A stretch of 64,000 nt of DNA from Morinoia aosen (lineage: Eukaryota > Arthropoda > Malacostraca > Amphipoda > Talitridae). The notes below the pieces were generated by a model. It was not told where the DNA came from, ran no database searches, and saw nothing but the letters and a program-made list of their open reading frames with translations. Shown here piece after piece: positions 1 through 64,000 of this stretch (positions are counted from its first letter, which is position 1; each line of letters opens with the position of its first letter). The stretch spans positions 49,665,602-49,729,601 of the forward strand of contig CM059563.1 in the NCBI GenBank assembly GCA_030386875.1. The letters are read 5' to 3'. A program made the translations under genes and the position numbers.

Positions 1-1217
1 CGAAGCGTGATGCATTGTCGTGCCGGAATAACTCAACCCGCCATGGACTTTCAAGACAACGCAAGCTTGCAGCTTTTAAGGTACAAACAACACACTTGAA
101 ATGTTCTATGCTACAGGACTTTCATAGATCCTGGTTCTATCAGAGTTGCTGGACTACACATACAATGTAGCCTATAATTACGCCAAAAATCTTAGGTGGG
201 AAACAGTAGGCACTAATAGAATAAGCATAACTTCTTAATGCATCAAAAGGCTAAAAAATACTGTCATTATTGAAGGCAAACAAGTCATGGAGATGGGGCT
301 TGACTGTGAACTTTCCAACAACTGTACCTATTACCTTGTTGTGAACATAATGGACTCACGCTTTTCCATTCACTAAAAATAATATACGTAGCTGGAATGC
401 TAACGAGTTTGTAATGGAATCAAGCTTTTGAGATTTTAGGTAACGGAGCATGAATACTTTCGAACTAACAAGAATCAGTGAACACATGTTTAGTACGGGT
501 TTTCGCACTGGTTGTAACAAATGTCAAAAGGTACCAATTGATCATGGCTAACCCGTTCTTAGAAAGTATACTAGTACAGTCTCATTTCAACGACTTGAGT
601 CAAAACGTAACTTCCATTATTTACATTGTCAAAATTTCGAACTAAGAGTCAAGCGCATCTCGAGCTTCGTCGCCTTTACTGCAAGCTCAAAAGCCGGCCT
701 CTAATTGTAACAACCATTAAATGCAATTAATTGAATAGCATGAGCAATGGTCACAATTATCTTCCAGCGATGATGAAGCGCGCTAGGGTTTAGCCACCTG
801 GCGTTCGAGGCAAAAACTCAATTTCAGAGCTCTGGGGGAGTAGTTTTTTGCATTGTCACGAAGCTCTTTGATGTCGAGAAGGAAGGTTGAAGCAGCAGCT
901 GCAGCCATTATTGTGGACACGTTGCAGAGCGGTCTCATGAGATCTTGAGGTCAGGGAGATGCAAAAAGGAACGGCCGCTAGATCGAAGTGAGTCTAGTAG
1001 GCCCTCGAAACGACCTTGCCTGGGGCATCGAAATACCCGACGCTCGATCTACGCTCGAGTTCAGCAATTTTTGAGCTGATGTGACTGATAGGAACCGGAG
1101 AGCAGCCATTCAGGTTCGCAGGAAACGGGAAAAAATTATTATTAAGAATGAAGAGCTCGCAGATACGCGTTCCCTCCGTGCATCTGAATCTCAGGCTCGC
1201 ACTCACTCCCGTGTAAC
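1..1217. other. Non-coding, probably intronic sequence
   Basis: No open frame with coding character or splice context is visible. The composition is ordinary AT-rich sequence with a more GC-rich patch at about 770-1,200. I recognise no repeat family here. Confidence 0.5.
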
Positions 1218-1232
1218 TGAACACTACGATGA

Positions 1233-1555
1233 TTAGATGACAGATTAGATGTTAGTTTAAGGCACCATAACAGCAACAAAGGCGTTCCTAAGAGAGGAAG
1301 GAAGAAAGTACCATTAAGTATGGAATTGAGGAATCTATGCACAAGGTGCATAGACACAGTAAGTTATCAAAGAAGTTTATGAAACAAAACAAAGTTGAAG
1401 AAAAAGTAGTAGGTGCTGAAAAACAGGACAGCAGAGAACCAAAATATATGGTTCTTGACATAAAAAACTTTTATTTTAACAAAAAGAAAACCTACATAAT
1501 TCTCGGCTAGGGACCTCACATTTTTCTCCTCGGAGTGCTAATTCCCAGATAAAAC
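1233..1555 (-). mobile_element. Family A short retroposon, 5'-truncated copy
   Basis: The family A body is present from the TTAG-type tail at the left to the conserved block ending near 'attcccag'. The terminal hairpins that close full copies on the right are missing. The copy is flanked by a direct repeat of about 15 bp (1,218-1,232 and 1,556-1,570, 12 of 15 identical). A missing right end inside an intact target duplication means the element was copied from its left end. This fixes its 3' end at the left and its sense as the minus strand. Confidence 0.8.
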
Positions 1556-1700
1556 TGAACACCACGAATAACCTTTTTTATTACTTGAAAGTAAATTTAC
1601 GTGAATGATAGTATTAATTACTCTATAAATGAACATTTTATATCGGTATGTTTCATCAATTTTATAGAATAGAGTGAGATATTTTACCAATTGGTTACTC

Positions 1701-1701
<1 letters not shown>

Positions 1702-1744
<43 letters not shown>

Positions 1745-1773
1745 CCACCAGGCAGCAGCAGCAGTAACCACCA

Positions 1774-1812
<39 letters not shown>

Positions 1813-1950
1813 CACCAGGCAGCAGCAGCAGTAACCATCAGGCAGCAGCAGCAGTAACCATCAGGCAGCAGCATCAGCAGCAGCAGCAGCAGTAACCATC
1901 AGGCAGCAGCATCAGCAGCAGCAGCAGCAGCAGCAGAAGGGCAGCAGGTG
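1702..1950. repeat. Compound CAG microsatellite/minisatellite
   Basis: Runs of CAG are broken about six times by the same short spacer, TAACCAYCAGG, so the array is a higher-order repeat rather than a simple trinucleotide tract. CAT interruptions occur in the last third. Translated runs of S, Q, A or L across it are a by-product of the repeat. No splice or start context suggests that it is coding. Confidence 0.95.
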
Positions 1951-4767
1951 GCAGGCGCAGGGCCGCGAGGCACAACAATCAGAGGTGACATTCGTTACAA
2001 TTTCCAACGAATTTCGTGCGAACAACTTTAACGATTTAATGGTAATTCAGCACTCACGTTTAATGTACGTGTAAAAGCCTAGTACAAACTATTGACAATG
2101 ACTGCATGCTTACTTTTTCGTGTTTCGTATCGAATTTTATGTATTTGACAACGTACTGCTAAGACCGCTCGGATATTTCAGGGGCTGGCAGGTGTGAAAA
2201 TTTTATGATTCCATCACTCAGTGTATTAATAATAAACATTGTCAGTGCAGTTAGATATCTGTGGATATATGTGAAAAATTTTTCAAGGGGCTTCAAGCAT
2301 TCATAATTGTGATTCAACAATAATTCTTCTTCCTCGGGAGCACTCTTCACTTGACGTAACTTTACCACGAAACTCGAGAGACTTTGTACATGTGTTACCA
2401 AACGACCGCAAAATTTGCCTGTCTTCATTTCTCACAACTTTTAATGCGAGTGAAAAATCGCAGGAAAAAATAAAAATTTAAAGTGAGGAGAACTATACAT
2501 GCGATCACAAAACGAAAACGAAGACCTTGAGAAAAAAAATACGGAGGCTTTGTACCTAAGCCCGCGTCCTAACGCAGGAGAGACAAGATCAGGCAAAAGG
2601 GCGAGGAATAATTAAAACACCACACGAGAGTCCTGCAGCAAGCATTGCTGATTAAGCTGCAGTTAGCTAGTGATCCCAGTGGGCAGCGCTACTTCCCTCC
2701 AGATACTGGAAAATTTAGAGTTGAGAGCGCACATTTGAACAGCAGCACATCCCCGAGGATTCAAGGTTCCAACCTTGCATAAGTCAAAGTACAGTTTATT
2801 AGCACAAGTTGATTTAAAAGCACACATTAAATTACTAGATAACACCGATTTGAAGATGATTACTGCACACAAAAGACTCATCACCAAAAGTTTTGCTGCG
2901 CACGATAAAAGCTCGAAGTAAAGGCCAAAATGTGAAAAGTTCTTCGACAAGCTGACGGAATGAGCACCTCACGTCTGCAGGTAGAGACGAGCAAATCTTA
3001 TTGGAGTCAAAATTGCAAATAGCAATCATTAATCTGGGGCCTGGATAGGATAGCTGTAATTGTGTCTCGCCAGAGTACAGAGCGTCGCAAGCAGGAGCAG
3101 CCGCCGCAGCCTCGGTACAACCGGTTAGGCTTCTTTGTTTTAGGCGAGTTTTGCAGACGCATTTATTAATCCATACGAAGAAAATAAAACGAGCTCCGAC
3201 CTCAGTAGCCGCTCAAAATAAATTTAAAATGAACGCTGCGAAGCGGATGTTCTCATCTCATCTTTCATTGGCTTTGAACAAAATTTCGTGAAAAAGGAAC
3301 GACAAGGAGTTTCTACGCGTAAGTATCAATGATGAAACATAAAATATGTAAAATAAAAACCACAGGAAATAAAAGCTAAACAAATTGAAACAGAAATGAT
3401 GACGCAATTGACAAAAATCTAGGCAATTTTATAGTGAATTTAAATCCGTTTACGACTTAGGTCCAAAAACGTTAGATAGAATAAAGAACATTGTGAACTT
3501 GGAACCTGGACTGGTGAGAAGTTCGCATGTTTGGTAAAAGGCGTGATTACTTTATTTATCTATTCACTTTATATATTTGTTCTTAACATGAAATTTTTAG
3601 TAATACATTTCAAAAATAGTGGATGTTCAAAAAATTAAAGTCAGTTTATGACTTACCTGGTTTACTTCATCGAATACAGTCATAGATTGGCCGCATACAG
3701 TAGCTTAAAATATATACCCAACTTAGAATTTATTCCATAATAAAATTAGGCCCACACTATGCGTACAAAATTTAGCTACTTTACTTCGAAGAAATACTCA
3801 ATTTTACCCTTATTTTAATGCCTTCACACGTGTACATTGCACTACTGCACAATTAGGCTTCAGAACAAATAGAAACATAAGAGGCACAGGCGTAGTGAAG
3901 GAGTAATGCCTTAAGATGATTATCAACTAAATTAAATGATCTTCGTGTTTGATCGAACGTTTTGGGACAAATTGGTTACTGCAGCGCAAAATTTAGTCTC
4001 CGTATCCGAAGACCGAAAATTTTACGCGTCTGAAAATGAAAGACGAAAGACGATTTCCGCCCGAAGACGAAATATTTCTCACGCCGGTACATTGATTAAA
4101 GAACTGATGTCGCTGGTGTACGTGAATGATGCAGTGATTTTTGGAAGCACGAGTGCACTGTTACCATAAGCTCTACTCACTGAGTCGTTGATATAGCTGA
4201 CTGTGTGAGAGACCAACGCTACGTAACGCGACTCACCTGAAGAATAAAAGAGAAATAGGCATTATAACTAAGAAAAAAAAATTGGTTAGCAATGCACAAT
4301 GAAGCCAATAAAAGCGTTTAGTTAAAGTGGAAGTATTGATGCAATAGAAACCTGAACCCAACAAATTTAGCAGACAAGTCTGCATGAGACGATTGTGCGA
4401 AAGAAACTAATTTAACGATAGCACATTTTCACGAAAGAAATGCTATGCAATTCGTTCTATAAACACAGGCACCGAAACCTTACTGAACAATATAAAAATC
4501 AGCCAAATCGGTAAACACACGCAAAAGTGAACTACGAGACTAAATACTGAGCACTGCAAGTAAGTGAAGCAAATAATTGCTATAGTCACCACAGCTACTC
4601 ATAACCAGAATCAAGCACTGTATCAGTTCCGCAATGGATTAAATTTCATCGGAATTAATTGAAAAACTCAAATGACAATGATAACGGGAGTTTCGACTGC
4701 ACTCGAATAGAATCAACAAAAGCTCAACAGATGTACGTCGGAATTGGATTAGACTAGAAGTTCGTTC
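1951..4767. other. Non-coding, probably intronic sequence
   Basis: No supported gene lies here apart from the weak micro-exon candidate at 3,657-3,703. The right part is strongly A-rich on the + strand. No known repeat family is recognised. Confidence 0.5.
3657..3703 (-). CDS. Possible 47-bp micro-exon
   Basis: On the minus strand this short segment ends in a perfect CAG|GTAAGT donor and starts after a TTTTAAG acceptor. It is open in one frame and would give about 15 residues ending TVFDEVNQ. It would enter in phase 1 and leave in phase 0. The strong exon at 44.9 kb leaves in phase 2, so at least one unseen exon would have to intervene. The donor is good but the acceptor's pyrimidine tract is poor, and a chance match is quite possible. 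Confidence 0.2.
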
Positions 4768-5080
4768 ACGCCTCTTTAACTACAACAAAAAAATTGCCAA
4801 GAAAAAAAGGAAGAGGGCACCATTCACCACGGAACTGAGGGAGAAGAAAATCTTTGCACAAGATGCGTCCCCTACATGCTGCGCTAAGCAACAACAAGAT
4901 CGAAAGAAGTTCGTACAATATGAAATTTTAAGAAAAGTACCAAAAATGACGGCAGTGAACCGAAAAAATATTGTACGAAATAAAACAGAAAACCTATTCA
5001 ATCTTAATTAAAAGAAGGCCTGCCTAACCTTCAGCTCGGGACCTCGCACCATATCCCGTCGAGCGATGTCAGAATTAGAA
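4768..5080 (-). mobile_element. Family A retroposon, old degraded copy
   Basis: Family blocks appear in order: the tail-side 'gcctctttaactacaac', the purine-rich block, 'ggcagtgaaccgaaaaa', and 'aggcctgcctaaccttcag'. The right end breaks down after 'gagcgatgtcag' and I see no terminal hairpins or target duplication. Divergence is much higher than in the copy at 23.0 kb. Confidence 0.7.
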
Positions 5081-6547
5081 TATCGTGGAAAATTAGAATT
5101 TCTTAAAAGTGCATTGATGCACACATAAATATTTATTCGAAATCAAAGTTAAAATTACAATAGAAAGTAAAAATAGGGAGCACACATCAATGCACTTAAA
5201 TAAAAACAGCCATGGTAAAGCATCAAAATTTCAAGGTAATAACAAAGAACTTCAAATCGTTTTAACGAATCGTTTCAAGCCGTCATAATCTGCAAAAGAA
5301 AAAAATATCCATGCCTTGAATAACAAACTAGACAAATTCACAAAATTACTCGCCAAGTATTCAAATTAGAGTCTAAATAAAATAATGACATAACGTAAAA
5401 AATGGAATAAACATAAATATCAGAACTTCACTACCCAGTACAATAATTGCGGGTTAGAACAGAAAAATAAAAATATAGGATAAAAATGTATTAGTATATC
5501 TTACAGATCATTCACCAACGCTGCAAAAAAGTTTCAAGAAATATTATGCTGGGTTAAATATAAAAAATGGGGAACTAGCCAAAGTCATTTTAAAAAAATG
5601 CACTCAGTGATGAAGTACATAAACCTGACACTAAACCAAACTACCAATTGAGATGCAGTAGTTAAGTCTATCCAGAAAAGTACCCCCGGGAGAAAATCAC
5701 TCACAAGTCTACGGGCTTCTCAACCCACAGTTCAGTTACGCGTGATTCGACATGGGCAATGACTTCAGGCGAGCGCACGCAAGCAAGTTATTCATGAAGA
5801 TGCAATAGAAATGAAATGCATCCCTCGGTTAATTAAGTAGTGGAAAACTCTTTACCTTACTAGGTATTATTGCTCCATCAGCTCGGGTCACAGATGTAAG
5901 AAAAAAAGCATAGGGATATTTTTTTGGAAGGCATGAAACGTTCAAAACAGAAGCTATAAAGACATCTAATCAGATAGTGTTAACAAGGCAAGAGGTCTCT
6001 CGGAGTTAGGGACGAGGTAAGGAATCGTTATAGCGTACCTGAAACGGCTACCTTCTGAACAAATACATGTTTTCATGATAACAAAAATTGCAGATTAACA
6101 AGAAGTAACCAAGTCGCATGAAAGCATTTCATGGCAGAAGCTCCCAACACGAAGGTATGAGGCATACGCAAACTTAAAAGAGAACTTTCCAAAAAAATGG
6201 ACTTTACTTGCCCAAATTTAGGAACCACAAAGTATAGTATTGAAAATACTCTCTGAAATGCTCAAGCGTAGCAGTCCCGAGCTGTGTGAAAGAGAAAACA
6301 GCATTACTTTTCCCGGGACGTAACGCACGTAATTGGCGGGTGTACTGTTATGATCATTAACTCTGTTGCAAGGGGCAAAAAAATAGATAAAATATTCGTT
6401 TGTACTTACGTTGTCATTTCATAACACAATTCAAATAAAACATCGCGTGAAATGCGTACAACTGAAAGTGAATTAAGACACTCTATTTGTAACTTACGAG
6501 GGAAACATAAGGGTTAATTAACACAGGGGGCCCGAACACATCAGAAG
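5081..6547. other. Non-coding, probably intronic sequence
   Basis: A-rich on the + strand (for example 29 A against 13 T in 5,281-5,340). No coding signal, RNA gene or recognised repeat. Confidence 0.5.
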
Positions 6548-6914
6548 ATTAGATTTGGTATTAGTTTAAGCCTCTTATAACGTAACAAAGGCGTTTTAGA
6601 GCGAGGAAGGAGGGAGGCATTACTCAGTATGAACTTGAGAGGCATCACTTAGAATTTATGCACAAGGCGCATAGAAACAGTAAGTTCGAATGAAGTTTGT
6701 GAAAGAAGATGAAATTTAAAGAAAGTATAGTAGGTGATGAAAACAGGATAGCAGTTTAACCGAAAAAATATCGTACTTAATAAAACAAAAACAAAAAACG
6801 CTACTTTGTTGCAATAGTGTTAGAAGGCCCACTTTACTCTCAGTTTGGGACCCCACATCTTCCCTTGAAAGTACTTATCTCCATAGGTACAGTAATTGTA
6901 TACCCCTCCGGGGG
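6548..6914 (-). mobile_element. Family A retroposon, full length
   Basis: A complete copy runs from 'ttagatttggtattag' to a terminal palindrome here reading CCCCTCCGGGGG. The flanks 'cacatcagaaga' and 'cacgcacgaagga' look like a decayed target duplication. The last hairpin's loop has changed while the stem still pairs. Confidence 0.8.
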
Positions 6915-9552
6915 TACACGCACGAAGGAACAATATAACTAATTATATTCTTTTTACATGATTTCCGAAAGAGGACGCCGTTTCCGCATTTGATGACAAC
7001 GTCGGGTATAGGTCCGATAACTGTATCGAACAAGTGTTCGTAAATACAGAAAGCCATATTACTCAATCGAACTAAAATAGTTTTGAGCTCATATTAGACA
7101 GTCACGTACACAAATGTTCGACCCTACGAACATCATGGTTTTTTCTTTCATCACTCTACCCAATGAGAAACGAGTTTACAAAAATTTCAGTCAATGATCT
7201 CCAGAAGATCAACGAACTTGAAACGAAATGCTTCAATTTTCAGTGGGAGTCTTCATTCGAAGAGCAATGGAGAAGTTATAATTTGATTACAGGGCGGGGG
7301 CTAAGAGGAATATCACACCCTGCCATTACGAAGACACGTCTCATTCTTCTCCTCCCTCACGAAGATGCCAGCACCATTTACCAGGACACGTCCGATAGAG
7401 CTGGCATTTACGCAGCGTCCCTACCCGAGGACGGGCACTCAAAGCCACATCGTGACGCGCGGCGATGCACCTTCATCAATAAGCGCCGGCCGAGTGAGGC
7501 AACGCTAACCGCAACGCGCAAGCGGTTATCCAAGTTGCAAAATAAACTTGAACAAGCGGTAATCTAATCGTGGCCCCAAATTGCGGCGTGTCAACTCATG
7601 ATGGAGCGCTCATTGCTGTCATCTTCATACTCGAAAGGAATCGCGTACACCACGACGCCGGTGAGGAAACCGCGCTAAAAGTGAAAGAGAACGCGCGTGC
7701 TTCCATGAAAACAATTTCGTTGCCGATGCATTCACTGCATTACCGTATGGGAGTGTAGAATACATCTTAGTGAAATGGAGTACTATCTTACTAATTTAAA
7801 TAAAACAAGTTAAAACAATTTGTATGCAAAAAATTTCTGGTGGGTGATATTTTTGCCAAAATCAAGTATGATTGAATATCTTATTAAAGGCTCAATGTTA
7901 GGGTATCCAGAAAATGCTAAAGACAAGCAATGAAATAAAAACACGTCATGGAAAATAATATTCACGCATAAAATCATTAATTTATTCTATAAATCCAACA
8001 TAAAGAGAAAACTTTGAAGGCCTCATAGAAGTGACGATAAACACTTTAATTTAACAAGCATTTGGAATACCATAAATGCATGGAAGATTAAATGAGTTTA
8101 TTGACTCCAATGCTCAATCTAAATACGCGAAACATGTGTTGTATCGATCGTACGTGGTTAACCTAGTACATCATAGCTCATGCACATATCATGGCGTATC
8201 AACTGAAATGTTTTCTAGACTAATTTTCTGGAGTTAAACTGTACCTCAAAATTGATAATCGAAGGATGGAAAATTTACACCACAAACATTTTAAAAGAAA
8301 AAATGCCTTCGAATCAGCATAACGACATGCAGCGTTACGTCAGGCAAACAAGCTGAGGAATGCTGTGCATCACGAAATGTCTGGCACTGAATGCCTTTTG
8401 TGACGACTTTCGTGATGATGCAACCAGGGATAGCCGAGGTCACTCACAAACCGTAAGAATCAGTGACTTAAACTTAAGAGCACGAGGACATTTTTCCAAA
8501 ACCTTCGCTCCCGGAACGCTCGCACTCAATAGGAAGTGAAGAACATCATTCGTTTCTGCATTTGATTGAAGAGCAATGGATGACAGATGCCACACGCGCA
8601 GCGGCGCCCTGCCCCTCAGGTTCCTTTCACCGCAGATTATCAGAGCGGCCATCGAGCGAATTTGTCGCGAGCTGCGGCGGGCATCAACAAAGAGGTCGGG
8701 AATCACGACTGCGACACTCGTTGCGCACACGTGAACTAGCGTGAACAGCGAGCGCAAGAGCTGTGCTCATTCACCGCTGTAACAAACTAGCCACACGCAC
8801 CAAGTTGGTTCTCGTAAGAAGAGGAAAAAATGCGTAGATTCCAACTGGGCTTCCCTGTTGCAAACGAATGTGTTTGAAATTATGCCGACATCGAGTGCAA
8901 TGCATTTTTAGAGTTCACTAATTGGTTCCCGCTAGAACTTCATGAAGGACTAGTTCGAAGTATTCTCTATTTCTCTCCGAGACGAAGAATTAAATACAAA
9001 ATACAAGCAAGAAATAACAGAAAGTTCTTGTACCGACATACCTAAACTTATTGCTTCATTCCCTGGTTTGTCTTAATTGTCTTACGCGATGTTAACGCAG
9101 ATTGAAATGCATAGATGATCAATGTATCCTTTTTCACTTCAAAACTGAACCGTTAGAAAAAACAGGTGTGTCAATCGAATGCGTTCAAAAATTTTTGCAG
9201 AGCGGGCGCGTTACAAAAACGCAAAAAAAGTATCGAGTGATATATTGTCAGAAGACACTATAGCTGATCGTTGGTTGTACCAAACACCGGTGCTTTTGAG
9301 CGACACTGCAGAGAATAAGAAAACGAAGACCTTGTCTACGTCACTACACGGAGAATACCTTACGGTACGTGATTCTGCGGGGGGTAGCAGCAGGGTCAAC
9401 ACTGAAGAGTCCAATTCTTCAGGCTCAACCAACGAATACAAGCTTCACGAGCATATCTCCCCAAGCACAGCTCGCGAATCGTACATTTTTTCCGTTGACT
9501 GAAAAAATATCCGATCACCTTATTGGCTAGCTTTTTACGAAACGAAATCACT
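6915..9552. other. Non-coding, with unexplained GC-richer patches
   Basis: Two patches, about 7,330-7,560 and 8,560-8,760, are clearly more GC-rich than their surroundings. The first lies in a 134-codon open frame (7,163-7,567, +) that I do not recognise and that lacks splice or start support. I cannot assign either patch to a gene or a repeat. Confidence 0.4.
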
Positions 9553-9907
9553 TTTAGTTAGACATGTGAATTCAAGCCCCTCTAACCGGGATAAAGGCGT
9601 TCCAAAGAAAAGAAGGATGAAAGTCGCATTTAGTATGGAGTTAAAAGAACGCGTAATTTGTGTACAAAATGTGTTATCTCGCATAAAACAGTAAATTAAG
9701 AAGAAAGGCTGTAAAATAACATTAAAATCGAAGAAGAAAGTGATAGGTGCTGAAAAGCGGGATAGCAGTGAATCGAGAAAGATAGCCAAAAACGGCACAG
9801 AAATCATTTTATTTCAACAACAAGAAGAGTACTAATTATGGGACCTCACATTTTCCCCACTGGAGCACTAATTCTCATAGAAAAAATACTTGTATCCCCC
9901 AGAGGGG
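9553..9907 (-). mobile_element. Family A retroposon, full length but diverged
   Basis: Family blocks are all present, ending in 'tgtatcccccagagggg'. The internal 'gtgatactg' type blocks and the A-rich stretch carry many substitutions. No clear target duplication remains. Confidence 0.75.
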
Positions 9908-12025
9908 ACCATTTCAAATTCATTATTCACACTGTACGGTATAATACATTCTGTGCAGAGTTGCAACGGAACTTGCGTCATTCGTTCACAGAGCAACCGC
10001 GCGCCGTAACATCGTATAAGACGCTCATATATTCGACCATAAGCCTGTAAAGCGCGGTAACAAGCACAGTTGCGCGTAAACAAAAAAGTTACACCACGCT
10101 ACTATGACTGTTTGACCACTGACAAACTACGTTGATTTTTCTTGCCGATATAAAGCACAGTCACTCTGGGGAATAAAAATCAAAAAGAATAAAAAAGCCA
10201 AGCAAATAATCAGCAAAATTTAGGTCAATCGTTCACTTCTGAGAACCAAGCGTCCATCAAATGTTCTGCGAAAAAGAAAAATGCATCGAAGATTGAATCG
10301 GAGCATGTGTCCCGATGTCAATACAGCACAAATTGGGAAATAGGACAGTTATTCCACCAATAAACTTGGCTCAGTCTGTTCAAGCAAAGACCCACTATTA
10401 AAATACAAGGAGTTCGTCGTTCTCGAATAAGGACAAGGAGGGGCGGGCAAGCCAAAGACAATTCCAGCATGTAACTGCACAACCGCCACGATTTGTTCGG
10501 CCACTCTTCAGCCCATATTTAGAGCTGGCTTTCAGGGAGAGAGAAAAGACAGAAGGGAACTGCCCAGAAATACTCAAAGACGGACCTCATTTGTTTTATC
10601 CTTTCACATTGCACATGCAAATGGAAGTTACACGAAGCACTCAAGGGGACCATAATTGCAGCTTCACCTCTCGCCATAGTTAGGCTATTACTGAACACTT
10701 GCCGTGCCTTGCGGCTCATCAAAGCGGCCTGACGCATAACAGAAGCAGCTTGTACACGAGACGGCTTGGTGGCTTTGTCAAGAGTGCCGGACACGAGGCA
10801 ATGATCCAACGATGCTGCACGGTCTCTCCCCAAGCTCTCAAGGAGAAAGTAATGCGGACTTTCTTCGTTAAGCTGAGGACGTTCGTTGTTCTCTCACAGA
10901 TCCGGGCTTCAAGGTGACGCTAATAAGATCGGATGAGGTGGCAATACCGAGGTCGGTCGATTGGTCGTCGGTCCAGTGGTCGACAAAGACCCGTAGGAGG
11001 ATCTGTACGACCACCGGCAGGGCTCGCATCGTACACATCTCACACAATTCGGAGAACGAAGCTTAACTCAATCTGATTATAGAGAAAGGAAAGAAATTTA
11101 AAAACTCTAAAACACAGTGAAAAAAGTTTCTAATAGAAATCGAGATTCATATTTTTGAGCATTATTATTCAAATAAAGCGGCACATTTCCATTAGTAACA
11201 TGAATGTCAGATGAACTCAGCTTTCATCAGCGGAGAGGAAGGAATGAAGATACCACACATGATAACGAATGGAGACTGGAACCGAGATATGAACCGAAGC
11301 CTATTTTTCCAGTGTTAAAATTATGTTGACATTCGAATCTAATACTTGCCATAAAAGAATAATATGAAAGTATCCAATGGAGAAGTGCATCATGCAATTA
11401 TGATGGGTTAGGCAGAAAATTAAATTCAAAATTTAAATTCTTAATGCTTGAGAATGAGCTTGTACGCAATGAACCATGGCGTGGTGAAAATTGAAAATAT
11501 GCAATAAATGCTTTGAAAGCCCATTAACGGCGGCAGTTTGCAAACATTTATCTAAGTTTAATACGAGAAGTCACATTCTGTCAACAAATTCCGATGCTAG
11601 TTCGGAAATCGCAACCTTTTTCATAACGCCTTCAGAGTTGTACAAGCTCATACTGACAATTAGTGCATGCACAACCAATACGCTGGCTGTCACATCAGTG
11701 AAAAATGCTCGCTATTACGAATGAAATATTACAAATACGTTAAGTATTCCACAGTGCAAAAGTATCCTAGTGTGTAGTCTAATTTTCATTCAGTGATGTG
11801 GAATATATTCTGTTTTTAATAGCTATCATGATGTGTTTAGGACAGATATTCTTCAGCAACTATTCTCACATTTTCTAGGGAACGTTCTTCCCAGCAACAG
11901 AGTACGAACAGCTCTGATGAATTTCCAACACATTTCAAACCTCCAAAATTCCGAAGCATGCTGGCAGGAAACACCTCATGCAAGAAAAACCAAAGTATGT
12001 TAGCGCTCCGCTTATATATTAACAA
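9908..12025. other. Non-coding, probably intronic sequence
   Basis: A GC-richer patch at about 10,690-10,920 has open frames on both strands but no recognisable protein or splice sites. The rest is A-rich on the + strand (29 A against 10 T in 10,141-10,200). Confidence 0.5.
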
Positions 12026-12036
12026 TACAAGGTATA

Positions 12037-12459
12037 GATGAAATTAATTAGATCAGATGTTAGTTTAACCCTACCTATCCGCAACAAAGACGATCCGAAT
12101 AGAGGAAGGAGGATTAGATTAGCTGTTAGTTTCAGCCTCCATTACCGCAAAAAAAGCGTTTCAAGGAGGAAGGAACCATTTAGTATGGAGATAAGGGACC
12201 GCGGAATCTATACAGAAAGGGCATAGAAACAGTAAGATGAGAAAGAAGTTCATGAAACCACATAAAAATTGAAGAACAAAGTAGTAGGAGTTGAAAAACA
12301 GGACAGCAATAAATTGAAGAAAAGATGGTCCTTAACATAACAAAAAACATTTTACTTCAATAAAAGGAAGGCCTGCCTAACTCTCAGCTCGAGCTCTCAC
12401 ACTTTTCCCTGGGAGTGCTAATTCCCATAGATTCACTAGTTGAACCACCCTGAGGTGAG
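12037..12459 (-). mobile_element. Family A retroposon with duplicated 3' end
   Basis: The tail-side 75 bp occurs twice head to tail: a partial unit at about 12,037-12,112, then a complete unit to 12,459. The composite as a whole is flanked by an identical 11-bp repeat, TACAAGGTATA (12,026-12,036 and 12,460-12,470). Both units therefore arrived in a single insertion. This fits template jumping during reverse transcription or a partly dimeric source RNA. Confidence 0.85.
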
Positions 12460-12470
12460 TACAAGGTATA

Positions 12471-12909
12471 ATAACAACTCATTTCCTCATTAAAATTGAT
12501 TTAAACAAAGAGTTCATGCACTTAAGTAAGGCATGGATCACATGCGTACAAGATAAATTGCGCTGTTTTAATGATGCATCACCAAGGTAAAAAAGTATTG
12601 CACATTGACGGCACCACGCATGCGCAAGCCCTAAAACACTGACAAAATCAGAAACTTTACTACCAACATAAGTAGGCATAGCTTCGTTTTTTAAAATGCG
12701 CATGGTTCTCTGGTGTGCGCATGGTTCTCCATCAGGTACATGAAGTATTTAAGAATTATAAGTTCAATTTCAGAGTAGTTTACCTTACTGGCAGGATTTG
12801 ACTTTTATGTGAATAATTAGAAATACACGATTTGATGTACATAATTCAACATCAGTCTTCAAATCTCAATAGCATTATTCCTGAAATTCCACACCACCCT
12901 CTTCATCGT
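12471..12909. other. Short non-coding spacer between two family A copies
   Basis: No coding or repeat signal except a short direct repeat, 'gcgcatggttctc', at about 12,699-12,727. Confidence 0.45.
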
Positions 12910-12921
12910 TTTTCTTGAAGG

Positions 12922-13288
12922 GAGATTAGATTATAAGTTAGTTTAAGCCTCCCTAACCGCTACAAAAAAGAGCGTATCGAAGAGAGGAAGAAGGAAGGCA
13001 CCATTTAGTATGGACATTAGAGAATGCGGAATCTTTGCAGAAGGGGCATAGAAACATTAATTTGAGAAAGAAGTTCATGAAACGAGATAAAAGTTGAAGA
13101 AGAAAGTAGTAAGTGCTGAAAAACAAGACAGCAGTGAACCTAAAAAGGTGGTTTCCTAACATAGCAAAAAAAATATTTTATTTCAACAAAAAGAAGGCCT
13201 ACCTAACTCTCAGCTCAGGCCCTCACACATTTTCCCTCTGAGAGCGCTAATTCCCAGAGATACACTATAGTTGTCTCCCTCTGAGGGG
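12922..13288 (-). mobile_element. Family A retroposon, full length
   Basis: Flanked by a perfect 12-bp target duplication, TTTTCTTGAAGG (12,910-12,921 and 13,289-13,300). The left tail reads 'gattagatta' and the right end keeps the terminal palindrome CCCTCTGAGGGG. Confidence 0.9.
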
Positions 13289-13300
13289 TTTTCTTGAAGG

Positions 13301-15994
13301 AAATATTCTTTTACCACATAAAATTACATAAAATTAAAAAAATTAAAAGTACGACTAAAACATATTTACGGATTGAAGAAATTTTACTGTCAAAGACCCT
13401 ACCCTTTCATAGAGTAAATAAAATTAGTCCCCTGTGATAAATTACCGCCGGAATCCCTAGTCGCTCTTAAAAACTTACGCAATTAATAACCTATGATAAA
13501 CAAGGTGCAAAACCAGTTTACAGTTAGATAAATTCCAGGGAGAAATAACCGAGTCATGGCAACCTCGTAACTTGATATACAAGGATGTTCAGTTGTCCGA
13601 CAGATGTTCGATCCTGCGAAGCATGCATTCTGCCGCAAGCGAGCTCCGCGAAGAAAGTCAAGAAAAGCTTTCCACGATCCCGGAACATCAGGCAAACATT
13701 TAAGGTAACGGCCAGCGTTCAGATCTGCATCTCATAAACGAGCGCAGGCTACAGAAACACGGCTCGGCGGGTGGGGCAAATACTACGCACGATGTTTCCG
13801 CAGTCAAGAATTTCGAGGAACGGGTGGAACATTACAGCAACAAACTGTCTGGGTTTGCCGACAACGCGTTGAAGAAAGCAGTACTTGCCGAAAAAGGCCG
13901 AAGGAGAGCTCAAAAACATTTAAAATGTATTCGTTCTCAGCAACGACTGACAAAATTTCATTATGAGGCTGAAGAAACTTTTTTCACGATAAATTAAAAC
14001 TTGTATTGTATAAATAGTAGATTCATCTCTTAAGATTACTCTTCTACACCCCGAGATAACGCTCTTAAGCACTTCCGTCTAATGATAAAGGGTCGATATT
14101 CAAATTAATTGGTACACATTTCAGACCGAAATTTCATTTATTTATAAGCGACCGACTCTTTGGAATTCCGTTCGTTAACCCACATTGTGTTTGTGCTTCA
14201 AGAAACTCAACTGCTGCCATTTCTTGATAAAAATAAAATCATATTCCATTATCAGTCTGGGAATTTACAATGGGGAAATCAATAAAATGCAGCAGAAATA
14301 TTTTGACATAAGCGCTCATAGGACTATAAAAATTATTTCGTCAGAGAGGAGTATAAAGTAAGCAGATCAAATAAGCCTTGCAATCGTAGCGTAGCAGGTT
14401 ATCACAAAGGGATAAATTGGTCACAAACCCACAAGGAGACAAAGTGACGCAACATTACACAACTGCCACGAAATTAGGGCGAACCAGTTAATCGAATAAT
14501 CAAGAATTTCCTTCAGTTAGTTCAAGGATTAATTCACTGAACATGTTGTATTTTACTTGAACTGTAGGGTTTTAACTTTGAAAAGTCGAGAGAACGTGCT
14601 GCAAGGAGTTGATACAATAAGGGACACGGATGAACAAAGGTAAACTCAGGAAACGCCGATGATATCTCACTGATGCTCCGAGGAGCATCAAGTCGCCTAA
14701 GTTGAAAGACAATCTCATCATCAGATGTCACTAACCCACTAACCCCTCGAGAGGTCTAAGACTAATAGCTAGCATATTTAAGGTATGAAATAGTGGAGTC
14801 AGATGAGAAAAAACATTGGCAAACAAAATTGAAAATTATTAACATTAATTAACCTTAGTACCGAGCAGCACACAAGAGGTAGACTTGGCTCACAGGATAT
14901 TGATGGCACTTTTTCATAACATTTCATCAAGGCACTCGGAAATACGAGACACATTTTTTGAAGTTGAATACATAGTAGAAAATGAGTCAACATACACAAA
15001 AAGTAATGCCCAATTGTATCACCAGCGACACACATGAAAGGGTCTTCCGCGTCGATCACCGGTAGCAAAAGTGCGCTTTACTCACAACTTGTTATCCACA
15101 AATGAACCCAATGCAATGACTACTTTTGAACTAGAACCGACACACTATAATATAAATTTATGAAAATAGAAAATATGGGGAAACCAGAGAACTAAGCTAA
15201 AACTGTCCGTATAAAATATTACTGCGCTAAAAACGGTAATACGTTTATTCTTTTGCTGTGTTAGAAAAACAGGAATCCACGAGAAAAAATCCTTGATTTA
15301 TTCGCGGAGTTTGCTCTGCAGCTGAGTAGAATAAAAACATCGCTCACGCTGTCAACACTTTCTATGATATTTACACAAAGTTTTGAAGCCGCCCAAAATC
15401 TGTTTGCTGCAGGAGCTGAAGTGTTTGAGAGCTATAATAATCCAACCATTCTAGCGAGCCGACTGAGCGCTCAAATCTCAGTCCGTGCAGGCAGAGAGGG
15501 ACGGGCCTCTGCTTTACACGATGCAAATCTTTTAAAAAAATGAACAAGAGAGAGAGGAATTGTACGCCAACTTTATTTTTAGACGATGAACATTTCCAAC
15601 TCGCCTGGTTTCTGGCATCAGAGCAAGGAAGCGATGTCCTTGAAGGAACATGCTCCAGAATAGATTATACACCAGCTTGCGGTGCGAGTCCAATTACTTG
15701 GCGATGTTTCTCGTTTGCGCTCTCCGCTAGTGTTTGTTCAGAAGGTGGCTCTGAACTTGAAATATCGTATTTAATGAACGCACATATAATGAAGTTAGTA
15801 ATTCAATTAAAATGGATGCAGTAAATATAATTTGCAGTAGAGGTATACGTTTAACGATTAAAATCCAACATTTTCATCATCTAGCAAATGAATAAATATA
15901 CGAAAACGGCAAAAATTAGGTCGTAAACATTGATAATGCGGCAAAAAGCGTTACCTTCATTCAAAAATTTGTGAACGTACTTCAGATTGGTCAG
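13301..15994. other. Non-coding, probably intronic sequence
   Basis: No supported coding segment or recognised repeat. The sequence is mostly A-rich on the + strand, with a GC-richer stretch at about 13,690-13,910. Confidence 0.5.
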
Positions 15995-16007
15995 CCGTTT
16001 TGCACTA

Positions 16008-16373
16008 GATTAGATTAGTTTATAAGTTAGTTTCAGCCTCCCTAACCGCTGCAAAAATAGAGCGTATCGAAGAGAGGAAGGAGGAAGGCACCATTTAGTA
16101 TGGAGATAAGAAAATGAGGAATCTACGCAGAAAGGGCATAGAAACAGTAAGATGGGAAAGAAGTTCATGAAATAAGATAAAATTTGAAGAAGAAAGTCAG
16201 AGGTGCTGAAAAACAGGACAGTGGTGAACCGAAAAAAGGTGGTCCTTAACATAACAAAAAACATTTTATTTCAACAAAAAGAAGGCCTACCTAACTCTCA
16301 GCTCGGGCCCTCACATTTTTCCCCTGGGAGCGCTAATTCCCAGAGATACAATAGTTGTATCCCCCTGAGGGGG
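16008..16373 (-). mobile_element. Family A retroposon, full length and young
   Basis: Flanked by a perfect 13-bp target duplication, CCGTTTTGCACTA (15,995-16,007 and 16,374-16,386). It is very close in sequence to the copies at 23.0 and 52.0 kb, and all three share the variant 'aagtcagaggtgctg'. They probably form a recent subfamily. Confidence 0.92.
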
Positions 16374-16386
16374 CCGTTTTGCACTA

Positions 16387-17377
16387 TGTTTTGCAACAAC
16401 ACTATGTTCGATCACGAGAAAGAAAAAGAAAAACATCACAACTCTGTAACAACACATAGAGCCACTATCTGTGTGTGCTTATTACACTGTTTCCTAGCCA
16501 TGAGAGTAAAGCGCCCCGAGGGAGCTACAGTGCACTCGGGGGGACGCTTCAACCTTGAGGTGTGCTGCACAGCAGACGCATAAGGCCTGCCATCTCACGA
16601 TGAACTACTTCTGTTTGCACAGGAAACAAGCAAATGACGCTCATAATACCGAGACCGCACTGCTCAGTTACACTCGCCTCAATAAAGAAAAACTGATCGA
16701 CCAATTTGGCCAAATTTCCGTCGTGTCAGGAGCCAACTTTTTTATTGCTGGCGCTCCTCAAACTCGACTGCCCATTTTAGTATAAAACTTCAGGACTGAC
16801 AAAACCAATCTTGTAAATCAGCTTTTGATTACAGTAAGCGCACATTTAAAGCGACTATGAAATTATACAAAATTTGATTCAATTTAATTCATTCTTTTCA
16901 CGTCAGTGGAGTAAGATTTCAATACTTTCATTGATTGAAATAGCCTCTTATACTAGATAGAACGAAGCAACGTAAAAATCTTTGAGAAACGGCAAGGCGA
17001 AAAGAGAGACGAAAAGTCGACTATACAGAGTGTGACGTATTTTGCAAAAATAGCGATGTGAAAAGAGAAAATGTGATGATAGGCCTCAACAACCTGTGAG
17101 CACTGTTGACCAAGCCGTGAGTTGGTAGAAATGCCTGAGAAGGTGATGAGTACAGAACTGAGTCACCAGTAGAGAAAGACGATTTCTTAGTGGCGTACAG
17201 ACGAAAATTCCTTAAATCTTAGGTGCCTGATAATCAAAAAAGAGGTGATGAACTAGAAAACAAAATTAAATTAACAGCAGTATTCTCTTTTTTTTACGTG
17301 AAAGATAAAGTTGTAAAAAGATTTTATCAATCAACAAATAACTGAAAATTCATAGGGAATTTTGAGTACAGCTCATT
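16387..17377. other. Non-coding, probably intronic sequence
   Basis: A GC-richer patch at 16,490-16,780 has a short open frame without splice support. Nothing else is recognised. Confidence 0.45.
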
Positions 17378-17387
17378 CGTTGGACGA

Positions 17388-17742
17388 TTAGATGTTAGTG
17401 TAAGCCTCCCTAACCGCAACAAAGACGTTCTAAATAGAGGAAGGAGGAAGGCACATAGTATGTAATTAAGGAAACGCAGAATCTATCCACAAGGTGCACA
17501 GAAACAGTATGTTGAGAAAGTCACATGTACCAGAAACAAAATAAAATTTGCTGAAGGAAGTAGTAGGTGGTGAAAAACAAGACAGTAGTGAACCGAAAAA
17601 AGATGGTCAGCAACTAAACAAAAACCTATTTTTATTTCAGCAAAAAGAAGGCCTACCTAACCTTCAGCTCGGGACATCACATATTCACCCAGGAAACTAT
17701 AATCCCCATAGACACAGTGGTTGCATCCCCCTGAAAGGGCTG
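17388..17742 (-). mobile_element. Family A retroposon, full length
   Basis: Flanked by a 10-bp duplication with one mismatch (CGTTGGACGA at 17,378-17,387; CGTAGGACGA at 17,743-17,752). The right end is slightly decayed ('ctgaaaggg'). Confidence 0.85.
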
Positions 17743-17752
17743 CGTAGGACGA

Positions 17753-19747
17753 GTCAAAAAATCCAACACACTTCACTCATTCACTAACTTGATTCACATT
17801 AACTTGACTAACAGAATGAAATTTAACGCAAAAAATAATTCCCCATCCTCATCAGAATGTGATGAGTACTGAGTCATCAGTAGTGAAAGGCGATATCAGG
17901 CATTTCAATTCACAGACACCTCCATAAGAACTGAAAAAAATTCGTGTTAACGATATCTACACTGAACGTGACAAGTTTAAAGCTGCAGATCGTTGACACC
18001 CGCGTCGGCACATGAGTCATTCTGCAGGCGCGCCCAGCACTTCATGAGGAGAACAAGAAGCTGCATTTCTGCATGGCCCAAGAGAACGTTTTTAGGGAGT
18101 TTTTATCAGCAGGAGAAATGCTCGGGCGCTCCTATGTGCCCGGCACGGCGAGCAGCAGGCATTTCCTGCGGCAGCAAACATCAGCAAACGTGTTTACGCA
18201 CGTTCGCTTTAATTAGCAATGCGATGATGTCTCGGAGTGGCTTGCTTTGCTTACAGCGAGAACGGCTCAATTGCCTTATTCCTGGCTTACTGTGACCTGA
18301 TTGACTATAAACCGCGATAGCATATTAATGATGGCCGAGAGCTCGGCGCCGAGCGAGAAAAAAAGGAGGGGTAACCTTGACTGCGCGGCTACCATGACTG
18401 CATCAATCTCCATTCCCAGAAAATTATCTCAAAAATCGTCACATTGAAAATAAAATTGATTAATAGCTGAGATTTTTAAACACACGTACCAATGAGGATC
18501 ATGGTACATTTAACAAAGAGAATTTGCCGGGGACAGAGCCTTAGTTCTGAGAATAGAGAGACCTTGAGAAGCCACTATTTTGAGCGGAACAGAAAAGATC
18601 TGACCCTCACGTCATTTCACGGTCAGTCCGTCATGATTAAATTGGACATGGGCGTCAAAAACGAGCTTTTATCCGATGCCTCGAGTAAATATTTATGAAC
18701 TCTTGCAAAGGAACAAAACTTTCAGGAACCCATACAGGAATGCCGAGAAGCAAACAAACAAGTGGGCCTCAAAAATAGCAAACAGCAGTCCATGGCTGTG
18801 GGTATGAGCGACTAGCACGCAGGTATTAAATGGCACACGCGTAAAATTAATCCCACCATTAAGAGCGCAAGCGCGATCGTATGTTGGCCACGCTAAGACA
18901 AGGCTACGGCCACAACAATGCATTCGGACGCCGCACACACAATCTTGGTGCTTCGTGATTTTATTTGGCAGACACTGCGACTAAGTTTTTAATTAAAGAA
19001 TGTAGAAGTATTTGAGATACACTTTCTCAAATGCTTAGCTGCAGGTTTGTTCACAAGAGGAAACCCATTACAACATAAACGAAAAAGTTCATCACTATTC
19101 TAAAGTTCTGGAGCTCTTAAAATAAAGTTTTAACATCCAGCTAGTCAGTAAAATGTCTGACTCGGAAAGCAGGTGTATAGGACAACTCGCACCCCGAATG
19201 TGTTATGCTCATGCAACAGTACGTACCGGCAAAATCAAACGAACTGAAATGTTTCCGGGCAAACTTTGTAGTTAAAGCGAAGAACGGAAAATTCTTCCAA
19301 CGTTTAACAACAAAGTGATTACAAGTTCATTAGCAATGGATAGCCTTATCGAAGCTCAGAGTCGACAAAATATTTACAACGACATGAACTGTGTCCATAA
19401 GGTTACGGAGCACAAAAATAAAGGTGAAGTCATTTTAAGCCAGTGAATTGCACACTCTAATACCTGACCCCTATAATGGTCAAGGAATTCGACAACTGAC
19501 AACAAGAACATACTTACACCATACTTTCAACTGACAATCATTGTCAAATTTGGTACATCAGGACAACGTTTCTTCAAGACTCAAAAGCATGCCTCTAATG
19601 CTTAAGCGACTCCAATTTTGCAAGACTGACAAAATTGGCGATGAATTCAAGACAACGATACATGGAGACCGGTAAATGTTGAAGTACACTGAACATGTTA
19701 TCCAGAATCGAAGAGTTATTTATCGTGAAGTTAATGAAGAGGGATAG
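17753..19747. other. Non-coding, probably intronic sequence
   Basis: A GC-rich patch at about 17,985-18,300 has a 100-codon open frame that resembles no family I know. No repeat is recognised. Confidence 0.45.
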
Positions 19748-20103
19748 CTTAAATTATACGTCAGTTCAAGCCTCCCTAGCCCCACGGTGTCCCCAAGAAA
19801 GGAAGGGGGAAGCACCATTTATACGAAATTAAGGGAACTATAATCCATGCACAAGATGTGCATACACACCCCGCGCTTATACACAACAAGATTGAAACGA
19901 TTTCATGATACAAGATAAAAATTGAAGAAGAAAGTTAACGCTGTTGAAAAAAGGACAGCAATAAACCCAAAAAAGGGGTCCCTAGTAAAAAAAGCTTGCT
20001 TCATTTTGACGGAAGAAAGGTCTAGAAAGAAGTTACCTCGGAAACTCGCATCTTCGCCAACGAACGCTTATTACGATACACCAGAGCTGTGTCTCGCTGA
20101 CGG
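19748..20103 (-). mobile_element. Family A retroposon, strongly diverged copy
   Basis: The tail-side block 'cagttcaagcctccctagccc' and the purine block are clear. The right end is recognisable only by alignment ('cgcttattacgatacacc' for the usual 'cgctaattcccatagatac'). One of the oldest copies in the window. Confidence 0.65.
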
Positions 20104-20629
20104 AGAAATAGAGAGTTATTGAAAACTTTTAATTCATTCCTGGATATACGTGGGAAGTAGACCGCTGGAGAAAAAAAGTTGAATTCGTCAATGATCATAC
20201 GCTAATCACAAGAAGCATTGGGTCAATATTGAAGAATGTGAAAAAAATCTTGTCTTGACTACGCCCTGCATGCTCTGCAACCTTAACTTAAAAAGATGGG
20301 TGGGTCAAGCCCATGTTCGATATGCAAAATGGGCAGAATGCAAATTGAACTATGGTAAGTCTAGCTGGAATTCTCAATATTGCTTTTTGTCATTCACATA
20401 AATGTATGTACTTGGCGTTTTACTTTAAAAATAATTTTAAATTTCGATTGTAAGCGTAGTTTGGCTGACGCGAATATTCCAAGGAAAAAATTAAATGAAA
20501 TTCAGTTTCCAACGAACAACGTAGGAGGTAAAAATGTTTAAATTGCACATCGACGTCTCAATTTTTTCACTCATAAATTGTAAATGAAGTAAAAATCAAC
20601 ACATTAACCACACAAAGATCATGTCACAA
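20104..20629. other. Non-coding, probably intronic sequence
   Basis: No coding or repeat signal. The middle is T-richer on the + strand than most of the window. Confidence 0.4.
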
Positions 20630-20913
20630 GTGGCACCACAACACTAGCCGCACTAACGACACATCAGTCACATAAACTCTTATACCACGAAATAACACAT
20701 CAACCCTACGAAGAACACATCAACCACATAAAAAATCAATCAACCGCACAATGACCACATCAATCAAACGAAAATGACATTAATCAAACGAAAACGACAT
20801 CAATCAAAGAAGACCACATCAATCAAAGAAGACCACATCAATCAAAGAAGACCACATCAATTAAACGTAGACCACATCAACCACACGCAGAACAACACTT
20901 GAACCACACACGA
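20630..20913. repeat. 19-20 bp minisatellite
   Basis: A tandem repeat with unit close to ACCACATCAATCAAAGAAG. It is most regular at 20,740-20,870 and degenerates to both sides. It runs directly into the poly-C tract that follows. Confidence 0.9.
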
Positions 20914-20932
20914 CCCCCCCCCCCCCCCCCCC
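20914..20932. repeat. Poly-C tract of 19 bases
   Basis: Nineteen consecutive C at the edge of the CCAC-rich minisatellite, probably grown by slippage from it. The length is prone to sequencing error. Confidence 0.95.
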
Positions 20933-22746
20933 AACCACAACCACGTCAAGAACACACGAGCCACACACACACGAGCAACACCAGCAGAACAGATGAGAAG
21001 AGAACAGCAGGCGCCGCGAGACTGGCCGAGGAAGACGGCGCGTGAACCATACAAGGCAGCCCTCGAAACTGAGGGCAGAGGCGGCCGCATGACAGCCAAC
21101 ATCGCTCAAGTGAGTGCAGCCTTACATTCTCTCCATAGTTAAGGTCACGTTAATATTCACACGTCCGTGCATGAACGCATGCATGCAAACGAACGCAGCA
21201 TGCCTCGCTGAATTATCATCTGAAGGCGGAGCGTTGAAATAAATAATTTTAAACATGCGCTTGACGCCGTGAATAAAACATATCCTTCCGTCGTGTAGTT
21301 TTGGATGTGGATTTTTAAACGTGAATTATTCGTGTGAAGTTCGATTCACATTCATTTACTTAAATTGAAGTGAATAGATCTTAAAATAATGCATTGAACG
21401 CAAGAAAAACTAATGCAGAAACCATAGATCGATGAGTACTTACAATCTTAAATCGATCACTGGCTAAAATAAAACGATGTACTTTTCCTCTTCAAATAAT
21501 TCCCTGTTACATAAGTCAAACTACACGATGCTTACCTTTGGGATACCGCAGAATTGAGACGATTGTACTTGGCATTTATCAGAAGAAGGTACAGGCGCTA
21601 GCTCGCATTCTTTCAGCAGATATGACGTGAACATATTCGCTCCTAATCAAAGACATCATAAACATGCGCTATAAATGTCACGAGGGGAAGATAATGGAAG
21701 TTTATGCTGCGGTCTGCCTGCTGTCAGGTTGAGTATCAGAGCCACATTAGACTCGGGCAGACTCGAGCACTTATCTGCAACCTATCACTCTGGGGAAGCT
21801 GGCTGCCCTCCACTTTATTACACTTATCAAGGCGAGCGCTTTATTGAGAGCTGCAGGGCGCTATCGTGCTCTTGTGTCATCGTCGGCTCTTTTTTTAATG
21901 AGGGTGCCATAATACTGCATTGAATTAATCGCCAATATTTCACGTCATAAAATATTGTGAGACTATTCAATATTTAAGTGTAATGTCTTCGATAATCAGC
22001 GGAAGTGCAGAGCACGCTAGTAGCGAAGGTCAAGTGATTGTTCGCATTTGATAAGTACTCTATTCACTGCTAAGTTTTCATTTATAAATTTGGTAAAGTT
22101 ATTTGAGGAGAACGGAGATGCAGGCTAACTCATATCAAATTTCCCGGAATAAAATGAGGTTTTTACCAGAGATGAGCCATCATAGAAAAAAGAAACTCGT
22201 CTACACTTTAAATAATAACTAGTTAATACGATAAAGGGCTAAACCCTATGAATATCACAATGTTTCGACTTCGTAAGTCTTTTCAAGCCACAATTATTTT
22301 CCCACTCATTTAGTTTTTTCACAACAGTAGTACTCTGTCAGCGGATTAGATAAGAGATATGTCACATTTTCAACGGTTCCGATTTTGATGAAAAGAATAA
22401 TAAAATATTGTGAACACGTTTCACAACTCGAATTTAAAATTAGCAAATGAACTCAACTGGTGCACACGAAGCACATTCAATGAACACATTCACACAATGA
22501 TCAACTCAGATTTACAGCCAAATACAGTGTGTAATATTGAAAATGGCAAACTCTAACCGGATCGTGCATTAAGATCCAGGTATTTGCGAAAATTGAGTTT
22601 CTGACTACTGAATGGTCAGCAGCTCAATGAAAATCCCCTCCCACCGCGACCATCGACAGTTCACGTCGCGGTCAAATTGCTAATGGAGTTGAAAAAAATT
22701 GTCTAATATTTACATCACGTACTCTGAGATTTACGTTGGAAAACTT
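20933..22746. other. Non-coding, with a GC-richer stretch at 20,980-21,120
   Basis: Open frames on the minus strand over 20,857-21,109 are produced by the minisatellite and poly-C. The only splice-supported candidate is the small exon listed at 21,536-21,642. Confidence 0.45.
21536..21642 (-). CDS. Possible small exon
   Basis: On the minus strand this segment is open for 107 bp and ends in AAAG|GTAAGC. It follows an acceptor ending TTTGATTAG. It would encode about 35 residues ending CQVQSSQFCGIPK, entering in phase 1 and leaving in phase 0. That phase does not join the exon at 44.9 kb directly. The peptide is unrecognised. An internal ATG also allows it to be a first exon. Chance is not excluded. 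Confidence 0.2.
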
Positions 22747-22976
22747 GACACGTTTCTTGTGAAGGGACCCATCGGTGGTTACTGGGGTGTTTTCGTAATG
22801 CTGCTGAGCAGCCTTCAGTAATCAACTCAATTTTTATAAATCCTTAATAAACGCTAAATGATGGGACGATCCAGTTAATCTTCGTTATTTTCAAAATTTC
22901 TCACTACGATTGACTTTAAATTTGAATTGAATATTAAGCTTCAGTTTAATCCATCGCAGGAAACGCGTTTAAGCAG
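22747..22976 (+). mobile_element. TTAA piggyBac-like MITE, degraded copy
   Basis: About 230 bp with the same end motifs as the copies at 29.8 kb and 38.1 kb. It starts 'cacgtttcttgtgaagggacc' and ends in 'ccatcgcaggaaacgcgtttaa'. The internal 'gaattgaatattaagcttc' also matches. The subterminal palindrome seen in its sisters is eroded. Confidence 0.65.
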
Positions 22977-23028
22977 CTACTTTGAACGCACAACACAGAG
23001 TTTGCACCACGCTACCTGGAAATGTCAA

Positions 23029-23393
23029 GAGTAGATTAGATTATAAGTTCGTTTAAGCCTCCCTAACCGCTACAAAAATAGAGCGTATCGAAGAGAGGAA
23101 GGAGGAAGGCACCATTTAGTATGGAAATAATAAAATGAGGAATCTATGCCGAAGGGGCATAGAAACAGTAAGATGAGGAAGAAGTTCATGAAATAAGATA
23201 AAAGTTGAAGAAGAAAGTCAGAGGTGCTGAAAAACAGGACAGCAGTGAACCGAAAAAAGGTGGTCCTTAACAACAACAAAAAAAACTTATTTCAACAAAA
23301 AGAAGGCCTACCTAACTCTCAGCTCGGGCCCTCACATTTTTCCCCTGGGAGCGCTAATTCCCATAGATACAATAGTTGTATCCCCCTGAGGGG
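23029..23393 (-). mobile_element. Family A retroposon, reference full-length copy
   Basis: A 365-bp element inside a perfect 14-bp target duplication, CCTGGAAATGTCAA (23,015-23,028 and 23,394-23,407). Read on the minus strand, the 5' end is CCCCTCAGGGGG followed by GATACAACTATTGTATC and then GGGAATTAGCGCTCCC, three consecutive hairpin-forming stretches. A T-rich body follows, then a pyrimidine block and a tail built from TCTAA-like units. I see no convincing tRNA-type A and B boxes, no 5S- or 7SL-like head and no long open frame. It is a non-autonomous retroposon, presumably moved by an unseen LINE. Confidence 0.92.
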
Positions 23394-23407
23394 CCTGGAA
23401 ATGTCAA

Positions 23408-25702
23408 ATGTTATCGGCACAGCATATTTCGGCGATCATTTACCGAAAAAAACTAGAAGTAGGTATCCACAAATGACAACGTAAGTATGGTTTCAATTTT
23501 ACTTGCGGAATAAAAACGTTGAGTGCCAAGTTTTCCACGCTTATGATGAAACTATTCCCTCTTGGTAAGAATTATTTCTTAGGTCTGAATTTCATTGAAA
23601 AAAAAATTATCAATATGTTTAGAGCAGGATCGTTTACATTTACCAGAATACGCAAGGAGCTCAGATAGTACAAGTAAAAATTTTCTTCAAGCAGAGAATG
23701 ATAACTATAGCACACAACAAGAGGTACGGAAGTATTTTTCCGTTAATACTATAAATGCACATTCTTTACATAGTAACAGTGCACAGAAGCATTCTAGATA
23801 AGTTCCCTAAAGCGCTGAAAATATTACTCACAAATCAGTCATTTCAAACTGTCGAAAGTCGGGTTCCTAGTGTCTTTAGTTATAAGGCATGCACAGAAAA
23901 TCCAAATAATTTGGTAACTTAATATTCATGTTTAACATAGAAATAATTGATATTTTTCAGAAACGTGCACATAAAGCGAGGATAAAAGTGTCTTGAATTC
24001 GTGCAAAAAAGACTAAATTTCGACTGTTAAACACATTCGTCACCCATAACGACACTGCAGGTTGCGAGCACGGTAGTCGATCAAACCACTTCTAAAACGA
24101 CCACCACACCTTCCAACACATTTGTAACCCAATTGAGCTCGAGACCTCAGACATCCAACTCACTGAAAAGAGACAACATCTCACGGTGAGAGCGCACAAG
24201 AACAACAAGTTTGAGGGTCGTCTCTGAGTCCACAGCAGACAAAAGTGAAGAAAGAATACCATAATTCGTTGAACCTAAAGTCCCATGGAGGCGCTGTCCC
24301 ACAAAGAGGCGAGAAGAGGTCAGTGCTATGGTTTGTAGACCAAATATTAGCAGGAGGAAGGCAGGCGAGAGCGGCATATGCCATAGGCCACACAAACACG
24401 CAGGAGCTTCTGAAGTAGGTGGCGCGATCTCATGGCGGCTGCGAGCTGCAGTCGACAGGGGACAATTAAGTCAACAAATCTGAAGCGACGGTCGGGCTGG
24501 TGGGCTAAGTGTCGTGTATGCTAGAGATCAGCATTACGCTTTACAACACAACAGTAACCTTGTGTTGGATACTAAGATTTTATAAGCAAATGAGTTCAAC
24601 TGTAAACGGTCTCGAGTTAACATTCAGACGAGTCAAGGATACTGACGACACATAGATATCAGTTTTGCCTCGGAGTCCCACATTTGCTGAAACACGATAT
24701 CTACTCAAGAATACAGTGTTGGAGACAGTTAACACAAAAACTATCACCAGAATAACGTGTTGCAATTGCTACAATTTAGAAAATTACATATTCAGGAAAA
24801 ACTAGAGGTGTAAACGTCGTTATTTTGTCTGGCTTCAGATTATTACACACCTCGAAACATATACGGTGGCTATCAACAACAAAAACACAGACGAAAGGCT
24901 CAGATGGCGGCATTCAAAGGGCGCGCCTCATAACGGCCAAGTGAGAGCGATAGTCGACGCGTGGGCGACCAAGGACGGACGAAATCCGCGCATGGCAACC
25001 AATCTCTGAACGCCAGCAGCGTTACGACAGAGAACATTTACTAATTTTTGCCCACACTTGTAAAATATTCAAAACCATTTACAAGCCTGACAAAATCCAG
25101 TGATTTAGTCTTAATATTTGTACCACACTTGAGTGACTACATGAATACTGCAGGGTGAATACATGGAAGAAAAATGAGACATCAAGTTTCAAGTGTCATG
25201 AGCTGCCAAGTGAGATGCGTGGAGCCGCTCGGCCGAGCCATGCAGGTAGGTCACTCAGCCAGGCATGGGCGGGCAGACGCACGATGTAGTAATGAAAACG
25301 TACGTCGTTAACGTCTACGTTCACTCAAGCGAATAAAAGGAGTCTTAAATGATGGAAATTCGCAGTTCTCCAGAGGGCTAACTTAAAAGCACTCGAAAAT
25401 TTTCACTGTATTTGAAACTAGAAAAATCTCCCCTAAAAACTGAAAATATTCGTTAAATGAACTCAAATCACCAGTTATGGGAGAAGAACCGCAGACCCGA
25501 TGAATATGTCACAAGTCACAACCACATCGTTCTTTCACTAATGGAGCGCAACATCGATGTATGTTCACAAACAGTTAAACGCAGTTTTCGCCTACTCAAC
25601 ACATAATTCAAATTCGAAGAACATTCATGTTTCATTCATGACCACAGAAGAGAATTTGCCCCCACAGGAATAAATAACCTCGATCTCCACGAGTCATGAA
25701 GA
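23408..25702. other. Non-coding, probably intronic sequence
   Basis: No supported exon. GC-richer patches at about 24,160-24,480 and 24,890-25,030 have open frames without splice support. No known repeat is seen. Confidence 0.45.
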
Positions 25703-25703
25703 A

Positions 25704-26061
25704 TAGATTAGATGTTAGTTTAAGCCTCCCTAACCGCAACAATGGCGATCGAAAGAGAGAAAGGAGGAAGGCACCATTTAGTATGGAGTGAAAGAAAAGC
25801 AGAATCTACCCACAAGGTGCATAGATACAGTGAGTTGAGAAAAAAAATTCATGAAATAAGACAAAAGCTGAAGAAGAAAGTAATATGAGCTGAAAAACAG
25901 GGAAGCAGTATACCGAAACAAAGTTGGTCCGTAACAAAACAAAAAAAAAATATTCTGTATCAACACAAAAAAGGCCTACTTAACCTTTAGCTTGGGACCT
26001 CACATATTCTTACTGGAAGTCCTAATTTCCATAGATACAATTTTTGCAACCCTCTGAGGGG
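25704..26061 (-). mobile_element. Family A retroposon, full length
   Basis: Tail 'tagattagatgttag' at the left and CCTCTGAGGGG at the right. The flanks 'catgaagaa' and 'catcaggaaa' may be the remains of a target duplication. Moderately diverged. Confidence 0.8.
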
Positions 26062-26557
26062 ACACATCAGGAAATACCTCGAGAATGATTAACATTTAAA
26101 TGACCCTTTAAATGACCAACCATCGAATTTCAGAAACACCCTTCACCTCAGCAAGTCCACGACCTCTTAGAAAGTTAAGAATCTAGCATGAATAAATTGT
26201 GCACTGTCATAAAGCATAGGACAAAACCACACTAAACTCCATCAGAGCTATTTTGATGCGTACATAATTAGTGTACTCTTAAGTGCGCTGATGTACGCTA
26301 ATACGCTAATAAGCACGCTAATGATGTATACACCAACAATCATCATAACTAGGTTTATAAATACTAGCCCCTCATACACAGACGGACGAGACCACACTAC
26401 TCTTAATACATAGTCGTTCATCGAGTCAAAAATGCGGTATAACAAAGCCATGAACTTGCCGAGAACTTTAGTAGAATCCTTCAACGGCGCTGGATTTTAA
26501 TTTTTCGAAAAAATGAAGAGTGGAGGAAATTTTGACGAACATTAGGTAAATTACAAT
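26062..26557. other. Non-coding spacer
   Basis: No coding support. A short A/T-rich direct-repeat stretch ('acgctaataagcacgctaatgatg') lies at about 26,290-26,330. Confidence 0.4.
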
Positions 26558-26996
26558 AGATTGAGGCTAATTTAAGCCTCTTTAATTACAACAAGGGCGT
26601 TCCCAAAAAAAGATTGATTGATTATGAATTAGTTTAGCCTTCCTTACCACAACGAAGACGTTCAAAGAGAGGAAGGATGAAGGTACATATATTTAGTATG
26701 GAGTTAAGGGAACGTCGATTCTACGCACAAAGGGTGTTCCTGCAAGGGATCTCGTAGGCATAGAAGCAGTAAGTCTAGAAGGAAGGTTATGAAACAAAAT
26801 TAAAGTTGAAGAAGAAAGTCTGAGGTGCGGAAAAATAAAACAGCAGTGAACCGAAAAAAGATGGTCCTTAGCAAGACAAAAAACATTTCAGATCAACAAA
26901 AAGAAGTCCTACCTAACTCTCAGCTCAGGACTTCCCATTTTGCCCCTAGGAATGCTAATTCTCATAGATACAATAGTTGTATCTCCCTGATGGGTC
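26558..26996 (-). mobile_element. Family A retroposon with duplicated 3' end
   Basis: A partial tail-side unit (about 26,558-26,620) is followed head to tail by a complete unit, the same layout as the composite at 12.0 kb. It carries the longer internal variant with about 22 extra bases before 'gcatagaagcag'. No target duplication is recognisable around it. It abuts another family A copy on its right. Confidence 0.75.
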
Positions 26997-27291
26997 CCAA
27001 AAGTGGAAGGGACCATTAAGTGTGTAATTAAGAGAATAGGAAATCTTCATACCTTGCACATAAAAACAGGAAGATTGAAAAATTTCACTAAACAAGATTA
27101 GAGTCAAAGAAGAAAATTACAGGTGCTGGAAAAAAGAACACCAGTGAGCCGAGAGAAGATAATCCGTTTCAAATTAAAAGCTTTTCTATTTCAATGAAAG
27201 GAAGGCCTACCAAACCTTCAGCTCGGGACTTCCCATTTTTCTCTTCAGAGCATTAATTTTCATCGATACAATAGTAATACCCCCAGAGGGA
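26997..27291 (-). mobile_element. Family A retroposon lacking its tail-side end
   Basis: This copy begins abruptly within the family ('gtggaagggaccattaag') immediately after the right end of its neighbour. It then runs through all remaining blocks to 'acccccagaggg'. Loss of the 3' portion rather than the 5' end is unusual. It suggests that the neighbour's insertion or a deletion removed it. Confidence 0.75.
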
Positions 27292-28029
27292 AGCTGATAC
27301 TGAAAGTGATGCAGATTCCGCGTAGACTTGAAACAGCCGCTTGAGCTGAACATGTCACAGCTATCACCCTCTGGTGGAGTAAGCCATCAATAAGCAGAAA
27401 AGAAGAAGAGAGTGGCAAGAGGAGAGAAGCATTGAGCCAAATCGACGCGTGATGCAGATGCTGTTATCTGCAGGCGCTATGGAGCGAGAGCAGAGTAACA
27501 CTCTCCTCTATCGCCGCAGCCTGGAGAGGACTAAGTGACAACATGACGGACACCCTGAGGGTCTTATCTTCATCGGGCCCAAAGCTCTACAGCGTGGGAG
27601 CACACCCGCCCTCAAATGACGCCTGGCTTTTGCACTCAAGGCTGCATCGTGCTCAAGAACAGAAAAATTTGAAACGAGCTCACAAAGTACAATCTCTACA
27701 GTCTCTCCCAAGTGCACTTCACCTGCAAACCTGTCTCTATGGCCACAATTACACATAATAAGCTTATCCCAATATTCCTCAAATTTCCCCCAGGAGAACC
27801 ACTTATAAGTCTACCAAAAGATGTATTTGTATGCAAGGTGTAGGGATACCAGGAAAGTAATGTTAAAATACTTAAAAGTACAATTAATGGCATCATGAGT
27901 AACGCCAAGATAAAGAACTTATCTTAGTATGACACTTTGTTGATGCTTAGCAAAAAAGTGGTTAATAAAAATAGTTTGTTCTAAATGAATTTAAATCGAT
28001 GATTAGGAACTGCACTGTAGGATTTGCAA
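27292..28029. other. Non-coding, with a GC-richer patch
   Basis: The stretch 27,330-27,740 is GC-richer and open in several frames on both strands. No family or splice context supports any of them. Confidence 0.4.
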
Positions 28030-28150
28030 CAAAACAAAAAGCCGATTCTATTTTACAAAAATGAAAGCCTTCTTAACCTTCTGTTCAAAACCTCACATCC
28101 CTCGTGGAAGCGCTAATTCCCAGAAATAAAATAGTTGTATTCTTCCCTTA
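28030..28150 (-). mobile_element. Family A retroposon fragment (5' half)
   Basis: Only the right-hand part is present, from 'aaacaaaaagccgattctatttt' through 'gcgctaattccc' to 'atagttgtattcttccc'. An old, partial copy. Confidence 0.65.
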
Positions 28151-29383
28151 AAAATACGTATAAATAAAATGTGTGCAAGAACTAAATTTTCACCCTAAAC
28201 ATCATTTTTCGACTTAATAGTGACACTATTTCAAGATTTGCTACGAAAAACTGCACAAACTAGCCGGTTCAACGACTTGGTGAAATAGCGCTACCAAGAA
28301 ATTGCATGTTGCACAGCTACTATCAAGATTTGCGTTATAAAGTATTTTATAAGTAAGCAAAATGATAATACATCTACCCATAGCGGAATATGAAAATAAA
28401 AGCCAATCATCGTTCAGCACCAGAAAACAATGAAAGTGTCGCGTAACACGGCTTAAATTATCAAACCAGATTAGAGATTTTATTTCAAGGATGGATGCAG
28501 CAGTCTGATAATTTCTGCGGCCTTTTCATTTTTTCAATACTAAGCCAACCTGATATCTTCTAATGGTATTGTTATAGGTCCAGCCACTAAGCGTAGATAT
28601 CCCTAGATTACTCAGTGGAAATTAGGAAGAGGCGGTGGAGTGCAGGCTTTGTTGGCACATAAGAATAAAATTGAAAAAACAAGTCCGATAAGCGAGCCTG
28701 AAAAAAAATTAAAAGTTCCACACGATTAATATCAAGTTTCAGAAAATACAGAGGAATTTATTATTCTATTTACGCACAGAAACTTAAGTTATGCATATTT
28801 TCTACCCTATTACAGTATACTGGACATCAGAATTGAGCATATAGATCGATTCTTTCACATCCTCCCAGAAAACTGTCAATTCAGAACCGACAAGATAGAT
28901 ATCATATCTATCTAAAGAAAAATCAGCCCAAAAGACATCGGGATCATTATCTTTAGCCGATACGAAATGGGGTGCTTTTTCATGCGTAACTCACAGGATT
29001 AGATTAGTGTGCTTTCTTCTACGTTCCCCAAAATAATTCTGTGTTGCTAGGCTAGGTGTGAAACCTTAAATGAATGCTTAGTTCTTCATTCCTTTTCTTT
29101 ACTTGCTTTAGCAATGAAACTACTCTTATAAATTATGATTTTGTGTTCCATTTTCGCGCGTACTCAAGTGCTCTATGGGTAATTTTTTTCAATTCTTCTT
29201 TCTAAGGCTAAAAAACCTCGGTGTGCCTATTCTTCAGGATGTAAAAATCAGCGCGCCACAACGTCAAGTGTTATTTCAAAGGGGCTCAATTTTTAGCTGA
29301 TCTGACTTTACATAGGGCCTCACCAATGCCACTCAAACTAAACAATAAATTTACATTAAAAGCTTATGCGAAAAAAATCATTA
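28151..29383. other. Non-coding, probably intronic sequence
   Basis: Nothing recognised. Part of it (28,980-29,330) is T-richer on the + strand than the average of the window. Confidence 0.4.
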
Positions 29384-29755
29384 TATTAGGCACAAAATTT
29401 CAGCCCTCTTTAAGGAAACAAATGTATTCCAAAGAGAAGAAGAAGTGAGGCACTAATTACAATGCAGCTAAGGGCAAGGGAAATCTAAGCAGGTGTGTTC
29501 CCACGTAAGTCCCCAGTGCATAGAAACAGTAAGTTAGGAAATACGATTATGAAACGCGACAGAAGTTAAAAAAGAAATTCATAAGTTTTTAAATGATAGG
29601 ATAAACGTGAACCGAAAAAAAGAGGGTTCGCAACAAAAAAAATCTATTCGGTGTCAGCATAAAGAATGCCTATCTGAAGCTCAGCTCGGGACCTCACTTC
29701 TTACAACTGGGAGCGCTAATTACAATAGATGCAAAAGTTTTATCCTCCTGAGGAA
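29384..29755 (-). mobile_element. Family A retroposon, old long-variant copy
   Basis: Complete in outline and ending 'atcctcctgagga'. It has the longer internal variant ('gtgtgttcccacgtaagtcccc' before 'gtgcatagaaacag'). The flanks 'aaaaatca' and 'aaagatca' may be a worn target duplication. Confidence 0.7.
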
Positions 29756-29783
29756 AGATCAGCCGCGAAGCATGCCAAGCTCT

Positions 29784-30009
29784 AACACATTGCTTGCGAT
29801 ACGACCCATCGATGGGTCGTGCTGAAGTTCTCCCTGCCGCGAAACGACACATGGATGGGTCGTTCGAAAATTTTTAATAATCTTTTAAAATTAATAGTAT
29901 TTAACGGACCCAGTGAATGTTCGGTGTTTATTAAATTGTTAACAACTTTTGACAATAAATTTGAGTTGAACATTGAACTTGAGTTCAACCCGTCACAGTA
30001 AACGTGATA
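29784..30009 (+). mobile_element. TTAA piggyBac-like MITE
   Basis: About 226 bp. Its left end 'taacacattgcttgcgat' and right end 'cacagtaaacgtgataa' are worn inverted ends related to those of the 38.1-kb copy. Just inside the left end lies a perfect 20-bp palindrome, ACGACCCATCGATGGGTCGT. A second imperfect version of it follows about 35 bp later. The element is non-coding. Confidence 0.75.
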
Positions 30010-33000
30010 AGAGAGGAGGCGCAGGGTCCGCGGCCTGTCAGCCCCTTCACCGCGTCCCAGACTCAAGATAAGCAGCAAGTCGAACTCCAGAAAGATGCAC
30101 TCCGTGGAACTGGCGAGCAGCCAATTTCAGATAAACTTAATGGATCACAGGCTAAAAGAGCCGCTCTTCTCACTGAGGAACATGAGACGGCTATGGATCC
30201 CAAGAATTTTCGATACACGGCAGGTGTGGAGACATTTTAAAGCATATCTTAAAGGCTGGTTCGACTATCAAGATGAGAAGAGCCTCAACTGAAGTAAAAG
30301 TAAAGGGTTAAAAAAACAGAATCACAAATAGTAAATAAATGTTTATTTCTTTACATTTCAGAAAGTAATTGCTCGCAACTGTTATTTTGGAAAACTATAA
30401 AGAATATCGAATTCCAAACCATAAAGTTATTGAAGTTGAGTGACGATACTGTGTTTCCTACGAGCTTCAGTTATACGGCATAACCCACTAGGAGAAGAGG
30501 AAGGAGGAGAAAAAAGCCCTTTAGCCCCAAAGAACAGTTTCAAACTGCTCTCCACGACTGAAGCATAGAAACTATCGCTCCAAGGAAAAAATAAAACAAA
30601 AATGACCAGAAGTTAGCTCAGTGCAGGGATCTGTGCTCAGGGTCCCTCAACAAGTCCATGTCGGCAGAGAATGTTGGTCTTGCAGAAAGAAAACCAAGCT
30701 GAAACAACATCAATTCAATCGGTAATTCTGGTATTACCATATTACCAGAAAAACAAAGTTAAATACCGCCATCAAAAAGGAGTCAAAAAGTTAAAAATTA
30801 ATCGAGGCGAGCCTCGTGCTGCATAAAATATTTCATACAGAGAAGTCGAGACCTTATTCAATGTACGTGCATCGGAACACTGAAAATGAAAACTACCAAG
30901 AATGAACCAGACCGATAATGGAAATAAAGCTGTTGAAGCAACAGCCAGTGAAAAAAATTAAATTAAATTATACAAGCGAAGCGAATTTTTTGGCAGCAGT
31001 GGTACTGCACACGATTACAAGCAACGGAGTGAACAGCTATAAAAAAGTTATTAGAATAAATAACATATAAGATTTTCATTCACGATGACATGCTAATTCA
31101 TCGAAATTGCAGACAGTAGCAAAAATAAAGAGATATTTCGAACTTATAATGATGTAACTCACAACAGCGCTGAACAACAAGCGAGCTAATTCTACGTAGT
31201 GAGTGCAGATGCTTCTGGGAAAAGCTGGTGCTCAAAATATGTTAACAAGTGAGATATCACCATACTTCTCCTTATCAGCAGGAGCTGACGAATGCCACAG
31301 ATTTTAACATGAACGCATCGACCCAATATTCATTGAAGAACAATATATTTTAGAGAACAGACTACTAGGATGGTTCGCTTCTTCATCTGGTACCTCTAAT
31401 TATTTCAAGTAATGTACTATAGATGCAGTTATTGATGTGGTGTGTACTACAAGATAAAAAGTTTAATTCTGTGTCATGTTCTAGTCTTGACTCGCATCGC
31501 GGTGCACCGAGGGAACTTCAGTGTTATTGCAGGTTTCACAAACACTGAAACGACGACCGAGCTTGTACCATTCTGGTTCCATGTAAAAACTCCTGCAGGG
31601 CCGTTAAGAGAGAAACGCCGCTTCGAACGTAGAGTATTAAGCGACTCAACTGGAAGTGATGAGGAGATTTCAATTGGAAGACGGAGCACAACGCCAATGC
31701 GGCTAAGGCGTTTTGACGTGCGAGTGTAGGCTAATCTCAGGGTGAAGAAGCGAGGGCGTTCGTCACTGTCACGGTGTCATGCAGGAAGACTGGTTCGCGG
31801 GGTTATTTTGCGCGATGAAAGGATGTCTTCATATCTGCTAGAGATTTACTGTGCATTCTAATACGAACGCAGTATATTAGAAAAAATGGATTCAATGCAG
31901 TTGAAATGAAATGAAGATGAATCGACTCTCATTAGCTTTACAGACGGTGCAGCTTAACGATTTAAAAGGTCTGAGCACTTTTTGAAACATGAGCATCTTC
32001 CTGCATGACCGACCATTCCTTTGGAGACAGATTTTAGCGATACAACAAAAACACGCGAACCATAAAAATGATAATAATAAGTAGTTGCAAAACTGTTTCA
32101 TCAAACAAAAATCACCAAGGTAGTGGTAGGCATTACAAAGATTTTAGACTTTACAACGGAATAGCAAATTCGGAGAAAATCTACATGAAGGGTAACAATG
32201 AAGAAATGCACGGAAAGATGCAAATTCGTCTAACGAGTCGAATCTGAGCGTTACATTGCACGCGCTTCGCAGCAGTTGGCCGTATCAGACCTACACAACT
32301 GTCACGGCTGACTCATCCACAAGAAAGTCAAGAATCGCGGCCTCTTTAAGAGCAATCAAAAATCGCACGTCACCGAGCAATGGTTAACAGAAACGTTTTC
32401 AGACGGTCTTCTTCAATATGAAGATGAGCAGACATCGGAGAATGGGCTTTCCGTAATTGCTATGTTGAGAATAATACAACTCACGTCTCTTTCGTGCTGC
32501 AAATTACCAAATACAAAAAAATTCATTCCAAAAATGTGGGAAAAAGAAGGTTCATAACGACCTTAAAACACAACACATTCGAGGGCATACAAAATTTCAC
32601 GAAAAACAGCACCACATCAACCACGTATCCCCCCCTGAACCAAGCCCTGGCAAGCAGCATCTAAAACTCTCGAGCGGTAACCCTTCACATATTCTGGTTG
32701 GAGCCGCTGAAACTTACAGTCTTGGCAAGCACTAAGCGGTCGACCTTGAGAGTTTCAGCCATACTTTCAATGCCGTGAAGACTGAGGCCAGCGACGAAGA
32801 CGCTGTTATAATTATCCGCATTACCCGATGTAAAAAGTGGTACAGCAAAACCTACATCCATCACTACCGCAGTGCGGCAGGTAATTTTCATCCATCACTT
32901 TTGAGCATAATGATCATTTTTTAGATTCACAACCTAAAGTTAAACTTTTTCTAAAAGGGAGTTTTTCTCAAGACTTGTGTAGCATATGTTAGTGAGAGTA

Positions 33001-34375
33001 AAATTTGTTCTTTCCATACTCCGGGTTATACCACTTCTTCCCACTCGTTAAAGCGGCTATAACAATGAAATCTAGCAGAGGTGCAGTTCAAGTAGAAAAC
33101 CGCGCTAGTCCAGTGTTGTTCCTGGCAGAGCCTCGCAGGCAGTCAGTAAAACGCAAAAGCGCCTCGCATAAATGAAAAACTGTATATGAACAAAAAGTAC
33201 GCAAAAATAACCGACACTTGAGTAAGAGGTGGTCCGTAGGGTGAGCGGTCTTCCTGTTCAAGAAAGTGAGAAAAAAACCAGAACGTCGGCCTAACTTCAG
33301 AAGTAAATTTCCAATATCTTCTCCTAATAAATGGAACTGATTCAGCAATAAGTAGCTAACGTAACCACTGAGGGGAGCCAAATCAGCCAATTCCTGGAGG
33401 TACACTGATGAGGAATGGCGGCAGCAGCAACAGCCTCGCTCACTGTTATCATCAGAACTTCCTCCCTTCAGTGCGTCTCCTTTCCGAGTGGAGCTCAGTT
33501 ATCCCACGTATTATCACAACGGCGATTTGTCCTCGAGATGAGCTGAAGAACATCACACTTCAGCTCACCCCTGTATCAGGATATTACCCGTAGTCTATCA
33601 TCACAAATGTCACACACGAAAGAAAACATGTTAATCTCTGAAATTTCATTCTCTCATTATTATTTAAGAGGAACTCAATTTAACAGGGCAGGATCATATG
33701 TTCTTTGACTAAGCTACGGTGAATAATGAATATATCCGAATAATTACCTTTTAAACCAAATTTAAGCACATAGAATCTCGAGCGAGCTCTTAACCTTCAA
33801 CTTCAGAAACACTCTCGGTCAAGAACACTCAGAGCGAAAAATCGATCGACAAACAATATTTGAGCTGTACTCAAACGAACCCTCCACTCCAAGTTGAAAA
33901 ACACCCAATCTCAGACCTTGGTAAAACAGATCAGAATTCGCCGCCCTCGAGTCAGCGTTTGACCTTCCACGCTGGAAGGTGCTGTGCGGTACATAAAAAG
34001 TACGGATAGAAAAACGTTGCAATAAAATGGCCTCCTATTTATTCAAGCTGAGTAGGAACGTGTGCATTGGGTCTGTGTTAATACGAACTTGAGCAGAGCA
34101 AGCTTGTACTAGAAAACAACACAAGAATCAAACAGAATCCTTACAACATTTAGAAAATTCACAAAAAGTTCCATTAAGGTGCTGAAAATCCTTTCTCCCT
34201 TATTTAAATTTAGACTCGCATTACTAAACATTATTTTTACTTCCAATATCGAATAAAAATTCTCACACAGAACTTGGATATACTTTCAAATTTATGCATT
34301 TGAATAACAGGTTATAGGATAATACAAGCAGTTCAAATACTAATAGTGGTCGTACTATTATATTAGTGCATTTAA
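30010..34375. other. Non-coding, probably intronic sequence
   Basis: The longest stretch without a recognised repeat. A possible exon on the + strand is listed at 31,533-31,729. A GC-richer, open but unsupported minus-strand stretch lies at 33,088-33,405. A small inverted repeat (TTCTGGTA ... TTACCAGAA) lies at about 30,726-30,752. Confidence 0.45.
31533..31729 (+). CDS. Possible terminal exon, + strand
   Basis: After a plausible acceptor (TTATTGCAG) the sequence is open for about 65 codons to a TAG. It ends in a basic, serine-rich peptide containing SDSTGSDEEISIG and finishing RLRRFDVRV. The patch is GC-richer than its surroundings. I recognise no family, the acceptor's pyrimidine tract is weak, and no upstream exon on this strand is evident. 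It lies on the strand opposite to the main gene, so a nested gene or a chance frame are the alternatives. Confidence 0.18.
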
Positions 34376-34733
34376 AACTCCCAAGCCACCTCAATGGCTA
34401 TCTCAAAAGAGCTAAGAGAAGTTACCACCCAAGATGGACCAAAAAACGGGGAAGCTATGAACACGGTGTGTTCCAGCACAGGATACTTTGCCCATGGAAA
34501 GGGACAGTCGGGACAGAAGAGGAAGAAATGACAAAGAAGAGATATCGAAGAAATGACCAAAACAGATAGAAGGACAGAGGGCAAGAGAGGCAGAAGTACC
34601 GAAGACCTACCTTTGGCTGAAATAAATAGAAGTGCCTCTTCTGGAGACGCCAGTCCCCAGGGCATGAGACAGAGAGATCTTACCAATCAGAACCTGTGGC
34701 ACATCCTATGCCTCCTGAGGGGAGTAAACCTAT
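34376..34733 (-). mobile_element. Family B retroposon (older relative of family A)
   Basis: About 358 bp. The left half shares 'aagctatgaacacggtgtgttcc' and 'gcccatgg' type blocks with family A's long variant. The right half is its own, with 'gacgccagtccccagggcatgag' and 'cctatgcctcctgagggg'. The terminal CCTGAGGGG motif is the same as in family A. No target duplication is visible and divergence is high. Confidence 0.65.
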
Positions 34734-35121
34734 TAATTCTTGCACGACCTTCATCCGCACACCAACTGCACTGATAACTGTAGTATGTACCTGAAAATTA
34801 AACCACACCCAAACCAATTTAAAAAAAAATTTTCGTTCGAGCAAATATTGAGTACGTTGATAGCACATTTTCTGCATTGGCTAGAGGCGGCATTTGCGTC
34901 GTTCAAACGTGAGGCGCACTCAATACCAAAGAGACGATCTTATTGACACGAGATGTTGAGCAGAACCACAGGCAACACACGGACTGCGGTGCAGCGGTCA
35001 GGCCGCATAATCGTTGATTAATTGAGGCATGTTGTCATGTTTGCGATCACTCTGACGCCAGCCACATCACTTCATGTCGCCTGTTTGTGAACGTAATCAG
35101 GTAAACACTTCATGAGGGTTT
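34734..35121. other. Non-coding spacer
   Basis: No coding or repeat signal seen. Confidence 0.4.
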
Positions 35122-35240
35122 GAACGTTCGAACAAGGGGAATGTTTGTGTGTTCGAATAAGTGGAATGTTAGTACGTTCGGTCAAGTGAAATGTCCGTAC
35201 GGTCGGTCAAGTGAAATGTTTGTCTGTTCGGGCAGGTATG
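35122..35240. repeat. 25-bp minisatellite
   Basis: About 4.5 tandem units of 25-26 bp, built around 'gaaatgt..gtacgttcggtcaagt'. The short open frame across it simply translates the repeat. Confidence 0.85.
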
Positions 35241-35997
35241 CCAGTTCAGGTCCAAAATTCAGTCAACACACTCATGCAGTTCTTGAATACTACACCAGCC
35301 ATATGTTAGCTTACGAGTAGCCAACTCGATTATAGTTATTTAAATACTGCACTGCTAGAGAAATTAACTTGCTCTATTGTAGCTAGTCATAGCAGAACCC
35401 TTGCAGACCCTTCAGACGTTTTGAAAATACCCTTCTGTCTTACGCGCAGGTTAATGTACAGTCGTTAAGCGTCAACAGAGCCGGTTGTAAGTGTGCTATC
35501 ATGGAGCTCAATTATCCACCGATAATTATATGATCACATGAAAAAATTAACCTATGTCGTGATAAATATATTTGTAAACATGTCGGAATTCATTGATTCT
35601 ATCATCCGCGTTAGAATAACACTATAATGTTGGAATTAATAAGTTCCGAAGCGTTTGTGAATAAATATGTTCATCACGATAGGTTATTTTTCATCATGAG
35701 TAAGAGGTTTCCTAAGAACCGCCCAATTTATACTAAATATTTTATGTGTATTCAAACTAAATATTTGTTGTATAGGCGATCCTTTTCAACTCTAAACGCT
35801 TCCACCATTCGTCAGCATTGTTGTTTTCCAAACTTGAAGGTAAGTAACGAAGAGAGTAAGTTTTATCTTTTCATCTCTCAATCGTTAGACCATTGACGCT
35901 ATTATATTTCCTTTGATGACATGTTTCCACGTCGAGAACCTGTAAGAATTAAAGTTTTTCGTTAAATTATCAAAGATGTCTCTGGTAAGACATTCAT
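35241..35997. other. Non-coding spacer, T-richer on + strand
   Basis: Locally T exceeds A (22 against 18 in 35,641-35,700), unlike most of the window. A GAAG|GTAAGT-like donor on the + strand lies at about 35,839, but the preceding frame is unconvincing. Confidence 0.4.
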
Positions 35998-36012
35998 GGT
36001 AAATTTTGAAAA

Positions 36013-36357
36013 TTAGATTTACCACGTAGTTTGAGCTCCATGAGCACAACAATCGGGTTCGCAAGAAATGAGGGATAAAGGCACGATTACGGGAACGAGG
36101 AATCTATACACAAAGTTATCCGAACACACCCCACATCTTGCGCATAAAAACAGGAAAGCTGAAAAAATTGATGTAACAAAACAGAAATTGAAGAAAAAAT
36201 TAACATGTACCGAAAAAGGACAGTGTAAACCGAAAGAAGACAGCAGCGAAATGAAAAAGGTTATTCGTAACAAAACCAAAAGCCTACTCTATCTCAACAA
36301 AAGGAAAGCCTACAATGTCTTCAGCTATAGGGACTTCCAAGAGCGCTAATTCACAGA
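36013..36357 (-). mobile_element. Family A retroposon, 5'-truncated copy
   Basis: Flanked by a perfect 15-bp target duplication, GGTAAATTTTGAAAA (35,998-36,012 and 36,358-36,372). The right end stops at 'gctaattcacaga', short of the terminal hairpins. The interior is well diverged from the young copies although the duplication is intact. It is the second clean case of 5' truncation. Confidence 0.85.
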
Positions 36358-36372
36358 GGTAAATTTTGAAAA

Positions 36373-38094
36373 CAATAAAATTTCAAATACATGAATGTTT
36401 CTTCAACGATACCCACAATTCTTCTGTGAGTAAACCTGTTCAGCAAACAGCACATTAAGATATTAAACTCAGCGTACATCCATCTAAACGCCAACTCAAA
36501 TCAAGGGCGGCTTCCTACGAGGAACTCATTATTCAACTCGGAACAACGAGCTTATTTTCTACTGATGAATCATACGAGTCCTTGAGCATACCCACTTAAG
36601 CAAAGCACGCTCAGGCAAATGGGGACCAATTACAGGAACGTGTGTTCACCAGAGAGATTTTCCAACTCCCAACCCATCCTCCTACGCCTCATGCTGCAGA
36701 CGTTCGACCATCACGGGCAGAGTCAGCGTTTTCTGTCCAGTGCTTTGAGGACTGAAATCAGACGGCATCTTCCCAGCAGCTCAGGCCGCAGTCTTCCACC
36801 ATGATTTTATTTGATATCAACGTACTAGTGATCATTGTCATGCGTAAAATAACGCGCAATGCCACACAAGTCATCTTAATTGAAGAGGAAGAGGAAGCGA
36901 AAAGAACGGAAGGATGTGGTGAAATCGTGAATGGTTTAAAAGACTTGCATTACAGTAAATACAGCACAGGTTTTCTAGGGTTAAAAGCCTCTTTATCTCT
37001 CTTTTTTAGCTAATTGTGAAGCATCAAGCCGCTAAAGTACTTTCAAGTCAACTTTTAACGCAGACTGTTAATTTCATGCTCCACAGAACACTGAGCAATA
37101 CGAATAATTAGTTTCAAAGATTCATTAGGTTTCATTTGTTCCTATGAGCACACACGGTCCTAGCCACAAAAAGCGGGTAGGTACGTTCAGTTAGAATGCC
37201 TGCCACCCTTCGCTCATCTAAGCGAGGTCAATCACATGCACAGCAACAAGAACGGCTTCGTTAGCTCGAGTGCCGGGAAAATGCGTGAAGGTACACACTC
37301 GTAGCCTTCACTCAACCTGTAATGAAGAATGGAGGGGAGACCAAGGCAAGGAACCATGCATGTAATTAACGCTTCACATTACAAAAATTGATTTATTAAT
37401 CGTTATGAAGGAGCCGTTGTTCCGCCAGAGAAGGGACTATAACTCAGACTGCTCAGTCACGCACCCATGAATGCAGTTTCTGAAGAAGAACTGGAAGGAC
37501 ATGCAGCGAAGCAATCGCCTTTTCGAGTACCATCGCAGAAATGGCAATCTGTCGCCTCAGTCATTTGGGAAAAATAAAGTCTCAAGTGCAACATTTGAAA
37601 TGAGCGGCCTCCCACAGTAATGAAATGTTACTCAAACAACGTCACGAGATTCTCCTGCTAGAGCGTTGACAAGTGGCAGACCAAGCGTCGGTAATGAGCA
37701 GCCTGCAATGATGAGGGTGATGCAGTCACTTCATTTTCAGGCTATATTGTGTTTTCTAAAGTGAAAGTGGTGCTCTGGGCGAGAAACAATGATCGTTACA
37801 TAACAGAAATGAATAAAGGCACCCCAAGGAAGACGTCCATCATTCACGGTATTCAAACGGGGCTAATTAGTGGTTTACCAGGGAAGGTTAAGCGAAATTT
37901 GAAGGGAAAGATAAATCATACAACGAAGCGCTAAGACTTAACAACACTAGTTGCCTGGAGCTAAAAATTGAAGACATACGCTCAATAACACCAATTTCCG
38001 AGTTAGCACAACACAAACTGCCATGGTAACACAGCTATACAATAATTGTAAAAAGTTCGGCCTTGGGCTTCGCCAGCTTCCCTATCTGCTGTTA
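36373..38094. other. Non-coding, probably intronic sequence
   Basis: No supported gene and no recognised repeat. A GC-richer patch lies at about 36,620-36,800. Confidence 0.45.
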
Positions 38095-38315
38095 ACACGT
38101 TGACTGCGATGGGTGAAACTTGAGTTCAATATTCAACTCAAATTTAAATCAAAAGTTGTTAGCAGTTTTATAAATACCAAACATTAACTGGGATCATTGA
38201 ATACCATTAATTTAAAAAATATTGTTGAAATTTTTCAAACGACCCATCATCGATGGTTCGTTTTGCAGCAGGAACAACCTTAACACGACCAATCGATGGG
38301 TCGTATCACAAGCAA
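38095..38315 (-). mobile_element. TTAA piggyBac-like MITE, inverted relative to the other two
   Basis: About 221 bp bounded by TTAA at both ends ('gttaacacgttgactgc' and 'gcaacgtgttaag'), with inverted ends starting CACGTTG. The subterminal palindrome region reads ACGACCAATCGATGGGTCGT near the right end. The interior matches the 29.8-kb copy in reverse complement. Confidence 0.8.
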
Positions 38316-38487
38316 CGTGTTAAGACGTTCGTTGTCAAAATTTCCTGTGTAAGGACTACCACCCACCTTCGTTCACACTGGCCCACTTTTTCATTAGGCG
38401 ATAATCCAAAACCCAGTACCAAAATTCATGTACGGAAGCTATGCGCGCATATGCTTGATACCAATATCTGTAATTTTTGTACGATTT

Positions 38488-38683
38488 ATTCAAAGTTAAA
38501 GCCTCCCACACCCTGCGCATATCAACAGCAAGATTGAAAGAAGGTTATATGAACAAGATAAAAGTTGAAGAAAGTATTTTGGTGCTAAAAAAAGCGATCC
38601 GAAAACATTAGGTACGTAACAAAATTAAAACCTTTCTTATTCAAACCAAGGAAGTGCCTACATAATCTTCAGCTCGAGTGCTG
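38488..38683 (-). mobile_element. Family A retroposon, internally deleted copy
   Basis: The tail-side 'aaagcctccc' joins directly to 'acaccctgcgcatatcaacagc', removing the purine-rich block. The copy then runs to 'aatcttcagctcgag' and lacks the terminal hairpins. Confidence 0.65.
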
Positions 38684-39584
38684 ACCGTAGTTATCGCCGT
38701 TAACAAGTGGACAACGAAATGAAATTAGATACCACGCTCTTGAACTCAACTCCAGCATTTGTTAGTTTGTACCGAAAAGAACTCGCGTGGAATTACCTTA
38801 CTCGCACACAATCGTTCTGAGATACCAATAGATAACATGACGCACAGAAAAACTATATCGCAACAAGCACGTACAGAAGACCCCTAAACTTATTTTGACA
38901 CAAAGAACGCGCGTGTTTTCAATATTGTAGAAGCACGTCGATCAAAAATCAGTTCAATTTCTCAGAGCGACCAGGAAAAACATCAAAGAAGTATCGAGTA
39001 CGGGCATTCTACTTACGCATGGTATTTAATATACAAAATCAGTTCATGAAGAGCGAAGGCGATGCTGGACTTCGTATAGTCCACAACTTCAATAAAATAC
39101 GGACCGCGAGAGGCGTGTCACCACGGAAAACCTGCACCGTATTTGGAGAGTCAACAGACTCCCCAGAATCCTTGACGCGCGTTTGAACAAGTCAATAAAA
39201 ATGATCCTCCGAAAATATTTCAAACTGCTCGAGCGCCTTGTATACGAAAGAAGTTCAGCTCCATATTAACACAAGCCAAGAAGTGCTAAATAATTCAGTA
39301 GCTAGAACAAAAATCTTGATATACGTCATCGAATTCCTTCAAGAGAACTTGGAACACGAGAATACAGAAAAATTATTCAATTTTTACATTTGAGAGGTGC
39401 AAGGCTCATCAACTCATACCAACTGATAAGGTACGTTGAAAAATGGCTTGGCAACTGCAGTAAGGACTGAAGACCAGGTTTCCTGGTTCACACATGCAAG
39501 ACGTGTGCGCTGCGTGCAGATTACCAAGTATGAGTTGGCGTAAAAGAACTGACGCTGCGAAGGTGTCAAATACTTAACGGAAGA
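38684..39584. other. Non-coding, probably intronic sequence
   Basis: A-rich on the + strand. No coding or repeat signal. Confidence 0.45.
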
Positions 39585-39943
39585 TTAAATTTAACTTTAT
39601 GCTAGTCTTAGCCTCTCGACAATAACAATAAAAAGTTCGATGAGAGGAAGGAGGAAGGCACGATATAGAGTAAAATTAAAGTAACGAGGAATCCATGACA
39701 TATCCAAGATGCGTCATAACAGCCTGCGCCTAAAAACAGCAAAACTGAAAAAAATTGAACGAAGATAGAAGGTAAAAAATAAAATAAGAAGAGCTGATAT
39801 AAGGGGCCAGCAGTGAAGCGACAAAAATTAAGAAAGATCAACAAAACCAAAAAAGGCCCACCTAACCTTCGGCGTGGGACTTCACACCATCTTCTCGGGA
39901 GTGCTAATTCCCATTAATACAAGAGTTGTATCCTCCTGAGGAG
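39585..39943 (-). mobile_element. Family A retroposon, full length but old
   Basis: All blocks can be aligned, ending 'gagttgtatcctcctgagg'. It has the long internal variant and many substitutions. The flanks share 'ggaaga' but no clean duplication. Confidence 0.7.
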
Positions 39944-39977
39944 CTTACTTTATGGAAGAAATTCCAAGTCCAAGCAT

Positions 39978-40174
39978 CTTAAGCGATCAATAGCGATAGA
40001 CGATCAATTTAATTGTCAATATCATTGACTCAATATATTGACGAGATTTTTTTGCCCTCTAAGTCAATTATTTGACGGTCGTCAATCAAGCCCGCAGACG
40101 ATCAATTAAATTGTCAATATTCATCATTGTCAATTATATTGACAATAAAACTGATCGTCTATGGGCCGCTTTAG
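39978..40174. mobile_element. Palindromic MITE-like element
   Basis: About 197 bp with imperfect inverted ends of more than 40 bp. The left reads 'cttaagcgatcaatag' then 'atagacgatcaatttaattg', and the right is its inverse. A third copy of 'agacgatcaattaaattg' lies internally at about 40,096. Small TTGAC palindromes fill the middle. Non-coding. Target duplication is unclear, so the superfamily is not assigned. Confidence 0.65.
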
Positions 40175-41355
40175 TCATTGGCAAAATACTGCGAAATTTG
40201 CTGTAGTTCCGTGATACTCTCTTTTCTTCAATATCAAATTTTTGCAGAGTTATGATTGGATGTATTTCACTCAAGAAGATACTTGACGCAGACAACGGTG
40301 TCAATGGTACAACGCTAGCACTAGACCAGAAGAATATTTTATAAGGGATGCGTGTCATACAATTGAGGATATCACTCAAACACGGCAGATGCTTTCAAAT
40401 AAACATTTTAATTTCACAAAACCATAAACTAAGCAGCCATAAAGTATACAATTCATGTATCTGGGATGGGCGAGGTCATAATGTTCTTCAAACTTACAGG
40501 AAATACTCAAACTTCAGTTTCCATGAGCAAGACTGACCAGCATTAGTTTGAAAGAATTCAAGCAAGAAATAGAAGTTAAGTGGAAGTTAGAGGCAGAGGG
40601 TTAGTGTGCATGTAAGCCAAGCGAGGAGCATGTTAGCGTTAATAGGACCAAATCCAACACTACATTACTACATCATGAGTGTATATATATTATACATCTA
40701 TATTTTATACTTTCAAATTGGTCTTACGAGGTAGACCCATGAAATACTTGCAATTGATGTAATTAATTTTTCAGCAAAGCTTATTCTGTATCATATTAGT
40801 TGTGCAATTGAACCTATTTCTTATCCATCCTCAAAAAAATTGTATTTCAATGTACGACAGAACAGCACAATTCTATGCAAAATAGTTTCAAAAAATGACT
40901 TCGGAAAACATTTTTCCAGTGAGGTTAGACTGCAACAATATTCAGCATAGGACGAAATTCTAGGAAAAATTCCCCATTTTGTCTGCGTACGAATCTGAAT
41001 CTCGAAGATGCAAGAAAAACTTCGTCCAAGACAAGACAAAATGTTACTCGTTCTGCAAAGAAGGCGCCTTGTATCGTCCAGTCCGCAACGTCCGCACAAA
41101 TCTTCAACCGAAGACAGCACGACATGGAATGATTCAAGACAGACAGTGTTTGCGCTGGGCAAATATTGAAGACGTTACACTTGAGAGACTCTCTCGAGGA
41201 CTACACTTGGAGGAAACAACCGAGTTTCTTATGGTGAGCCTCAGGTCGGACTTAGACTTAACTTGAATTTTTACTCCGTAACGAAACCTTCTTTGTAGAT
41301 GGTTTTTGAATGGGTTTATATCTTTCGCGACATTGAGGATCGATCAAGCCTCGAG
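40175..41355. other. Non-coding, probably intronic sequence
   Basis: The stretch 40,980-41,240 is GC-richer and open on both strands, with a GTGAGC that could act as a donor on the + strand. No protein family is recognisable. A TA-rich simple stretch lies at 40,679-40,710. Confidence 0.4.
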
Positions 41356-41368
41356 TATACGAGCAAGA

Positions 41369-41728
41369 TTATTATTATTATATAAGAAAGTTTTAGCCTC
41401 CCTTAACCACGACAAAGATGTTCCAAGAGAGGAAAGAGGAAGGCACCATTTAGTATGGAGTTGAGGGAACGCGGAATCTATGCACAAGGTGCACAGAAAC
41501 AGTAAGCTAGGAAAGAAGTTCATGAAACAAGAAAAAAGTTGAAGAAGAAAGTAGTAGGTGCTGAAAAACAGGACAGCAGTGAACCGAAAAAAGATGGTCC
41601 GTAACAAAACAAAAACCTATTTTATTACAACAAAAAGGAAGCCTACCTAACCTTGAGCTCGGGCCCTCACATAGTCCCCCTGGGAGCGCCATTTCCCATA
41701 GATACAATAGTTGTATCCCCCTGAGGGG
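41369..41728 (-). mobile_element. Family A retroposon, full length
   Basis: Flanked by a perfect 13-bp target duplication, TATACGAGCAAGA (41,356-41,368 and 41,729-41,741). Its tail is TTATTATTATTATA rather than the usual GATTA repeat, so tail composition varies within the family. Confidence 0.92.
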
Positions 41729-41741
41729 TATACGAGCAAGA

Positions 41742-42531
41742 ACATTTTGCTACAAAATTTTACCAAAAATAAAAATAAATGTTATCGTTTGCATGCCTCA
41801 AAATCTCACAGGGACTCATTCAGAACAATAATAAATGGTTGTTACTTTTTAATGTACTTGTTTTCTGAAATTAAGGTATATTGAATGACTTTGCAGTTTG
41901 TGCTAACATGTGACCAACACTATCTCAAATCAGCCAGGAACGGTCATGTAGAATGACGAGCGAGCTGTACGTTACTGCTCGCAAACGTTAGCGCACATCT
42001 GTCACTTGATTTTTAATTCCTTGGTAAAAATAGTAAACCTAAACTGTTTAGAAAAGTCCTTTATACAGAAAATAGTTGACACACAAGTTACAATCATAAA
42101 ATACTTATAATAGTATTTGCACTTATTTTCTTTCAAATTATCCTGAACTGAACACCGCTGCTTTTCTTTTTCTTGGCTATTCTTTACTGAATAAAGAATG
42201 ATCCTTTCGCATATGTTTATAAATTATTCTAATGCCAGTTGTTGGAAAGTCAAACTATAAATGTCAAGCATACATCGACGCAATGAAATTTCTCAAACTG
42301 AGGTCAAATCAGTCATCCATCTTTCATGAAACTCTGCCTAGTGAACGTAATATATACTCTCATGTACTGACTCTCTTGTTCTTCGGAAGAAAGTAAAAAT
42401 TGCACGCATAGCTGCATTCAAGCACAAATAAAAGAAAAGCAAGGGGGAAACAAGACACAAAATCAAAAGTCAAGACAGGGAAACAAAGGTGCAGGCTGCG
42501 CACAACGTAGAGTGCGCTGTGTGAGCATTAC
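41742..42531. other. Non-coding, probably intronic sequence
   Basis: No coding or repeat signal. It forms the immediate downstream intron if the exon at 42.5 kb is real. Confidence 0.45.
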
Positions 42532-42684
42532 CTGCGTATGACGCGCCCCACCAGCGGCACAGACGACCATTTCACCTTGGTCGGAAGTCCTGGCAGAGAC
42601 GCTGTCGATCCTTTTCGACGGATTCTCTTGAACATTTTCCAATAAAACTCAACAGTTATTTCTCGATAACAGCGCTCAAAGCAA
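42532..42684 (-). CDS. Probable exon of the minus-strand gene
   Basis: On the minus strand a GC-richer open segment ends in CGCAG|GTAATG, a good donor, after a peptide ending SSVPLVGRVIR. A phase-2 acceptor (ACGTAG) at 42,685 would make it 153 bp, phase 2 at both ends. It would then join in frame to the 789-bp exon upstream at 44.9 kb. The first third is AT-rich, so the true start may lie nearer 42,640. It could even be the ATG in MFKRIRRKG, as an alternative first exon. The peptide is basic (FKRIRRKG) and not recognised. Confidence 0.35.
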
Positions 42685-42889
42685 CTACGTATTGGAAAAC
42701 GCAACGATAGAAATGCGTCCTTTTCTGATTTATCGAGTTTGTATAACACTTTTTATAGTTGAACTGTAGCCGGATAAATTAAATATGAATGTTTTTTTTT
42801 GCAACCCAATAGTTTCAAACTTGGGTGACTAGATTGTCATAAGACTGCTGATTATTATTATGCATTCTACTTAAGATTTCCCCAGTCAA

Positions 42890-43230
42890 AACTAAGGCGA
42901 TCTCAAGACACTAAAAAAGAAACATTTAGAATGGACTGTTGAAAACGCGGAATCTATAAAAAATGCGAGTTCCTACACAGGATAGCCTACGCATAGAAAT
43001 ACGAGTTGCGAAAGAAGAGGGGAAAAAGATCAAGGAGAGAACGAAAAAGGTATGAAACCTGAAAAAAGAAAACTGGGCTCGAAAGATTGCAGCTCCGACG
43101 GTCTATCTGTCGCTGAAGCAACCTTGCAGTTTGTTTCTTCGGAGCTGGTCATCTTAGCAAAGGATAGACAAGCCTAAGAAAACTAACCTATTGTCTATTC
43201 TCTACCACATGAGTGGATCAAATATGGACC
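42890..43230 (-). mobile_element. Family B retroposon
   Basis: Shares 'ggcgatctcaagacac', 'gcggaatctat' and 'cctacgcatagaaa' with the copies at 53.3 kb, and 'ggagctggtcatcttagc' to 'cctaagaaaactaacctattg' with their right halves. The terminal motif is worn to 'accacatgagtgg'. An old copy with no duplication seen. Confidence 0.6.
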
Positions 43231-44890
43231 ACTTCGAGCTGCTAAAAGGAAAAATTCGAAATCAAATGAAATTTTAACCAGAGACCTATTTTGATGAAGC
43301 AAAGTTAGCAAAAATTTTGCCAATCACAATCATCAAGCAATCTCAAAATTACTCTTCATGATATTACTACGTTGGACATGAGATATAAGTTTTCACACAC
43401 GAATATCAATCGCAAATCTTCAATTTTCCGATGAAGAAATTACGCGCTAGATCACACCATGCATGTAATCACAATTTGCTCCAGTGGATGTCATAACATT
43501 TCGTATTTACCACCGAAAATGTTGAAAGAAATGAGAATTTCGTGAGTTCAACCTCACTTTGAAATTAACGGGCTTGAGATCCCATGAGGATCACAGCATC
43601 ATTCGTTCCCATATGGGAGTCACAACACGATCGAGCGCTACGAACTGCATTGCAGAAGCCAGCATTTCAGAAACTGCCACTGATGCAGAGCTGTCTCAGT
43701 CCGCTGAGTTCAGGCAATGTTGAGTCGACGGTATCTTATCTCGTTATCGAGAGAAGGCTAAAACACAGATAGCAAGAATACAAAGAAAACACAGAATACA
43801 AAGAAAGTAAAGAAGCTTGATGTAAAAGAGTGTCTCGCTCACATCTACGGGCTTATAAAGGAAATTGAGGGCTAGAAAAATGAAGAACAAACTGACTAAC
43901 ATATGCACTGTCTATCATACTCTACATAGAGGAACTCCGAATTTCGGGTGTTCTCATAAAATACTCTATTATGTTTTATACAATCTAGTCTGTAGTTTAA
44001 TTTATACAATGACGAAATATGCATTATCAAACAAGTATTAGAATACTTTGTACCCAGATGATTGTGCTCCCAGCAACCTTTCCCCATCACATCCTTCGCG
44101 TCACACAGGAAACAGTTTTACTTCTCAAACTAAAACAAGCATGGAAAATGTCGGTAGCTAGGCAAAGTAATCGGCAAATTTAAAAAAAGCACGTCGACTT
44201 ACATCAAACTACTGGCAAAAATTTCAGAAAGAACTTGTGTCGTAGCGCACTGAATAGTAACGAAAAATATGGCAGGTGATACATACACAGATCGATTATT
44301 ATTTTTACCATTATTATTACCATTATTATTTAGTTTACAAGGATACCTCCACTCAGCATCGCGCATGCGTAACACCTGTAGATTCTTGTCACTCTTGTCT
44401 GCAACCTGCTTCGACCTGCCTCCTTATATCTCATGAGCAAGCATGTTACTCGTAACGTTTAAGTTACACTGTGAAGACTTACCAGTAGAAATAAAGAGTC
44501 GTGTCTACGATACCTCTGAATAAAATTGAGTAGTTCCACCCATTACGTTTCCTGTCAAGAACACCAAAACGCAGCATCTTATCATGACGAAGCTGAGTTT
44601 GAGAAATGATATTTGAAAGTCTTCAAGTATGAGCACCTTCATCCCATCATATAAGAAACTATATTACATCGCCACGTAAAATTGAAAAATTGTCCCTGAC
44701 AGAAAAATCATTGAGCGTCTCAAGCAGCAGACCAAATTTGTACCTGCTAGATGGGCATTCACTTGTGGACTTCATTGCACACTCTGCAGGAGGACGAATT
44801 TGCTTTTATTTGAACTATAGAAGTTAGCGAAATCTTTCAATAATCTTCGCGGTCTCCGTACATCAATACTAAGATATAGAGATGACTTAC
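43231..44890 (-). other. Intron following the 789-bp exon
   Basis: It begins at the GTAAGT donor at 44,890. Strongly A-rich on the + strand (27 A against 11 T in 44,161-44,220), that is T-rich on the transcribed gene's sense strand. No further exon was seen before 42.7 kb. Confidence 0.5.
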
Positions 44891-45679
44891 CTGGACAGAG
44901 TCGGAGTGCTCGCGACAGGAGACGACGAAGGCGTGACGTCAGACGCAGGTTCCGAGTCCGGGGCGAGTGTTACGTCGTCACCGTCTGACTCCTCACACCC
45001 ACCGCTGATGTCAGGCGGGTGGTCAGGCACCATGAGCTGGTCAAGCTGGGCATAGTCGCTAAGTTCACTGTACGGAGATGTTTCGTAACCAGAGTCTTTG
45101 GTCAGTTTACGGATGGACCTCCGATCTTTGCTGTCTCTCTCCCCAAGTCTGTCCTGAGGAACCTCACTCTCGTCCGGAACACCTGAGGAAGCCTCTCCGC
45201 TGTGGCAGTCCCGGCCAGGCTGCGGTAAAGTATCGGATCGACCGTCTGGAACTGCCAATGCAAGATCAGGTTCGTCGTGTGACGAATACCGCCGCTTGCC
45301 GTCGCTTTTATCGCAAAAGCTGTGGCTTCTCTCTTTGCTTGCAGCAGATGCAGATGAAAGTTCCCTTTCAGAAGCCCACGCATTTTTCTTTTTCAGGCCT
45401 TTCCCTTCGGAGTGGTAGTTAGGATTGGACCGATTCAAGGACGTTATGGAAGAATCATCTTTAGGGGCTCGACTCAAATTTCTCAGGAGTTTGGCAGCGG
45501 AGGTAAACCGACCGCTCTCCCGTCTTTCGGGGCGCTTTTCCCGCTTTTTGGAGGACCCACCACCGCTGCTGCTGCTGGAGCTGGTCTTGTGCTTGCCGCG
45601 GTCGCTGGAGCGGCTCGTGAGGGTGCTCGTGCTGCTGCTCACGCTGCTCGCGTCCTCATCGACACTCGTGTCCTTACTC
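44891..45679 (-). CDS. Internal exon of a large serine-rich protein
   Basis: This is the best host coding segment in the window: 789 bp, GC-rich against an AT-rich background, open throughout on the minus strand. It starts after a TTTTATTTTTGTCTGTCAG acceptor and ends at CCAG|GTAAGT. Both borders are phase 2 and the length is a multiple of three, so it can be included or skipped without frame change. The roughly 263 residues look disordered. A serine-rich start (TSSSSSSGGGSSKKREKRPE) is followed by a basic stretch around KLLRNLSR and charged, serine-rich sequence. A DSGYETSPYSELSDY segment lies at about 45,050-45,100, before an acidic end rich in D, P and S. There is no catalytic domain. Such tails occur in GTPase regulators and cytoskeletal scaffolds, but I cannot name the gene. 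Confidence 0.8.
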
Positions 45680-46001
45680 CTGACAGACAAAAATAAAAGT
45701 AAATTAATATCTTGTAATTGTTAACGTGATAATTATTTTCTTGTGAAGTTATAATTACAGATAGATAGGATTCGACTTGAGCCCATTCGATCATTTAAGT
45801 AATTTTTAACTAGTGATAGGCGAATGAAGCAGATAAATTAGCCCATTGGAGTTCATTTTAGGAGAGAAGTCATCAATGCTCTCATTATAACACCGTAGTT
45901 AGGAACAGGAAACAAACCGATATAAAATCTAAAACTCTTTACCGTCGACAACAGCAATATGTCAGGTGACATAAGGAGGCCAGAATCAAAGGATGAAGAG
46001 A
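45680..46001 (-). other. Intron upstream of the 789-bp exon, before the DIRS insertion
   Basis: The pyrimidine-rich acceptor tract for the exon occupies the first 20 bases on the minus strand. The remainder is unremarkable. Confidence 0.5.
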
Positions 46002-46074
46002 AATTCTTCGGGCCTTGTCATAAGCTAGGCCTAAAGTGAGAGACGATCGTCCGGGCACGTGGTTAGCAGTCAGT
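46002..46074 (+). repeat. Left inverted terminal repeat of the DIRS element
   Basis: It starts AATTCTTCGGGCCTTGTCAT. The inner part, about 38 bp ending in GGTTAGCAGTCAGT, matches the right end in reverse complement. The segment between, AAGCTAGGCCT, differs from the right end (TGCGTGGCAT) but matches the internal complementary region. Confidence 0.9.
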
Positions 46075-46261
46075 GATCGTTGAGACGTGGTGCCAGTCGG
46101 TCCTTGTGTGCGTTCGCAGTGAAGATTAACTAGTCGGTGAACTTCTATTATTTAACTAGATTAATATCAGATTTAAAGTTGTCGCGGTGAATTTAAAAGT
46201 TTAACTGCGGGGCATAGATGCTTGTTACCCAGCTTTTCATTCAATTCTATTCAAACAATAG

Positions 46262-46645
46262 AATTTTGCCTGGAAAATCAGCCTTGTGCCTGATTAAATA
46301 AACTAAGCACCAGGTTTGTCTTCCTCAGGCGTGACAATACTAATTACCTGGGTAATCTCCCTTAGGCGTGATTACAAGCTTTTATGACTAATAACCGGGC
46401 TAGTCATCCTCAGGTGTGACTAAATTTGTATTGATAAGCACCAGGTTTGTCTCCCTCAGGCGTGACAATTACTAATTACCTGGGTAATCTCCCTTGGGCG
46501 TGATTACAAGCTTCTATAACTATTGACCGGGCTAGTCATCCTCAGGTGTGACTAAAATTGTAATATTAAAGCACCAGGTTTGTCTCCCTTAGGCGTGACA
46601 ATTATTGCTTACCTGGGTAATCTCCCTTAGGCGTGATTACAGCTT
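46262..46645 (+). repeat. Leader array of small hairpins, 131-133 bp higher-order period
   Basis: Three alternating sub-units of about 43 bp are repeated almost three times. Each has ACCNGG, a stem, a loop close to TCCCTTAGGCG and the matching stem half. The stems differ: TTGTC/GACAA, GTAATC/GATTAC and TAGTCA/TGACTA. All pair perfectly. A more diverged unit with AATCA/TGATT precedes them at about 46,268. The array lies in the untranslated leader of the DIRS element. Confidence 0.9.
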
Positions 46646-46899
46646 TAATTTAACCTGGTAAAACCTTTGTAATGGAAGTTTTATGCTCTTCTGCTGCTCT
46701 AGTTGTTTTTGAAAATAAGCTGGGTAACCGCATTGAAACTTTTAAATCGACCGACCAATCATTGGATGAATAGAAATGAACTTAGGTTTGATCAAGCTAA
46801 ATTGTAGATCTAATATCTTGAGATAATAAAATTTCGTTTGAAAAATTATATTGTGTGTTTCAGTGATTGAAGATAATCGTAATTAGAAAATTTACTGAA

Positions 46900-48100
46900 A
46901 TGGCTTCTCTTGCGGACCTGGTGGGAGTTGACCCACCTGCAGAAAGTGAAACAAATTTGAGTGTGGCGGAAAAAGTAAAAATTTGTAAACGAAGTGAGAA
47001 GAATAAAGATAATTCTGTGTCCCAAGAGAGGAAAAAAGATTTCTAAAAGTGACAAAGCTGGCTTTGCCGTGGGTCCCAGTCATGTAAAGAGTGCTGCGGG
47101 GAAAAGGAAGAATTTGGAGGGGAATGGAGATTTGGACAAGATCTGCGAAGTTATGATGGATGGGTTGCCAAAATGAATGAAAATATTTCAAAATTAGGGA
47201 ATTCTATAGCTCAGAATATAACTTCCGAAATTATGCCTATGTTCGAATTGTCTAATGAAGAGCAATGTTTTGAAGAGGATTCTCTGGAAATTGAACAAGA
47301 GAGTGTTGAGGAATCTCTTTTAAGCCAGATTGAGAGAGAATTTGACAACGCAGAATTAACTGGTCCCAATATTAATGATGAAGTTTCTTCATTGATCGCG
47401 TCGATGATTTCCAAATCTAGCTCTGAAAATTCTAAAAAACGAAGAGAAGAAACTCATGTGAGACCGGAAAATTGTTCCTTCTTAGAAGTTCCTAAGCTGA
47501 ATCCGGAAGTTTTTACCTATTTACCCGCAAAAACTAAGCAACGTGAATGCGAGTTGCTGAAAATTCAAAAGAGCATCCTAATGAGTTTGACCCCAATTGG
47601 CAAATGCATGGAAAAAATCTTTGGAGCCATTAAAGAAGATTCTCAGGATAATCTTGATTTAACTCAGATTGTTAAAGACCTTTCAGATTCAGTTGCTTTT
47701 ATTGGAACTGCTAATCTGGACCTGGTCAACTGCAGGAAGGAGGCTATGAAGCCTGATTTGCCTTCCAATTTTGCAAAGCTCTGTAAAAGGGAAGAATATT
47801 TTTCTGGCCTTTGGTTACTAGGAGAAAATTTCAGTCAGAAAGTGAAGGAAATTACGGAGTTGAATAAAATTTCCGCTCACATTGGGCAAGATAAGTTTTA
47901 TAGAGGTAATTTTCAAAGCAGAAGCAGAGGAGCAAGTTCTAGATTTCCCAGTTTAAGAGCAAGGTGTAGCTCCACTGGAAGAAGAACGGGTAGATTTAGT
48001 CCTTTCCAAGTTCAACGCTCGGGAAACGGTCGGCGCCCCTCCGGAGATGCTCGGAAGCAAAGGGGCAGAAATTATTGGAACAGGTTAGTTCTCCTGTAAA
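46900..48100 (+). pseudogene. Gag-like region of the DIRS element (fossil)
   Basis: A region in the Gag position, first coding block before the RT. Acidic, glutamate-rich sequence comes first, then a conserved-looking central part, then a basic, arginine/serine/glycine-rich end around RGNFQSRSRGASSRF that suits nucleic-acid binding. I see no CCHC zinc knuckle. It overlaps the start of the RT region slightly. Confidence 0.75.
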
Positions 48101-49670
48101 GACTTGTGGTTTCAATGCTGGCAATATTAAAAATTTTTCAAAGGTTTGGAGTACCTTAACGACAGATAAATTCATTATAGATCTTGTATCTGGTTGTGAA
48201 ATTGAATTTTCTGATAAAGTGCCCTTGCGTGTAATCCCTCCTAAAGAAATAGAATTTTCGATGAACGAGTCCAAGCTTGTTGACGAGAAAATTGAAGAAT
48301 TCCTTGAAACGGGGGTAATTGAACCTGCTGTTCATTCTGCTTTTCAGTTTGTGTCCAAAATATTTATGCGTCCGAAACGCGATGGTGGGATCAGAATAAT
48401 TTTAGACCTTGCAGAATTAAATAAGTACGTAACTTACAAGAAATTTAAAATGGAGACTTTGCAAACCACTCTTGGTTTAATTGAGCAAGGAAATTTTCTG
48501 ACTTCGGTGGACTTGAAAAATGCATATTTTACTGTCCCTGTTGCTAATAGATTCAGGTGTTTTTTACGTTTCACCTGGATGAATCAGCTGTATCAGTTCG
48601 CGTGCTTACCGAATGGGCTCTCTTGTGCGCCCAGACTCTTCACGAAATTATTGAAGCCGGTTTTTGCTTCATTACGGTCTCGAGGGTTTCTGTCAACGTA
48701 TTACCTGGATGATTCACTGTTGATTGGTACTTCTTATCAGGAGTGTTTGACTAATGTCGCATCGACCATTGAACTTTTTGAGAGTCTTGGGTTTGTGATC
48801 AATCATGATAAGTCAAATTTAATCCCTTCTCGAAATATTCAATTCTTGGGGTTTCGTATCGATACAGTCAACATGAAAGTTTATTTGACGGACGAGAAAA
48901 AAGTCAAGATTTATAATCAGTCACTCGAGCTTCAGACTAAGTCTAGAATTAGCATTAGAGACTTGGCAATGTATATTGGATGCTTGGTGTCTTGCTTTCC
49001 TGGAGTCCAGTTTGGAGCTCTCAACTATAGGTCTCTTGAGCAGAACAAAAACTTTGGGCTAAAACTAAGTCGAGGTGAATTTGATGCTTCTGTTGAACTA
49101 TCAGAAGACTCAAAAATTGATATAAGATGGTGGATTGAGAATGTGTTTAAAATTTTTTTTTTGTCCTATCAAGCATGAAGAGTTTAAAGTAGTGATATAC
49201 ACTGACGCGAGTTCAAGCATATGGGGGTGTGCCGAGATGGTAATTGCGATGGTGGCCCATGGTCTGAGATTGATAGTTGCCTGCATATCAATGCACTTGA
49301 GATGAAAGCAATCTTGAATGGGCTATATAGTTCATGTAAAAATGAAAAGAATTGCCATATTCGAATTAAAAGCGATAACATGACAGCTATTCAATATATC
49401 AATCATATGGGAGGTTTGAGTTCCCTCATTTGCAACAATATTTCGAAAGAAATATGGAATTGGGCTATTAGAGGCAATATTTGGATATCGGCAGAATTTA
49501 TTCAAGGCTCGGAGAATGTGCTAGCGGATAAAGCTAGTAGGATATTTCATCACGCTACTGAATGGAGTATTCCTCAAGAAGTTTTCCAACAAATTACGGA
49601 TTATTTAGGTGTCCCAAATATTGACCTCTTTGTATCGAAACTAAACTTCTTCTCCCCAAACATGTATTGA
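48075..49670 (+). pseudogene. Reverse transcriptase / RNase H region of the DIRS element (fossil)
   Basis: RT motifs are clear: VDLKNAYFTVPV (first catalytic aspartate), NGLSCAPRLFTKLL, and the YLDD box. RNase H follows with YTDASSSIWG, NALEMKAIL, IKSDNMTAIQYINH and SENVLADKASR. It ends in the DIRS-typical IDLFVSKLN segment. RT-RNase H order and the following recombinase are diagnostic of DIRS elements. No integrase or protease is present. Confidence 0.92.
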
Positions 49671-49743
49671 AACTCCCTTTCTCGGAGAATCATCATGCTC
49701 TCCATTCTCAGATGAGACTGATTGGAGGTCGCGTATCAGGGGA

Positions 49744-50715
49744 TTGTGCGAAAAGAGATGCTTTTCGGAAGACGTTACCAACACTATCATGTGCTCCTGG
49801 AGACCTTCAACCCATAAGCAGTACAAAACATATATTGGAAAGTGGATACGTTTCTGTATTTCAAGGAAAATTGATCCCCTTGAATACAATTTGAATTCTG
49901 TTCTGAATTTCTTGCAAAACTTGTTCAATAATGATGCAAGTTATAGCGCCGTCAATTCTGCGAGGTCGGCCTTATCAAACTTTATACTTCCGTTAAACGA
50001 CATTAGTATCGGATAGAACAAAATTGTGACGAGATTTATGGAAGGCATTTTCGAAAAATCTCCACTGAAGGCTAAATATGAAGTCATTTGGGACGCCAGT
50101 ATTGTGCTGAATTATTTAAAAAACTTACATCCATTATGGGAGCTTGATCTTAAAACTCTAACGCCCAAACTTGTTATGTTGCTGGCTCTCATTACGGCCC
50201 AGAGAGTACAAACTTTGTCTCTGTTAAAAATAGACAATATGAAACGGGGCGACTCTTCGATTTCATTTTTTATCAAAAGTCATTTGAAACATCACTCTCA
50301 TCGGAATAATAGAAATAGAATAATAACTCTTAAATCATACAATGAACCTTCATTATGTGAATATAAAACTTTATCAGAATATCTCGAACGCACGAAGAAG
50401 CTCCGTAAGGGAGAAAATCAGATGTTAATAAGTTATCAAGCTACTCATGCTAAAATTGGTACAAGCACCATTAGTAGGTGGCTAAAGAAAGTTCTATATG
50501 AAAGTGGAGTGGATGTCGACTTCTATGGAGCACATAGTACCAGATCTGCCGCTGTTTCTAAAGTTTATAATGAAATTGGGAACATGGATAATGTACTCAA
50601 CACTGCAGGATGGAAGAATTCTGTGACATTCGCCACTTTCTACAACAAGCCCATCACGACTGATGAATTTGCCGAAATTGTTCTAAGCTCGGGGCAAACA
50701 TATAACTCGCTTTAA
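49744..50715 (+). pseudogene. Tyrosine recombinase region of the DIRS element (fossil)
   Basis: The N-terminal arm includes the SWRPSTHKQYKTYI-type core-binding segment. The catalytic part shows the family's first arginine in ITAQRVQTLSLL, the HxxR motif as AHSTRSAAV, and the tyrosine in GWKNSVTFATFYNKP. These are the R-HxxR-Y residues expected of an active-site fold. In the family this enzyme inserts a circular DNA intermediate instead of using a DDE integrase. Confidence 0.9.
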
Positions 50716-50718
50716 AAT

Positions 50719-50837
50719 CTCACTTTAGGCCTAGCTTATGACAAAGCCCGAAGAATTAGACAGTTAAACGACACTTACCTGCAAGTGGATGTTTGACTTG
50801 AATTCTTCGGCGCCTTGTCATTGCGTGGCATAAAGTG
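50719..50837 (+). repeat. Internal complementary region of the DIRS element
   Basis: Bases 50,719-50,757 are the reverse complement of the left terminus. Bases 50,758-50,837 are the reverse complement of the right terminus (50,971-51,050) with very few differences. The join of the two copies the circle junction used in DIRS replication models. Together with the right end it makes an 80-bp inverted repeat with a 133-bp loop. Confidence 0.9.
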
Positions 50838-50933
50838 CCCGCCCATGTTAATTTAAGAGAGTTATTAATTATCACCCATCCCTGCTATGCCACGCAATGG
50901 AGTTATTATTTGCCCCGGACTACTAACTTTGAA

Positions 50934-51050
50934 GACTGACTGCTAACCACGTGCCCGGACGATCGTCTCTCACTTTATGCCACGCAATGACAAGGCGCCG
51001 AAGAATTCAAGTCAAACATCCACTTACAGGTAAGTGTCGTTTAACTGTCT
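50934..51050 (+). repeat. Right inverted terminal region of the DIRS element
   Basis: The inner part (about 50,934-50,971) pairs with the left end, and 50,971-51,050 pairs with the internal complementary region. Near the tip is CACTTACAGGTAAGTG, a near-palindrome that shows a GTAAGT splice-donor-like motif on both strands. Confidence 0.88.
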
Positions 51051-51959
51051 AAATAGTTTAAAACAAATGAGTGATCAACACTATACCAATATAAAAATTA
51101 TGCACACCAACATATTGAAGAAGTTCTTAAAAGTCTAGTTTTAACCGAAACTTCACACGAAAGACAAGAAAAAAATTTCCAAACATGAATACCATAATAT
51201 TCAGACGCTCGAAATGACAACATTACGCATGAACAAAAACAATGTAATACACAGTAAATGAATCTAAAGCCTCGGACTTTCAGCGCGTCAAGTTGGGCTC
51301 TCCCACATGCGCGAAAACACGGAGTGTATCAGGAAACAAGGAAATGATTATCTCGCTCTACGAACGCATAATCTACACGCATTCAACAGACATCCGATCA
51401 TCCAAGCTCGTAACAGGCACGAATAAGGCCGTTGTGAGAAAGGCATCCTGAGCATTACCTCCACAGGGCATCAAACAGGGCTGTGAAATACACCAGAGTT
51501 GTCTTGAAATTCATGAAGTAAAAAGCTCGAATAGTTCTTACACTAATTAAAACTTTTCGATAGTAAGAAGAGCTTCCAAAATTCAGGCACAAACAGTTGA
51601 GACCCAATGAGAAAAACTACCGCATGAGTTTTTGAATGACCAAATCCGAAGAAATTAAAACATCAGAAGATTTACAACATTACAGATGCCTTCATTTCCT
51701 CTTGAGCTGAATCGTTCGTTACGCACGCTAACTTTGGTTAAAATGCCATTTCCCAAAATAAAATTCATCAGTCTAAATCTCAGTTTGCTAAATAATTGAA
51801 GAACACATTTAACAGCACCACATTACAAATATGGAAAAATTAGTTCAAACTGATTGCCCATAACATGAATCGATTCTAGAAAACGAGTTATATTCAGAAG
51901 GACTTGTCAGGCTTCAAAATAATGCCGATAACAAGTATTACGAAATTTTATCGCAAATA
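51051..51959. other. Non-coding sequence between the DIRS element and a family A copy
   Basis: A-rich on the + strand. It holds, at 51,217-51,238, the 22-bp sequence that reappears inside the family A copy at 52.0 kb. Confidence 0.45.
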
Positions 51960-51973
51960 TGCTCATGGCAAGA

Positions 51974-52363
51974 GATTAAGATTAAGATTATAAGTTAGTT
52001 TAAGCCTCCCTAACCGCTACTAAAATGGGCGTATCGAAGAGAGGAAGGGAAAGGCACCATTTAGTATGGAGATAAGAGAATGAGGAATCTAAGCAGAAGG
52101 GGCATAGAAACAGCAAGTTAAGAAAGAAGTTGATGAAATAAGATAAAAATTGAAGAAGAAAGTCAGAGGTGCTGAAAAACAACATTACGCATGAACAAAA
52201 TGTTTCGGTAGTGAACCGAAAAAAGGTAGTCCTTAATATTACAAAAAAAAAAAATTTTATTTCAACAAAAAGAAGGCCTACCTAACTCTCAGCTCGGGCC
52301 CTCACATTGTCCTTCTGGGAGCGCTAATTCCCATAGATACAATAGTTGTATCCTCCTGAAGGG
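51974..52363 (-). mobile_element. Family A retroposon, full length, with a foreign 22-bp insert
   Basis: Flanked by a perfect 14-bp target duplication, TGCTCATGGCAAGA (51,960-51,973 and 52,364-52,377). The tail is three GATTAA units. Inside, at 52,179-52,200, the usual 'caggacag' block is replaced by a 22-bp sequence identical to 51,217-51,238, about 960 bp to the left. Confidence 0.92.
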
Positions 52364-52377
52364 TGCTCATGGCAAGA

Positions 52378-53289
52378 ACACAAACATAAATCTTATAATT
52401 AACATTTGAACTTGGTTTCCAACAAACGCCAATGCATATCGCACTTCGAGCGAAGAATAAACCGAAAAACGAGTATTTCACACAGTCAGCTCATATTTAG
52501 GATCTTCACCAAGACGCCCGCAGAACGACATTAATGTTGAGCAAAGCGCTGCACGCGAGCTGCCCAGACCCACTTTCCATAGGCATGCACTTGGTCAAGT
52601 GCGTCTCTGCATGGAGTTGGTTACACACATTCCCTGCAGGGACCCTCGCTGAGACTACGGCCAATATCAAGCCGTAAAGAGCCTCAGGACTTTATTAAGG
52701 GCGGTCCATGGTAGCTTCACAGTAACTTGCAGCATGTCGTTAGACTTACTGATGCAAGCGCCTACACAGGCGAAGAATTATACAACTAGCCCAGCGGGGC
52801 TTCAAAGAGGTGCGATGAAAAAAGGATCCCTCTTCAAGCTTCAGAACATTAAAAATAAAACGAAAGAAAACAAGAAGCACGTACGCCGTGTTAATATAAC
52901 ATTTTAATTCCATGTGCTAAACACTAAGTACTGGAAACAGTTCTTACTAAACACACACAAATTTTGAGGGTCCAAGTATTTGCATTAATTTACGAAGCAC
53001 ACCAGCCCAGCAAATAAGTGACTCGTTTCATACACAGCTTCGAATGCCGCGCTCCATCTCAAACATAAAACGTTGAACAAATCGTCCAGTAATTCCTAGG
53101 CATTTTCATCTTATCAAGTGCGGTTTCTTTAATGGAGGGCGGATCCCAAAAGTGATGTGGCTTGCTTATCAAGTGATAACTTTGCGAACGAATAATGTTA
53201 TAGCAAGAAAATACGTAACAGAATTAATTGCAGTGTGCACAAACGATTATGCGCGAGTGTCAAGTAGAAGATACCCTTACTTTACCATT
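52378..53289. other. Non-coding, probably intronic sequence
   Basis: A GC-richer patch lies at 52,500-52,820. No coding support or repeat. Confidence 0.45.
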
Positions 53290-54030
53290 AAATTATTTGA
53301 AGAATTCTAAGTCCAAGCAAAAACGATCTCAAGATAGCAAAAAGAAGCGGCTGTTCAGCATGAAATCAAGAAAACGGGAAATTTATGCACAAGGTGCGTT
53401 TCACGCAGGACAAGTTGCGCATAGAAACAACACATTAAGAAGGAAGAGGAAGATTACATTTGATAAGTTAGTTTAAGCCTCTTTTCCAACAACAAAGGTG
53501 TTCCAAAAAAAGGAAAAAGGAAGGCACTATTTGGTATGAAGTTTAGGGAACGGGGAATCTATGCACAAGGTGTGTTCCTTCACAAGAGCCCATGTTCATA
53601 AAAACAGCGTAAGGAAGGGAGTTTATTAAACAAGATAAAAGTTAAAAAGAAAATAGTAGGTGCTGAAAACAAAACTGCAGTGAACCGACAAAAAAATGTT
53701 AAGTAAAAATAATCGATTCCCACAAAAAAAAGGCTAACCTAACCTTTAGCGAGGGGCTTTATACTTTCTCAGTGGGGGCGCCAATTCTCTTAGAGACAAC
53801 AGTTGTACCCTCCCTGAGGGGAGGACGAGCAAGCGACCAATAAAAGACAATAAAAAGGCATGAAAACGTGAAGGAGCTAAGAGGGCACGATGCATAGGAT
53901 TCCCGAAGGCCTATCTAGATCAGAAGTAACCCAACAGTATTCCTTTGAGGTCGCCAGTCCCCGTAGAATAAGATAGAGAAAACTAGCCTAAGCCATCTGC
54001 CTATGCTATGCCCCTTGAGAGGTATACGAT
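53290..54030 (-). mobile_element. Family B retroposon split by a family A insertion
   Basis: The left part is 53,290-53,453. The right part, from about 53,822, includes 'gtcgccagtccccgtagaataag' and ends in 'cctatgctatgccccttgagagg'. Removing the family A copy leaves a family B element of about 370 bp, close to the length of the copy at 34.4 kb. Family B was therefore in place before this family A insertion. Confidence 0.7.
53454..53821 (-). mobile_element. Family A retroposon nested in family B
   Basis: A complete but diverged copy with the long internal variant ('gtgtgttccttcacaagagccc'). The flanks AGGAAGAGGAAGA (53,441-53,453) and AGGACGAGCAAGC (53,822-53,834) agree at 10 of 13 positions, a worn target duplication. 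Confidence 0.78.
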
Positions 54031-57000
54031 CCGATTTGATGATCGTATATCTCTGACAGAATGACACATTACTACATACCATAAGCTCATAAGTGAAAAT
54101 CGTGCACAGTACGATTCACGTACAACATGCAATTCTGGAATCGTTAACAATTCAGTAGAACGTCACACTTTTAATAACCCGAATTTTTCGTCCTTTTGCA
54201 GTTTCAAAAAGCTCTCACAAGACCCAACTGTGACGAGTGATCGCCAGGACCGTAATCCAGCCGTGCAGTCCCGGTCCCAATAAACGGTTTTCAAACTGAA
54301 CGGTCGAGGCTGAAATGCAACTCATGCGACGCAGCCACGCACAGAACGGTCGTCTGGCTCCAGCCTTGGCTAAACCTCCTATTGTCCTCTAATGTGCAGG
54401 GTCTTTATTTATTTGAAGGACATTATACTTCTTTGGTTGTCACTTATGGTTGTCACTAGCAAGAATAGCTTTTTTCATTGATGAGCAAGTTAAGGAAGAA
54501 ACTTTCACATGTAAGGAAAATGAAATTTATATAGAGAGGAAGGACCTCGTGAGCGAAACATACCGTGCAATACTCCGTGCTACTTTAGACGGTCAAAAAA
54601 AAAACACTGAATGAACAAAAAAAAATTCACTATTAATATACCAACTCGCACTAATTCCTTTGTAATCAGCAATTGCGATCAACAAGCTTGATTTCAATTA
54701 AATTCAACATGCTAGCCCTACGTAACTGGAAACCAGAAGACTAAGCCTTGGACTTTTTTCCGTATAAAATTTGCTTTGAAGAAACCAAATCACTAGGAAA
54801 AATCCTTTTCGTGTTTGCTATCGAGTATTTTGGGAACCAACCCAACTTTCACTATGACAAGCGACTTGTTAACCGACTACGAAGCATAACATTTAAATCT
54901 CTACGCCTAAAATAACAGAATAAGTAGCAAAAAAATTATCTAGACCTCCTGGCATAATTATGTAAGGTTGGAGAGCTGAAATTGCGGACATCATTACGAA
55001 ATGCACGACGAAGAGAACGCTTACGCAGACAGGGTATAAGAAATCTAGAAATACATCATGAAAATACTAAACATTAATTCAGACAGGAATATCCTGCGTT
55101 CTCCAAGTTTGAAAAAAAATCGAAGTAACGAAATTTATTAACTAAGAAGCAAACCCCTTCAATTGATTGTATAAACTCATAAATTTTGCGTGAGAATTTT
55201 TTACTTTCAGTTATTATCATACATATGGTCCCATAAAATTCATCATCGGAGATGATATCTAAAATCATTACAATCAATGAAACCATGTGCGATTTGAAAT
55301 GACAATCAATTCAATCATTACATCATTCACATATTCAAGTTCTCAAAAATTAGTTTATGGGTCCCGCAAAGCAGTTTTCAACACGCAATTCACAGAACAT
55401 TACAGGAATTTATTAAAACGGCAGCTAATATTTAATGCTCTACGCAGTACCTTTTTCAAAATTGGTGCAGTCTCCATTCCAGAGCTCCACGAGCTGTTGC
55501 AATCGTAATCATGAATCGTCATACGTTAATCGTATTTTTAGGCAGTGCCAAGTCCAGTTACTCGCTGATGAAACACGATAAAAACCTAATGCCCCAGCGA
55601 CGCCAGCTAATGAGGCCCGAGCCGAGTGACTGCAGTGTTTCAGTTGGGAAACGAAGGCCAGAATTAAGGTCTCGTGTGTTACGCTGCGCAGGGCAAGGCG
55701 CCACAGCATGCACCAAATTGGTAACAATTATGTTTAGCAGCGCTAGAGCCAGAAGTCATTTGTATGGTCTTCGCAACTTCGGGGTGAGCAGGAAACCGAG
55801 GCGAGCCAGTGTTCTGAAATAATATCACCTGGACTTGCGAGAAAAAAATACACGCAATGATACTGCGAAGGAAAAACCTGACATGAATTTACAGCTTATC
55901 AAGCCACCATTGTTCGAAGTCAGCATCGATGGACGCAATTAAGCATTTCAATTTACGATGGTGAATTTGTCGCCGTCGCCGAAGGGCACGAATTGAAAAA
56001 CTGGAAGACCTACGAAGCTCATGTGACGCTGTTTCACTTTTATCGGCTGGCACCTATGCTTGAACTCAGTCGATTACGAAATTCATTAGCTCTAAGTGGA
56101 TGCTGTAAGATGAAATATTTCAGTGAAATTGAAAGCTTGCCTGATAATGAACACGTTTTTGTTTGAAGTTTCATTAAAATCTGCACGCTCGACTGGTCAG
56201 CGAGAGGGTTTCCTCATAGGGTGTAATGAAGAAGAGGCAGCCGAGACTTTTCAATAAGTCGAACGATAACTCCTCCGACTTTCATGAGCGTCAGAGCCCC
56301 AACACAAAGACGTACGATCAGATACTAGACTGAACGAAGGGATGATACTGATCGAGGTCAGTGAATATTATCATTGGAAATGATTTGCCCATACGGACGG
56401 CATCGAAAAGCTCGAAAGTGAGAGGAGCTCTCGTTGCATACCGCTCAAAAGCGCTAATACGAAGCTCTACCAAGCTTATCGTATTGCGTAAAAAAACTAC
56501 GCCTCGCTCACACAAACCTCGCGCTGCATCTCTCGAGTATATTCTTGTAACACAAAATCCCCCACTGCGTAATCTCACCCAGCAGAACGCCAACATAGCA
56601 ATTCAAATGACGAAATACAGAGCCTTTCGCAATGAATTAACACGTAATAAAAAATACATAACGTATAACGGGAGAGGTAATGCATTTTTTGATCGAGTTT
56701 GCTGCAGATTTACGAGGCAATTAACGGAACAAGTCTTGGTCGCTACCTGCTCTTTCCAGGAAAAGATGAAGTGAGAACAAAAAAATACAATAAATTTTCA
56801 GGAATTCTGTATCCGCTATATTCGTGAAACCACAAAAAAATACCAACGGGTGACTTGGAAATTCTCCTTAGTGTTATTAGAGCATTCCACATAAGACAAG
56901 GCGAGGTAAAATAGTAACGCATTGTGTGAGAAAAGAACAATGCTACTGGGGGAAAATTATGCCCGGTCAGAAAAACCAATAACCCAAAATTAGGTTACGA

Positions 57001-57702
57001 AATGCTAAAATATAAGATTACTAAAAGTTTACTCCCTCGTGAACATCGAACTATTCAAGCCTGCAGCGAAAAATTTATTGCAAGATATAAAGTTATGCCG
57101 TCGCTCACGTTTTTTCATTGATTTAATTCGTTCCAGTAATTTAAGCAAGAAGCTAGTATAGTTGCATCGTGCGCTGTGGCCTGAAAGATCATGAAACGAT
57201 TCCATGTGCAACTTCTGTTTTATTCAGACAATAAGAACAAAGCAAAATTACCGTCAACGATTATAAATTCAAGTAATTATTGAGATGGACACTTTTTGAT
57301 ATTTTGGCCTTATCAATCAACTAATATTTTTTTCAGTCAAAAATGTAAACGAAAAACGGAATGATCATTCAGGACATTTATCAATTCTTTTCACGTTGTC
57401 CTCATATCATGCATAAAAAGGTCTTAACAGCGAGAGAAAAGTCAGAGTAATCCTAATTATTTCATTTCACTAGCCATCCAACCGAAATAATTCCCGTCCT
57501 TCATCAAACATTATCGAATGCCGTCATTTTAAGAAGGCTGTGTACGCAAGCAATTTTTCAAATAGCAGAGAAAAAATACAGCACTCCAATGAAAGTACAA
57601 CTAAATTAAAACCAGAGAAATGATTGAGCACTTATTGTTAATTGCGATTTAAATCGTTGATGTCTTCATTGAGATGCTATAAATGTATAGTTACGACGTA
57701 CA
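54031..57702. other. Non-coding, probably intronic sequence
   Basis: A stretch at 54,190-54,300 has an acceptor-like TTTTGCAG and an AATAAA but no open frame of note. GC-richer patches at 55,560-55,800 and 56,400-56,600 have open frames on both strands that match nothing I know. Otherwise A-rich on the + strand. Confidence 0.45.
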
Positions 57703-57716
57703 AATAAGTTGCACGT

Positions 57717-58086
57717 GATTAGAGTAGATATAAGTTTAAGACTCTCTAACCGCTAATAAAAAAAACGTTCCGAATAGAGGAAGGAGGAAGGCACCATTTA
57801 GTATGGAGATAAAGTAACACGGAATCTACGCAGAAAGGGCAAAAAAAACAGTCAGTTGAGAAAGAAGTTTATGAAACAAGATAAAACTTGAAGAAGAAAG
57901 TAGTAGGTGCTGAAGAAAACAGGATGGCAGCGAACCGAAAACAGGTGCCCAGATCTTCAACATAACAAAAACCATTGTATTTCAACAAAAAGTAAAGCCT
58001 ACCTAACTTTCAGCTCGGGCACTCGCACATTTTCTACCTGCGAGCACTAATTCACATAGATACAATAGTTGTATCCCCCTGAGGGG
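57717..58086 (-). mobile_element. Family A retroposon, full length
   Basis: The flanks AATAAGTTGCACGTGA (57,703 on) and AATAAGTTACACGAAC (58,087 on) form a target duplication with one early mismatch over 14 bp. The right end is intact, with both hairpins (GATACAATAGTTGTATC and CCCCTGAGGGG). Confidence 0.88.
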
Positions 58087-58190
58087 AATAAGTTACACGA
58101 ACTCAGATAAAAAGATTACTACTAAACTCAACAAACTTCAACAAAGAACCCTGAAGCCCAACGAATGATAAAATCAGCTCAGCCCCCCTT

Positions 58191-58217
58191 CCCCCCCCCC
58201 CCCCCCCCCCCCCCCCC
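58191..58217. repeat. Poly-C tract of 27 bases
   Basis: Twenty-seven consecutive C preceded by C-rich sequence. The length is probably unstable and may be misassembled. Confidence 0.95.
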
Positions 58218-60456
58218 GAATAAGCATCGTGTTCTGTACCCGACAATTCCCGAAATTCACCTCGAGTTCATCACCTAAAATTGTTTTAAGCGTCTAGAAT
58301 GAGGTCAGGCTTTAAGCATCGAAGAACATATTTGCTCGATACAACTACAACGTGTGAACAGTACCAGAATACAGCGCACAATAAAGCTTATTTTTTGCGA
58401 GGGAGAAAATGATGAAATTCAAAAAAGGATGCACGCAAAGTGTGCTCAGTATCACTATTATTTCTGCATTACTGCAATTATTACTTCAATTAGCACTTTT
58501 AATCATTAACACATAATCGAAAAGCCAAAAGCATGCACGTATTTGTTTCATCGAAATACGAAACTCCGACGAAATCTGACACGCAAGCGTTCAAATGAAA
58601 TTAGTCTCTAATAGCATTGGAGACCTTCAAAGCGCACAATATGGTATCAGTTAACTTGACCTTTGAAATCGATTTGTCAGAAATCATCACCGCCACTTAT
58701 AACAGCTGTACTATGCGGTGTGTTCGTTCTGCTATTCAGAGACAAATAGATGATGCCAGCAAGCTCTACCTTGAATCAGAATGTACGAAAAAAAAACGCT
58801 ACCAGAAGGAAATTATTCTAAATCAACGCTGAATTTTTGTGTTGATTACAGAAAAGTGTGCCATACGTCTCAGCTCGAAGACAAGACTTGCACACTCACA
58901 GATAATTATGTAATGTCGCACATTTACAGAAAATTATATTGAAAAAAAATGAATTCGCTTTGCGTTGTCTCTCTACTCTCAACCATCTACTAGGAACTCA
59001 TAATTATGTAGATCACGAGAAGAAAAGAATTCAGCTAGGCACGTATCAGCGATAATACGGTAAGACAGGACAGAATTTTTATTTCATTACGTACATATTC
59101 TTTTGGAGAATATTTTTCCAATTATAAAAAGTAATTCATAGCCCATTTTTATCATACCCAGCGATGTACGCGCATGCGTGTCATCCAGCAGCGGCCATGA
59201 CTACGCCCCATGGGTGCCATGGAGGCGAACAAATCTTCTTTCCTGTGTTGTTCGAAAGAACAAGCATCAAGATTCAAAACTTTTTTTTCTTCCTCAGATT
59301 AGAAACGTCTTCAGACAGCGCGCATGAATGCGAATGTTCCTCTAATGGCAGCTAGATAATTAACTTCTGTCCGTAAACTTCTTCCGTTTGAGACGAAAGT
59401 ATTTCGTTTAGTCAGACTCAAATCCAAAACCTTTTCACTAACCATTACTCTCTAAACAAAATTTCCCCTTCCTCCAGCGTAAGAACCTAATCGTTTAATG
59501 CTTTGTTGCACTATGTATAAGCCTTCGTATAATATGACAAAAAGCGATCAATTTTCTTCCATACCTCCCCCTCTCCTCATCCCTCTCACTCAGAGGAGTA
59601 ATTGAAACGAACTACACGACGAATAGTGGTAAAACGAAACTGTACAACGAATGGTACACAATAAGGCAAGAATATTTACACGACCTTAAGGTGTTCGCAC
59701 AGGATACCTATCGGAGTGCACAACATACGCCACCGCATGTTATAGTCCACTGGGGCTATGGTATTTCCGCATGCATGCATGCATAAAAAGACAGCCCGCA
59801 AGCAGCCCTAGACATCGAAGCAAGCACGGGGCACTCCCCTGGACATTCTGCGCAGGCCCGCGACAGCTCGTATATCAGGGACCCATAAAAGAGTTCACAA
59901 GAACGCGTCCGTAAAGGTGAACAGTGCAACGGGACACCCAAATCGCGACACTATCGAGCCTCGCTGCGACAAAACGTGAATTATTGACGAATAAAGTTAC
60001 AGAGCTCAGTGAATATTCAAATCTCAAAATCTCATGAATTTCTCCATATGAAATATCTTTAGGAATTATGATTTGGTTAATCTGAGCTTGGCAAAGGTCA
60101 AAAGTGCGAGTACATATCTGCGGAAGGTGCGGCTGCAAACAGAGTTCTGAGTAAAAGGAAAATTGAGAGCAGTAGCGCAAACAAAGGTGAAATGCTTGTG
60201 ACCTAAAATTCAGTTGACTTGCCTAACTTGCTACACCAAACGAGAACAAAAAGACTAATTGTAATTTTGCTCGGGATCGCTCACAATGGCTCTAGAGTCA
60301 GATCAGGTTAAACTGAATTTCACCGAAATATCTTCATTAAAGAAATCACAACTGTTACAGAGATTACACGAAAAAAACTGAACTAACTACGCTGGAAAAT
60401 CTCGGACAATTGAGTAGGAAGTTTACGGCAAGTCGGTTGCTGATGTTAAGGCTTAC
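58218..60456. other. Non-coding, probably intronic sequence
   Basis: No supported exon or recognised repeat. A GC-richer stretch lies at 59,690-59,950. Confidence 0.45.
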
Positions 60457-61605
60457 TTAAGGAGATCGTCCCAGGCCCCTGCCGCTCAGGTGGTCATTTT
60501 TCATGTTTTTGTTGGAAAAGGACCCTTAGGTGGTGGACTATTCGGTCCTAAAATTTTATGGCGCTACGGACGATAGATCCCCGCCCCCCAGGTAGGGAGG
60601 GGTTAGGGGACCAAAATCTTTAATTTTGAGCCCATTTCAACCCCACATAAAAAGAGAACAAATGGGAAATGGAAAAAAGCCCACGTGAGTTTGTTAGAAA
60701 TGTTTCAAGGACTCTAAAACTGTCTTTGTTTTTGTTCTAGCATCAAAACTCGATGACGAGTCCCATTTTGATATATCAATACCAGTGAAATATCAATACC
60801 TAAAAACCAATATGTCAATTTTTTTCAAAAACTAAGGCCTAAATAAAAAAAATGATGGAATAAATTGTATTCCTTTTCAAAGGTTACATATCATAGTCAA
60901 ATTTCATAAGAATCGGACTGAAAATAAAAAATTTCATATTCAAGAAAAAAAAATATATATATATTTTTTTGGTTTGGAAATCATAATCCACACTGTGAAT
61001 ATAAAGTTATGTATGGAAATTATCGAAATAAATATAAAACTGCATTCAATTACATTAATTGTTCATCATATTACACTTCAACAAAAAATTCCGTTCTTGC
61101 TTGTACCCAACACTTCTAACTTTCAACATTCGAAATGGGACTAGTCCTCGAGTTTTGATGCTAGGACAAAACCAAAGACAGTTTTAGAATTCTTGGAACA
61201 TTTCTAACAAACTCTCACGGGCTTTTTTCCAAATTCAAATTTTCCGAAAAAGTATATAGCTCTAAACCCAAAAATTACTGTTGTTTTTAGAAATTTTAAA
61301 AAATTTGAAAAAAAATTGAAAAAATTTGAATTCGAAAAAAAGCCCGAGAGAGTTTGTTAGAAATGTTTCAAGGATTCTAAAACTGCCTTATTTGGTTTTG
61401 TTCTAGCATCAAAACTCGATGACGAGTCCCGTTTTAAAATATCCATAAAATATACCAAAAAACTAATTTTTCTTGAAAAAAACTAAGGCTTGAATCGAAA
61501 AAAATGGCACGAGTAAAAAAGGTTTACTTTCACAAAATACATATACTGGCCAATTTTCAAACGAATCGGACGAAAAAAGTTGAAAAAGTGGGACTATCTC
61601 CTTAA
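60457..61605. mobile_element. TTAA-flanked non-autonomous DNA element, 1.15 kb
   Basis: Bounded by TTAA on both sides (60,457-60,460 and 61,602-61,605). Inverted ends read GGAGATCGTCCCAG at the left and GGAGATAGTCCCAC as the inverse of the right. It has no open frame of note. A module of about 95 bp (core 'gtttgttagaaatgtttcaa' and 'catcaaaactcgatgacgag') occurs three times: direct at about 60,680-60,776, inverted at 61,130-61,243, direct at 61,338-61,440. TTAA targets are used by piggyBac and Kolobok elements. The ends do not let me choose with confidence. Confidence 0.75.
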
Positions 61606-61756
61606 GGGACACCTGCATGAGGCACACCCAAACTAGAACAGTATGCTAACGTCAGTGAATGTGAACGTAAGGAGAGACAGCAGTTGAAAAATCCTGAACT
61701 GTCCGAAAAGTCGTTGGTCTATAAAATGCTGATGAAGAATAATACTTTAGGTAAAT

Positions 61757-62137
61757 AGATTAGATAAGTATGATTCAGTTCCAGCCTCCCAAACTACAAC
61801 AAAGATGCCTCAAATAGCAGATGAAAACAAGGGCATCATTAAGTAGAGTTACGGGAACGGGAAATTCATACTAAAAATAAATCCTCACACTAGAGCTTCT
61901 GTACAAAGAAACAGTTGAGTAGGGAAGGAGTTAAAGAACGAGATAAAAGTTGTAGAAAAACGACAGAGGAGCTGAAAAAGAAACGGACAGTAGTTGACCG
62001 GAAAATGTTTGTCCGTGACACAAACCTATCCTATTTCAATGAAAGGAAGTCGTGCCAAACCTTTAGCTCGAGACCACACATTTTTCTCCTAGAAGTTCTA
62101 ATTCCAGTAGATGCAATAGTTGTTTGCTAGTGAGGGG
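61757..62137 (-). mobile_element. Family A retroposon, full length, older member of an adjacent pair
   Basis: All family blocks are present with moderate divergence. It has the long internal variant and ends 'gtgagggg'. A second copy inserted exactly at its right (5') edge. Confidence 0.8.
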
Positions 62138-62148
62138 ATGGAAGAAGA

Positions 62149-62523
62149 TTAGATTAGATTAGATTAGATTAGATTATTAGTTAGTTTAAGCCTCCCTATC
62201 CGCAACTAAGGCTATCCAAAGAGAGGAAGGAAGAAAGCACCATTTAGTATGGAGTTAAGGAAAAGCGGAATCTATGCAGAAAGGGCACAGAAACAGGAAG
62301 CTAAGAAAGAAGATCATGAAACAAGAAAAAGTTGAAGAAGAAAGTAGTAGGTGCTGAAAAACAGGACAGCAGTGAACCGAAAAAAAAGATGGTCCGTAAC
62401 AAAACAAAAACCTATTCTATTTTAACAAAAAGAAAGCCTACCTAACCTTTAGCTCAGGCCCTAACGTAGTCCCCCTGGGAGCGCTAATTCCCATAGACAC
62501 AATAGTTGCATCCCCCTGAGGGG
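62149..62523 (-). mobile_element. Family A retroposon, young, inserted at the edge of another
   Basis: Flanked by a perfect 13-bp target duplication, GGATGGAAGAAGA (62,136-62,148 and 62,524-62,536). Its first two bases are the last two of the neighbouring copy. The tail has about five ATTAG units, the longest in the window, and the sequence is close to consensus. Confidence 0.92.
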
Positions 62524-62536
62524 GGATGGAAGAAGA

Positions 62537-63738
62537 GCAATGAATGTGAATTATACCATGTAAGTGCGGCTGTTGTAGAGATGAGTTGAAAACCATGATT
62601 GAAGTCTGATTTTAAAAAAAATCATGAGATGAAGGTCGACGCAAATGAGTACATTCTTCAATGTGGTATCTACTTTACCACGAGACCCTTACCGCGACGC
62701 AAATGAAACAGTAGACAAGCTACGCATTATTCTGTGGGATTATATTCATTTATGTTCACGCAATAAGACACACACACGTTCATACCGTAAATTGAGCCAT
62801 CGTCGTTAAAAATTGACATGTCTCACTAGCACCGTATTCATTATTCTGTCCAAAATCTTGGCCTAAGTGTGAAACTTTGCCCCTCATTGACTACCATAAA
62901 AATACACCTATTAAGACTCGAGCCAAAATTAAAAATGCTATCAAAGAATAACCATCACAAAAAGCGACCGTATAGGAATTATCGGACGGCACGCATCAAA
63001 ATCATTGATACCTGCAGGGAAGTGCATGATTCTATTCGTAAATCTCACACGAATGAAGTGAGGAAACTGATCATACACTTTTTAATCGCGCTTCAAATTC
63101 GGCTTGAACGTATTGCAGACAAACAACCAGACGAGGCACGATTTGGAGAGATGAATCAAACCAACAGAAACAACGCAATTGCGGTGATCTAGAACTCTCT
63201 TGCGCTATAAAATCGCGCGCAAGAACGGACTCGATCATTTTCAAAACGAACGTAACTTGACTCAGAAGCACTTGTCAGTTTTCACAAGCGACGCACGCTG
63301 GAGCTGAAATTAATCACGCTGGATACAGCAGCGCGCGGTGAGGCGCATCGGTGTAATTCACTCCGGTATGATTGGAGCAACAATGAACAGCACGTCAGGA
63401 TTGATGAGCGTTCTTAAGGGACGTCAGTAAGATAAAGCCTTCAAAAGCCGGCGACCAAATAATATCAAGGAAGCCTGCAACAAGCACGTAGTTGCGACTT
63501 CCATCAAACACGAAGCTTTAGAATCTTGACTTCATAAGCCATAGCGAAAAGACGACCAACTTCCTGATCACCATTCTACGCTAATTGTTATGCAGATAAA
63601 ACCATGCAAAAACTGAGCGTAGGAAAACTAATAATGGACAATTTCTGCCCTTTTTAAAATTAAGACTAGTTTTTGAGCTGAAAAAAGAGTAGTAAAAATT
63701 ATCGAGAATACTTTGCTTGCTCTCTTCCTAAACTTGAA
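62537..63738. other. Non-coding, probably intronic sequence
   Basis: A 107-codon open frame on the + strand (62,869-63,192) is rich in basic residues and resembles nothing known to me. There is no splice support. Confidence 0.4.
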
Positions 63739-64000
63739 GATTAGATGTTAGTTTGAACCTCCCTAACCGTCTTCCCAAACCTTCCAGTCAGAAGGAGGAG
63801 GAAGGCACCATTTAGTATGGGCTTAAGGGAACGCAGAATCTACGCACAAGGTTCATAGAAACAAAAAACAGAGGAATTTTAGGAAAAACAAAATTTTAAA
63901 ATGAAAGTGCAGAAAAAACAGGAGAGCGGTGAATCGAAAAAAAGGCCCTCGGAAAAAAAATTATTTCAACAGAAAGAAAACCTACGTGACTCCAGCTCGA
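63739..64000 (-). mobile_element. Family A retroposon, cut by the window edge
   Basis: It starts after 'cttgaaga' with 'ttagatgttagtttgaacc' and continues to 'gtgactccagctcga' at the last base. The 5' end and right target duplication lie outside the window. Confidence 0.8.

Follow-up and report, generated by a model that had tools for sequence, protein, structure and literature searches.

A DIRS1-like retrotransposon copy of Morinoia aosen carries ten predicted hairpin units in its 5' leader, and the explanation that we favour, with a rough probability of 0.43, is that they form a family-specific multi-copy RNA hairpin element that would be bound by a protein. The copy belongs to a family that we call F1 and is located in the window, i.e. 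the whole stretch of 64,000 nucleotides that was analysed. Coordinates without a locus or contig name refer to this window, and all features given for it lie on the forward strand. The F1 array is real, specific to the family and situated at a place where other retrotransposons commonly have arrays.

The array occupies positions 46268-46683, downstream of the left terminal repeat and ahead of gag, with the unit order D-A-B-C-A-B-C-A-B-E. An exhaustive stem search of 46250-46710 showed that each unit combines the motif RCCNGG with a downstream hairpin whose stem of 5-6 bp is perfect. The series begins with unit D (46268-46296; GCCTGG, stem AATCA/TGATT at 46276) and continues with A1 (46309-46337; ACCAGG, stem TTGTC/GACAA at 46316), B1 (46346-46375; ACCTGG, stem GTAATC/GATTAC at 46352) and C1 (46394-46422; ACCGGG, stem TAGTCA/TGACTA at 46401). 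Then follow A2 (46440-46468, stem at 46447), B2 (46478-46507, stem at 46484), C2 (46526-46554, stem at 46533), A3 (46573-46601, stem at 46580) and B3 (46611-46640, stem at 46617). These nine units were also recovered by a covariance model, R1, a comparison that the earlier note on this DNA had proposed. They scored 38.7-53.7 bits, with unit D at 38.7, and the next match reached 14.1 bits (E 0.38); since the model was built from the same nine units and six from another F1 locus (L063), this shows its specificity and not an independent discovery. The last unit, E (46653-46683; ACCTGG, stem TAAAAC/GTTTTA, 13-nt loop), was found by the stem search and was not detected by R1, which had been built without it. 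TRF reported a tandem array at 46304-46645 with a period of 132 and 2.6 copies, which equals the A-B-C period. In the 1.99-Gb genome (29 contigs) the pattern ACCNGGN6TCCCTYAGGCGTGA occurred 194 times and its reversed control 0 times. A search of 44500-52500 against Rfam with E up to 10 gave four matches, all below the gathering scores and none in the array.

The earlier note had counted at least eight units with ACCNGG and perfect stems. Stem search, TRF and covariance model agree with this, with the corrections that there are ten units and that the motif reads RCCNGG. Moreover, A1-A3, B1-B3 and C1-C2 are tandem duplicates, which leaves five unit types and not eight independent units. The three different stems that had been described each pair perfectly, but in register (A TTGTC, B TAATC, C TAGTC) they differ at only two of five pairs. 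A fourth, diverged unit with AATCA/TGATT is indeed present as D, and the further diverged unit E lies outside the range covered by the note. The loop, by comparison, is not the fixed TCCCTYAGGCG that had been proposed. A similar 12-nt loop is common to the array units (13 nt in E), copies differ in its tip (columns 22-23, YR), unit C has ATCCTCAGGTGT, and the loops of D and E differ. A C-G closing pair is present in the hairpins of all ten units, and the consensus of all units but E combines it with extra apical pairs, a bulged 3'-side pyrimidine and a 3-nt tip UYR. On its own, RNAalifold predicted the same eight pairs (columns 12-16/29-33, 18/27, 19/25 and 20/24), in which column 26 bulges out and the tip is formed by columns 21-23, using an alignment of 15 units that comprised nine from the window and six from L063; unit E was omitted for its 13-nt loop.

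The host copy extends from 46004 to 51053. Similarity among 29 aligned copies begins at 46002-46005 with the first letters ATTCTTCGGG, and the right end near 51053 is approximate, as it was placed from inverted repeats. The left terminal repeat (46004-46074) was found by an inverted-repeat search, in which 46002-46041 was complementary to 50718-50757 and 46028-46074 to 50935-50981. The gag region (46900-48099; ATG at 46900, listed open frame from 47173) has an interrupted frame in this copy. Downstream lie the reverse transcriptase (RT; 48075-49178; RVT_1, E 7.6e-20), an RNase H-like domain (49221-49670; RVT_3, E 3.8e-4, 20.8 bits, slightly under the curated cut-off of 21.6) and a tyrosine recombinase (50026-50715; Phage_integrase, E 1.4e-9, with an HSTR motif in the translation). 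They are followed by an internal complementary region (ICR; 50718-50837) that is complementary to both termini (inverted-repeat pairs I1 and I3) and by the right terminal repeat (50935-51052; pairs I1 and I2), which probably includes an extension on its right. DIRS1-like elements typically also encode a methyltransferase domain. The copy was compared for RT and RNase H-like domains, a tyrosine recombinase, inverted termini, an ICR and an ATT start and has all of these; we regard it as DIRS1-like because this layout agrees with the one in PMC3266345, and its length of about 5.05 kb compares with an average of 5160 given there. A word search of the main text of PMC3266345 and of PMC2685390 found no DIRS leader array, and literature searches aimed at such arrays showed none either, with subscription journals mostly outside the literature searched. 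The window copy is decayed, with RT, RNase H and recombinase in separate frames, and F1 sister loci contain long open frames of 707 and 406 aa. The sequence TCAGT/TCAGTTT, which we take to resemble the arthropod initiator, occurs at 46070-46074 near the inner end of the F1 terminal repeat and at about 223-229 of L064 in the 5' region of a second family, F2, in both cases upstream of the array. A search of IMG/VR for relatives of the F1 RT gave eight pattern matches, none of which was confirmed.

A pairing constraint on the arms of the array is supported by good evidence in the compared sequences, albeit from few independent events. In the five unit types the true arm partners form 26 of 30 pairs and all 119 other assignments score lower (mean over the 120, 18.8; 20.2 counting G-U), so that the result of this permutation test, 1/120, is the lowest value attainable. 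Across the 15 aligned units 95.5% of the cells are paired compared with 83.9% in shuffles, and 13 cells show two-sided changes compared with a shuffled mean of 4.0; neither value was reached in any of 500 shuffles. When the partner columns were slid by 1-3, pairing fell to 30-51%. A third covarying pair is located at column 18-27, where A and B have C-G, C has U-G and D has G-C. Two measures count against an RNA structure: two-sided change is found at three pairs only, a count that 75 of 500 shuffles match, and 478 of 500 shuffles have at least as many further pair types. Besides, none of the single-copy stem changes in the compared copies was compensated. Covariation, which had been put forward as strong evidence for a selected structure, therefore holds as evidence for constrained pairing and is weaker than claimed in the number of events behind it.

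Differences between copies point in a similar direction. Between the A-B-C blocks 1 and 2, differences affect 3 of the 88 core columns and 9 of the 45 spacer columns (p 0.003). Change rates were determined for 33 copies (28 young, 5 old) against the window copy, excluding L001, L013, L084 and L085 for identity with the window or for inserts. In the young copies, distinct changes per site amounted to 0.039 in stems, 0.033 in RCCNGG, 0.040 in the presumed arms of an enclosing stem, 0.083 in loops, 0.111 in spacers and 0.124 elsewhere; the corresponding values in the old copies were 0.039, 0.033, 0.080, 0.099, 0.097 and 0.064. When the copies were pooled, changes were found in 14/144 paired, 4/54 RCCNGG, 9/54 unpaired loop and 9/75 enclosing-arm columns and in 70/402 columns outside the cores. 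The contrast was then weaker: the depletion relative to the outside columns was mild for paired columns (p 0.03) and not significant for RCCNGG (p 0.075) and the presumed enclosing arms (p 0.31), and the difference between paired and loop columns was not significant either (p 0.21).

An RNA rather than a DNA role is favoured because pairing is kept while the bases change and because unit C has a U-G at column 18-27. Compared with shuffles, the array alone reached a modest z of -2.3 in sense and -1.7 in antisense orientation, and a gag stretch of equal length, with -0.2 and -2.5, counts against the RNA reading. The leader of a third family, F3, gave -2.6 and -2.4. For the wider region 46185-46760 z was -5.6, partly due to flanking complementarity that is itself weak. 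In local context the stems have predicted pair probabilities of mostly 0.2-0.8; unit E reaches about 0.17 and unit D 0.06. In adjacent A and B units the RCCNGG motifs are complementary to each other over 6 bp (CCAGGT/ACCTGG; 46441-46446 with 46478-46483 and 46574-46579 with 46611-46616), with a predicted pair probability of 0.5-0.8. Further structures were considered. The flanking complementarity could in principle form a long-range stem around the array, with a left arm at 46185-46235 and a right arm at 46717-46753 (46185-46210 with 46728-46753 and 46224-46235 with 46717-46728), and it is kept as a possibility only, given that 6 of 200 shuffled flanks score equally, that its sites are not significantly depleted of changes and that the changes are uncompensated. 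A three-arm switch, in which an extra arm upstream of RCCNGG pairs with the 5' arm, was rejected: 6 of 120 permutations equalled it, and the runs at A units are only 2-3 bp long. Strand asymmetry of the stem changes, with about six pairing-keeping transitions in sense and three in antisense counted by eye, was too sparse to distinguish RNA from DNA.

Within F1 a unit scan covered 37 loci, namely the window copy (L001), L002-L030, L063 and L083-L088. The order DABCABCABE was found in 30 of them, DABCABE in five, DABACABE with an insert in L085 and two successive arrays in L013. L001-L030 had been retrieved by leader sequence, so the array is present in them by construction, and most of the other seven already had array matches. 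Therefore, 30 loci chosen by RT protein alone (L031-L060, L031 being the window copy) are more informative, and 25 of these show units B-E (one as A-B-E), in stretches that reach back just to the last units. The remaining five, L032, L041, L048, L052 and L055, have no units in reach. For all of these but L052 the genome leader search gives a leader in the same orientation upstream of the stretch (C8:594269, C20:73396694, C3:41597684 and C2:21305242). L052 (G000:C8:46160076-46164158; C8:46161576) had neither an array in its stretch nor an upstream match in the genome leader search and may be without the array. In the course of its history the array has either gained or lost an A-B-C block. As all five DABCABE loci (L063, L083, L084, L087 and L088) belong to the seven that were retrieved for their divergence, the extra block is probably the younger state. 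In L013 (G000:C7:68482909-68484151) the two leader arrays follow each other directly, the first lacking the second C unit according to the scan. Contig C6 carries several of the F1 copies that are more strongly diverged or broken, near 1.96, 2.04, 6.9, 50.0 and 92.0 Mb.

The comparison with the other DIRS families of this genome shows how far the array is shared. An RT-protein search, for which 111 of 13,270 candidates were scored, yielded among the 112 matches listed F1, F2 (mostly 43-51% identity) and F3 (35-37%); expressed as one value per family, RT identity is 49% for F2 and 36% for F3. The same grouping emerged from a recombinase search in which 150 of 153 candidates were scored and 143 matches obtained, with identities of about 88-100% (apart from a short piece at 59%), 39-48% and 26-39%. 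F2 also carries a leader array, with a 35-bp unit in 7-12 copies as counted by a regular expression, in 8 of 11 stretches (L061, L064, L065, L067, L068, L070, L072 and L073; at 1604-1956 in L061). The uncounted stretches are L071, which has no leader, L066, which ends before it, and L069, which is a different stretch. The distance between the 5' end and the first F2 unit was measured in seven copies and is 256 nt in four of them and 255, 244 and 194 nt in the rest; the first F1 unit lies 264 nt inside the left end. A homology of the two arrays, suggested by GCACC in both, was rejected, as 159 of 300 shuffles were as high as the score of 7. We also rejected the UUCG-type hairpin of F2 as a sign of a general RNA hairpin array, since the sense fold showed no excess (z +1.9).

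In F3 no tandem array was found by TRF at score 30 in any of the seven leaders for which the start of gag was identified (L062, L074-L078 and L081; 267-271 nt in six, L077 unmeasured), and the leaders of F1 and F2 were positive under the same run. Three F3-like stretches without an identified leader (L079, L080 and L082) are outside this count. A perfect 7-bp hairpin, ACCGGAA/TTCCGGT, is present in six of the seven F3 leaders, at +131 from the 5' end in L074-L076, L078 and L081 and also in L077. At G000:C9:51285271-51575921 six F3-like recombinase loci, the majority interrupted by stops, follow one another at distances of about 46-86 kb, an arrangement that resembles a tandem duplication of one segment. 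The recombinase search shows that F3 encodes a recombinase. As F3 has no array and that of F2 is unrelated, the F1 array is dispensable for the recombinase and for DIRS retrotransposition in general, and judged by these comparisons it is a family-specific accessory outside the core DIRS mechanism. Related elements lacking the array, which the earlier note had named as the finding that would speak against it, thus exist between families; within F1 the possible exception is L052, one of the 30 loci chosen by RT.

In all three DIRS families a sequence resembling a 3' splice site (pyrimidines followed by CAG) is located 2-36 nt upstream of the gag ATG (window 46845-46900; L061 at about 2000-2046; ahead of gag in L074-L078). 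TTTCAG is kept before gag in 30 of 31 F1 and 8 of 9 F2 copies, and the F1 leader array may lie within an intron.

Among the other explanations, the main rival is a DNA-level array of host-protein sites, an enhancer or insulator in which the dyad symmetry would be part of the site; we regard this as possible and as somewhat less likely than the RNA element. Tandem repeats are frequent in retrotransposon 5'-UTRs, with 19 of 49 D. melanogaster LTR elements (39%) reported in PMC8872304, 5'-UTR repeat arrays can have enhancer or insulator roles (PMC7168160), and the F2 array, unrelated and without a sense folding excess, has 7-12 copies at a similar distance from the 5' end. The half-sites of a dimer on duplex DNA, however, should stay constant, and symmetric changes in both arms would be unexpected. 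Moreover, there was no convincing match to the Su(Hw) or CTCF consensus, the two factors compared: of 1000 shuffles 77 were as close for F2 and Su(Hw), 527 for F2 and CTCF, 889 for F1 and Su(Hw) and 940 for F1 and CTCF, and one F1 A-B-C block came at best within 3 mismatches of a gypsy-type Su(Hw) site. For Sireviruses PMC2829016 describes palindromic repeated motifs, which would also suit a DNA site. Like the F1 units these are non-coding and combine dyad symmetry with intervening bases, but their place is the 3' LTR, ahead of the TATA box, with two elements carrying them near ENV as well, and most are built around a CGG-CCG core, whereas F1 has varying arms around a similar loop in the leader.

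The array could also be a by-product minisatellite without selected function, in which template switching during reverse transcription or replication kept the inverted repeats perfect and tandem duplication spread them. Array changes that involve entire blocks (five diverged copies have D-A-B-C-A-B-E and 30 copies D-A-B-C-A-B-C-A-B-E), the variable copy number in F2 (7-12) and arms complementary to the 5' arm upstream of some units, though equalled in 6 of 120 permutations, are what such a process might leave behind. It is nevertheless an unlikely origin, as cores change less than spacers, RCCNGG changes as rarely as the stem although it lies outside it, and one-sided stem changes in single copies were not converted into matching pairs. 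Hardly credible is the suggestion of the earlier note that the array is a DNA site for the element's own tyrosine recombinase. The element does encode this enzyme, and spaced short inverted repeats resemble recombinase half-sites in general form, but F3 has a recombinase and no array in 7/7 leaders, and the F2 array is unrelated. Besides, the circular junction of DIRS elements is set by the termini and the ICR according to PMC3266345, and the F1 array starts well inside the left end.

An RNA hairpin element bound by a protein consequently remains our preferred explanation, held with slightly lowered confidence because of the gag folding control, two of the five covariation measures and the partly circular count of its presence. 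From its position behind the left terminal repeat and ahead of gag, the array would be transcribed; for Dictyostelium DIRS-1 PMC4482531 describes promoter activity of both terminal repeats. A protein that reads RCCNGG together with the hairpin shape would dock on many units side by side, and this multivalent docking might single out the RNA of the element to be packaged, exported or translated. A packaging array, as already proposed in the earlier note, is conceivable only as a device of this family, since F3 without an array shows that it is not general to DIRS. Candidates for the protein are a host RNA-binding protein and the element's Gag. In the F1 translation the C-terminal part of Gag has a high content of R and G, and the same holds for F2 and F3, as read by eye from the DNA; since F3 shares this feature and has no array, it is not specific support.

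Retroviral and Ty leaders contain packaging structures, with structured RNA near the gag start. F1 differs from these in that it has ten similar predicted hairpins, most of them derived from duplication, and in that the related family F3 is without them. The closest parallel in position is given by the 5'-UTR arrays of Drosophila LTR elements, namely the gypsy Su(Hw) insulator, ZAM, Tirant, accord and the copia leader enhancer, which according to PMC7168160 and PMC8872304 share with F1 short tandem units before gag, a polymorphic organisation and a reading as multi-copy protein-binding sites. In contrast, the host of the F1 array is a DIRS and not an LTR element, its units are hairpins whose arms covary between types, and they gave no convincing match to the known Su(Hw) or CTCF motifs. 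A broader scenario, which appears quite improbable to us, is that the co-resident DIRS families each built their own leader array, ten RNA hairpins in F1 and the 35-bp units in F2, as diversifying tags by which their own Gag or a host factor would select the RNA.

DIRS elements copy themselves without LTRs or integrase, and to our knowledge the mechanism by which their RNA is selected for replication is not known. A compact, repeated leader hairpin in a family with many near-identical copies would offer a handle on this selection. Moreover, the pattern of recurrent tandem arrays in the leader, familiar from LTR elements, is extended to DIRS.
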